A stretch of DNA of 37,730 bases, taken from contig JAFCDN010000023.1 of the NCBI GenBank assembly GCA_017609625.1, positions 1-37,730 of the forward strand. The letters are read 5' to 3'. Of the stretch, positions 1-37,730 are shown piece by piece. Every line of letters starts with the position of its first letter. The first letter of the stretch is position 1. Source of the DNA: Candidatus Iainarchaeum sp. Lineage in GTDB: Archaea; Iainarchaeota; Iainarchaeia; Iainarchaeales; 1-14-0-10-31-34. The notes under the pieces are model-generated. The model did not search any database. It had not been told where the DNA came from and saw only the letters and a program-made list of their open reading frames with translations. A program made the translations under genes and the position numbers.

Positions 1-518
1 TTTTAGGAGGAAGTGTTGTTTCTTTAATTCCTGCTATTGGCCCTAGTATTTCGGCTTTTGTTTTAAACAAAATCTGCAGACTGAAAGAAAAGGGTTTTCT
101 CGCACTGCTAGGAGGCATCAACACTGTAAACATTATTTTTACTTTTTTTGTTTTATTTGCAATAGGAAAAACAAGAAGCGGGTCTGCTGTTGCAGTAAAA
201 GAATTAGGAGGAATTGCAGAAAACGAATTTTTCCTTTTATGCTTTGTAATTTTTGTTTCATTAATTTTTGCTTCAATTTCAACAATTTTTATCTCAAAAT
301 TTTTAATTAAAAAAATCCAGAAAATGGATTACAAAAAAATAAATCTCTTTATTTTTGCTTTTCTTTTTCTTCTTGTATTGTTTTTCAGCGGAATAAAAGG
401 ATTAATTGCCTGCTTTTTTGCAGCAGTAATTGGTTTAATTGCAATAAAAAAAGGAGTGAAAAAAAGTTCCTGCATGGCTTTTCTTATGTTTCCTGTGCTG
501 TTTTATTATCTTCATTAA
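1..518 (+). CDS. TctA-like (DUF112) integral membrane protein, C-terminal part
   Basis: The reading frame is open from base 3 to the TAA at 516-518, so the start lies before the window. The visible ~171 residues are almost all hydrophobic, with about four membrane segments. The region after a Pro-Ala-Ile-Gly-Pro-Ser stretch, then LALLGGINTVN and GKTRSGSAVAV, resembles the conserved core of archaeal membrane proteins related to the tricarboxylate transporter subunit TctA. The natural substrate of the archaeal branch is not established, so transport is inference. The last 35 bases overlap the 3' end of the convergent glycosyltransferase gene. An internal ATG at 324 is not the true start because coding continues upstream in the same frame. 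Confidence 0.7.
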   Translation, partial: LGGSVVSLIPAIGPSISAFVLNKICRLKEKGFLALLGGINTVNIIFTFFVLFAIGKTRSGSAVAVKELGGIAENEFFLLCFVIFVSLIFASISTIFISKFLIKKIQKMDYKKINLFIFAFLFLLVLFFSGIKGLIACFFAAVIGLIAIKKGVKKSSCMAFLMFPVLFYYLH

Positions 519-2232
519 CTTGATAAACTACTGAAGAAGAAGTCTTAGAAAACACTTTAGCACATTCTTCATTAGACAAACTTTCCTCAAGTCTTAAGCC
601 AAAATCTCCTAAATAATCTGGAACAGGCACCACAAGATTAATATACACAACATAATCTATTTGGTGTTTCCTTAAAAAATAACAAGGATCCCCAGAAAAA
701 TCCGCTTTCCAAGCATAATCATATAAATTTGCTTTATCTAGGCGTAAAGTTAATGCAGCACTATCTACAAACCACATATTAACCTCAGACTTATTTTCAA
801 TTTTTTTAGAAGAATAATTATCTTTAGATAAAAAATCTGTTGCAAAAATAGTTAAAGAAGAAACTGAAATAAATAAAACTAAAGCAAGGAAAAGAACCAT
901 TAAAAAAACAGAAACTTTTTTTGTTTTTGTTAAAACAATTTTTTTTAATTGAATACCTGACAGAATACATAACAAAGAATAAATAGGCAGAAAATATCTA
1001 AGAAAGCCATTAAAACTAGGATAAGCTTGATTGAAAAAAGTTACAAATAGAAAAAAAATTGCAGAAATTGAAAATAAAAGTAAAAAATCTTTTTCTTTAT
1101 CTTTTCTCCAAAACCAAGCTAAAATTAGAAGAAACGGAACAAAAAAGACATAGAAGTTGGTTAAAAGTGATAACCAAAAGATTTCACACACTCTAAAAAA
1201 ATTTGAAGGAACTTGTGTTAAAAGGTCACTGGAAATTAGTTCTCCATAAGCGCCTACACTATCTTTTTCTATTTGAACATTAGAGTGAGAAACAAGAAAT
1301 ACCGAAGAAATCAAAATAAAAATTAAAGAGAAAAAAAGAATCGCTTTAAACTTCCTTTTATAAAGAAAAAAAAGAAAAAAACCCAAAAAAAAGATTGCGC
1401 CAGTGAGCTTTGTTAAAAACATCAAACCAGTAAAGAAACCAGAAACTAACAAAAAAAATCTGTTTTCTGTTTTAAGATAATTTAAAACAAAAAAAACAGA
1501 ACCTAAAAAAAACATGGAAAGAAAAATTTCCACAGTAAAGTAACGGGAGTAAACCAGAACACCATAAGATACTCCATAAATTGTTGCTGAAAAGAATTCG
1601 TTGTGACCTAATTCCTTGCTAATAAAAAAAATTAAAAACAAAGAAATAATCAAAGAAAAGAAAGAAACAAACCAAAACAAATCACTCTCTAAAAAGAATT
1701 TTGTTGTTCCAACAAAAGATTCAAACAACAATGGAAACTGATTACTTCTAACTTGATAAATGTTGTGCGGATCCGCAAAAAAAGTTTTTTGCCCATTTGC
1801 AGCAATATCGTTAATAATGGGCAAATGATAAGTTTCATCATCATAAACTACTGCTTTATTTAATGGAATAAAAATAGCGGCCAAAGACAAAGAAAAAACT
1901 AAAGTAAACAGAATTAATAATTCAAGTAAATTTTTTCTCTTAATTTTAGCACTTTTAAACCTAAAACTTTTTAGCAAAATAAACATTGTTTTTAGATTTG
2001 GCTTCTTTATAACAAAAAAAATCAATAGAAGAACTAAAGAATAAGCATAAATCAGTTCCTTAGAAATTCCAAAAAAAGAAACAACAAAATAATAAAAAAA
2101 ACCAGTAATTGAGAAAGACAAAAAAACACTCAAAACCCATTTTTCTAATCCATCAAAATATTTTCCAACCAACAAATAGCCAGGGACAATCAAAGTTACA
2201 AGAAAAGCAAGCAATTCAATCAAAAGTATCAC
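484..2232 (-). CDS. GT-C family membrane glycosyltransferase (ArnT/PMT-like, GT39/GT83 type)
   Basis: This 582-residue protein has about a dozen predicted membrane helices and a short soluble C-terminal tail. Residues 131-136 read DDETYH, placed just after the first helices in the first outer loop. That is where GT-C enzymes such as PMT and ArnT carry the acidic catalytic motif, and such enzymes move a sugar from a lipid-phosphate donor to a protein or lipid on the outer face of the membrane. The start is GTG at 2232. The gene is divergent from the GT2 gene at 2284, with a shared AT-rich promoter between them, and sits in a run of surface-glycan genes. Family-level call is firm; acceptor and donor are unknown. 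Confidence 0.75.
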   Translation of the reverse strand: MILLIELLAFLVTLIVPGYLLVGKYFDGLEKWVLSVFLSFSITGFFYYFVVSFFGISKELIYAYSLVLLLIFFVIKKPNLKTMFILLKSFRFKSAKIKRKNLLELLILFTLVFSLSLAAIFIPLNKAVVYDDETYHLPIINDIAANGQKTFFADPHNIYQVRSNQFPLLFESFVGTTKFFLESDLFWFVSFFSLIISLFLIFFISKELGHNEFFSATIYGVSYGVLVYSRYFTVEIFLSMFFLGSVFFVLNYLKTENRFFLLVSGFFTGLMFLTKLTGAIFFLGFFLFFLYKRKFKAILFFSLIFILISSVFLVSHSNVQIEKDSVGAYGELISSDLLTQVPSNFFRVCEIFWLSLLTNFYVFFVPFLLILAWFWRKDKEKDFLLLFSISAIFFLFVTFFNQAYPSFNGFLRYFLPIYSLLCILSGIQLKKIVLTKTKKVSVFLMVLFLALVLFISVSSLTIFATDFLSKDNYSSKKIENKSEVNMWFVDSAALTLRLDKANLYDYAWKADFSGDPCYFLRKHQIDYVVYINLVVPVPDYLGDFGLRLEESLSNEECAKVFSKTSSSVVYQVNEDNKTAQET

Positions 2233-2253
2233 TAGTTTTTTATTTAACTACTG

Positions 2254-2265
2254 TATAAATATAAT
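2254..2265. promoter_or_regulatory. Divergent TATA box between GT-C and GT2 genes
   Basis: TATAAATATAAT is centred about 26 bases before the ATG at 2284, the spacing expected for an archaeal leaderless transcript. Read on the other strand it is also a TATA-like element about 25 bases before the GTG at 2232. It supports 2284 as the true translation start of the GT2 gene. Confidence 0.55.
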
Positions 2266-2283
2266 AGTCAATATTAAAAAATC

Positions 2284-3167
2284 ATGGGGGTTAAAAAATA
2301 ATCTTAATAACGATTCCGGCTTTTAATGAAGAAAAAACAATTGCTTTAGTTATAAGAGAAATAAAACAGCACATAAAAAATGAAAACTATAAGATTCTTG
2401 TGCTGGATGATGGAAGTACTGATAAAACTGCTTTAATTGCAAAAAAAGAAAATGCAATGGTTGTTTCTCATCCAAGAAATTTCGGGTTGGCTGAAACATT
2501 TCGAACAGAAATGAAAGAAGCCTTAAAACTTAACCCAGAAATAATCATTCACATTGATGCAGACGGGCAATATTACCCGAAAGAAATTCCTTTAATGATA
2601 AAAAAAGTTAGAAAAGGAAATGATTTGGTTTTGGCAAGCAGGTTTTCAGGAAAAATAGAAGAAATGCCTTTGCTAAAGAGATTGGGGAATAAAGCTTTTT
2701 CTAAAGTGATTTCAAATATTACAGGACAAAAAATAACTGATGCACAAACAGGGTTTAGGGCATTTAATAAAAAAGTGGCTGAACTTGAAATAAGGGCAAA
2801 CTATACTTATACACAAGAACAGATTATCAGGGCAGTAAAAGAAAAACTGATTGTAAAGGAAATCCCCTGTGTCTTTAGGAAAAGAACAGGAGGAGCCAGC
2901 AGGTTGATTTCAAATCCATTTGATTATGCATTAAAGGCAGGGTTAAACTTATTCAGGGTTTACAGAGATTATGCTCCATTAAAGTTTTTTGGTTTAATTG
3001 GATTAAGCTTGTTTGGAATTGGATTTTTAATTGGGCTGTATTTAGTTTACTTGCATTTAACTTCAGGCATTGAAGGCCACATTGCTTTAATGATCTTAAC
3101 AATGATTTTAATTGTAACAGGCTTGCAAGTTATCTTGTTTGGGTTTCTGGCTGACATGAAGAAGTGA
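2284..3167 (+). pseudogene. GT2 glycosyltransferase (dolichyl-phosphate-sugar synthase-like) with an apparent -1 frameshift at a run of six A
   Basis: The uninterrupted frame begins only at 2293, after a stop, with no ATG, yet it encodes the essential GT2 N-terminus (ITIPAFNEE, then VLDDGSTDKT and HIDADGQY). An ATG at 2284 opens MGVKK and hits TAA at 2299. Adding one A to the run at 2293-2298 would join the two into MGVKKIILITIPAFNEE, exactly how such proteins start. The ~294-residue product has the nucleotide-sugar domain first, a DxD-like DAD motif, and two C-terminal membrane helices, as in DPM1-like enzymes that charge a lipid phosphate with sugar. It could be a sequence error, a real lesion, or slippage-dependent expression. 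A GTG at 2400 is too late to be functional. Confidence 0.7.
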
Positions 3168-3172
3168 ATTAA

Positions 3173-4243
3173 ATGAAAATTGTTTTCATTACCAGAAAAT
3201 ACCCTCCATCAATTGGAGGGATGGAGAAACTAAGTTATGAAGTAACCACAAGAGTAGCAAAATTAAATGAAAGCGAAATAATCGCATTAAAAAAACCACA
3301 GATTTTTTTGCCTTTTTTTATGATTTATGCGTTAATAAAAACCATCCTAAAAAAAGAAAAATGCATAGTCCATATAGGAGATGGCTTACTAAGCCCTTTA
3401 GGTCCAATAATAAAAAAAACAAAAGGCTTTCCAATTATTTTAACTTTACACGGCCTTGACATAACTTTCCCCAACTTATTCTACCAAAAAATAATGCCTT
3501 TTTTCATGAAAAAATACGATAAAATAATCTGCATAAGCAATAAAGTAATAGAAGAATGTGAAAAAAGAGGGATTCAAAAAAATAAATGTGTTTTTATCCC
3601 GATAGGAATTCAAAACAAATCAAAAATTGAATTCAATAAAAATATGCTAAAAGAAAAACTAAATAGAGATTTGGCAGAAAAAGAAATTTTGCTTTCTGTC
3701 GGAAGATTCGTTGAAAGAAAAGGGTTTGATTGGTTTTTATCTCAAGTTTTTCCAAAGATTCTAAAAAAACACAACAATGTGGTTTACTTAGTTGTTGGAA
3801 AAGGAAAAATTGAAAATAAGATGAAACAAATAATAAAAGAAAAAAATCTTGATAAAAATGTTTTTTTATTAGGGGAAGTGGAAAACAAGCTTTTGCAAGA
3901 GGTTTTTGCCTGCTCTGATATCTTTGTAATGCCAAACATAAAAATTAAAGGAGACATGGAAGGATTTGGGATTGTGGCAATCGAAGCTGCATCCTATGGT
4001 TTACCTGTCATAGCATCTAATCTTGAAGGAATAAAAGACGCAATTAAAAACGAAAAAAATGGAATTCTTGTTGAAGAAAGAAATTCAGAAAAATATCAAA
4101 AAATTCTTATTGATTTACTTGAAAACAAAGAAAAAAGAGAAAAATTAGGTAATGGCGCCAAAAATTACACAGAACAAAACTTATCTTGGAATAAAATCAT
4201 AAAAAAATATCAAAAAGAATACAAGGATATTAACTACATATAA
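3173..4243 (+). CDS. GT4 family glycosyltransferase (GT-B fold)
   Basis: This 356-residue soluble protein starts with MKIVFITRKYPPSIGGME, the glycine-rich acceptor-side loop typical of GT4 enzymes. Around residues 262-281 it has EGFGIVAIEAASYGLPVIAS, the E-x7-E donor-nucleotide motif. It most likely transfers a sugar from a nucleotide donor to a growing lipid-linked glycan on the inner face of the membrane. It starts five bases after the GT2 stop, so the two are probably co-transcribed. Its stop codon directly abuts the stop of the convergent FkbM gene. Sugar specificity cannot be read from the sequence. Confidence 0.8.
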   Translation: MKIVFITRKYPPSIGGMEKLSYEVTTRVAKLNESEIIALKKPQIFLPFFMIYALIKTILKKEKCIVHIGDGLLSPLGPIIKKTKGFPIILTLHGLDITFPNLFYQKIMPFFMKKYDKIICISNKVIEECEKRGIQKNKCVFIPIGIQNKSKIEFNKNMLKEKLNRDLAEKEILLSVGRFVERKGFDWFLSQVFPKILKKHNNVVYLVVGKGKIENKMKQIIKEKNLDKNVFLLGEVENKLLQEVFACSDIFVMPNIKIKGDMEGFGIVAIEAASYGLPVIASNLEGIKDAIKNEKNGILVEERNSEKYQKILIDLLENKEKREKLGNGAKNYTEQNLSWNKIIKKYQKEYKDINYI

Positions 4244-4999
4244 TTAAACTTTACAATAAAGATGAGTGTTTCTAGTAAAATGGATTAAGGAATTTATATT
4301 AGTGTTAGTTTCTATGCAAAGTATATTATATCCATTATTCAAAAGAAAGGTTAACATTTCTTCTTTTAGTTCTCCGTGAAGTTCAATTAACAATTCTGGT
4401 TTATACTCAAAAATAGTATTTTTCATACCTTTCAAAATATCCATTTCAAACCCTTCAGTATCAATCTTAACAAAATCGGGTTTTAATAATTTCTTATTTT
4501 TGATTAAGCTATCTACAGAGTTTACTTCAACTGTAAAAGAAGAGTAGATTCCAGTACTAATTATTTTTTTTTGGGCATCAGAACTTAAACTGCCTCTTGA
4601 AGGATAAATTGGCTCAACAAGGATTTTTTCAAAATTCCTATCGCCAACAGCCAAATTATAGGCTGTAACATTTCTAAAACCATTTAATTTAAGGTTAAAA
4701 ATTAATTCACCAAAGTTTTGTGGATTTGGTTCAAAAGTGAAAATTTTTCCTTTCGGTCCGGTAGCCCTTGCAAAAAATAGCGAATACACCCCTATATATC
4801 CACCAACATCAAAAATTGTTTTTTCTTTTAAATTCAAATTAATCAAAAATTTCTCTTCTTTGGTGAGAAAAAACCTAGGCTTAAATCCTCGCCCAAACCT
4901 TCGCTTTAATCCCTTTGCTAACCCAAATCTAATTTCAAATACTTGATTATAAAAAATCTTACTAAGAAAATCCATTATTAGCTTCTTTATCTTGTCCAT
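4244..4999 (-). CDS. FkbM family SAM-dependent methyltransferase
   Basis: The protein has the class I methyltransferase SAM motif IFDVGGYIGVYSLFFARA, followed by TFEPNPQNF and later FVKIDTEGFEMDILKGM, which is diagnostic of the FkbM family. These enzymes usually methylate hydroxyls on sugars or polyketides. Set among glycosyltransferases, a role in O-methylating surface glycans is the reasonable inference. I place the start at ATG 4999 (251 residues), preceded by GTGAT four bases upstream; the frame stays open to a TTG at 5026, a weaker alternative. The gene is divergent from the flippase-like gene at 5064 and converges on the GT4 gene. Confidence 0.8.
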   Translation of the reverse strand: MDKIKKLIMDFLSKIFYNQVFEIRFGLAKGLKRRFGRGFKPRFFLTKEEKFLINLNLKEKTIFDVGGYIGVYSLFFARATGPKGKIFTFEPNPQNFGELIFNLKLNGFRNVTAYNLAVGDRNFEKILVEPIYPSRGSLSSDAQKKIISTGIYSSFTVEVNSVDSLIKNKKLLKPDFVKIDTEGFEMDILKGMKNTIFEYKPELLIELHGELKEEMLTFLLNNGYNILCIETNTNINSLIHFTRNTHLYCKV

Positions 5000-5063
5000 T
5001 TTATCACAAATTAAATTATAAAACAAAAACTATTTTTAATTAAGTTGTGCATTAATTAATGGA

Positions 5064-5975
5064 ATGAAATCAGAAAAATTATTGAATTTAACTAAACTTT
5101 TAATAAGCGTCCTTGTTATTTTTTTTATAATAAATTTTATTGGAACAGAAAAAATAAGCGAGGCCTTGCTAAAAATAAGGCTTGAATATTTTATTTTGAT
5201 TGCAGTTTTTTTTGTTGTATCAATGATTCTTACTACGCTTGCAATAATGCCTTTAATTAAAACAAAAAAAACATGGAAGATATTCAAGTTTAAAACAATA
5301 AGCTGGTCTACAGGAATGTTCCTTCCAAGTAAAATAGGGGAAGCTTCTTTTCCGCTTCTACTGAAAAAAACAGGAATTCCAACAAAAAAGGCAATTACTA
5401 TTTTTTTCATAGACAGATTTGCGTCATTTTCAATCATTGGGTTATTTAGTTTATTTGGATTCCTAAAATATTTTGAAATAACAATAGATTTGAGTTATCT
5501 CCTTATTTTCTTAGCTGTTTTTTTAATCTTATTAATAATAAAAAATAAAATTAAGAGTATAAAAAGAATTCAAAAAATTTTTTCTTTAATAAAAGAAACA
5601 GAAGAATACTTAAAAAAAGAAAAAAAAGCAGTTTTAATTAATTATTTGTTTTCTTTCATAAATTTTATTTTACTTTTTTGGGTAACACAAATAATTTTTT
5701 ATTCTATTGGGCAAAAAATAAATTTAATTGATATTGCATTAATTTCTTCTTTTTCGTTGTTTATTGGATTAATCCCAATCACAATCAATGGCTTAGGGAT
5801 TAGAGAAGGAACGTCAGTTTATCTTTATAGTTTAATTGGAGTCAAACCAGAATACTCTATTTTGGTTGCATTGATTTTCTTTATTTCCACATATTTACTT
5901 GGAGCAGTTTTTCTTGGGCTGTTTTACAATGAATTCAGTTTTATTCTAAAAAGAAAGGGAACGGAAAATGTTTAG
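5064..5975 (+). CDS. Flippase-like membrane protein (LPG synthase TM / UPF0104 / AglD C-terminal type)
   Basis: This 303-residue protein has about eight membrane helices. The motifs WSTGMFLPSKIGEASFPLLLKKTG in the middle and ITINGLGIREGTSVYL near the end match the conserved loops of the family that includes the membrane half of lysyl-phosphatidylglycerol synthase and of archaeal AglD. In archaea such proteins are linked to protein glycosylation and to moving lipid-linked intermediates; the exact activity is debated. The next gene (JAMM) overlaps its last 8 bases, and phosphoglycerate mutase follows directly, so the three form an operon. Confidence 0.7.
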   Translation: MKSEKLLNLTKLLISVLVIFFIINFIGTEKISEALLKIRLEYFILIAVFFVVSMILTTLAIMPLIKTKKTWKIFKFKTISWSTGMFLPSKIGEASFPLLLKKTGIPTKKAITIFFIDRFASFSIIGLFSLFGFLKYFEITIDLSYLLIFLAVFLILLIIKNKIKSIKRIQKIFSLIKETEEYLKKEKKAVLINYLFSFINFILLFWVTQIIFYSIGQKINLIDIALISSFSLFIGLIPITINGLGIREGTSVYLYSLIGVKPEYSILVALIFFISTYLLGAVFLGLFYNEFSFILKRKGTENV

Positions 5976-6330
5976 GATAAAAGAAACTGTTTTAGAGTCA
6001 ATTTCTTTGGCAGCGCAGAAAGTTTATCCAAACGAATTTATTTCAATGCTTGGAAAAGGAGAAAAAGAAGAAATAATTGAACTGGTTGTATTGCCGGCAG
6101 TTTATGGAAGAAATTTTTCTTCAATCCGCGTGGACTTAATTCCGTTTGACAATAAGGTTGTGGGAACAGTGCACTCGCATCCAGGCAGAAATAATAATCC
6201 TTCTTCAGGAGATTTAAAAGTTTTTTCTGCACTGGGAAAAATACACTTAATAATTTGTTGGCCATTCAATATAACAGACATAAAAGCATTTGACAGAAAC
6301 GGAAAAGAAGTGAAATTAGAGGCAATATAA
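5968..6330 (+). CDS. JAMM/MPN metalloprotease (Mov34/JAB family)
   Basis: This 120-residue protein is a minimal JAMM domain. Glu23 is followed by H69-S-H71-P and then S79/S80 and D82, the HxHP-x6-SxxD zinc site of isopeptidases. Small archaeal members of this family cleave ubiquitin-like SAMP proteins from targets or release them for sulfur transfer. Its substrate here is unknown, since no ubiquitin-like gene is visible in the window. It overlaps the flippase-like gene by 8 bases, and the mutase ATG follows its stop with no gap, so translation is likely coupled. Confidence 0.85.
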   Translation: MFRIKETVLESISLAAQKVYPNEFISMLGKGEKEEIIELVVLPAVYGRNFSSIRVDLIPFDNKVVGTVHSHPGRNNNPSSGDLKVFSALGKIHLIICWPFNITDIKAFDRNGKEVKLEAI

Positions 6331-7848
6331 ATGAAACCAATTGCATTAATAATAATGGATGGATGGGGAATTGGAAAAAAAGAAAAAAGCAATGCAATCT
6401 TTCAGGCAAAGCCAAAAAATTACTTGAAATTCCTGAAAGAATATCCCCACACAGAATTAAAGTGTTCAGGAGAATCAGTTGGACTGCCTGCAGGAAGCCA
6501 GGGAAACTCAGAAGTAGGGCATCTGCATATCGGAGCAGGAAGAATAGTGCACCAGCCGTTAATGTTAATCAATAATGAGATAAAAGACAAGAGTTTCTAC
6601 AAAAATGAAGTTCTTGTTAAAGCAATGAAAAAAGCAAAAGAAAAAGGAAAAAAAATGCATTTAATGGGTCTGCTTTCAGATGAAGGAGTGCATGCAACAA
6701 CAAGACACTTATATTCATTAATGGAACTGGCAAAAAAAGAAAAATGTGAAAAAGTTTTTGTACATGCTTTTCTGGATGGACGAGATGTGCCGGAAAAAAG
6801 TGCAGGAAAATATCTGAAAGAACTGGAAAGAGAAATTGAAAAAATTGGAGTTGGAAAGATTGCAAGCATTATAGGAAGATATTATGCAATGGACAGAGAC
6901 AATAACTGGGACAGGACAGAAAAAGCATTGGAATTGCTGGTAAAAGGGAAAGGAGTGAAAGAAAAGAATTCACTGGAAGCAGTAAAAAATGCCTATGCAA
7001 GAGGAGATTCAACAGACTATTATGTAAAGCCAATAATCCTTGAAGAAAAAGGAAAAATTGAAGAAGGGGATATAGTAATTTTCTTTAATTTCCGTTCAGA
7101 CAGGAGCAGACAGTTAACAAGGTGTTTTACTGAAGGAAAATTTAATGCACCAAAAGTAAATTTTGTGTGCATGACAAGATATGATAAAACAATTAATGCT
7201 CCAGTTGCGTTTGAACAAAAAAAAGTTAAAAACAATTTAGGGAATGTTCTGGCAGAAAATAAATTAAAGCAGTTAAGGATTGCAGAAACAGAAAAATACG
7301 CGCATATAACATTTTTTTTCAACAGCCAGGTAGAAGAACCAAACAAAAGAGAAGAAAGAATTTTAGTGAATTCACCTAAAGTTTCTTCATATGATTTAAA
7401 GCCGGAAATGAGTGCAATAGAAGTAAAAGAAAAAGTTTTGGAAGAACTGAAAAAAGAAAAGTTTGATGTAATAATAATGAATTTTGCCAACGCGGATTTG
7501 GTCGGGCATTCAGGGAAAATAGATGCAGTGGTAACTGCAGTAAAAACAGTGGATAAATGTGTAGGAGAAATAACAAAAGAAATATTGAAAAGAAAAGGAA
7601 CTGCACTGCTTACATCAGACCATGGAAACGCAGAAAAAATGTCTTATGAAAACGGGGAAACAAATCCGGCTCATACAACAAACAAGGTTCCATTTATTTT
7701 AATTTCAGAAGAAGAAAAACTGAAAAAATCTGAATTAAAAAAAGAAGCTGAACTGATTGATATTGCGCCTACAATTTTGAAACTCTTGGAAATAAAAAAA
7801 CCAAAAGAAATGACTGGAAAAAACATTATTGCAGGCGTTAAGATTTAA
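6331..7848 (+). CDS. gpmI: 2,3-bisphosphoglycerate-independent phosphoglycerate mutase
   Basis: This enzyme interconverts 3- and 2-phosphoglycerate in glycolysis and gluconeogenesis. The 505-residue length and motifs are those of the two-metal GpmI type: LIIMDGWGIG at the N-terminus, GNSEVGHLHIGAGR with the catalytic serine (about residue 62), FLDGRDVP, and LLTSDHGNAEKM near the C-terminus. GpmI is the common bacterial form; many archaea instead have the distantly related ApgM, so transfer from bacteria is possible. It starts immediately after the JAMM stop codon and is the last gene of that operon. All key metal and serine motifs are present, so it should be active. Confidence 0.93.
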   Translation: MKPIALIIMDGWGIGKKEKSNAIFQAKPKNYLKFLKEYPHTELKCSGESVGLPAGSQGNSEVGHLHIGAGRIVHQPLMLINNEIKDKSFYKNEVLVKAMKKAKEKGKKMHLMGLLSDEGVHATTRHLYSLMELAKKEKCEKVFVHAFLDGRDVPEKSAGKYLKELEREIEKIGVGKIASIIGRYYAMDRDNNWDRTEKALELLVKGKGVKEKNSLEAVKNAYARGDSTDYYVKPIILEEKGKIEEGDIVIFFNFRSDRSRQLTRCFTEGKFNAPKVNFVCMTRYDKTINAPVAFEQKKVKNNLGNVLAENKLKQLRIAETEKYAHITFFFNSQVEEPNKREERILVNSPKVSSYDLKPEMSAIEVKEKVLEELKKEKFDVIIMNFANADLVGHSGKIDAVVTAVKTVDKCVGEITKEILKRKGTALLTSDHGNAEKMSYENGETNPAHTTNKVPFILISEEEKLKKSELKKEAELIDIAPTILKLLEIKKPKEMTGKNIIAGVKI

Positions 7849-7853
7849 ATAAT
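7844..7853 (+). promoter_or_regulatory. TATA box for the pilin-like operon
   Basis: TTTAAATAAT is centred about 27 bases before the ATG at 7875. It overlaps the stop of phosphoglycerate mutase and suggests a leaderless transcript for the four downstream genes. Confidence 0.45.
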
Positions 7854-7874
7854 CTTAAAGCATTATACTATTTG

Positions 7875-8327
7875 ATGAAACAAAAAGGACAGATTAGTTT
7901 AGATTTAATGCTGACAATAATTGCAGCAATACTTTTAAGCAGTGTTTTTGCCGCTTACAGCGATGAATTGATTAAATCAGAAAGAACAACAGGAATTAGA
8001 GCACAAGAAGAAAACATTGCAAATGATTTGCTTGAATTAATAAACCAAAGCAAAATGTTTGATGAAGACGGAGAAACGAATTTCAGCGTAAAATACAAAA
8101 TTCCCTATCTGCTTGATCCAGACAAAAGAGGAGGACAGGACTGCAATTTAATGCTGGAAAGAGGAGAAAACCCTTATATTTTGATTACATATGAAACAAT
8201 AGACGATTTGAATCAGGTTTCAGTGAAAAAAGATATAAACTTCAATTTTGTAAATCCCAGTAATGTAAAATATATTTGTGGCGAAACAATTGATTTAACT
8301 GAAATAATATTAGGGGAAGCTAGATGA
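7875..8327 (+). CDS. Pilin-like protein with class III-type signal peptide (1st of four)
   Basis: The 150-residue product starts MKQKGQISLDLMLTIIAAIL: a short basic leader, then Q-x-S-x-D and a hydrophobic helix. This matches the archaeal class III signal peptide (cleavage before Q, acidic residue at +5) processed by a prepilin peptidase such as PibD or EppA. The rest is a soluble domain with a cysteine pair that could form a disulfide outside the cell. ATG 7875 is chosen over TTG 7872 because the TATA box sits 27 bases before it. It overlaps the next gene by ATGA. A pilus or other surface filament subunit is the likely role, but no specific family is recognised. Confidence 0.7.
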   Translation: MKQKGQISLDLMLTIIAAILLSSVFAAYSDELIKSERTTGIRAQEENIANDLLELINQSKMFDEDGETNFSVKYKIPYLLDPDKRGGQDCNLMLERGENPYILITYETIDDLNQVSVKKDINFNFVNPSNVKYICGETIDLTEIILGEAR

Positions 8328-8965
8328 AAAAAGGACAATTAATTTCAATGGATTTTCTGATGTCAATAGTTTTGGTAGTTTTGTCTATAGGACTGATTAT
8401 GCAGTTAAGTGAAGTGGAAAACTATAACTTTAAAGACAAAACTTTAAGGGATGAAACACATATTAGGGGAAAAACTGCTTCTACCTTGCTTGTGAACAGC
8501 CCAGAAACAACCTGTGAACTTGTAGATATAAGAGATGAAAACCAAATTATTTCTCCAATAAGCAACTGCCTGACTGAATTTCCTGGCACAACAATCTGCG
8601 GGGGAACCGAAGAAGCCTGCTTAGGATGGGATGAATACGGAAAAGACAACAGGGCATTCAAACCAATAAGAAAAAAGTTTTTGGGGTTGCCGGACAATTA
8701 TTCTTGCTATATTAAAGTAGTGGGCGGAAAAGCAAACCCGGATTTAAATGCAACACTTTTAACTGAATGCGAATCATCTCCTCCTGCTCTTGCAAAAAAT
8801 GTTTATGCAATAAAATTAGATGTAATGATTCACAATGAAAGAATTTCTGGCTCAGAAAGAACTTTAACAGTTGACAAAAATGAATTTGAACACTGCATTT
8901 CAGGAGAAGGATTATGTTCAATGTATCCTGCAACAATAACTTTTATGGTGTGGAAAAATGAGTAA
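8324..8965 (+). CDS. Pilin-like protein with class III-type N-terminus (2nd of four)
   Basis: This 213-residue protein begins MKKGQLISMDFLMSIVLVVL: a KKGQ leader, an aspartate and a long hydrophobic helix, close to the first gene's start. The outer domain holds eight cysteines after residue 60 (for example CGGTEEAC and CELVD), so it is probably disulfide-stabilised outside the cell. Its ATG overlaps the previous stop (ATGA), so its level is tied to the first protein. It could be a minor pilin or pseudopilin. No detailed family match is claimed. Confidence 0.65.
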   Translation: MKKGQLISMDFLMSIVLVVLSIGLIMQLSEVENYNFKDKTLRDETHIRGKTASTLLVNSPETTCELVDIRDENQIISPISNCLTEFPGTTICGGTEEACLGWDEYGKDNRAFKPIRKKFLGLPDNYSCYIKVVGGKANPDLNATLLTECESSPPALAKNVYAIKLDVMIHNERISGSERTLTVDKNEFEHCISGEGLCSMYPATITFMVWKNE

Positions 8966-9296
8966 AGGATTTTTGTTTACAACAGACGCATTAATTGCAG
9001 TGGCCACAGTGATTGTTGCAACACTGCTTTTGACTTTTCCTTATTCAATAGAAGAAGGAAACGAAGCAAACATTTATTTTATTAAACAAGAACTGCCAAA
9101 CAAAGCAGTTACAGCATTCTATCAAAATTTGGATGCAGAAGATGTTGGATTAAAAGAAACCAATATAGATTTTAACAGCTTTGATTATGCAGAATGCTTT
9201 GTTTTGTATGATTATAATGTTTATTTTCAAGGAGTTTCCTATCCGGGAATTTTGCTTGAAAAAAAGTTTTGTATGGGAAAGAGGGCGTTAAGATGA
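8958..9296 (+). CDS. Pilin-like small protein (3rd of four)
   Basis: The 112-residue product begins MSKGFLFTTDALIAVATVIVA. It has the KG junction, an aspartate five residues beyond it and a hydrophobic helix, but Phe replaces the usual Gln at +1. The small soluble part contains two cysteines (AECF and KKFC). It overlaps the preceding gene by 8 bases and the following one by 4, so all four genes are translationally coupled. Likely a minor subunit of the same assembly. It is less certain than the first two whether a prepilin peptidase would process it. Confidence 0.6.
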   Translation: MSKGFLFTTDALIAVATVIVATLLLTFPYSIEEGNEANIYFIKQELPNKAVTAFYQNLDAEDVGLKETNIDFNSFDYAECFVLYDYNVYFQGVSYPGILLEKKFCMGKRALR

Positions 9297-9880
9297 AAGG
9301 GTATTACAGCGCAGTTATTGGTGTTTTGACTTTAATGGTTTTAGCTACTGCATTGTTTACAGTTTATTCGTTTAATAAAAGCCAGTCACTTATTCCACAA
9401 AAAGAAAGTTTTGGGTACACAATAAAAGAATGGCAGAATACAAGAAGATTGTTAGATAAAGCTGCATCAGATGCAATAATTGATAAGGCATTCTCTCTAA
9501 GTTGCTTAAGAGAAGAAGCAGGGTTCTATAATAATGCAATTAAATCACAAGTTATCTTTTATACAAACAATGTAATTTCAGGAATTAGTACAGAATGCAG
9601 TGTAAAAAACATTAATGTAAACAGAGGGGATATGACATTTTCAGAAGATCCAGGGAAATGGGAAAGACATATTTATGATGTAAATGTTTCATTTAATCTT
9701 GAATGCAGGCACAGGCTAGAGGTTGGAAAAGATCTGAATTCTCTTGCAGCTTACAGCAGAGATGTGTTGTTTGAAAAAACAGTTGACGGAAACCATGGTT
9801 TTGTAATAGATGACTGCAATATTTTTATAACAGACAAGCAGTCTGATTTGATTGAAGCAGAATTTTATATTGTTCCCTAA
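9293..9880 (+). CDS. Membrane-anchored protein of the pilin-like operon (4th of four)
   Basis: I start it at ATG 9293, which overlaps the previous stop as ATGA, giving 195 residues beginning MKGYYSAVIGVLTLMVLATA. The open frame extends to TTG 9269, but that adds only out-of-pattern residues. There is one N-terminal hydrophobic helix with a short leader but no clear class III motif, then a ~165-residue outer domain with four cysteines. It could be a fourth minor pilin or an anchor for the others. Its stop shares the tetranucleotide CTAA with the stop of the convergent asparagine-synthase-like gene. Confidence 0.6.
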   Translation: MKGYYSAVIGVLTLMVLATALFTVYSFNKSQSLIPQKESFGYTIKEWQNTRRLLDKAASDAIIDKAFSLSCLREEAGFYNNAIKSQVIFYTNNVISGISTECSVKNINVNRGDMTFSEDPGKWERHIYDVNVSFNLECRHRLEVGKDLNSLAAYSRDVLFEKTVDGNHGFVIDDCNIFITDKQSDLIEAEFYIVP

Positions 9881-11268
9881 AAAAACTTTGAAATTTTGCT
9901 TGAAACCCCAGAACCATACTGCAAAGCTTTTTTTGGCTTAAAAGCAATTTCTTTTGAAAGCCCAAAATCCAAAGCAAGCTTTCTTAAAATTCTTTTCCTT
10001 AATTTGTCTTGCTGATTCAAAATTTTTTGCTTTACAGGAATTCTTAAAGCAACACTTACTAGATTTTTGTCCAAAAAAGGATAACGGTTTTCCAGAGAAA
10101 AATTCATTGAAAGAATATCTTCTCTGTAAAGGTTTCTGCTCCACAAATTCAAAACAGAATGCTCTATTTCTTTTTCAACACTTCCTTTTGAAGCAAGAAC
10201 TTTAGAGTAATTGAAATATCCGCCAAAAATTTCATCAGAAGCCTGCCCAGAAAACATTACTTTCATTTTTTTTTCTTTTGCTAACTCGCAGGCAACATAT
10301 TGCGGCACAGTCAACTGCAGCTGCATTTCATCAAAAAAAGAAAGCAGGCTTAAACACTTTAAAGAAAGGTCTTTTAGTTCATCTTCTCTGATTATTCTTG
10401 TATGAAGTTTTAAACCTAATTCTTCTGAAGCCTTAACTGCCTGCAAAATATCATAAGAGTTTTCAGTTCCAACAGTGAATAATTCAGTTTTTGGAACAAC
10501 AGAAGAAACTGCTTTGGCAATCAAAGAAGAATCAACTCCGCCGGAAAAAAAAACTCCTGCTTCTGAAAGGTTTCTGGTGCGCAAGAAAACAGAATCCAAA
10601 AAAGATTTTTTTAGTTCTGAAAAAGAAGCTTTAGAAGCTTTTTTAGGGACAGGGGAAAAGATTTTTTTTGTTTCAGTTCCTTTCTTTGAAAGAACCAGCA
10701 AATGCCCTGGAAGCAAAGGCAAAGGAAAATTTATGTTCATTTTCTTCAAAGGCTTTGGCTCTGAAGCAAAAGCAGAGAAAAAATCATTTTCACCAAACCA
10801 TATTGGTTTTATTCCAAATAAATCACGAAAAACAAAAATTTTTTCTTTGAAATGAAAAGCAACTGCATAATGGCCGTTTGCTTTCTGCATAAATTTTTTA
10901 ACTGCTTTTTCAACTGAATTTTTTTTCAGTTCTTTTTCAAAAAAATCTCTGACAAAAACTGCATCAGAATCTGAATCAGAGAATTCAAAAAAATTGTATA
11001 TCCCCCCATTAAAAGCAATTGCTCCGTTACTGAACTTTAAAGGCTGTGAGGTTTTTCCTGTAACTTCCATTCTTGAATGTGCAATTCCAACAAAACCAGA
11101 AAGAAATTTTTCCCTTAAAGAAAAAATCGTTTTTGAAGTGGCTGTTTTTTTGTTTATGCTTACCCCAAAAGATGCATTTCCTCTGTGTTTTAAATCAAAA
11201 AGCAGTTCCATTAAGTTAGGAAAAACATTTTCTTTTCTCTTTGAAATCACTCCAGAAACAGAACACAT
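9877..11268 (-). CDS. asnB: Asparagine synthase-like glutamine amidotransferase
   Basis: The protein starts MCSVSG, giving the N-terminal cysteine nucleophile of class II glutamine amidotransferases. RDLFGIKPIW closes that domain. The C-terminal half carries FFSGGVDSSLI, the ATP pyrophosphatase loop, and MFSGQASDEIFGGY, as in AsnB, which makes asparagine from aspartate, ATP and glutamine. At 463 residues it is shorter than most AsnB (about 550). The usual NGEIYN reads NGGIYN and the RGPD motif reads RGNA, so the glutamine pocket is altered. It may use ammonia, or act on another acid such as a sugar acid. A TATA-like TTTATAAT lies about 27 bases upstream on this strand. Confidence 0.8.
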   Translation of the reverse strand: MCSVSGVISKRKENVFPNLMELLFDLKHRGNASFGVSINKKTATSKTIFSLREKFLSGFVGIAHSRMEVTGKTSQPLKFSNGAIAFNGGIYNFFEFSDSDSDAVFVRDFFEKELKKNSVEKAVKKFMQKANGHYAVAFHFKEKIFVFRDLFGIKPIWFGENDFFSAFASEPKPLKKMNINFPLPLLPGHLLVLSKKGTETKKIFSPVPKKASKASFSELKKSFLDSVFLRTRNLSEAGVFFSGGVDSSLIAKAVSSVVPKTELFTVGTENSYDILQAVKASEELGLKLHTRIIREDELKDLSLKCLSLLSFFDEMQLQLTVPQYVACELAKEKKMKVMFSGQASDEIFGGYFNYSKVLASKGSVEKEIEHSVLNLWSRNLYREDILSMNFSLENRYPFLDKNLVSVALRIPVKQKILNQQDKLRKRILRKLALDFGLSKEIAFKPKKALQYGSGVSSKISKFF

Positions 11269-11359
11269 AATATAATCCTAAGAAAAAAGGATTATAAAAG
11301 TTAGGAAAAATGCTAACAAAAAAAATAGTAAAATAACAGTATAGAAACAAGAGTTTCTT

Positions 11360-11575
11360 ATGCACGAAAAAACAAAAGTTCTGCTTGCAGTGGAAATAGT
11401 CTTTTTAATTTCAGTGATTGTAATAGCCTTTGGAAGCTTTATAGAAAACCAAAACAGTTCTGAAATACTTCCAGAAACAGGGCACATGGTTCAAACTGAC
11501 TTAAAGAGAACAGAAAAGATTTCTCTGGAAAAAAATCAGGAAAAAATGCTTGAATTTAAAGCTCAGACTGAATAA
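11360..11575 (+). CDS. Small single-pass membrane protein, unknown
   Basis: The 71-residue product has a short N-terminal MHEKTK, one hydrophobic helix (about residues 7-26) and a charged, lysine- and glutamate-rich tail. No family is recognised. It is divergent from the asparagine-synthase-like gene and its last 13 bases overlap the end of the convergent ABCE1 gene. A 6-bp inverted repeat (AGAAAC and GTTTCT, spaced by AAGA, 11343-11358) lies just before the ATG. It is short, so it may not be expressed, but its composition looks coding. Confidence 0.45.
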   Translation: MHEKTKVLLAVEIVFLISVIVIAFGSFIENQNSSEILPETGHMVQTDLKRTEKISLEKNQEKMLEFKAQTE

Positions 11576-13335
11576 TAGTATTCGCCTTTTTCTTTTTGTT
11601 CTTTGTCTTTAATTGAATTCAGTTTGTTTGCCCTTGGCCTGCCGGTTTCAGGATCTCTTCTAAAAGAAATTTCAAGCCCTTTAAGAAACTGATTCATTCC
11701 AGAATGCATTTCTGCAGGAGAATTTGCTTTTCCTGAAACAGAAGGAATCCCTTCAAAAACAATCAGTCTGTTGGAAATATAATCAATAAACAAAACATCA
11801 TGGTCAACAATCAAAGCAGTTTTTCCTTTTTTTTCTATTACATTTCTTATTGCTTCTGCAATCTTTAACCTGTCTTCAACGTCAACAAACGCAGAAGGTT
11901 CATCCAGTAAATAAATGTCTGCTTCCTTGCTTAAACAAAAAGCTACTGCGATTTTTTGCAGTTCTCCTCCGCTTAATTTATCAAGAGAAGAATCCATTAA
12001 AGGTTCCAATGAAAGCTTTTTCTTGAATTCAGAATTAAAAATTTCTTTATTTATTTCAGAAAGAGAAAATAATTCTCTTACAGTAATTTTTTTTGCTTTT
12101 AACTGCTGGGGCTTAAAAGAAACAGTTAAATTTGAATTTAATTCAGTGTTGTCTGCTTTAATTTCTCCTGAAAGGATTTTCACAAAAGTTGTTTTCCCCA
12201 AAGCATTTGCCCCCACTATTCCGACAACTTCACCTTGCCTTAAAGAACCTGAATCAACTTTCATTTCAAAATCAGGGAATTTTTTTTCAATTAAAGGATA
12301 TTCAAAAAGAACATTTGTTTTAACGCTTTTTGTTGGCGGTTTAACCTCAAAGCTTAGTTCTTTGCTTCTGAATTTGATGTTTTCATCTTTTAAATAGCCG
12401 TTCAAAAACTCGTTTATTCCGTTTCTAGAGCTTTTAACTGAACTTACAACTCCAAAGACTCCAGGAGAACCATAAAAAATGTGAATATACTCGCTTAAAT
12501 AATCCAGTACAGCCAAATCATGTTCTATCAGCATTACGCTTTTTGCTTCTCCTGCAAGAGAATTAATTGCTTTAGCCATTTTAAGTCTTTGTTTTATGTC
12601 AAGAAAAGAAGACGGCTCGTCAAAAAAATAATAATCTGCTTTTTTAAGTGAAGTGGCAGCAATTGCAATTCTCTGGAGTTCTCCTCCTGAAAGAGTTTTA
12701 AGTTCTTTTTCTAACAAAGGGCTTAAATCAAGCATTTCAGTTAATTCATCCAGTTTTTTTCTGTCATCAATTTTTTTCAGCAGACCCTTAACTTTTCCTT
12801 TAGCGTTTTTTGGAAGCAATTCAATCCTTTGGGGCTTAAGGGAAAGTTTAGGATTTTCTTTTACTTTAACAAAAAAGTTCATTAACTGCTTTCCCTTGAA
12901 CTTTTCAACCAGTTTTTCAATTGAACCTTTTTCCTTAAAGTTTCCTAAATTCGGCAAAAGCTTGTTTGAAAGAATATTCAAAACAGTTGATTTTCCTATT
13001 CCGTTTTTTCCAATCAACCCAACTACTGTTGAATTTTTAGGAAAAGGAAGATTGTATAATCTAAAAGAATTTTTTCCAAACTGATGTATAGGTTTATCTA
13101 ATTCTGAAGGAAGATTGATTATAGAAATTGCATTGAAAGGACACTTAACTGAACAGATTTGACAGCCAATACACAAGTCTTCAGAAATTTCCGGCCTGAA
13201 AAGTTCTTTGTTTTTTATTATACAGCCTTTGGAGTTTCTGTTTACAGGACAGACTCTAATGCACAAAAAGTCCCCGCATTCATCTGGCTGACATTTATCA
13301 AAATCCAAAACTGCAATCCTTTTTTTTGTTGCCAT
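11563..13335 (-). CDS. ABCE1 / RNase L inhibitor-type ribosome recycling ATPase
   Basis: ABCE1 splits ribosomes after termination or rescue, working with Pelota or aRF1. The 590-residue protein has the N-terminal iron-sulfur domain (CPVNRNSKGC, then CIGCQICSVKCPFNA), then two ATP-binding cassettes: Walker A GLIGKNGIGKST and GIVGANALGKTT, each with an LSGGELQ signature. That order and length are full-size for the family. I use ATG 13335 (MATKKRIAVLDFDKC); the frame continues 11 codons upstream to 13368 with hydrophobic residues that do not fit the family. The gene is divergent from pelota, 52 bases away. Confidence 0.95.
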   Translation of the reverse strand: MATKKRIAVLDFDKCQPDECGDFLCIRVCPVNRNSKGCIIKNKELFRPEISEDLCIGCQICSVKCPFNAISIINLPSELDKPIHQFGKNSFRLYNLPFPKNSTVVGLIGKNGIGKSTVLNILSNKLLPNLGNFKEKGSIEKLVEKFKGKQLMNFFVKVKENPKLSLKPQRIELLPKNAKGKVKGLLKKIDDRKKLDELTEMLDLSPLLEKELKTLSGGELQRIAIAATSLKKADYYFFDEPSSFLDIKQRLKMAKAINSLAGEAKSVMLIEHDLAVLDYLSEYIHIFYGSPGVFGVVSSVKSSRNGINEFLNGYLKDENIKFRSKELSFEVKPPTKSVKTNVLFEYPLIEKKFPDFEMKVDSGSLRQGEVVGIVGANALGKTTFVKILSGEIKADNTELNSNLTVSFKPQQLKAKKITVRELFSLSEINKEIFNSEFKKKLSLEPLMDSSLDKLSGGELQKIAVAFCLSKEADIYLLDEPSAFVDVEDRLKIAEAIRNVIEKKGKTALIVDHDVLFIDYISNRLIVFEGIPSVSGKANSPAEMHSGMNQFLKGLEISFRRDPETGRPRANKLNSIKDKEQKEKGEYYYSV

Positions 13336-13387
13336 AAGAAAGATAAAATTGAAAAGGATTAAAAACAATTTCAGCTAGAAATGTTTT

Positions 13388-14425
13388 ATGAGAAAACTGA
13401 AAATAGACAAAAAAAACAATTTTTTGGAACTTATTCCAGAAACACTTGATGATTTATGGCATCTGCAGAGAATACTGGAAAAAGGAGATTTGGTTAGCGG
13501 AAGCTCGGAAAGGAAAATTAAAGGAGAAGAAGGAAGGAAAGCAGAAAAAATAACAATTTGGGTTGAAATTACAGCAGAAAAAATTGAATTCCATGAAAGC
13601 ACAAAAACTCTGAGAATTTCAGGCAAAATGAAAGCAATGAAACCAGAAGAGTTTTTTGCGGCAAATGCATTTCATTCAATTGAAATTGGACTGAAAAATA
13701 AAATTAAAATCAGAAAAAAGAAAATAAAAGAGTTTCAGCTGGAAATAATAGAAAAAGCAGCAAAGAGCAGCGGAAGAAATCAGCTGTTATTGATTGTACT
13801 GGATGATGAAGAAGCAACAGTAGGAGAAGCAACAGAAAAAGGAATAAAAATAAAGGCAACAATCAAATCAGGAAAACAAGGGAAAAGATTTAAAGAAGAA
13901 AAAAGAAAAGAAAACAAATACTTTGAAGAAGTACTGAAAAAATTAAAGGAAGAAAAAAAACAAAAAATACTGATTGCAGGGCCGGGATTTACAAAAAACG
14001 ATTTGCAAGAATATTTGAAAAACAAAAACATTGAATTAAATGCTATATTTGAAAACACAAATTCTGTCGGAAAAACAGGGTTAAATGAATTAATAAAAAA
14101 CGAGATAATAGAAAAAATACTTCAAGAAAGTCTGCTTGTAAAAGAAAACAAAAAAATGGAAGAAATAATAAAAGAAGCCAGAAAAGAAAACTCTCTTATA
14201 GAATACGGGTTAAAAGAAGTAAAAGAAGCAGCAGAAACAGGAGCAGTAGAAGAGTTAATTGTTTCAGATAAAAAGTTTTTTGAAGAAAGAGAAGAAATTC
14301 AATCATTAATTGAAAAAGTAGAAGAATTCAAAGGAAAAGTAATGCTGATCTCTTCAGAACACGAAGCAGGAGAATATTTGACAGGTTTTGGCGGAATAAT
14401 CGCTTTATTAAGGTTCAGAGATTAA
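13388..14425 (+). CDS. pelA: Pelota (aPelota, Dom34 family) ribosome rescue factor
   Basis: Pelota enters the A site of stalled ribosomes and, with ABCE1, splits them and releases no-go and non-stop complexes. The 345-residue length is normal. The N-terminal Sm-like domain contains LIPETLDDLWHLQRILEKGDLVSGSSERK, the middle shows AGPGFTKNDLQEYL, and the C-terminal eRF1-3-like domain ends with EHEAGEYLTGFGGIIALLRF. It lacks the GGQ of true release factors, as expected. A weak TATA-like GATTAAAAAC is centred about 27 bases before the ATG. The partner ABCE1 gene starts 52 bases away on the other strand. Confidence 0.95.
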   Translation: MRKLKIDKKNNFLELIPETLDDLWHLQRILEKGDLVSGSSERKIKGEEGRKAEKITIWVEITAEKIEFHESTKTLRISGKMKAMKPEEFFAANAFHSIEIGLKNKIKIRKKKIKEFQLEIIEKAAKSSGRNQLLLIVLDDEEATVGEATEKGIKIKATIKSGKQGKRFKEEKRKENKYFEEVLKKLKEEKKQKILIAGPGFTKNDLQEYLKNKNIELNAIFENTNSVGKTGLNELIKNEIIEKILQESLLVKENKKMEEIIKEARKENSLIEYGLKEVKEAAETGAVEELIVSDKKFFEEREEIQSLIEKVEEFKGKVMLISSEHEAGEYLTGFGGIIALLRFRD

Positions 14426-14474
14426 GGAAAAAGTATTAAAGGAAAAAAGAGTAATAGTTTAAGTGATTTAAATT

Positions 14475-14858
14475 ATGTTGTTTCCAATAAGTGAAATTCA
14501 TTTTTTGCTTTTAAGCATTTCAACGGTATTGACAGTTGTTGTTTCTTACTGGATCTGGAAGACAAAAAGAAGCTTTAAAGAAGAAAGCAACTTGAACAGG
14601 TTTATTAAATGGTTTTCTTTTGCACTTTTTCTGCTTGCAGTAAACCTTGTATTGCATTTTTTATTAAAGATCACTGGCTTTGTTGAAGAAGAAACCAGCT
14701 ACTTTGTGTGCTATGTTTTCTTTATTCTGGCTGCATTTTGTTTTGCAAGGGCTGCAATGCATTTGGATGAATTGTATAAAGAAAGCGATTTTATGAGTTT
14801 AGTAAAAGAAAAAATGCAGAACCAGACAGAAGAATTTTTTGAAGAGGCGAAAGAATAA
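14475..14858 (+). CDS. Small integral membrane protein, unknown
   Basis: The 127-residue protein has three predicted membrane helices (about residues 8-28, 45-65 and 77-95) and a charged, amphipathic C-terminal tail facing one side. No known family is recognised. Its TAA overlaps the ATG of the next gene (TAATG), so the two are translated together and probably form one complex. It follows pelota by 49 bases and may be in the same transcript. Function unknown. Confidence 0.6.
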   Translation: MLFPISEIHFLLLSISTVLTVVVSYWIWKTKRSFKEESNLNRFIKWFSFALFLLAVNLVLHFLLKITGFVEEETSYFVCYVFFILAAFCFARAAMHLDELYKESDFMSLVKEKMQNQTEEFFEEAKE

Positions 14859-15550
14859 TGAGCGTAATAGTTGGAGCCGCAGTGGATATTGTGATTGTAA
14901 TTATAAGCATTCTCTTGGTTAAAAAAATAAAACCAAACAAAAGCAATCTGCTTAACCTTTCATTTGGAACCTTTTGGTTAGGAGCTGCAGCAGCGTATTT
15001 TTTTGCAGCAGTATCTGATTTAAGCGGATTGTTTGCTTCAGTTTATCTTTCAAAGCTTTTTTTTGTAATAACAATAGTATTGGCAGCAATTCCTGTGTTT
15101 TCAATTGCATTGTTTTTAAGCGCTACCTCTCTTAAAGGAAAAAGCGTCTGGATACTGCCTTCAATCTCTGCATTAATAGGACTTGTTTATATTTATTTTA
15201 TTATAACAGCTGTGCTGGTAGGGCCGTTTATTGGATGGACGCTAAAATATCTTGTTCAAAGTGAATTTGTTTTGGTTGCAACACAATACGGCGCATACTT
15301 TTCTTTCATAATGGTTGCACTTCTTGGATTGATTGCATTCAAGGCAAGAAAAACAAGCACTTTTATTCAATTTAATTCAGTTGCAGTTTCCATGGGTTTG
15401 TTTTTTTTTGGAGGCTACCTTGATTTAATCGGAAACCCTGAACTTGGAACAGTTTTAATAAGAACATTAGTAATGCTTGGCGCAGTAATTGGATACATTG
15501 GATTTTCCCCTGGAATAAGGTTAATGAAATTCGTGCATAGGTTAAGTTAG
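14858..15550 (+). CDS. Seven-helix membrane protein, unknown
   Basis: The 230-residue protein is hydrophobic throughout with about seven membrane segments and short loops. The first helix starts right at the N-terminus (MSVIVGAAVDIVIVIISILL). There are no obvious catalytic or metal-binding motifs. It overlaps the preceding three-helix gene at TAATG, so a paired function is likely. Its TAG shares the tetranucleotide TTAG with the stop codon of the convergent nuclease-like gene. I cannot assign a family; a receptor- or sensor-like membrane protein is possible but unsupported. Confidence 0.6.
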   Translation: MSVIVGAAVDIVIVIISILLVKKIKPNKSNLLNLSFGTFWLGAAAAYFFAAVSDLSGLFASVYLSKLFFVITIVLAAIPVFSIALFLSATSLKGKSVWILPSISALIGLVYIYFIITAVLVGPFIGWTLKYLVQSEFVLVATQYGAYFSFIMVALLGLIAFKARKTSTFIQFNSVAVSMGLFFFGGYLDLIGNPELGTVLIRTLVMLGAVIGYIGFSPGIRLMKFVHRLS

Positions 15551-15909
15551 TTTTTTAAATTCATTTCAAACCATTCAACTTTTTTCTGCTTAATCAGTTC
15601 TTTTATTTTTTTTTGTTTTTCTGAAAGCTTTGATTTATTGGTTTTAAATTCACAGAAAATAACTGAACTGTCAGTGAATGCAACCCCGTCAACCGGATTG
15701 CCTAAAAAATGAAAAGAATCCGGGCTAAAAGGAAATTGATCAGAGAAAGGAATCCACTGTTCTGTTAGCTTGCCATATTTAACGCTTTGGGACCTTTTGG
15801 AAAAAGCAAGTTCTTCAAACTCTGTTTTTAACTGAGAGTATTTAGAGAAAAAAAAGTAAAGCAAAGCAAAGGAAACTAAAAGCAAAATAAATAAGATTAA
15901 TTCAAGCAT
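15547..15909 (-). CDS. Membrane-anchored Holliday-junction-resolvase-related protein (PF10107 type)
   Basis: The 120-residue protein has one N-terminal membrane helix (residues 2-22), a short linker, and a small soluble domain. That domain has GKLTEQWIPF, then FLGNPVDGVAF and IFCEFKTNKSKLSEKQKKI. These match the E...D...ExK pattern of the small nuclease-fold family described as related to archaeal Holliday junction resolvases. Residues for a metal site (D, E and K) are present. Whether it cuts DNA, and why it is tethered to the membrane, is not known. The family call rests on motif memory rather than alignment. Confidence 0.65.
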   Translation of the reverse strand: MLELILFILLLVSFALLYFFFSKYSQLKTEFEELAFSKRSQSVKYGKLTEQWIPFSDQFPFSPDSFHFLGNPVDGVAFTDSSVIFCEFKTNKSKLSEKQKKIKELIKQKKVEWFEMNLKN

Positions 15910-15954
15910 TTAAACCAAAAAGAATAGAAAGAAAGAAAATAAAAATAAATGCAG

Positions 15955-16005
15955 TTAATCCAATTGCTTTGAAACATACGCCCCGTTGTTTTTATAGCCT
16001 AAATT
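15955..16005 (-). pseudogene. Out-of-frame remnant of the Elp3 C-terminus
   Basis: In a different reading frame from the main gene, the minus strand reads NLGYKNNGAYVSKQLD and then TAA. This resembles the family's usual ending (a Tyr-Tyr-x-x-LGY, then GPYMVKxL). It directly continues after the last shared residues (FQHMEF) of the main frame. About 45-50 residues, including the acetyl-CoA loop, are missing between the two, pointing to an internal deletion that also shifted the frame. Confidence 0.6.
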
Positions 16006-17407
16006 CCATGTGCTGAAATTCTTTTTTTTCAGGAAATTTAAGCAAAGGCAAGGCTTTAGAGTAAACATGAAGTTCCCTGATTAAAGAAGTGTCTTTAGAA
16101 ATTTCTTTTCTAAAAGGTTCAAAAGGAAAACGCATTCTGCAGAATCCATACAAAGAATTTTTGTCTTCTAAAGAAATAAAAAATTCTTTTCCATTTGAAG
16201 CATTGTATTCTTCAACTTTAATTTCTGGCTCTGAATTTTTGTTTTCGGTTCTTCCGATTTCCCTGCAGCGAATGCAATTGCATTTCCAGTCTTGTTTTTT
16301 CATTTCTTTTTCAATCAATTGCCGCAGGTTGGTGTGCTTTACTCCAGCAGAAACCACTGTAGAAGGAATATCTCTCTGGATTCTCATAATTCTTACCCAT
16401 TTTGGCACAATAGCTTTCATTTTTGAGATTAATTTTGATGCCTTTTTGGTTGAATAAGGAGCATATTTTTTTTTCTTCCACAAATCATACAATTTTGTTC
16501 CTTTAATCACAATACAAGGATAGATTTTAAGCATATCAGGCTTGAAGTTTTGGTCTGAAAAAACTTTTTTGAAAACAGAAAAATCCTCTTTAGGGCTGCT
16601 TCCAGGCAGGCCAGGCATTAAATGATAAGCTACCTTAAAAGAAGAATCCTTCAAAAAAGAAGTTGCTTCAGTTACATCAGAAACTTTATGGCCTCTGGAA
16701 ACTTTTTTGTAAATCTTGTCATTCAAAATCTGGACTCCTAATTCAACCCTTGTTGCACCAAAAGAAAGCATATTATTTATTTCTTTTTTTCTGCAGAAAT
16801 CCGGTCTTGTTTCAAAAGTTATTCCAATAAACCTGTCCTTTGAAAACTGTGCTTTTTCTTTTGCTTTCTCCAGAGAAAAAGATTTTGAATTATTAACTGC
16901 ATTAAAACAGTCCAGCATGAATTTTTTCTGGTATTTTATTGGAGCAGAAGGAAATGTTCCTCCCATTATAATCAGTTCAATCTTTTCAGTTGAATGCCCT
17001 GTTTGTTTTAGCTGTTCAATCCTGTTTTTGATTTGTTTTACAGCATCAAATTGGTTTGCTATTGCACGCATTGTGCTTGGTTCCCTTCCAGTATAGCTTT
17101 TTGGGGTAATTGAATCCACAAGAGAACCCGGGCAGTAAATGCATTTTCCAGGGCAAGGCAAAGGCTTTGGCATTATTGCCACAGAAACAATTCCGCTTAA
17201 AGATCGAGTAGGTTTAATTGAAAGCAGTTTCAAAAGTTTTTCATTTTTTTTCTCTGAAAAAGAAAGAATATCAGGGTTTGAAGGAAAAGTTTTCAAAGAA
17301 TATTTTTTTGCAAACTTTAATTTGAATTTATTCAGCTGAGTTTTAGAAGAAATTTCTCCTGAATTAATTAATTCAATTATTTCTCTGGAAAATTCCTCTA
17401 AACTCAT
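15992..17407 (-). CDS. elp3: Elp3-like radical SAM tRNA-U34 modification enzyme with deleted acetyltransferase region
   Basis: Elp3 builds the carboxymethyl group on wobble uridine of tRNAs, using a radical SAM domain and an acetyl-CoA-binding GNAT domain. Here the radical SAM part is intact: PCPGKCIYCPG (CX3CX2C), SYTGREPSTMRA, ELIIMGGTFPS and ITFETRPDFC. The lysine- and cysteine-rich linker (CNCIRCREIGR) is also present. The GNAT part begins with IRELHVYSKALPL and EFQHMEF but ends in a stop there, where the acetyl-CoA loop should follow. The true C-terminal end is readable in another frame just after (see 15955-16005). At 471 residues it is about 50 short. It begins 13 bases after the upstream exported-protein gene. 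Confidence 0.85.
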   Translation of the reverse strand: MSLEEFSREIIELINSGEISSKTQLNKFKLKFAKKYSLKTFPSNPDILSFSEKKNEKLLKLLSIKPTRSLSGIVSVAIMPKPLPCPGKCIYCPGSLVDSITPKSYTGREPSTMRAIANQFDAVKQIKNRIEQLKQTGHSTEKIELIIMGGTFPSAPIKYQKKFMLDCFNAVNNSKSFSLEKAKEKAQFSKDRFIGITFETRPDFCRKKEINNMLSFGATRVELGVQILNDKIYKKVSRGHKVSDVTEATSFLKDSSFKVAYHLMPGLPGSSPKEDFSVFKKVFSDQNFKPDMLKIYPCIVIKGTKLYDLWKKKKYAPYSTKKASKLISKMKAIVPKWVRIMRIQRDIPSTVVSAGVKHTNLRQLIEKEMKKQDWKCNCIRCREIGRTENKNSEPEIKVEEYNASNGKEFFISLEDKNSLYGFCRMRFPFEPFRKEISKDTSLIRELHVYSKALPLLKFPEKKEFQHMEFRL

Positions 17408-17420
17408 AAAAAAATCCTTT

Positions 17421-18206
17421 TTAGTTTAAATCAAAAAGAGATTCAACTGAAATGCTTGCAAAAGCTTCCAGCAAATAATAAGAAAAAAGCGTTGGAGTGA
17501 AAAAAGGAAAACCAAAAGCAGGAGAAGAATACTTGCTGAACAAATCAGATTCAATTGTTAAATTAGACTTAAATTCTTTTTCTTCTTTGGAAAAAAGAGA
17601 AATAAAAGTAAAATTGAATTCCCTTGAACCATAATGCTTTGGGTTAACTTTAACTGAATCATTTAAAATTGATTTGGGCTCAAGAGAAAAAGTTTTTGAT
17701 TTCATCCAATAAGAAGGCAAATCAGAAGAAAGAGAAACCTTTTGTTCTCCAATTGACTCATTAGAAAATATTAATTTATATTCTGCAGAAGAATTCACTT
17801 TAGTTGTTCTTTTTAAGCCGGAAATATTTACTGACCATAAATCTTCCTGTACATTGATTAAAACATCAAAGCCTTCAATTTCTCCTGTTTCTGAATTAAA
17901 GGCATTGAAAGAGATTTTTTTTGCCCCAAAAGAAGCATCAAAAGGAATGTTAATTTTTATTCCAATATTTTTTTCATAAAAAACCGGTTCTTCGCTCCAG
18001 TCTTCAAAATTTCCTGTAATTTCTATTGAATTAAAGCGTTCATCAAAAACAATAAGCTCAAAAGACTGGCCTGGAGAAATCTTTCCCAATTCAACCGTTG
18101 AATTTGCAAAAACTTCTGCTTCAATAGGAGAAACTACTTTCAAGGCAGAAGTAAATGAAACCAGAAAAAACAGTGAAAAAACAATTAAAAAAAACTTATT
18201 AAACAT
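17421..18206 (-). CDS. Secreted or surface protein, unknown
   Basis: The 261-residue protein starts with a Sec signal peptide: MFNKFF, a hydrophobic stretch, and a likely cleavage near TSA-LK (about residue 21). The mature part is rich in beta-strand-type sequence and carries several N-x-S/T glycosylation sequons, in keeping with the glycosylation genes earlier in the window. A mildly hydrophobic segment lies near the C-terminus (YYLLEAFASI), which might anchor it. No family is recognised. It is co-directional with elp3, 13 bases upstream of it, so they may share a transcript with no obvious functional link. Confidence 0.6.
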   Translation of the reverse strand: MFNKFFLIVFSLFFLVSFTSALKVVSPIEAEVFANSTVELGKISPGQSFELIVFDERFNSIEITGNFEDWSEEPVFYEKNIGIKINIPFDASFGAKKISFNAFNSETGEIEGFDVLINVQEDLWSVNISGLKRTTKVNSSAEYKLIFSNESIGEQKVSLSSDLPSYWMKSKTFSLEPKSILNDSVKVNPKHYGSREFNFTFISLFSKEEKEFKSNLTIESDLFSKYSSPAFGFPFFTPTLFSYYLLEAFASISVESLFDLN

Positions 18207-18258
18207 GTCATCCCCTATTAATAATAACTGTCTACAAACAGAATAAAAAGGTTTTTTT

Positions 18259-18900
18259 ATGAAAATACTGGCTTTAAGCGATATTCATTCACGGGTTAAA
18301 AACCTTAAAATCCTGTTAAAAACAGCAGAAAACAGGGAATTTGAGGTTATTTTGATTGCAGGGGACTTGACTAACTTTGGAGAAAAAGGAAAAGCAAAAG
18401 AAATAATAGAAATATTAAAGAAAACTAAAAAAAAGATTTTTGGAATAACAGGAAACCTGGATACAAAAAAAGAACTTGAATTATTAGAGGAAAAAGAAAT
18501 TTCATTGCATGGAAAAAAAGAAGTTTTTGAAGAATTTGTTTTTGTCGGGTTTGGCGGCGCAACAAACTGCATTGGAGAAACAGTTTTCTCAGAAGAAGAG
18601 ATTTATGAAAAGTTGAAGGAAATGGTAAAAGGAGAAAAAAAAGTTTTTTTGTTAACCCATTCCCCACCAAAAGACTCTTCTCTGGATAAAAGCAATTCAG
18701 GAAAACATATTGGTTCAGGTTCAGTGAGAAAAATAATTGAAGAATTCAAGCCAGAATTCAGTGTAGCAGGACACTGTCATGAAGGATTTGGAGAAGAACA
18801 AATTGGAAAAACTTTTTGTATTAATGTTGGAACAGTAAAAGAAAAAAGGGTTGCATTAATTGATACTAAAAAGAAAAAAGTGGAAAAGATTCAGTTATGA
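18259..18900 (+). CDS. Calcineurin-like metallophosphoesterase (YfcE/MJ0936-like)
   Basis: The 213-residue protein contains the full metal-binding set in order: LALSDIHSR (DxH), IAGDLTNFG (GDL), GITGNLDT (GNxD), LLTHSPP (H) and VAGHCHEGFG (GHxH). These dinuclear-metal enzymes hydrolyse phosphodiesters, often small cyclic or RNA-derived substrates. Its ATG is in a divergent gap with the exported-protein gene, and its TGA overlaps the ATG of the Taw3 gene (ATGA), so it is co-expressed with tRNA-modifying genes. The natural substrate is unknown. Confidence 0.85.
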   Translation: MKILALSDIHSRVKNLKILLKTAENREFEVILIAGDLTNFGEKGKAKEIIEILKKTKKKIFGITGNLDTKKELELLEEKEISLHGKKEVFEEFVFVGFGGATNCIGETVFSEEEIYEKLKEMVKGEKKVFLLTHSPPKDSSLDKSNSGKHIGSGSVRKIIEEFKPEFSVAGHCHEGFGEEQIGKTFCINVGTVKEKRVALIDTKKKKVEKIQL

Positions 18901-19496
18901 AAACAAAAGAAGAAGCAAGATTTGAAATGGTAAAAGAAAGGCACAAAAAAAGCTTTTTTGATGCAGTGAAAAAAAGAAAAGCAGATAAGCAAATGATTTC
19001 CCTCTGCAGATATATTTCAAAAACAAAAAACTTTTTTACTTCAAGCAGTTGTGCAGGAAGAATCGTTTTGCTGGACACAGAAAAAAGCGGGGGAAAAAAA
19101 GAAGCAGCATTTCATGATAAATGGCACAGAAAAATAAGCTTAAAAGAACTGATAAAAGGAATTAACAAAAAACAAAAAGAAGAAGAACTATGGTTTAAGC
19201 TGGATCCATTCATTCTGCACTTAGGAACAAATTCTCTGGAAAACGCAAAAAAAATTCTGGAAGCAACAAAAAAAGCAGGGATAAGAAGAGCAGGAATAAT
19301 GGTTGCAAAAGAAGGGAAATTTATAGTGGAATTAATCGGAAGCCAGGCAATGGCTTTTCCTGTAAAAATAAAAAACAAAGTCTTGGTAGAAGAAGAATAT
19401 CTGAAAAGAATTGTAAAAAAAGCAAACCAAAAGCTTGAAAAAAATTATTTTCAGCTGAAAGAGTTTGAAAAAATTGTAAAGAAAACACTAAAGTGA
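18897..19496 (+). CDS. taw3: tRNA(Phe) wyosine-pathway methyltransferase Taw3 (TYW3 family)
   Basis: TYW3 methylates N4 of the tricyclic base at position 37 of tRNA-Phe during wyosine synthesis. The 199-residue protein carries the family's conserved order: MISLCRYISKTKNFFTSSSCAGRI, a FHDKWH motif, then LWFKLDPFILHLGTNSLENA, AGIRRAGIMV and ELIGSQAMAFPV. Length is normal. It overlaps the phosphoesterase upstream (ATGA) and the LigT-like gene downstream (GTGA), forming a three-gene unit. No other wyosine gene is seen in the window. Confidence 0.92.
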   Translation: MKTKEEARFEMVKERHKKSFFDAVKKRKADKQMISLCRYISKTKNFFTSSSCAGRIVLLDTEKSGGKKEAAFHDKWHRKISLKELIKGINKKQKEEELWFKLDPFILHLGTNSLENAKKILEATKKAGIRRAGIMVAKEGKFIVELIGSQAMAFPVKIKNKVLVEEEYLKRIVKKANQKLEKNYFQLKEFEKIVKKTLK

Positions 19497-19912
19497 TTTT
19501 TTTGAATAAAAGAATCTTTTTCTCATTAAATCTTCCGGAAAACGTGAAAGAAGAAATTTACAAAAAATACGGAAAAGAAATTGAATCAGATGGCCTAAAA
19601 AAAGTGAAAAAAGACAATCTGCACATTACCCTGCTTTTTTTGGGTTATTTTCCTGAAGAAAAAATAAAAGAACTTGAAGAAAAATTACAGAAAGTTAAAA
19701 TGGAAAAGTTTAGTGTTTTTATTAAAGGAATTAAATGCTTTAATTCAAGAGTGATGTTTCTGGAATTAAAAAAAGGAGAAGAAAAAATAAAAGAACTGAA
19801 CGAGAAAATCTGTGAAGTTCTGGAAATAAGAGACACAAGATTTAACTCTCACTTAACAGTTCTTTCCTCAAAAGGACCTGAATACAAAAAGATTTTTTCT
19901 GTAGAACTATAA
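19493..19912 (+). CDS. thpR: RNA 2',3'-cyclic phosphodiesterase / 2'-5' RNA ligase family (LigT/ThpR)
   Basis: This 139-residue protein shows the two HxTx active-site motifs, H44-I-T-L and H120-L-T-V. Family members hydrolyse or form 2',3'-cyclic phosphate links in RNA. It is shorter than most homologs (about 180), mainly at the C-terminus, but both histidine motifs are kept. The GTG at 19493 overlaps the Taw3 stop; a TTG at 19502 is an alternative start. The last 6 bases overlap the stop region of the convergent ATPase gene. Confidence 0.85.
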   Translation: MIFLNKRIFFSLNLPENVKEEIYKKYGKEIESDGLKKVKKDNLHITLLFLGYFPEEKIKELEEKLQKVKMEKFSVFIKGIKCFNSRVMFLELKKGEEKIKELNEKICEVLEIRDTRFNSHLTVLSSKGPEYKKIFSVEL

Positions 19913-21523
19913 TTCTTCTGAAACCTGCTCTAAGATTTCAGTTGGATTGTAATAATATTTGTGGATAATCTCTTCTATTTCTTCATTTGAAGAAAGACTT
20001 CTCAACAAAATCCATTCAACAATTCTTTCCCTTACCTTAATTTCTTTCATTACTTCTTTTTTTGTTCTCGCAGTTTTATCTGCAAGCTCTTCCAGAATAT
20101 GAGAAGGAGTAGGGGTTCTTTTTAATTTGTCTTCGTTTTTGTCCCAAATAAAAAGGTCTCCTAAAAGAATTTGTTCTTCCATTCTGGTCACTTCACTTAT
20201 CTGAGAAACCCTTCTAATAATTCCTTTTCCTGGAGCATGCATTCTGTATTGAACCACAATCAAATCCAGCAAAGGAAGCATTATGTCAGGAACATTCATT
20301 GGAAAACTCTTTAACCTTGTCATTAATTCCCTTCCATTGTTTGCATGAAGAGTTCCCATACAACCGCTATGTCCTGTATCCATTGCAGTAAACAAAGTCT
20401 GTGCTTCAGGGCCACGGACTTCTCCAAGAATTAACCTGTCAGGGCGCATTCTCAAAGCATTTTTTAATAAATCATCCATTGAAAGTTCAGGAGTGCTTGC
20501 AATTGCAGGCCTGGCTTCCATTTGAATCCAGTTCTTTCTTTCGCCTAAATGCAGTTCAGGAGTGTCTTCTATTGTAATTATTCTGTCTTCTTTTCTTATA
20601 AAAGTAGATAAAGCACCCAAAGTAGAAGTTTTTCCTGTGCCACTTCCTCCGGTTATAATCAAATTCATTGGTTCAATTCCAAAGCCTTCAACCATAACCC
20701 ACAAAAAAGCAGCAGCCTCTTTTGAAAGAGTATTATTGTTAATTAAATCAAAAACACTTAAAGGAATTCTTGAAAACTTTCTTACAGTCAGGCTTGGACC
20801 AAAAGGAGTTGCATAATCTGAAGTAGCATTTGCTCTTGAGCCGTCTGGCAGTCTTGCATCAAGTAAAGGCAAAGAGTCACTTAACTCTCGGTTAACTGTT
20901 GCAGCAATCCTATAAAGCAGTCTTGGAAGAAAACCGTCTTTTTTTATTAAAATATTTGATTCACACATTCCGTACTTTCTGTGAAAAACAAAAACAGACC
21001 TGTCATAACCATTAACCATTATTTCTTCAAGCCAGTCATCTTTCATTAAATCAGAGATAGGACCATAGCCAATAGTTTTCTGTAAAACCAAATGAGTTAA
21101 TTCTTTTGGATGAACAACAAAATCCAGTCTGTTTCTTACAAGATTAGAAAAAGTTTTTTCTAGTTCTTTGAAATCTTTTTCTTCTGGAAGGACATGCAAT
21201 AAATTTAACTTTTCAATTTCATGAATTATCTGGCTGCTTAACTCATTCAAAAACTGTTTTGAAAGGCCAAGCTTTAAAGAAAGTTCAGGAATAGAAGCTT
21301 TCCTTAAAAGAATATTTTCCAGAATATTTGCAAACAGTTTTTCTTTGTCAGACAAAAAAGGCTTTTTAACAAAATAAAAATAATTTGGGTATTGTTCATA
21401 GATCTCAACTGCCCCATAAGATTCAATTAAATCAAGATTTTTTTTGGAAAAAAAATCATCTTTTGTTTTTGGTTTTTTTTCTTTTTTTGAGCCATCAACA
21501 TTTATTTCTTCCATTTCTGCCAT
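19907..21523 (-). CDS. Type II/IV secretion system (archaeal pilus) assembly ATPase
   Basis: The 538-residue protein is a GspE/VirB11-type hexameric ATPase. Its C-terminal half has Walker A IITGGSGTGKTSTLGALSTF, then EDTPELHLGERKNW (Asp box) and LRMRPDRLILGEVRGPEAQTL (Walker B), and the histidine box region MDTGHSGCMGTLHAN. It would power assembly of an archaeal type IV pilus or related machine. I use ATG 21523, preceded by AAAGGT; the frame is open to 21544. The membrane platform protein (TadC/FlaJ type) that normally pairs with it is not next door. The pilin-like operon at 7875-9880 is a possible client. Confidence 0.9.
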   Translation of the reverse strand: MAEMEEINVDGSKKEKKPKTKDDFFSKKNLDLIESYGAVEIYEQYPNYFYFVKKPFLSDKEKLFANILENILLRKASIPELSLKLGLSKQFLNELSSQIIHEIEKLNLLHVLPEEKDFKELEKTFSNLVRNRLDFVVHPKELTHLVLQKTIGYGPISDLMKDDWLEEIMVNGYDRSVFVFHRKYGMCESNILIKKDGFLPRLLYRIAATVNRELSDSLPLLDARLPDGSRANATSDYATPFGPSLTVRKFSRIPLSVFDLINNNTLSKEAAAFLWVMVEGFGIEPMNLIITGGSGTGKTSTLGALSTFIRKEDRIITIEDTPELHLGERKNWIQMEARPAIASTPELSMDDLLKNALRMRPDRLILGEVRGPEAQTLFTAMDTGHSGCMGTLHANNGRELMTRLKSFPMNVPDIMLPLLDLIVVQYRMHAPGKGIIRRVSQISEVTRMEEQILLGDLFIWDKNEDKLKRTPTPSHILEELADKTARTKKEVMKEIKVRERIVEWILLRSLSSNEEIEEIIHKYYYNPTEILEQVSEEL

Positions 21524-21585
21524 AAAAAAACCTTTATTTAACAAAAGCTATATTAAATAATTAATCACAGTATTTAAGGGTTACT

Positions 21586-22953
21586 ATGAGAAAAGGAATT
21601 GAAGCAATAAAAAGGAAAATTCTTGAAAAAATTACTCCAACAGAAAAAGAACTGGAAAAAGAAAAAGAGATTGCAGAAAAAATAATAAAAAAAATTAAAG
21701 CAGTTAAAGGAATTCACTTAGAAGCAATTCTTGCTGGTTCACTTTCAAGGAATACACATTTGAAAGGAGAAAGAGATATCGATATTTTTATTTTATTTGA
21801 CAAAAAAGTAAAAAAAGAAAAATTTGTAAAAGAAGGATTAAAGCTTGCAAAAAAGATTTCAGGAAAAAACTGGGAAATCGATTACGGAGAACACCCATAC
21901 GTTAAAACAGAAATAGAAGGGTACAAAGTTGAATTGATTCCAGCGTATAAAATCAAAACAACAAAAGAACTGATTTCTTCAGTTGACAGGACTCCGTTTC
22001 ACACAGAGTTTGTAAAAGAAAAAATAAAAGGAAAACAAAGAAATGAAGTTAGACTGCTTAAAAAATTCCTTAAAGGAATTGAATGCTACGGAGCAGAGCT
22101 AAAAACACAGGGCTTCTCTGGATATTTGGTTGAACTGCTAATACTAAAATACAAAAACTTTGAAAATGCACTGAAAAACGCTTCTCAGTGGAAAGACAGA
22201 AAAGTTCTTTCAATGGAAAAAATTGAAAAAGGAAAAGAAAAAGAATTATTGAAAGAATATCTTGCTCCGTTAATTTTTTTGGATCCAACAGACGAAACAA
22301 GAAATGTTTCTGCTGCAGTATCAAAAGAAAGCTATGAAAAATTCAAAGAAAAAGCAGAAACTTTTTTGAAAAAACCTTTAGTTGATTTTTTTTATCCAAA
22401 ACCGGTTAAAATTCTAAAGAAAACAGATTTTATGAAAAAAATCTCAAAAAAAAATCTGGTTTTGATTGAAACAGGCTATAAAAAGATTCATGAAGATGTT
22501 ACTTTTGGCCAGCTGAGAAAATTTTTGAAAAAATTAAAGGTTGCACTGAAAAAAGAGGATTTCACTGTTTTAAGAGAAAAACTTTGGTCTGATCAGAAGA
22601 AAAAAATGCTTTTGCTTGTAGAAGTAAAAGAAGAAAAGCTTGGAAAAGAAAAACTGGTTAAAGGCCCTCCTGCAAAAATGAAAGAACATGGAAAAAAATT
22701 TGAAGAAAAGCACGGAAAAAAAAGAATTAAATTAATTAAAGGGCAATATCATGCAAAAATCAAGAGAAAACATGTAAAAGCAGAAACTGTAGTGAAAGAA
22801 TTTATTGAAAAACAGATTAAAGCAAATCCAAAAAAGTTTTTAACAAAAAGATTAAAGAAAAAGTTTTCTATCTGTTCTGGAAAAAAACTTAGAAAAGCAT
22901 ACAAAGAAAAAGAAGTAAAAGAGTTTTTTTCAAAATATTTGGAAAGAAAATGA
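21586..22953 (+). CDS. cca: CCA-adding enzyme, archaeal class I
   Basis: It adds or repairs the 3' CCA of tRNAs without a template. The 455-residue protein has the nucleotidyltransferase signature ILAGSLSRNTHLKGERDIDIFILFD (G-S, then two aspartates), FLDPTDETRNVSAAV and the C-terminal region with GPPAKMKEH, all typical of the archaeal class I enzyme. The tRNA gene 700 bases downstream lacks an encoded CCA, consistent with need for it. A TATA-like TTAAATAAT lies about 28 bases before the ATG, shared region with the divergent ATPase gene. Confidence 0.95.
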   Translation: MRKGIEAIKRKILEKITPTEKELEKEKEIAEKIIKKIKAVKGIHLEAILAGSLSRNTHLKGERDIDIFILFDKKVKKEKFVKEGLKLAKKISGKNWEIDYGEHPYVKTEIEGYKVELIPAYKIKTTKELISSVDRTPFHTEFVKEKIKGKQRNEVRLLKKFLKGIECYGAELKTQGFSGYLVELLILKYKNFENALKNASQWKDRKVLSMEKIEKGKEKELLKEYLAPLIFLDPTDETRNVSAAVSKESYEKFKEKAETFLKKPLVDFFYPKPVKILKKTDFMKKISKKNLVLIETGYKKIHEDVTFGQLRKFLKKLKVALKKEDFTVLREKLWSDQKKKMLLLVEVKEEKLGKEKLVKGPPAKMKEHGKKFEEKHGKKRIKLIKGQYHAKIKRKHVKAETVVKEFIEKQIKANPKKFLTKRLKKKFSICSGKKLRKAYKEKEVKEFFSKYLERK

Positions 22954-22986
22954 TTTCGTCGTATGACTAAGCGAAAGATATTTAAT

Positions 22987-23004
22987 AACTATAGCGCTAT
23001 AGTT
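22987..23004. promoter_or_regulatory. Perfect 18-bp palindrome, likely VapBC operator
   Basis: AACTATAGCGCTATAGTT is a perfect inverted repeat. It lies between an AT-rich TATA-like element (ATATTTAATAA, about 22978-22988) and the ATG at 23017. That is the expected place for antitoxin autorepression. Binding is inference. Confidence 0.6.
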
Positions 23005-23016
23005 TTTAGTGGTTTT

Positions 23017-23226
23017 ATGAGCACAACTACAATTCAAGTTGAAAATCCTACAAAAGAGCTGTTAAATGAGCTGAAAAAGAATTTTCATTCTAAAACTTAT
23101 GATGAAGTAATTATTACTCTTGTGAGAAAAAAAACTAAATCAATGTTTGGAAAACTTGCAAGAGGAAAAAGGCCTTCCGCAACCAAAATGATAAAAGGTT
23201 TGCGTGATAAGAGTGACAGATTTTAA
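23017..23226 (+). CDS. vapB: VapB-like antitoxin
   Basis: I start at ATG 23017, giving 69 residues (MSTTTIQVENPTKELLNEL). An open frame continues to 22963, but that would run through the palindromic operator. The N-terminal beta strand followed by a helix (TTTIQVENPTKELLNELKK) resembles ribbon-helix-helix-type or related antitoxin DNA-binding arms. The basic tail (RGKRPSATKMIKGLRDKSDRF) would wrap the toxin. It ends one base before the PIN toxin start, so the pair is co-translated. The assignment depends mainly on the partner gene and its size. Confidence 0.7.
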   Translation: MSTTTIQVENPTKELLNELKKNFHSKTYDEVIITLVRKKTKSMFGKLARGKRPSATKMIKGLRDKSDRF

Positions 23227-23227
23227 G

Positions 23228-23602
23228 ATGTTTTTGGATTCAAGCATTTGGTTAGGTTATTTCTTGGGGAATATAAACGAAGCAAAAGAAATAATTGACA
23301 ATCAAAGAAAAATCCTGTTTACTTCAGTAATTTCTATTCATGAAATACTCAAAAAGCTGAAAAAGACCGGAAAAAAAGAAAAAGAAATAAAAAAGACCAT
23401 TAAATTTGTTGAAGATAACAGCATAATAGTTAATTTGAACAAAGAAATTTCTGTGAATGCAGTTGAAAACTGTGAAAAATACAAGCTTCACACAATAGAC
23501 AGTCTGATTTATTCAAGCGCAATTGAAACAAAAGCACTGTTTATAACAGCAGACAAAGATTTCAGAAAAACTCCGAAAACAAAACTAATCAAAATAATTT
23601 AA
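23228..23602 (+). CDS. vapC: VapC-like PIN-domain toxin ribonuclease
   Basis: The 124-residue protein (from ATG 23228) is a PIN domain. Four acidic residues are in place: D4 (MFLDSSIW), E39 (IHEILKK), D91 (HTIDSLIYSSA) and D109 (FITADKDF). VapC toxins cut specific tRNAs or rRNA when freed from VapB. The open frame begins at 23204, but ATG 23228 fits the family start and leaves one base after the antitoxin gene. A hairpin terminator follows. Confidence 0.85.
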   Translation: MFLDSSIWLGYFLGNINEAKEIIDNQRKILFTSVISIHEILKKLKKTGKKEKEIKKTIKFVEDNSIIVNLNKEISVNAVENCEKYKLHTIDSLIYSSAIETKALFITADKDFRKTPKTKLIKII

Positions 23603-23624
23603 TCAGATACAAAAAGAATCAAAT

Positions 23625-23648
23625 GCAAATCCAAAGGATTTGCCTTTT
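23625..23648 (+). terminator. Hairpin with T run after vapC
   Basis: GCAAATCC and GGATTTGC form an 8-bp stem around AAA (23625-23643), followed by CTTTTT. It lies between the vapC stop and the convergent tRNA gene. Archaeal terminators often need only the T run, so the role of the hairpin is inference. Confidence 0.5.
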
Positions 23649-23657
23649 TGGCAACCT

Positions 23658-23676
23658 GCCTTTTTTTGAAAAAGGC
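23658..23676 (-). terminator. Terminator downstream of tRNA-Arg
   Basis: On the minus strand, GCCTTTTT follows directly from the tRNA 3' end. Its complement AAAAAGGC makes an 8-bp stem. The T5 run is a plausible archaeal polymerase termination signal for the tRNA. Confidence 0.45.
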
Positions 23677-23749
23677 GGGCCCGGAGGGAGTCGAACCCCC
23701 AACCTGCCCGTCCGAAGCGGACTGCGCTATCCAGTTGCGCCACGGGCCC
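23676..23749 (-). tRNA. tRNA-Arg, anticodon TCG
   Basis: The minus strand folds as a full cloverleaf. The 7-bp acceptor stem is GGGCCCG with CGGGCCC; the D stem is GCGC with GCGC. The anticodon stem is GTCCG with CGGGC (one T-G pair), and the loop is CTTCGGA. The T arm is GGGGG-TTCGACT-CCCTC, with one wobble pair. Anticodon TCG decodes CGA and CGN-type arginine codons. The discriminator is G and no CCA is encoded, so the CCA enzyme nearby must add it. There is no intron. A TATA-like AT-rich stretch near 23776-23789 is a possible promoter. Confidence 0.95.
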
Positions 23750-23859
23750 AAAAATTTAAAGTTAATGCTTTTGCCTTAAATTTTTAAAGGTAATACTACA
23801 GAATTGTATAACTGATTATATTTAAACTTAAAGTCAGATTTTTAGGAGTGTAGATTAAA

Positions 23860-24015
23860 ATGAGAGTATGTAGTTCATGCAACAAAGAAGTAAATTTTGA
23901 TTTTACAGAATTCAACTGCCCAAAATGCAGTAAAACAAAAATAATTAGATGCGACCACTGCAAAACTACATCAAAAGAATATAAATGTGAAGAATGCGGT
24001 TTTATCGGGCCTTAG
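23860..24015 (+). CDS. Small zinc-ribbon RNA-binding protein (DUF1610 / COG2888 type)
   Basis: This 51-residue protein has four CxxC pairs: C4-x2-C7, C20-x2-C23, C31-x2-C34 and C43-x2-C46, enough for two zinc sites. Small archaeal proteins of this kind are predicted RNA-binding proteins linked to translation. They are commonly found just upstream of the elongation factor 1-beta gene, as here, eight bases away. A GGAG sequence lies about 13 bases before the ATG, and a TATA-like TTTAAACTTA lies further up. It is too small for many gene callers to find. Confidence 0.85.
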   Translation: MRVCSSCNKEVNFDFTEFNCPKCSKTKIIRCDHCKTTSKEYKCEECGFIGP

Positions 24016-24023
24016 GTGAAAAC

Positions 24024-24293
24024 ATGGGAAAAATGGTTTTAATCTATAAAATTGCCCCAGAAGGAATAGAAGAAACAGACAAAGTTGAAAAAGCAATTTC
24101 AGAAAAAGTAAAAAAACTAGGAGAACTGACTGAAGTTAAAAGAGTTCCAATTGCATTTGGATTAGAAGCAATAAAGATTGCAATAGTAGTTGAAGCAAAA
24201 GGAACAGAAGGAATAACAGAAAAAATAGAAAATGCATTAAAAGAAATTGAAGGCGTAAGCTCAGTGGAAAACGAAGGAATGAATTTGCTGTAA
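24024..24293 (+). CDS. ef1b: Translation elongation factor 1-beta (aEF1B)
   Basis: The 89-residue protein is the archaeal nucleotide exchange factor for EF-1 alpha. It contains VLIYKIAPEGIEETDKVEKAI, VKRVPIAFGLEAIKIAIVV and GVSSVENEGMNLL, the conserved ending. ATG 24024 follows a clear AGGTGA ribosome-binding site at 24014-24019. An open frame reaches 23994, but the start with the ribosome-binding site fits the family. It is co-transcribed with the zinc-ribbon gene. Confidence 0.93.
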   Translation: MGKMVLIYKIAPEGIEETDKVEKAISEKVKKLGELTEVKRVPIAFGLEAIKIAIVVEAKGTEGITEKIENALKEIEGVSSVENEGMNLL

Positions 24294-24363
24294 AAGCATT
24301 CTTCTACATAACTAATTCTGTTTTTGCCTATTTTTTTAAGAAGCTATGAATACAATTTAATCT

Positions 24364-26745
24364 ATGATTAAAAAGGTCAGACTGCACAACTGGAAAAGCC
24401 ACAAAGATTCAGAATTTGAATTCAAAAAAGGCACTAATGTATTAACAGGAATAATTGGCGCAGGGAAAAGCACAGTAGTGGAAGCAATGTGCTATGCATT
24501 ATACGGCACATTTCCTGCACTGAATTCCAAAACAGTTTCTTTAGAAGAAATAATAATGAACAAGCCAAACCAGATGGAAGAAAGCAGAGTAGAACTGGAA
24601 TTTGAATATGCAGACAAAGATTATCTTGTTCAAAGAACTGTTTTTTCCGGGAAAAATGCAAACCAGGCAAAAATGTTTGAAGAAGGAAGATTAATTGCAG
24701 GGCCAAAGCCAACTGAAGTAACAGAAAGAGTGGAAAAAATAATTGAAATGAACTATGATTTATTTTCGCGTGCGGTTTATTCAGAGCAAAATCAGATAGA
24801 TTTCTTTTTGAAGCTAACTCCTGCAAACAGGAAAAAAAAGTTTGATGAAATTCTTGGATTAGACAAATATGAAAAAGCAAGGAAAACAAATACAACAGTA
24901 ATAAACAGAATCAAAAAAAATGTTGAAGACAGAAAAGAATTGATAAAAAAGAGCTCAGAAACAATAGACGAAAATGCATTAAAAGAACTGCAGCAAAAAA
25001 AAGAAGAAAAAGAAAAGAAAGAAAAAGAGTTAAAAGAAAAAATTGAAAAAGGAAAAAAAGAACTTGAAGACAAAAAAAAAGAAATAGAAGAACTGGAAAA
25101 AAAAGAAAAGAAATTTAATGAACTGAAAGAAAAAGGCATTCAATTGGAATCCAAGATTTCTGAAACAGAAAAAAAGTTCAGTGAAAAAGAAAGTGAATTA
25201 AAAGCAACAGAAGAGGAAGAAAAAGAAAAACAAAATGAACTGAAAAAAGAAAAAGAAGAACTGGAAGAAAAGAGAAAAGAACTGTCTTCAGTTCAGGCAG
25301 AGATTAAAAGCCAGCAGGAAAAAAAAGAATATTTGGAAAAAGAAATCAGCAGAAAAAAAAACATGTTTCCAGAAGGAATTGATTCAGAGGAAAAAGTAAA
25401 AGAAAAAATAGAATACATTGAAAACGAAATCAGAAAACTAAAAAAAGAAAAAGAAGAACTGGAAAAAAAAACAGAATCAGGCGAGGAAAAAGCGGCTGAA
25501 TTAGAAAAAGGGATTTCATTGAATGAAAGCAGAGTGCAGGAACTTGAAGAAAACATAAAAAAATTAAGCAAAATAGAGTCAGACTGCCCAGTATGCTCTA
25601 CAAAGCTGAGTAAAGAGAAAAAGATTGAACTAATAAATTCCAGCGAAAAAGAACAGTCAAGACTAGGAATAATAAACAAAGGATTAAGCGAAGAGGAAGA
25701 AAAAATAAGGAAAGAAGTTGAAAAAGGAAAAGAACAGGGAAAAGAGATAGAAGAGAAAGCGAAAAAAGAAGAGGAAGAAAAAAACAAAGTAAAGTTTTTG
25801 AAGGAAAAATTCAGAGAAATAAAAGAAACAGAAAAAGAAATTAAAATTTGCAGTGAAAAATTAGAGGAAGCGAAAAAATCTGAAGATAAAGTAAAAGAAA
25901 AATTCAGTGAAGAAAAAATAAAAGAACTGGAAAAAGAAATCAAAAAAACAGAGGAAATAATTGAACTGCAAAAAGAGTTTTTAAAATGCGGAAAGTGGAA
26001 AAAAGAATTTGAAAAAGTTCTGGAAGAAAAAAAGGTTTTGGACTATAAAGAAGGCTCTTTTGGAGAGAAAAAAGAAAAAGTTGTTTCAATAAATGCTTTG
26101 GTTGAATCATTAGAAAAAGAAAAAGAAAACAATCTGGAACTGATTGAAAGTGTTAAAGCAAATATTGAAAAAATTAAACAAGAAAAGGAAAAAATAGGGG
26201 AATTAAAAGGAACTGTTGAAAAACAGGAAAAAAGCCTGGAAAAGCTTGCATTATTTAATAATGCTTTAAGCTCAACTCAAAGCGAATTAAGGGCAGAAAT
26301 GATTCACACAATAAATACAGCAATGGATGATGTATGGAATAGAATTTACCCTTACAAAGATTTCACTTCAGCCAAAATGGAAATAGAAGAAGGAAACTAT
26401 GAAATTAAAGTAAAAGAAAAAAACGGGAAATGGACCAGAGTTGAAGGAATTCTTTCAGGAGGGGAAAGAAGCAGCGCAGCAATATGCATTAGAGTAGCGT
26501 TTTCTCTTGTCTTAAGCCAAAACCTTAGCTGGCTGATTTTAGATGAACCAACACACAATTTAGACAGGAATTCTGTTGCAGAATTAAGTAAAATGATGAA
26601 AGAACATCTTCCTTCTTTAGTTGAACAGATTTTTATTATTACACACGATCCTGAAATGGAAAAAGCTGCTTCAGGAACATACTATGAAATAGAAAGAGAT
26701 AAAGAAAATGAAGGAAGTTCAATTCCAAAAAACAATTTGAATTAA
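24364..26745 (+). CDS. rad50: DNA double-strand break repair ATPase Rad50
   Basis: Rad50 with Mre11 tethers and resects broken DNA ends. The 793-residue protein has a Walker A motif (GIIGAGKST, about residues 29-37), then long coiled coils. The zinc hook is C408-P-V-C411. A second coil precedes the C-terminal ATPase lobe: LSGGERSSAAICIRVA signature and WLILDEPTHNLD Walker B. It is slightly short for the family through the coils. No mre11 gene is next to it, unlike the usual archaeal operon. A TTTTTTTAAG element centred 27 bases before the ATG suggests a leaderless message. Its stop shares TTAA with the eS17 stop. Confidence 0.93.
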   Translation: MIKKVRLHNWKSHKDSEFEFKKGTNVLTGIIGAGKSTVVEAMCYALYGTFPALNSKTVSLEEIIMNKPNQMEESRVELEFEYADKDYLVQRTVFSGKNANQAKMFEEGRLIAGPKPTEVTERVEKIIEMNYDLFSRAVYSEQNQIDFFLKLTPANRKKKFDEILGLDKYEKARKTNTTVINRIKKNVEDRKELIKKSSETIDENALKELQQKKEEKEKKEKELKEKIEKGKKELEDKKKEIEELEKKEKKFNELKEKGIQLESKISETEKKFSEKESELKATEEEEKEKQNELKKEKEELEEKRKELSSVQAEIKSQQEKKEYLEKEISRKKNMFPEGIDSEEKVKEKIEYIENEIRKLKKEKEELEKKTESGEEKAAELEKGISLNESRVQELEENIKKLSKIESDCPVCSTKLSKEKKIELINSSEKEQSRLGIINKGLSEEEEKIRKEVEKGKEQGKEIEEKAKKEEEEKNKVKFLKEKFREIKETEKEIKICSEKLEEAKKSEDKVKEKFSEEKIKELEKEIKKTEEIIELQKEFLKCGKWKKEFEKVLEEKKVLDYKEGSFGEKKEKVVSINALVESLEKEKENNLELIESVKANIEKIKQEKEKIGELKGTVEKQEKSLEKLALFNNALSSTQSELRAEMIHTINTAMDDVWNRIYPYKDFTSAKMEIEEGNYEIKVKEKNGKWTRVEGILSGGERSSAAICIRVAFSLVLSQNLSWLILDEPTHNLDRNSVAELSKMMKEHLPSLVEQIFIITHDPEMEKAASGTYYEIERDKENEGSSIPKNNLN

Positions 26746-26927
26746 TCTTTTATGCCTTTAGTTCTTGAAATAAAACCAGCAATAAGGTTTCTTATTTTCT
26801 TTGAAAATCCAAAATTCATTGAATTAATTACTTCCTTGTTTTTTTCAAAGTCTTTAGAAAAGTCGTCTCTTTCCCGTAACAGGATTTCTGCTTTATTTTT
26901 TACACCTTTTGGAACTGATTTTCCCAT
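26742..26927 (-). CDS. rps17e: Small-subunit ribosomal protein eS17
   Basis: The 61-residue product starts MGKSVPKGVKNKAEILL, then DFSKDFEKNKEVI and SKKIRNLIAGFISRTKG. The block F-S-x-D-F-E-x-N-K followed by a lysine/arginine-rich LRNxIAGxIxR matches archaeal eS17, a 30S subunit protein shared with eukaryotes. ATG 26927 has AGGTG seven bases upstream; the open frame starts nine bases earlier. It lies directly after rpoK on the same strand, so the two are co-transcribed. Confidence 0.85.
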   Translation of the reverse strand: MGKSVPKGVKNKAEILLRERDDFSKDFEKNKEVINSMNFGFSKKIRNLIAGFISRTKGIKD

Positions 26928-26936
26928 TAAAAACAC

Positions 26937-27137
26937 CTAAGGAGTTACTTTAGTTACTTCCCCTGAAGGAAAACTTCTTACTACAGCCAAAGGAATCTTT
27001 TTTTCAGTTAATTCCCTTCTGGCAATATCCAGCATGGATTCTCCTTTCTCTGTTTTAAGCAAAGGAGGCGCACCCAAAGATAACTGAAAAGATCTTGCGC
27101 TGATTAATCTTGTTTTTTCAAATCTTGTTAAATCCAT
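26937..27137 (-). CDS. rpoK: DNA-directed RNA polymerase subunit K (Rpb6-like)
   Basis: The 66-residue protein reads LTRFEKTRLISARSFQLSLG, then GAPPLL and later KKIPLAVVRSFPSGE. These match the archaeal RpoK core: the T-R-F-E-K-x-R motif, ARxLQxSxGAP, and the IPLxVxRxxPxG end. RpoK is a small assembly subunit of archaeal RNA polymerase. The stop lies nine bases from the eS17 start, giving an rpoK-eS17 pair. The 92-base gap upstream (27138-27229) holds no other gene. Confidence 0.92.
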   Translation of the reverse strand: MDLTRFEKTRLISARSFQLSLGAPPLLKTEKGESMLDIARRELTEKKIPLAVVRSFPSGEVTKVTP

Positions 27138-27229
27138 AAAACATCAATTTCAACCAAAATAAAATGAAAAAAAATCGGTTAATGATACATAATAGAAAAT
27201 ATAGGAAAAAGAATAAAAAAGCAACAGTT

Positions 27230-28750
27230 CTAGCTGGTTTTGCTTAATTCAACCTGTGGAAGAGGGATTTTTTCGCTTCTTGAAAATTCAGTAACCAAAT
27301 CCAATGCATTGTCAGAATCAAGCAAAACAGCATCTTTTTCAACAAAAGAAACACAAGAATTTGTCTGAGAAAATTCCTTAAATTTATTTAAAACAAAAGA
27401 AAAAACACAGTTAATGGAATTTGAAAGCCTGAAATCAAAGAAAGCAGTTGAAGTAGAAGATAAATGAAAGGGAATAGAAGAAAAAATTGTTTTCAAGGCT
27501 TTTCTGTATTCAGAAAAAAAATTGAATTCAGGATCTTCATCCAAAAACAATGAAAAAGCAATTCCTTTATTTTTAATTGAATTAAATTCAGCTTCATGGA
27601 TTTTGCTGTCAAACAAAACTATTTTTTTGTTTAATTTACTTAACTCTAATGAAAGAAAAGACTCTTTTTTCCTGCAAAACCATTCTATTTCATGGTCAGA
27701 TAAAAAAGAAATTTTTTCCTCGCTTTTGAGTTTTAATGCATCCTCTAAAGGAATTCGTAAAACATCATTTCTAAAGAAAGGGCCTAAAGGCATGTTCTTT
27801 AATTTCCATTCACTTTTTCTTTTGGTTCTCTTTTCTTTTCCTAAAGCATTTTCATGGAAAAAGACACTCCAATTTTTATTTGAAGATTCAAAATAAATTG
27901 CATCCTCCAAAAATTTTACTTCAATAAGAGAAGAAAGCAGAATGTTTTTTTCCTGCAAAGATTCTGGCTTGCAGCAGGAACAGTTTATTGAATCAAAACC
28001 AATATTATAAAAAGGAAAAGAAAATAAAGCAGACCAGACAGAAGAAAAATCAATTTTCTTTAATTTTTCCGAGGATTTTCTTTCAAAACCTGAATCAAAC
28101 TTTGGCTTCTGTTTTGGAAAAGCAAAATTGTTTTTGAATAAAATTTTTTCTAAAAACAAATCAAGAATTTTTGCTTTTGAATCAGGAATTAATTCTGGTT
28201 TTTCACACAAAATATTTGAAAGAACTATTTTTGAAAGAAATTTTTTTCCTGAATCATTTGAAATAGAAAGCATTTCAGAAATTTCTTTTTCTAACGGAGC
28301 AGAGGAAAAATTAAACCTTATTTCAGGAATCCTTTTCAGCTCCTTGCGTTTGGGTTCTCCATTTAATTCAAACTCGTCAAAAAAGCTCCATCCTTTAGAA
28401 AGCAGAAACTGTCTTTCAGGGGAGAGAAGGATTCCTTTTTTTTCAGCAACAGAGTTCAAGTCTTTCAAGAAATAGAAGTCAGAAGAAAAGACTTTTACTC
28501 CGTTATTCACACGCTCTATTCTCAGCTTTTTGTTTACCACACTCAAAGCCTTTAGAGAAGGAAGAGAAGAATCATGGATGAAAATATGAGGGGTGAAGGC
28601 AAAAGAAACCCTTCTGCTCTCTAATAAGTTAGAGAATTCAATGCTTACTCTGCATTTTTCCTGCAGGTACTCTGCATTAGATAGATAAAAGGTATTGAAA
28701 GCTTTTTGAAGCATAGAAGAAACAAATTTAAGGCCTTTAAAAACAAGCAT
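27230..28750 (-). CDS. Large protein of unknown family with a CxCC motif
   Basis: The 506-residue protein is soluble, with mixed hydrophobic and basic stretches, and I do not recognise its family. Around residue 258 it has INCSCCKPESL, a C-x-C-C cluster followed by proline, which could bind metal. There are no Walker, DxH phosphoesterase or methyltransferase motifs, so it is not Mre11 despite lying near rad50. Start ATG 28750 sits about 38 bases downstream of a TATA-like element (near 28785-28792); ATG 28711 is an alternative. It is divergent from the ribbon-helix-helix gene, and may lead into the rpoK-eS17 genes. Confidence 0.6.
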   Translation of the reverse strand: MLVFKGLKFVSSMLQKAFNTFYLSNAEYLQEKCRVSIEFSNLLESRRVSFAFTPHIFIHDSSLPSLKALSVVNKKLRIERVNNGVKVFSSDFYFLKDLNSVAEKKGILLSPERQFLLSKGWSFFDEFELNGEPKRKELKRIPEIRFNFSSAPLEKEISEMLSISNDSGKKFLSKIVLSNILCEKPELIPDSKAKILDLFLEKILFKNNFAFPKQKPKFDSGFERKSSEKLKKIDFSSVWSALFSFPFYNIGFDSINCSCCKPESLQEKNILLSSLIEVKFLEDAIYFESSNKNWSVFFHENALGKEKRTKRKSEWKLKNMPLGPFFRNDVLRIPLEDALKLKSEEKISFLSDHEIEWFCRKKESFLSLELSKLNKKIVLFDSKIHEAEFNSIKNKGIAFSLFLDEDPEFNFFSEYRKALKTIFSSIPFHLSSTSTAFFDFRLSNSINCVFSFVLNKFKEFSQTNSCVSFVEKDAVLLDSDNALDLVTEFSRSEKIPLPQVELSKTS

Positions 28751-28816
28751 CCAGCAGGTGATTGCCGGTGAAAACAGAAGAAATTATATAAATAATATAT
28801 ATTTAATATAATGCAG

Positions 28817-28829
28817 TATATATTTATAT
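28817..28829 (+). promoter_or_regulatory. TATA box for the RHH regulator
   Basis: TATATATTTATAT is centred about 27 bases before ATG 28850. This spacing fits a leaderless message, and the region is also AT-rich toward the divergent gene at 28750. Confidence 0.5.
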
Positions 28830-28849
28830 CTGAAAAGTGTTGTTTTATT

Positions 28850-29101
28850 ATGGTTTCAAAAGTTTCTGTGCTAATTAATTTTTCTAAAAAAGATTTAGAG
28901 CAGATTGACAAGCTGGTTAAAAACGGTTTTTATGCTTCCCGCACTGAAGCAGTCAGAGACGCAGTAAGAGAAAGAATCAAAGAGTTAAGCGGTAAAACAA
29001 AAAAAGGCCTTGTATATGAAAAAGACGATGTGCTGGAAAAAGCATTAGAAGAATATATTAATGATGATCCAGGCAAGAGATTACAGAAACTTGGATTTTG
29101 A
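28850..29101 (+). CDS. Ribbon-helix-helix (CopG/Arc-type) DNA-binding regulator
   Basis: The 83-residue product starts MVSKVSVLINFSKKDLEQIDKLVKNGFYASRTEAVRDAVRE. A first beta strand is followed by two helices with the pattern of the RHH fold (S-R-T-E-A-V-R-D-A). The tail is charged and probably dimerises or binds a partner. No toxin gene is adjacent, so it may be a lone transcription factor. It is in a divergent gap with the unknown 506-residue gene, so it may control that gene or itself. An upstream ATG at 28811 is less likely given the TATA position. Confidence 0.75.
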   Translation: MVSKVSVLINFSKKDLEQIDKLVKNGFYASRTEAVRDAVRERIKELSGKTKKGLVYEKDDVLEKALEEYINDDPGKRLQKLGF

Positions 29102-29650
29102 TTAAACGTTTTCTTCTGTCAAAAAGAATTTTTTAAGTTTTGGCTCAACTAAAACTCTTCTGACTCTTTTTTTGAGTAATTGTTCTGTTAAAGGATTATG
29201 AGCACCTGCAATAAAAGAGGTTGCCAAGTGAAATTTTCCTTTACTTAATAACTGTCTTAACCTAGCTTCATTCATTGTAGCAAGATTGCCTGCAACAACT
29301 TTTTTGGTTTTGCTATTCCTAAAGCCAGTTTTGATTGGATTAAGACACAGCACTTGAATTCTTCCCTTTAAATGTGTATCCCAATTAACCATTCGTTCCC
29401 AATATTTTCCAGAACTCGCTCCTAAATCCAAAATCCTAACAACTTTTACTCCTCTTTTAAGAAAATAATTTATTCTAGAAAGAATTGCACCATATTCATT
29501 TGGCGAGAAAAACTCTCCAAACCTTAACCACTGTTTTTTTTTGTCCCAAGTTCTTACTTTTCTAAGCATTTTGGCTATCTTTGTTCTCTGCTCTTTTCCG
29601 GCTTTAGTTCTCTTTAACTCTCTTAAAGTCATTACTCTTTTCTTAGCCAT
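29102..29650 (-). CDS. Rossmann-like SAM methyltransferase, probable RNA modification
   Basis: The 182-residue protein has a basic N-terminus (KKRVMTLRELKRTKAGKEQRTK) and then VKVVRILDLGASSGKYWERM, a class I methyltransferase SAM-binding loop. Beyond it, VLCLNPIK takes the place of the second-strand acidic residue. No clear catalytic motif follows. The lysine-rich start suggests nucleic acid binding. I place the start at ATG 29650; an open frame runs to 29668. It abuts the RHH gene end to end and is followed upstream by HerA, which is 16 bases away and co-directional. An inactive or atypical enzyme is possible. Confidence 0.55.
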   Translation of the reverse strand: MAKKRVMTLRELKRTKAGKEQRTKIAKMLRKVRTWDKKKQWLRFGEFFSPNEYGAILSRINYFLKRGVKVVRILDLGASSGKYWERMVNWDTHLKGRIQVLCLNPIKTGFRNSKTKKVVAGNLATMNEARLRQLLSKGKFHLATSFIAGAHNPLTEQLLKKRVRRVLVEPKLKKFFLTEENV

Positions 29651-29683
29651 AAATAGTTTAAGAAACAAACTAATATTTAAGTT

Positions 29684-31222
29684 TTACAAAAACTGTTTTG
29701 CTTCGTTTTCTTTTTCTTCTGAAGAGTTTTCAAATTCTACTGCAGAATCTTCAAGAGATTTTTCGTGTTTGGATTCCATTGAATTTCTTTTTCTTACTTT
29801 AAAAAATAAAGGAAAGCCAGTTGCTTCCCCAAGAATTAATGCTTCTCCTACACGGAGGACAGTAATCATTTCCAAAGAACGGGAATCCATTCCTTCAGAG
29901 CTTTCTCCAATGTGCTTTAAATCATAAGGGTTAGTAATACGCAAAATAATGTGTGAATTGCACTGCGAAAGAACTGTGGTGCTTAACTGGATTGGCCTTT
30001 GAGAAATCAAGCAAAGCGATGCCCCGAATTTCCTTCCTTCTCTTGCAATAGTTTGTAAAATGCTTCTGGAAATAGCGCCTTCTTTTGAAACATTCTGGGG
30101 AATAAACTGATGTGCTTCCTCTAATACAAGCAAAAAAGGAGGAATTGATTTGCGTCTTCTTAAAGCAAACAATTTGTTTGCAAAATAGTTTACTATAATT
30201 TGTTTCTTTTTTAGAGTAATTATATCAGAAAAATCAACTATTGTAAGTTTTCCTGACTCAACCAAATCTTCAATTGAAGGAGAATCTGTTTCAGAAAACA
30301 AATGCAATGCTTCTAGTTCAGCAAACCACGAATTCAAAACTTTTTCTGTTGCATCCTTTATTTCTTCATCTTTTGACAATTCTCTTCTGATGTCATTTAA
30401 AGAATAAGGCCCAGAGCCTTCTTTCATTTGCTTTTGGAGTTTTTGTATTACTCTTCCTAACTCTCTTTTCTGCGGGGCACTTAACCCAGGAAGGATTGAA
30501 GAAAACATAAAAGAAGAAAGTTTTGATACTCCGATTCTGATATTTCTTGCTTTAACTAATTTTGTTTTTGAACTATAGTCTTTGAATTTTTTATCTGCAA
30601 CTGGTTCAGCAAAAGAAGAGTATTCTCCATGAACATCCAAAACAATTGTTGAAACTCTTCCTTGTTCTTTTTTTCTGTTTAATAATTCTTCTAGCAAAAC
30701 ACTTGTAAAATACGATTTTCCTGCGCCAGACATTGCCAAAATTGCCACATGTTTTTGAAGCATTTTAGTTAGATTTATTTTTACTTCAGTATCATGATAT
30801 TCAACTTTTCCCAAGCTTAAACCATTTTTTTCATCAAAAGAAAAAAACTTTTTCAGGTTTTTTTCTGAAGCAATCCTTACTTTTGTTCCAGGAGAAGGCG
30901 GAAAAGTAGATCTTTTTGTCAGGGTTTCAGTGAAAACTCCTAAAGGTTTTGTTTCTGCTACAAGGAATTCCCATTCAGTAATAGGAAACTGTTCTTTCAG
31001 GCTAAGGCCATTGCTTTCAAATTCTTTAACTGAATCTGCTCTTTCAAAATATCTGTTTGTTTTGATTACATTGTTTACCAATGCAATGAGCGTTCCTTCA
31101 GAGTAATCCATTTCAACAAACTGGCCTCTGTGCACTGGCTTGTCTGAATCAACCACAAAACTTAATTTTGAAGGGCTTGGCGAATCCATATTAGAGATGA
31201 CTGTGCCGATTTCTTCTTGCAT
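29684..31222 (-). CDS. herA: HerA DNA helicase/translocase
   Basis: HerA is a hexameric FtsK-type pump that with NurA and Mre11-Rad50 resects DNA ends. The ~512-residue protein begins with a HAS-barrel-like beta domain. It then has Walker A LAMSGAGKSYFTSVLLEEL and Walker B LLVLEEAHQFIP, with SQRPIQLS and SQCNSHIILRI as in HerA. ATG 31222 is chosen; the frame is open 45 bases further. A TATA-like TTTTAAATAAACC lies 20-30 bases before the start. NurA is 1.7 kb further right, separated by other genes. Confidence 0.93.
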   Translation of the reverse strand: MQEEIGTVISNMDSPSPSKLSFVVDSDKPVHRGQFVEMDYSEGTLIALVNNVIKTNRYFERADSVKEFESNGLSLKEQFPITEWEFLVAETKPLGVFTETLTKRSTFPPSPGTKVRIASEKNLKKFFSFDEKNGLSLGKVEYHDTEVKINLTKMLQKHVAILAMSGAGKSYFTSVLLEELLNRKKEQGRVSTIVLDVHGEYSSFAEPVADKKFKDYSSKTKLVKARNIRIGVSKLSSFMFSSILPGLSAPQKRELGRVIQKLQKQMKEGSGPYSLNDIRRELSKDEEIKDATEKVLNSWFAELEALHLFSETDSPSIEDLVESGKLTIVDFSDIITLKKKQIIVNYFANKLFALRRRKSIPPFLLVLEEAHQFIPQNVSKEGAISRSILQTIAREGRKFGASLCLISQRPIQLSTTVLSQCNSHIILRITNPYDLKHIGESSEGMDSRSLEMITVLRVGEALILGEATGFPLFFKVRKRNSMESKHEKSLEDSAVEFENSSEEKENEAKQFL

Positions 31223-31253
31223 AAAAAAATGGTTGCTTAAAGGTTTATTTAAA

Positions 31254-31270
31254 AGTTTGCAGTGCAAACT
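31254..31270. promoter_or_regulatory. 7-bp inverted repeat upstream of herA
   Basis: AGTTTGC and GCAAACT flank AGT, just upstream of the herA TATA region. It might be an operator. Nothing else supports that. Confidence 0.3.
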
Positions 31271-31314
31271 GCCGGTGAAAAAAGCTTTTAAAGAAAGGAA
31301 AATAATTGTTTATT

Positions 31315-31653
31315 ATGAAAAGAAATTTTTTAGTAAGCAGAAATACTGGAAAGCCCATAGACAGGCCAAAAAAACCATAAACTCATGTCAACCCAGTTTT
31401 AACCATAGAACAAATAAAAGAAAATCAGCGTAGATTCATTGAACAGGGTTTAAAGAACAGAGAAAAAAATGAAATTCCAAAAAAATTGCGTCTTAAAGAA
31501 ATAAACCCAAAACTAAAAGCAAGGATTAAAAGAATGGTACAAGAAGGCCGGGATCTTTCTGAAATTTTAACAATATTATCAGATGAAAACGTCAGATACT
31601 CTGTAGGAGAAATTAAAACAGCATATAAAGATGCACTGGGCGAAAAGAACTAA
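31315..31653 (+). pseudogene. Small helical protein with an in-frame TAA near its N-terminus
   Basis: From ATG 31315 the frame encodes about 21 residues (MKRNFLVSRNTGKPIDRPKK), a TAA at 31378-31380, then a further ~90 residues with strong coding character. These include IEQIKENQRRFIEQGL and KARIKRMVQEGRDLSEILTI, ending at TAA 31653. No start codon follows the internal stop until well inside the second part. A single base change could explain it. The product would be a ~112-residue, basic, helix-rich protein of unknown family. Its final CTAA is shared with the stop of the convergent HAD gene. Otherwise the 31223-31649 stretch has no other gene. Confidence 0.5.
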
Positions 31654-32330
31654 TTCTTGAATTCAATTATTTCATCTAATTCATCCAAGGAATGAATTAC
31701 TGCATCAACTGAAAGTTTTTTTCCTTTGTGCCTGTTTTTTCTGTCGATTAAAATTGATTTCATTCCTGCTCTTTTTGCTCCGGTCATGTCTGTTCTTAAA
31801 GAATCCCCGACCATCACTGCTTCAGCAGGTTTTATTTTCAGTTTTTTTAAGGGCAAACGAAAGATTTTTGGATTAGGCTTTAATAAAGCAACATCACAGG
31901 AGAGAATTGTTTCATCAAAAAAATCATTGAATTTTAATCCATTTGAATTCAAATGGTTTACTGCAAAGTTTTCGCAGTTGGAAACCAAAGCAGTTTTGAA
32001 GTTTTTTCTGGTTTTTTTCAGAACTTTTTTTGTTTCAGGGTAAAGCTTTATTGTTTTCAGGGATTTGTTCCACAAAAAATCCAAATCTCCTAATAAAATT
32101 TCTCCAACTGGATGGGAAAAATGATTCAAAAGCTTTGTATACAATTGATCTAAAGATTCAAATTTTTCCAGCATTATTGCCTGCTCACATTCACACATAA
32201 ATTGTGCGTGAGTTATTTCATTTAATCCAAGCCTTTCCTGAATGTCCATAAAAAAATCTTTTTTCAGGTCAGAAAAAGCAAGAGTATGCCATAAATCAAA
32301 AAAAACTGCTTTAACTTTTAATTTTTCCAT
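31650..32330 (-). CDS. HAD superfamily hydrolase
   Basis: The 226-residue protein begins KVKAVFFDLWHTLAFSDL, the HAD motif I with its nucleophile aspartate, but the usual second aspartate (DxD) is tryptophan. It continues with TALVSNCEN (motif II), ALLKPNPKIF (lysine motif III) and VMVGDSLRTDMTGAKRAGM (motif IV). It has a cap domain between motifs I and II, so it is a class I phosphatase-like enzyme. The W at the second acid position changes the expected chemistry but is seen in some family branches. The substrate is unknown. Confidence 0.85.
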   Translation of the reverse strand: MEKLKVKAVFFDLWHTLAFSDLKKDFFMDIQERLGLNEITHAQFMCECEQAIMLEKFESLDQLYTKLLNHFSHPVGEILLGDLDFLWNKSLKTIKLYPETKKVLKKTRKNFKTALVSNCENFAVNHLNSNGLKFNDFFDETILSCDVALLKPNPKIFRLPLKKLKIKPAEAVMVGDSLRTDMTGAKRAGMKSILIDRKNRHKGKKLSVDAVIHSLDELDEIIEFKN

Positions 32331-32365
32331 AGAAAAAGAAAAAGAAAGAAAAAAATATTAATCAA

Positions 32366-32680
32366 TCACTTTTTAAGTAACGCCAGCCTTTTGTTTAATT
32401 CAAAATAAAGAGTCGCTTTTTTCATTTTGTTTAATTTAAATAATCTCTTTATCATCGCCTTTTCGGTTATTGTAAAAATATAATTTGTTTTTATTACACT
32501 GTCCTTTATTGCACCTTCTTTTTTAGACAAAGGAATTCCTCGCATTTCCAAATTGCTTGTTATCCCTGCAACAACAACATTAGTTAACTCTTCAAACAAT
32601 ACTACTACAGGCCTTTTTTTGGTTTCAAAAGAATCCAAAAACTGGATTTCAGCAAGAACTACTTGACCTGACTCAAGCAT
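32366..32680 (-). CDS. MazF/PemK-type endoribonuclease toxin
   Basis: The 104-residue protein (from ATG 32680) begins MLESGQVVLAEIQFLD and continues TKKRPVVVLF, matching the MazF/PemK fold (G-x-V... then RPVVVL with the Arg-Pro). NVVVAGITSN fits the next strand. Such toxins cut mRNA or tRNA at short sites. It overlaps the antitoxin gene by 8 bases, so the two are translated together. The open frame extends to 32695. The second half is diverged, so the exact subfamily is uncertain. Confidence 0.75.
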   Translation of the reverse strand: MLESGQVVLAEIQFLDSFETKKRPVVVLFEELTNVVVAGITSNLEMRGIPLSKKEGAIKDSVIKTNYIFTITEKAMIKRLFKLNKMKKATLYFELNKRLALLKK

Positions 32681-32906
32681 GTTCCCAGGCCTCATCTTCT
32701 TTGTTATCCCATAACTCAGTCATTTTTTCCTGCTGTATTCTGTGCAGGAATTCATCATACTGGTTTCTGTGAGCATTGTAAAACTTCAACATAGTTTCAA
32801 TAAACTCTGAATAAGTCTGCCTTTCATATTTTTTTGATTTTTTCAGTTTTTTTACAACATTTTTTTCCAATTGAATAGTGGTTATTTCAGACATATAGAA
32901 CTCCAT
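32673..32906 (-). CDS. Antitoxin of the MazF-like module
   Basis: Starting at ATG 32906 gives 77 residues (MEFYMSEITTIQLEKNVVKKLKK). The ITTIQLEKNVVKKLKKSKK part followed by TYSEFIETMLKFY resembles a ribbon-helix-helix or related DNA-binding arm. The acidic tail (EKMTELWDNKEDEAWEHA) probably neutralises the toxin. The TATA element lies about 26 bases upstream of 32906; ATG 32894 with GGAG six bases before it is an alternative. It overlaps the toxin gene at its end. Confidence 0.65.
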   Translation of the reverse strand: MEFYMSEITTIQLEKNVVKKLKKSKKYERQTYSEFIETMLKFYNAHRNQYDEFLHRIQQEKMTELWDNKEDEAWEHA

Positions 32907-32922
32907 AGTAATCACATAGTAA
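32904..32922 (-). promoter_or_regulatory. Two direct repeats at the toxin-antitoxin promoter
   Basis: On the plus strand, CATAGTAA occurs twice with an 11-bp period (32904-32911 and 32915-32922). They lie between the TATA box (about 32925-32934) and the start codon, where an antitoxin dimer could bind one helical turn apart. Operator function is inference. Confidence 0.5.
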
Positions 32923-32924
32923 AC

Positions 32925-32934
32925 TATATATAAA
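32925..32934 (-). promoter_or_regulatory. TATA box of the toxin-antitoxin module
   Basis: On the minus strand TTTATATATA is centred about 25 bases upstream of ATG 32906. It sits just right of the direct repeats. Confidence 0.5.
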
Positions 32935-32941
32935 CCTTTTG

Positions 32942-34105
32942 CTAAAACGGCCTTGAATTCCTTCGCAAAGAAAGAAAAGCATTATCTCTTCCAAGCTTGT
33001 CTTGGATTTTGTTGAACAGGGTTTCAACTTCATTTGGCTTTAATCTGGCTCTCAAATCTGCTTCAATTAAAATGCTTGGATAAGCATATTCTTTGTGCAG
33101 AGAAGAAAGAGTTAAAACTACTGAGCCTATTTCATTGCAGTATTCTGTTAATTCTTTTCCGTTATGCAAAAATTCAATTCTTAAAGGCCTGTCTAAAAGA
33201 GAAGGTTTTAAATAGAAAGTTTTGATTTTAGAAGCCCATTTTTCTTTGAAGTCATTTAAGATTGGATGATCTTTTATAGATGAAGTGTAATTAAAGCAAA
33301 AACTTCTCTGGTTTTTTAAGAGCAAATAATCAAGCAAACTTGAATCAAAAAAACAGTCTAGGGAAGAAGGTTCAATCAAATGGTTTTTTTCTAAAAGCCC
33401 TTTTTGCAGAATGCTTCTAAATCTTGAACCACGGGAATCTTCTACTGTTGCAATTAAATTGCAGTTGTTTTCTTCTGCGGTTTGGTATAATGATTCAAAT
33501 AAATTGATTAAATCAAGGTAATCTGAACCTAACTGAGAGTCTTTTCTTGGTTTGTCTGCATATTGAGGAATAATGCTTCCATCAATAAAACAATAATCTG
33601 GCTTGAAGTTTTCAATTGCTTTTTTTGAGCAGGAAATCTCTTCTTTTAAACGGAGCAGAGATTTGTTGCACAAAAATTCATCGTTTTCCAGCACATTGCT
33701 GGAAATAAAAGGTTTAGGAAAATCAGTGGGAGAAGGAAAATATTCTGCTTTTTCTAAAATGTTTTTTTTATAGGAAAAAACTGCAGAAACAGTTTTAATC
33801 AGAATTATATCTATTGAGTGCATTCTTTTTCCGACAAAACCTGAATCAGTTCCTGCAATCTTAAGATTCAGTTCTGCCGGCTGAATGGGATAAAAAAAGT
33901 TTTCTTCTAATAATTCTGCAGAGTTAAAAGAATCCAGTTTTTCTTTTTTTAATGCAGAAAGTTTTTCTGCAATGCTTTTCTTTTTTCCTTCAGTTCCTTT
34001 TATTTTTGTAACTGCATCTGAAATCAAAGAGTTAACGTTCATAGTAAATTCAGGTTTTGTTTCTTTAAAAAGGTTTTCAAGGCTGGGTGCAGGTGAAAAA
34101 TTCAC
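32942..34105 (-). CDS. nurA: NurA 5'-3' nuclease
   Basis: NurA is the nuclease partner of HerA in DNA end resection. The 387-residue protein shows the NurA order: LKIAGTDSGFVGKRMHSIDIILIKTVSAV in the first third, then YCFIDGSIIPQ with acidic residues, then LIATVEDSRGSRFRSIL. Length fits the family. It starts with GTG 34105, overlapping the panD stop by four bases (GTGA), so it is translated with panD. The HerA gene lies separately to the left. Confidence 0.85.
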   Translation of the reverse strand: MNFSPAPSLENLFKETKPEFTMNVNSLISDAVTKIKGTEGKKKSIAEKLSALKKEKLDSFNSAELLEENFFYPIQPAELNLKIAGTDSGFVGKRMHSIDIILIKTVSAVFSYKKNILEKAEYFPSPTDFPKPFISSNVLENDEFLCNKSLLRLKEEISCSKKAIENFKPDYCFIDGSIIPQYADKPRKDSQLGSDYLDLINLFESLYQTAEENNCNLIATVEDSRGSRFRSILQKGLLEKNHLIEPSSLDCFFDSSLLDYLLLKNQRSFCFNYTSSIKDHPILNDFKEKWASKIKTFYLKPSLLDRPLRIEFLHNGKELTEYCNEIGSVVLTLSSLHKEYAYPSILIEADLRARLKPNEVETLFNKIQDKLGRDNAFLSLRRNSRPF

Positions 34106-34443
34106 AAAAACCTGACAAACTGGTTTTTTTCATTTACTAAAACAATTCTTGGTTTTGGTGCAGTTTCAGAGTATTCAAATGCCAATACAATAATCAAATC
34201 TCCGACAGAAAACTTTCTTGCAGCTGCTCCGTTCAGGCAGATTGTGCCTGAATCAGCTTGGGCTTTAACTGCATAAGTTTCAATTCTTTTCCCGTTGGAG
34301 ATATTTGCAACCAAAACTTTTTCATTTTCTTCTATTCCAGATTTTTGCATTAAAAAAGAATCAATTGAAATGCTTCCAATGTAATTTAAATCTGCCTGAG
34401 TTACTGTTGCTCTGTGGATTTTTGATTTCAAAAAGCATTTCAT
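34102..34443 (-). CDS. panD: Aspartate 1-decarboxylase PanD
   Basis: PanD makes beta-alanine for pantothenate and coenzyme A. The 113-residue protein reads SKIHRATVTQADLNYIGSISID, where G23-S24 is the self-cleavage site that forms the pyruvoyl group. NGKRIETYAVKA and GTICLNGAAARKFSVGDLIIVLAF follow. This is the bacterial pyruvoyl type; many archaea instead use a pyridoxal-phosphate enzyme. It lies between a methyltransferase gene (4 bases upstream) and nurA, an unusual partner set. The catalytic sites are intact. Confidence 0.93.
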   Translation of the reverse strand: MKCFLKSKIHRATVTQADLNYIGSISIDSFLMQKSGIEENEKVLVANISNGKRIETYAVKAQADSGTICLNGAAARKFSVGDLIIVLAFEYSETAPKPRIVLVNEKNQFVRFL

Positions 34444-34447
34444 AAAA

Positions 34448-35224
34448 TCACTTTACTGCAAGAAAAACATCATAAGTGTTTTCTCCTTCAACCTCAAAAT
34501 AGGGAAAGATTTTTTTGAAACCAATTTTTTTGAGCATTGAAAGCAATTCAGAATGTCTTAAATAATAGGCTTCAAAGCTCATAGAGAAAGTTTTTTTAGA
34601 TTCCTTAACTAAAACATTTGCGTTCCAGATTCTTTTGCTTTCTTCTAAAAAATGATGAATTTTCCAATTAACTGACACTGTTTGGTTGTCAATTTTTTTT
34701 GAACCAAAATTGTGAATAAAAGTTGTGTTTAGTGGGGAATGGCTTTCTCTAGGAGAAAGGTCTAAATACAATAAACCGTTTTCTTCTAAAATATCATGCA
34801 TATTCTGAAGCGAAGCGAAAATTTCTTTTCTTGCTTTATCTAAATCAACTGAATCTTTTTCCCAGGAAACACAGTAAGGAAGAGAACAGCCTCTGCATAA
34901 AACTGCATCAAATTTTGTATTGAAAAAAGAGTTTAATTCAGTCCAGCTAAGCTTGTGAAAAGGAATTGAAAGAGATTCTCTCTGCATATTGTTTTTGAAT
35001 CTTTTCAGCATTCTTTCACTTAAATCAGAACAGGTTAAATCAAAGCCTTTCTTTTTCAGCTGGATTGCAGGAAAGCCTGTTCCACAAGAACAATCCAGAA
35101 TTTTTTTTGCATTATGTTCTTTCAAAAGCTGGGAAAGAGATTCTGCATAAAGCTCTTTATTATAAAGGAATTCAATGCAAGTGTCCCAAATAAAATCAGT
35201 TGAATCAAAATTAGTCATATACAT
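34448..35224 (-). CDS. Class I SAM-dependent methyltransferase
   Basis: The 258-residue protein has KKILDCSCGTGFPAIQLKKKGFDLTCSDLSERML, the SAM-binding loop and acidic second strand, then FDAVLCRGCSLPY and LEENGLLYLDLSPRESH. This resembles small-molecule N-methyltransferases of the glycine-methyltransferase type. The acceptor is not identifiable. It begins the operon with panD and nurA. Start ATG 35224 or ATG 35218 are both possible. A link to pantothenate or DNA repair is not supported. Confidence 0.8.
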   Translation of the reverse strand: MYMTNFDSTDFIWDTCIEFLYNKELYAESLSQLLKEHNAKKILDCSCGTGFPAIQLKKKGFDLTCSDLSERMLKRFKNNMQRESLSIPFHKLSWTELNSFFNTKFDAVLCRGCSLPYCVSWEKDSVDLDKARKEIFASLQNMHDILEENGLLYLDLSPRESHSPLNTTFIHNFGSKKIDNQTVSVNWKIHHFLEESKRIWNANVLVKESKKTFSMSFEAYYLRHSELLSMLKKIGFKKIFPYFEVEGENTYDVFLAVK

Positions 35225-35313
35225 AACTGTGTTTTATGATTCTATTAAAAGTTTTTGAGAGATTTTTACGCAAAAAGATAATAATTTAAAGGTTTTTATC
35301 GTTTTGATTAAAT

Positions 35314-36288
35314 ATGAGCTTAAATGAGGTTTTTGCTAAACTTGGTTTGGATTCAAAAGACAGGGAAATTTTGTTTGAATTGGATTTGGATTCAAGAGTT
35401 TCTGTTAATAAGCTGGCAAAGAATGTCAAGCTTAAGCCAGGGACTGTGAATTACAGAATAAAGAAGCTGGAAGAAAAAAACATTGTTTTAGGTTATTACA
35501 CTGCAATTGACAGGTCTTTGCTGGGCTTTGAGCAGTTTAGGGTTTATTTGAAATACCAGTATATTAATCCAGAAAAAGAACAGGAATTAGTGGATTATTT
35601 GATGGAAAACGAAATGATTTGGTGGGTTGGAAAAATCGGTGGCGAATTTGATTTGTGTTTTGTTATCTGGGCAAGAAATACTTTTGAATTCAATGAATTC
35701 TGGAAGAAATTAATGCTTAAATATAGAAATCTGTTCCAGAAAATGAGTGTCTCTGTTTATGTTGGATTATACCAGTTTAATCTTGCTTTTCTTAATCCAG
35801 AAAATGAAAAAAGAGTTAAAATTTTTTCCGGAACAGACAAAAGAGTTTCAATTTCAAAAAAGGAAGAAAAAATATTGAAGCTGATTTCTGATAATGCCAG
35901 AATGCCTTCAATTGAAATAGCAAAAAAATTAAAGCTCACGCCAATTCAGGTAAAGTATGCTTTGAATAAAATGAAAAAGCTTGGCTTAATCCAAGGTTTC
36001 AGGCTGAAATTTAATTTTGATTTATTTGGGCTGAATTATTATAAAGTGCAGTTTAATTTAAAGGATTTAAAGCAGTATAAAAAACTCGCTGACTTTGCCT
36101 TGCAGCATAAAAACATTATTTACATTGACCAGACAATAGGTGTTGAAGATTTTGAGACTGAATTAATTGCTTCTTCCCACAAGGAATTTATGGGGATAAT
36201 AAAAGAAATGAAAGAAAAGTTCTCTGAGATAATAAAGGATTACAATTATATTCTTTATTCTGAAATACTCAAAATCAAATACTTTTGA
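35314..36288 (+). CDS. Lrp/AsnC family regulator with two tandem halves
   Basis: The 324-residue protein is about twice the usual Lrp length. The first half has the HTH SRVSVNKLAKNVKLKPGTVNYRIKKLEEKNIV, then a ligand-binding-like region. The second has ARMPSIEIAKKLKLTPIQVKYALNKMKKLGLIQ with its own following domain. Such archaeal proteins control amino-acid or other metabolic genes; the target here is unknown. A TTTAAA element centred about 27 bases before the ATG (near 35286) suggests a leaderless message. It is divergent from the methyltransferase operon by 89 bases. Confidence 0.85.
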   Translation: MSLNEVFAKLGLDSKDREILFELDLDSRVSVNKLAKNVKLKPGTVNYRIKKLEEKNIVLGYYTAIDRSLLGFEQFRVYLKYQYINPEKEQELVDYLMENEMIWWVGKIGGEFDLCFVIWARNTFEFNEFWKKLMLKYRNLFQKMSVSVYVGLYQFNLAFLNPENEKRVKIFSGTDKRVSISKKEEKILKLISDNARMPSIEIAKKLKLTPIQVKYALNKMKKLGLIQGFRLKFNFDLFGLNYYKVQFNLKDLKQYKKLADFALQHKNIIYIDQTIGVEDFETELIASSHKEFMGIIKEMKEKFSEIIKDYNYILYSEILKIKYF

Positions 36289-36349
36289 TTCCTGATTGAA
36301 CCGCAAAGGTTAATAAAGAAAACGGGCATTTTGTTTTTTGTGATGCAAA

Positions 36350-36667
36350 ATGAAAGCAGTGATTGAAATAAAAGAATTAAAGCAGGACTGGAATCCGCCT
36401 TTCCAGAAGAAAAACGCAATAAAAGAAATTGAAGTAGAAGAAGGAGAATTATTTGAATCAAACGGAAACGGAGGAAAAGTATTTCAATTGGTTAAAATAG
36501 GAAAAGACAGGGTTTTAGTGGAATATGACGCGGAATACACAAACAAAGGCCATGTTCATCCAACCAACAGGCAGCTTTGGATTGGAAAAGATGACGGAGA
36601 AAGTTTCTCGCAGTTATGGGGAAACGACGGAGTAACAAAAACTTTAAGATTAAAGGAATTGAAGTGA
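36350..36667 (+). CDS. Small protein, unknown
   Basis: The 105-residue product reads MKAVIEIKELKQDW at the start and then alternates beta-strand-like segments with charged loops. A GHVHPTNRQLWIGKDD stretch contains two histidines and a Trp but does not match a metal site I know. It is probably a small beta-barrel or sandwich. It is four bases before the cysteine-rich gene and in line with the interrupted pth2, so the three are co-transcribed. TATA-like TTAATAAAG lies about 30-38 bases upstream. No family is recognised. Confidence 0.55.
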   Translation: MKAVIEIKELKQDWNPPFQKKNAIKEIEVEEGELFESNGNGGKVFQLVKIGKDRVLVEYDAEYTNKGHVHPTNRQLWIGKDDGESFSQLWGNDGVTKTLRLKELK

Positions 36668-36671
36668 TTTA

Positions 36672-36863
36672 ATGGGATGTGGCTGTTGCGAAACAGAAGA
36701 AAAAGAACACAAATATGAATGCCGCGGAAAAGAAATGGAATGCAAAGACGACAAATATGTCTGCAGTGAATGCGGAAAAGAAATATCATGCAAATGTACA
36801 GAAGAACCTAAAGAAGAAACAACAGAAGAAAAAACTGAAGAACCAGAAGAAAAAACTGAATAA
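36672..36863 (+). CDS. Cysteine-rich small protein with acidic tail
   Basis: The 63-residue protein starts MGCGCCETEEKEH and contains nine cysteines in the first 42 residues: CGCC, YEC, MEC and CSEC, then CKC. It could bind one or two metal ions. The last 20 residues are only E, T, K and P in a repeated EE-x-T pattern. No family is recognised. It sits between the 105-residue gene (4 bases) and the start of pth2 (11 bases), in the same direction. Confidence 0.55.
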   Translation: MGCGCCETEEKEHKYECRGKEMECKDDKYVCSECGKEISCKCTEEPKEETTEEKTEEPEEKTE

Positions 36864-36874
36864 TTTGATTTTAA

Positions 36875-36949
36875 ATGGAATTCAAACAAGTTATTGTAAT
36901 TAGAACTGACTTGAAGATGCAGTTAGGGAAGATTGCAGTAAACTTTTAA
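36875..36949 (+). pseudogene. pth2: First exon or 5' fragment of peptidyl-tRNA hydrolase 2 (Pth2)
   Basis: ATG 36875 opens MEFKQVIVIRTDLKMQLGKIAV and then N-F-stop at 36947. The first 22 residues fit archaeal Pth2 (KQVIVxRTDLKMxxGKxAxQxAHA), which releases peptides from drop-off peptidyl-tRNA. The match ends just where Q-x-A-H should follow, inside the most conserved part. Only 23 bases separate the stop from the homing endonuclease ATG. The rest of Pth2 is absent from the window, so it is either truncated or continues after an inserted element. I therefore label it a fragment. It follows the cysteine-rich gene by 11 bases. Confidence 0.75.
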
Positions 36950-36972
36950 TCTTATCGAACAAACATATTTAT

Positions 36973-37686
36973 ATGAAAATTTACGATTCTAAAGAATATT
37001 TAGAAGAACAAATCAAAACCAAATCCTATCTACAAATAGCCAAAGAAAACAAGGTAAATAGTTCCACAATTTGTAGAAAACTCAAAAAATTTAAACTTAC
37101 AAATCCTTCAGAATTTTGGACTGAAAATGAAATACAAATTTTAAAAGAAAATTATTCTAACTTAGAAAACATACATTCTTTTTTTCCTAATAGAACAAGA
37201 TACTCTGTTTATCATTTTGCAAATAAGATTGGGCTTAATAGACCTATAAGAAAAAGATACTATGAAATAGATGAAAACTTCTTTAAGAAATGGACAAATG
37301 AATCTAGTTATACTTTGGGTTGGGCGTTTAGCGATGGAAATGTTTCAAAAGATGGAAGAACCTTTGGTTTTCACCTACACAAAAAAGATATTAAAATTTT
37401 AAAAATACTTAGAGAAATGATGAGCAGTAAACACAAAATTTTTTTATATGGAAATGCAGTTGAATTTAGAATACACAGCAAAAAAATGTGCAAGGATCTA
37501 ATCTCTCTTGGATGCACACCTAAGAAAAGCTTAAATATAAAATTTCCTTCAAACTTGCCTAGAAGATATCTTAAGCACTTTGTTAGAGGTTATTTTGATG
37601 GGGATGGAAGCATATATTTTAATTATCCAAATACAATCAAAATAAATATGCCTGTAACTAAAGAATTCCTAGACGAATTGAGATAG
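36973..37686 (+). CDS. LAGLIDADG homing endonuclease-like protein (C-terminus interrupted by TAG)
   Basis: The 237-residue product has an N-terminal HTH (SYLQIAKENKVNSSTICRKLKK) and a Myb/SANT-like helix block (FWTENEIQILKENY). Two LAGLIDADG-type motifs follow: YTLGWAFSDGNVS (about residue 113) and FVRGYFDGDGSI (about residue 203). Such enzymes cut a long DNA site so that their host intron or intein can spread. It stops at TAG 37684 only about 25 residues after the second motif, where 60-80 more are usual. The frame then stays open to the window end, so a nonsense change or readthrough is possible. It lies inside pth2. Confidence 0.75.
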   Translation: MKIYDSKEYLEEQIKTKSYLQIAKENKVNSSTICRKLKKFKLTNPSEFWTENEIQILKENYSNLENIHSFFPNRTRYSVYHFANKIGLNRPIRKRYYEIDENFFKKWTNESSYTLGWAFSDGNVSKDGRTFGFHLHKKDIKILKILREMMSSKHKIFLYGNAVEFRIHSKKMCKDLISLGCTPKKSLNIKFPSNLPRRYLKHFVRGYFDGDGSIYFNYPNTIKINMPVTKEFLDELR

Positions 37687-37730
37687 AGATTTTTTAAGAT
37701 AATTAATACAAAAATGCCAAAAATGAAGAA

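What the first reader, a model, noticed from the sequence alone, without database searches (positions are those of the whole stretch)
36875..37730. Pth2 gene interrupted in its most conserved motif by a LAGLIDADG element
The first 22 residues of archaeal peptidyl-tRNA hydrolase 2 are readable (MEFKQVIVIRTDLKMQLGKIAV), then the match ends exactly before the Q-x-A-H part. A LAGLIDADG homing endonuclease gene begins 23 bases later. An intein is ruled out by the stop codon and the lack of a splice-type first residue. An mRNA intron (self-splicing or cut by the tRNA-type endonuclease) or a free-standing homing insertion fits best. Introns in archaeal protein genes are rare (cbf5 is the known case), so an intron in pth2 would be new to my knowledge. 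The break site falls at a highly conserved spot, as homing elements prefer.
Basis: partly seen in the sequence, partly recalled or inferred. Interest (0 to 1): 0.82.

Follow-up and report, generated by a model that had tools for sequence, protein, structure and literature searches.

The report
Self-mending homing element in archaeal pth2
A selfish DNA-cutting gene has inserted itself into an archaeal gene for recycling stalled tRNAs, and it carries a re-written front end for that gene, so the gene still works; related elements do the same to other genes, including metK, which looks like a natural version of a 'home-and-rescue' gene drive.

Summary
In detail: codons 1-22 of pth2 (36875-36940) end just before the conserved Q-x-A-H motif, and a LAGLIDADG gene starts at 36973. 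The window is a whole contig that ends inside that gene. A second contig of the same genome (C31) starts with the rest of the endonuclease, which runs into a COMPLETE pth2 with a different 5' end. A congener has the whole array on one contig; another congener has an empty site. It is therefore not an intron, an intein or a dead gene. Best reading: a homing element that cuts pth2 at its conserved motif, inserts, and supplies a recoded replacement 5' end, leaving the old one as a remnant. I found 13 pth2-linked elements in Diapherotrites, Nanoarchaeota/Woesearchaeota and Micrarchaeota. Pth2 lies immediately downstream in 12 (in the other the contig ends first), and the 5' remnant is clear in 6-7. 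Sister endonuclease clades sit in front of metK (remnant in 3 of 8) and probably a uracil-DNA glycosylase gene. The known parallel is fungal mitochondrial mobile ORFs that replace C-termini (PMC3630166). I found no report of the mirror-image N-terminal version, or of any version in archaea. Cleavage and mobility are inferred, not shown.

The parts
36875..36940 (+). Native 5' remnant of pth2, codons 1-22 (open to a stop at 36947-36949), ending just before the Q-x-A-H motif
   Evidence: PSSM score 50.6 vs null maximum 19.1
36941..36972 (+). Left end of the element: spacer between remnant and nuclease, similar in the congener G001
36973..37730 (+). LAGLIDADG homing endonuclease gene: N-terminal helix-turn-helix region plus two LAGLIDADG domains. 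It continues on contig C31 (bases 13-252; stop 253-255). The TAG at 37684 is contig-end or strain variation.
36350..36667 (+). Conserved neighbour gene (105 aa, no Pfam family) that lies upstream of pth2 in carriers and non-carriers; it marks the syntenic empty site (flank, not part of the element)
36672..36863 (+). Small Cys-rich ORF between the neighbour gene and pth2; also present in G001 (flank)

Best explanation
This is a free-standing LAGLIDADG homing element that targets the pth2 gene and repairs what it breaks. Inferred mechanism: (1) the nuclease recognises the conserved GK-[ILV]-A-A-Q-x-A-H coding site near codon 22 of an uninvaded pth2 and cuts it; (2) repair from an element-bearing copy inserts the nuclease ORF plus a divergent, recoded copy of pth2 codons 1 to about 25, joined in frame to the native body; (3) the old 5' end is left upstream as a remnant that decays; (4) the new pth2 is expressed from the same transcript, usually overlapping the nuclease stop and in one case fused to the nuclease; (5) the recoded site is no longer cut. 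Shown by sequence: order of parts, empty sites, chimera breakpoint, remnants, recoding and recurrence. Inferred: cleavage, homing, co-transcription and immunity.
For: Order remnant - nuclease - complete pth2: in G000 across two overlapping contigs, and on one unbroken contig in congener G001 (L008/L065). Empty site in congener G002 and family member G003. This is the only complete pth2 in G000. Chimera: the carriers' pth2 compared with native G002 shows 50-75% nt identity up to codon ~24, then 83-92%; native-native pairs show no such drop. 13 nuclease loci of the clade in three DPANN phyla; 12 have pth2 immediately downstream, the 13th ends at a contig end. Remnants above every null value in G000, G001, L066, L067, L070, score 37 in eroded L279, and p=0.002 in G014. 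Recoded residue before A-Q: C or S in 5/5 carriers of the order vs 5/28 non-carriers (Fisher p=0.001). Nuclease under purifying selection (dN/dS 0.16) with a two-domain meganuclease fold. The same layout recurs at metK with remnants in L255, L259, L261 (p=0.0003). The nuclease clades sort by target gene: pth2 0.999, metK 1.0, rmlA 1.0.
Against: No cleavage or mobility data. No remnant found in L069, L071, L276, G070 or L278, and only weak in G046. L069 keeps a native-like site (GKLAAQ), unexplained if recoding gives immunity. The chimera step is shown in one genus only; in the G046/G070 family sequences are too diverged to show it. The G000-G001 remnants differ mostly at synonymous sites (pN 0.13, pS 0.52, Fisher p=0.004), so either both insertions post-date the host split or the remnant peptide is still used. 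In G000 the two contigs overlap at only 92%.
Confidence: 0.86

Rival explanations
1. An mRNA intron (group I or bulge-helix-bulge) carrying the nuclease: the 22-codon exon is spliced to the QAAHAS body, and the second 5' end is intron sequence.
For: The remnant in G000/G001 ends in frame at the motif and shows codon-level constraint. Group I introns with nuclease genes occur in archaeal rRNA genes (PMC6125680).
Against: No intron family above Rfam threshold. Bulge-helix-bulge arrangements are no commoner than in shuffles, with no in-frame candidate in G000, G001 or L067. The second 5' end is itself a conserved coding 5' end with its own start. The remnant is interrupted or lost in other carriers, yet pth2 stays intact; G046 fuses nuclease and Pth2 in one ORF.
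Confidence: 0.04
2. A dead pth2 fragment (partial duplication or assembly join) with a nuclease gene nearby by coincidence.
For: The fragment alone cannot be a peptidyl-tRNA hydrolase; G000 is a fragmented assembly of 70 contigs.
Against: The same order and breakpoint occur in a congener on one contig and in other phyla, and the nuclease clade is always beside pth2.
Confidence: 0.03
3. The nuclease has become a resident of the pth2 operon: it no longer homes, and the remnant acts as a translated leader peptide that controls nuclease and pth2 expression.
For: Conserved overlap with or fusion to pth2; constraint on the remnant between G000 and G001; nuclease clades largely follow host phyla.
Against: Patchy presence within genera (1 of 5 in g36, 1 of 5 in g10, 2 of 3 in g1), broken copy in G070 and eroded copy in L279 fit a gain-and-loss cycle. 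The remnant is missing or decayed in many carriers.
Confidence: 0.07

Closest known systems
Fungal mitochondrial mobile ORFs with replacement C-termini (Allomyces atp6; Glomus atp6, atp9, cox2, nad3; PMC3630166)
   Same: Endonuclease ORF inserted in a conserved protein gene, carrying a divergent in-frame replacement of the part it cuts off; the native end is left as a remnant; the gene becomes a hybrid.
   Different: Mirror image: here the 5' end (N-terminus) is replaced and the nuclease lies upstream of the gene. Host is DPANN archaea, targets are pth2, metK and others, and the nuclease clade has an N-terminal helix-turn-helix region.
Engineered home-and-rescue (HomeR) gene drives (PMC7968924)
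   Same: Nuclease aimed at an essential gene, linked to a recoded rescue of that gene.
   Different: Natural, LAGLIDADG protein nuclease instead of Cas9, archaeal; essentiality of pth2 in these hosts is assumed, not tested.
Free-standing phage homing endonucleases (seg and mob genes of T4-like phages; PMC2988022)
   Same: Endonuclease gene without intron or intein.
   Different: As far as I know (from memory), those usually sit between genes or split a gene; none is known to me that brings a replacement 5' end.
Nuclease-bearing group I and bulge-helix-bulge introns of archaeal rRNA/tRNA genes (PMC6125680)
   Same: LAGLIDADG nuclease in a conserved site.
   Different: There the insert is removed from RNA; here the gene is restored at the DNA level.

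Membership tests
LAGLIDADG homing endonuclease | Two LAGLIDADG motifs with acidic residues and the meganuclease fold | tested here: met
   LGWxFSDGNV and RGYFDGDGSI invariant in the acidic residues; PF14528 above cut-off; AlphaFold model pLDDT 85.6 matching LAGLIDADG meganucleases in PDB
LAGLIDADG homing endonuclease | Site-specific double-strand cleavage of the uninvaded allele | not testable with these tools
   needs an in vitro cleavage assay
Mobile ORF with replacement gene end (fungal mitochondrial type) | Divergent replacement of the severed gene part joined in frame to the native body | tested here: met
   chimera step at codon ~25 in G000 and G001 against G002
Mobile ORF with replacement gene end (fungal mitochondrial type) | Native severed part retained as a remnant beyond the nuclease | tested here: met
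   pth2 remnants in G000, G001, L066, L067, L070, L279
Mobile ORF with replacement gene end (fungal mitochondrial type) | The C-terminal end is the replaced part | tested here: not met
   the N-terminal end is replaced; hence a variant, not a member
Group I intron | Conserved catalytic core recognised by Rfam | tested here: not met
   no match at gathering score in five carrier loci
Archaeal bulge-helix-bulge intron | BHB geometry at both splice sites, product in frame | tested here: not met
   counts equal to shuffles; no in-frame homologous candidate in G000, G001, L067
Intein | Continuous frame through the insert with splicing blocks | tested here: not met
   stop after remnant codon 24 and separate start of the nuclease

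The most novel reading that the evidence does not exclude
A whole class of natural home-and-rescue elements in DPANN archaea: target-specific LAGLIDADG lineages (pth2, metK, probably uracil-DNA glycosylase, rmlA and others), each bringing a recoded, cut-resistant 5' end of the conserved gene it attacks and moving between cells by homing.
Probability: 0.65. Interest if true: 0.85.

Novelty: new variant of a known kind. Interest (0 to 1): 0.74.

Why it matters
It gives a natural prokaryotic counterpart of the engineered home-and-rescue gene drive, in which a selfish nuclease carries the repair of the gene it destroys. It explains how intron-less homing genes can live inside indispensable coding sequences without splicing. 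It implies DNA exchange and homologous repair among uncultured DPANN archaea. It also predicts testable target sites for a set of new meganucleases (pth2, metK). The recoded, immune 5' ends leave a readable record of past invasions, visible even after the nuclease is eroded (L279).

Tried and rejected
Intron: Rfam and BHB scan were negative, and remnants are broken in other carriers. Intein: stop codon. Dead fragment or assembly error: excluded by G001's unbroken contig. Viral origin: IMG/VR holds only distant relatives (up to 42%, mostly under 38%). Distant bacterial relatives (about 30%): no gene-end remnant at comparable scores; many lie next to tRNA genes and were left aside. rmlA-linked and dnaE-linked nucleases: adjacent and overlapping, but no remnant found, so not claimed as the same. 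Chimera test in the G046/G070 family: too diverged to decide. No solved structure found by sequence.

Full report
OBSERVATION. The window is a complete contig (G000:C66) of a 1.35-Mb, 91.7% complete genome. The close relative G001 is 'Candidatus Diapherotrites archaeon' CG10. Bases 36875-36940 encode MEFKQVIVIRTDLKMQLGKIAV, the start of archaeal Pth2, and reading stops at 36949. A LAGLIDADG ORF starts at 36973 and runs off the contig. The Pth2 match is far above chance.

WHAT LIES BEYOND THE CONTIG END. A search of the same genome finds one complete pth2, at C31:242-592. The first 252 bases of C31 encode the end of the same nuclease. C31 and the window end overlap by 96 columns at 92% identity, and the window's TAG at 37684 reads AAG there. 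The nuclease stop (C31:253-255) overlaps the pth2 start (C31:242) by 14 bases. The real order is therefore: 22-codon pth2 remnant, complete nuclease gene, complete pth2 whose first ~24 codons differ from the remnant (MLEYKQVIVIRVDLNMGKGKLSSQ).

INDEPENDENT CONFIRMATION. In congener G001 the whole array lies on one contig: neighbour gene, Cys-rich ORF, remnant MEFKQVIIIRTDLGMGRGKIAA, nuclease (78% identical), complete pth2. Congener G002 and family member G003 have a single uninterrupted pth2 behind the same neighbour gene: the empty site.

CHIMERA. Against native G002, the complete pth2 of G000 and G001 has 50-75% nucleotide identity in eight-codon blocks starting up to codon 21. It jumps to 83-92% from codon 25 on. 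Over the whole 5' part it is 59-64%, while natives G002 and G003 share 79% there. The remnants, not the new 5' ends, resemble the native 5' end (73-74% versus 59-64%). So the element brought a divergent 5' end and joined it to the native body.

RECURRENCE AT PTH2. Searches of GTDB genomes, the host phylum and two further phyla gave 13 loci of this nuclease clade: G000, G001, G014, G046, G070, L066, L067, L069, L070, L071, L276, L278 and L279. In 12 the next gene is pth2 on the same strand, overlapping or touching, and in G046 fused in one 430-aa ORF. In L278 the contig ends inside the nuclease. Upstream remnants ending at the same codons score above all 4,000 null stretches in G000, G001, L066, L067 and L070. 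The eroded copy L279 scores 37: it keeps the remnant, the last 43 residues of the nuclease and pth2. G014 is weaker (p=0.002). The others show none. G070 carries a nuclease with internal stops. Presence is patchy inside genera. This looks like a cycle of invasion, decay and loss.

RECODED SITE. In native Pth2 the motif is GK-x-A-A-Q. In carriers the first A is C (7), S (2) or A (1, L069). Within the order it is 5 of 5 carriers against 5 of 28 non-carriers (p=0.001). This fits loss of the cleavage site, but it is an inference, and relatedness of the sequences is not corrected for.

GENERAL CLASS. Distant nucleases of the same superfamily in Nanoarchaeota- and Micrarchaeota-phylum genomes sit directly in front of metK (L254-L259, L261, L269, L277). 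Three carry metK remnants (L255 MSKYFFTSESVTEG|, L259 MAKITYFTSE|, L261 MKDYRFTSESVS|; p=0.0003 each), and L277 is marginal at p=0.04. One is in front of a uracil-DNA glycosylase gene with a plausible remnant (L260). Four are in front of rmlA without a detectable remnant. The nuclease tree groups strictly by target: pth2 0.999, metK 1.0, rmlA 1.0.

NUCLEASE. It has an N-terminal helix-turn-helix region and two LAGLIDADG domains. The AlphaFold model (pLDDT 85.6) matches LAGLIDADG meganucleases and intein endonucleases. dN/dS between G000 and G001 is 0.16, so it is or recently was functional.

ALTERNATIVES. An intron is contradicted by the independent complete pth2, broken remnants elsewhere, no Rfam hit and no BHB excess. 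One observation stays open: the G000 and G001 remnants differ mainly at synonymous positions (p=0.004). Either both insertions are younger than the host split, or the remnant peptide still serves a purpose such as a leader.

PRIOR KNOWLEDGE. Fungal mitochondrial mobile ORFs replace C-terminal gene parts in the same way (PMC3630166). Ten literature searches found no archaeal or N-terminal counterpart; most subscription papers are not in that library. The logic equals engineered home-and-rescue drives (PMC7968924).

VERDICT. Sequence anatomy is shown; cutting, homing and immunity are inferred.

Noticed in passing
L256 about 2203-2233 (after GHPDK codons of metK) and L277 about 2197-2232: Two metK genes behind a nuclease carry a 31-nt or 36-nt insertion with a frameshift or stop right after the GHPDK codons; in L256 the ends are inverted repeats (ACTCAA/TTGAGT). 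Possibly a mini-intron or a repair scar.
   Followed up: partly
L040-L043: Nuclease genes of one clade lie directly upstream of and often overlap rmlA (glucose-1-phosphate thymidylyltransferase) in four genomes, but no rmlA 5' remnant was found.
   Followed up: partly
L044 72-2407: A nuclease ORF overlaps the start of a gene that looks like a PHP-domain DNA polymerase III alpha subunit (named by eye, not by a family search).
   Followed up: no
L038 1156-2445 (- strand), same record as L068: Nuclease and Pth2 are fused in a single 430-aa ORF; whether the fusion protein or an internal start is used is unknown.
   Followed up: no
L089, L090, L095, L125, L126 and similar loci of Patescibacteria/Omnitrophota: Distant relatives (about 30%) appear to lie next to tRNA genes (downstream ORFs read through tRNA-like VGSNPT sequence); possibly tRNA-directed elements.
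   Followed up: no
window 37635-37730 versus L005 2-95: The two contig ends overlap at only 92%, suggesting strain variation or errors at the ends, including the apparent stop at 37684.
   Followed up: yes
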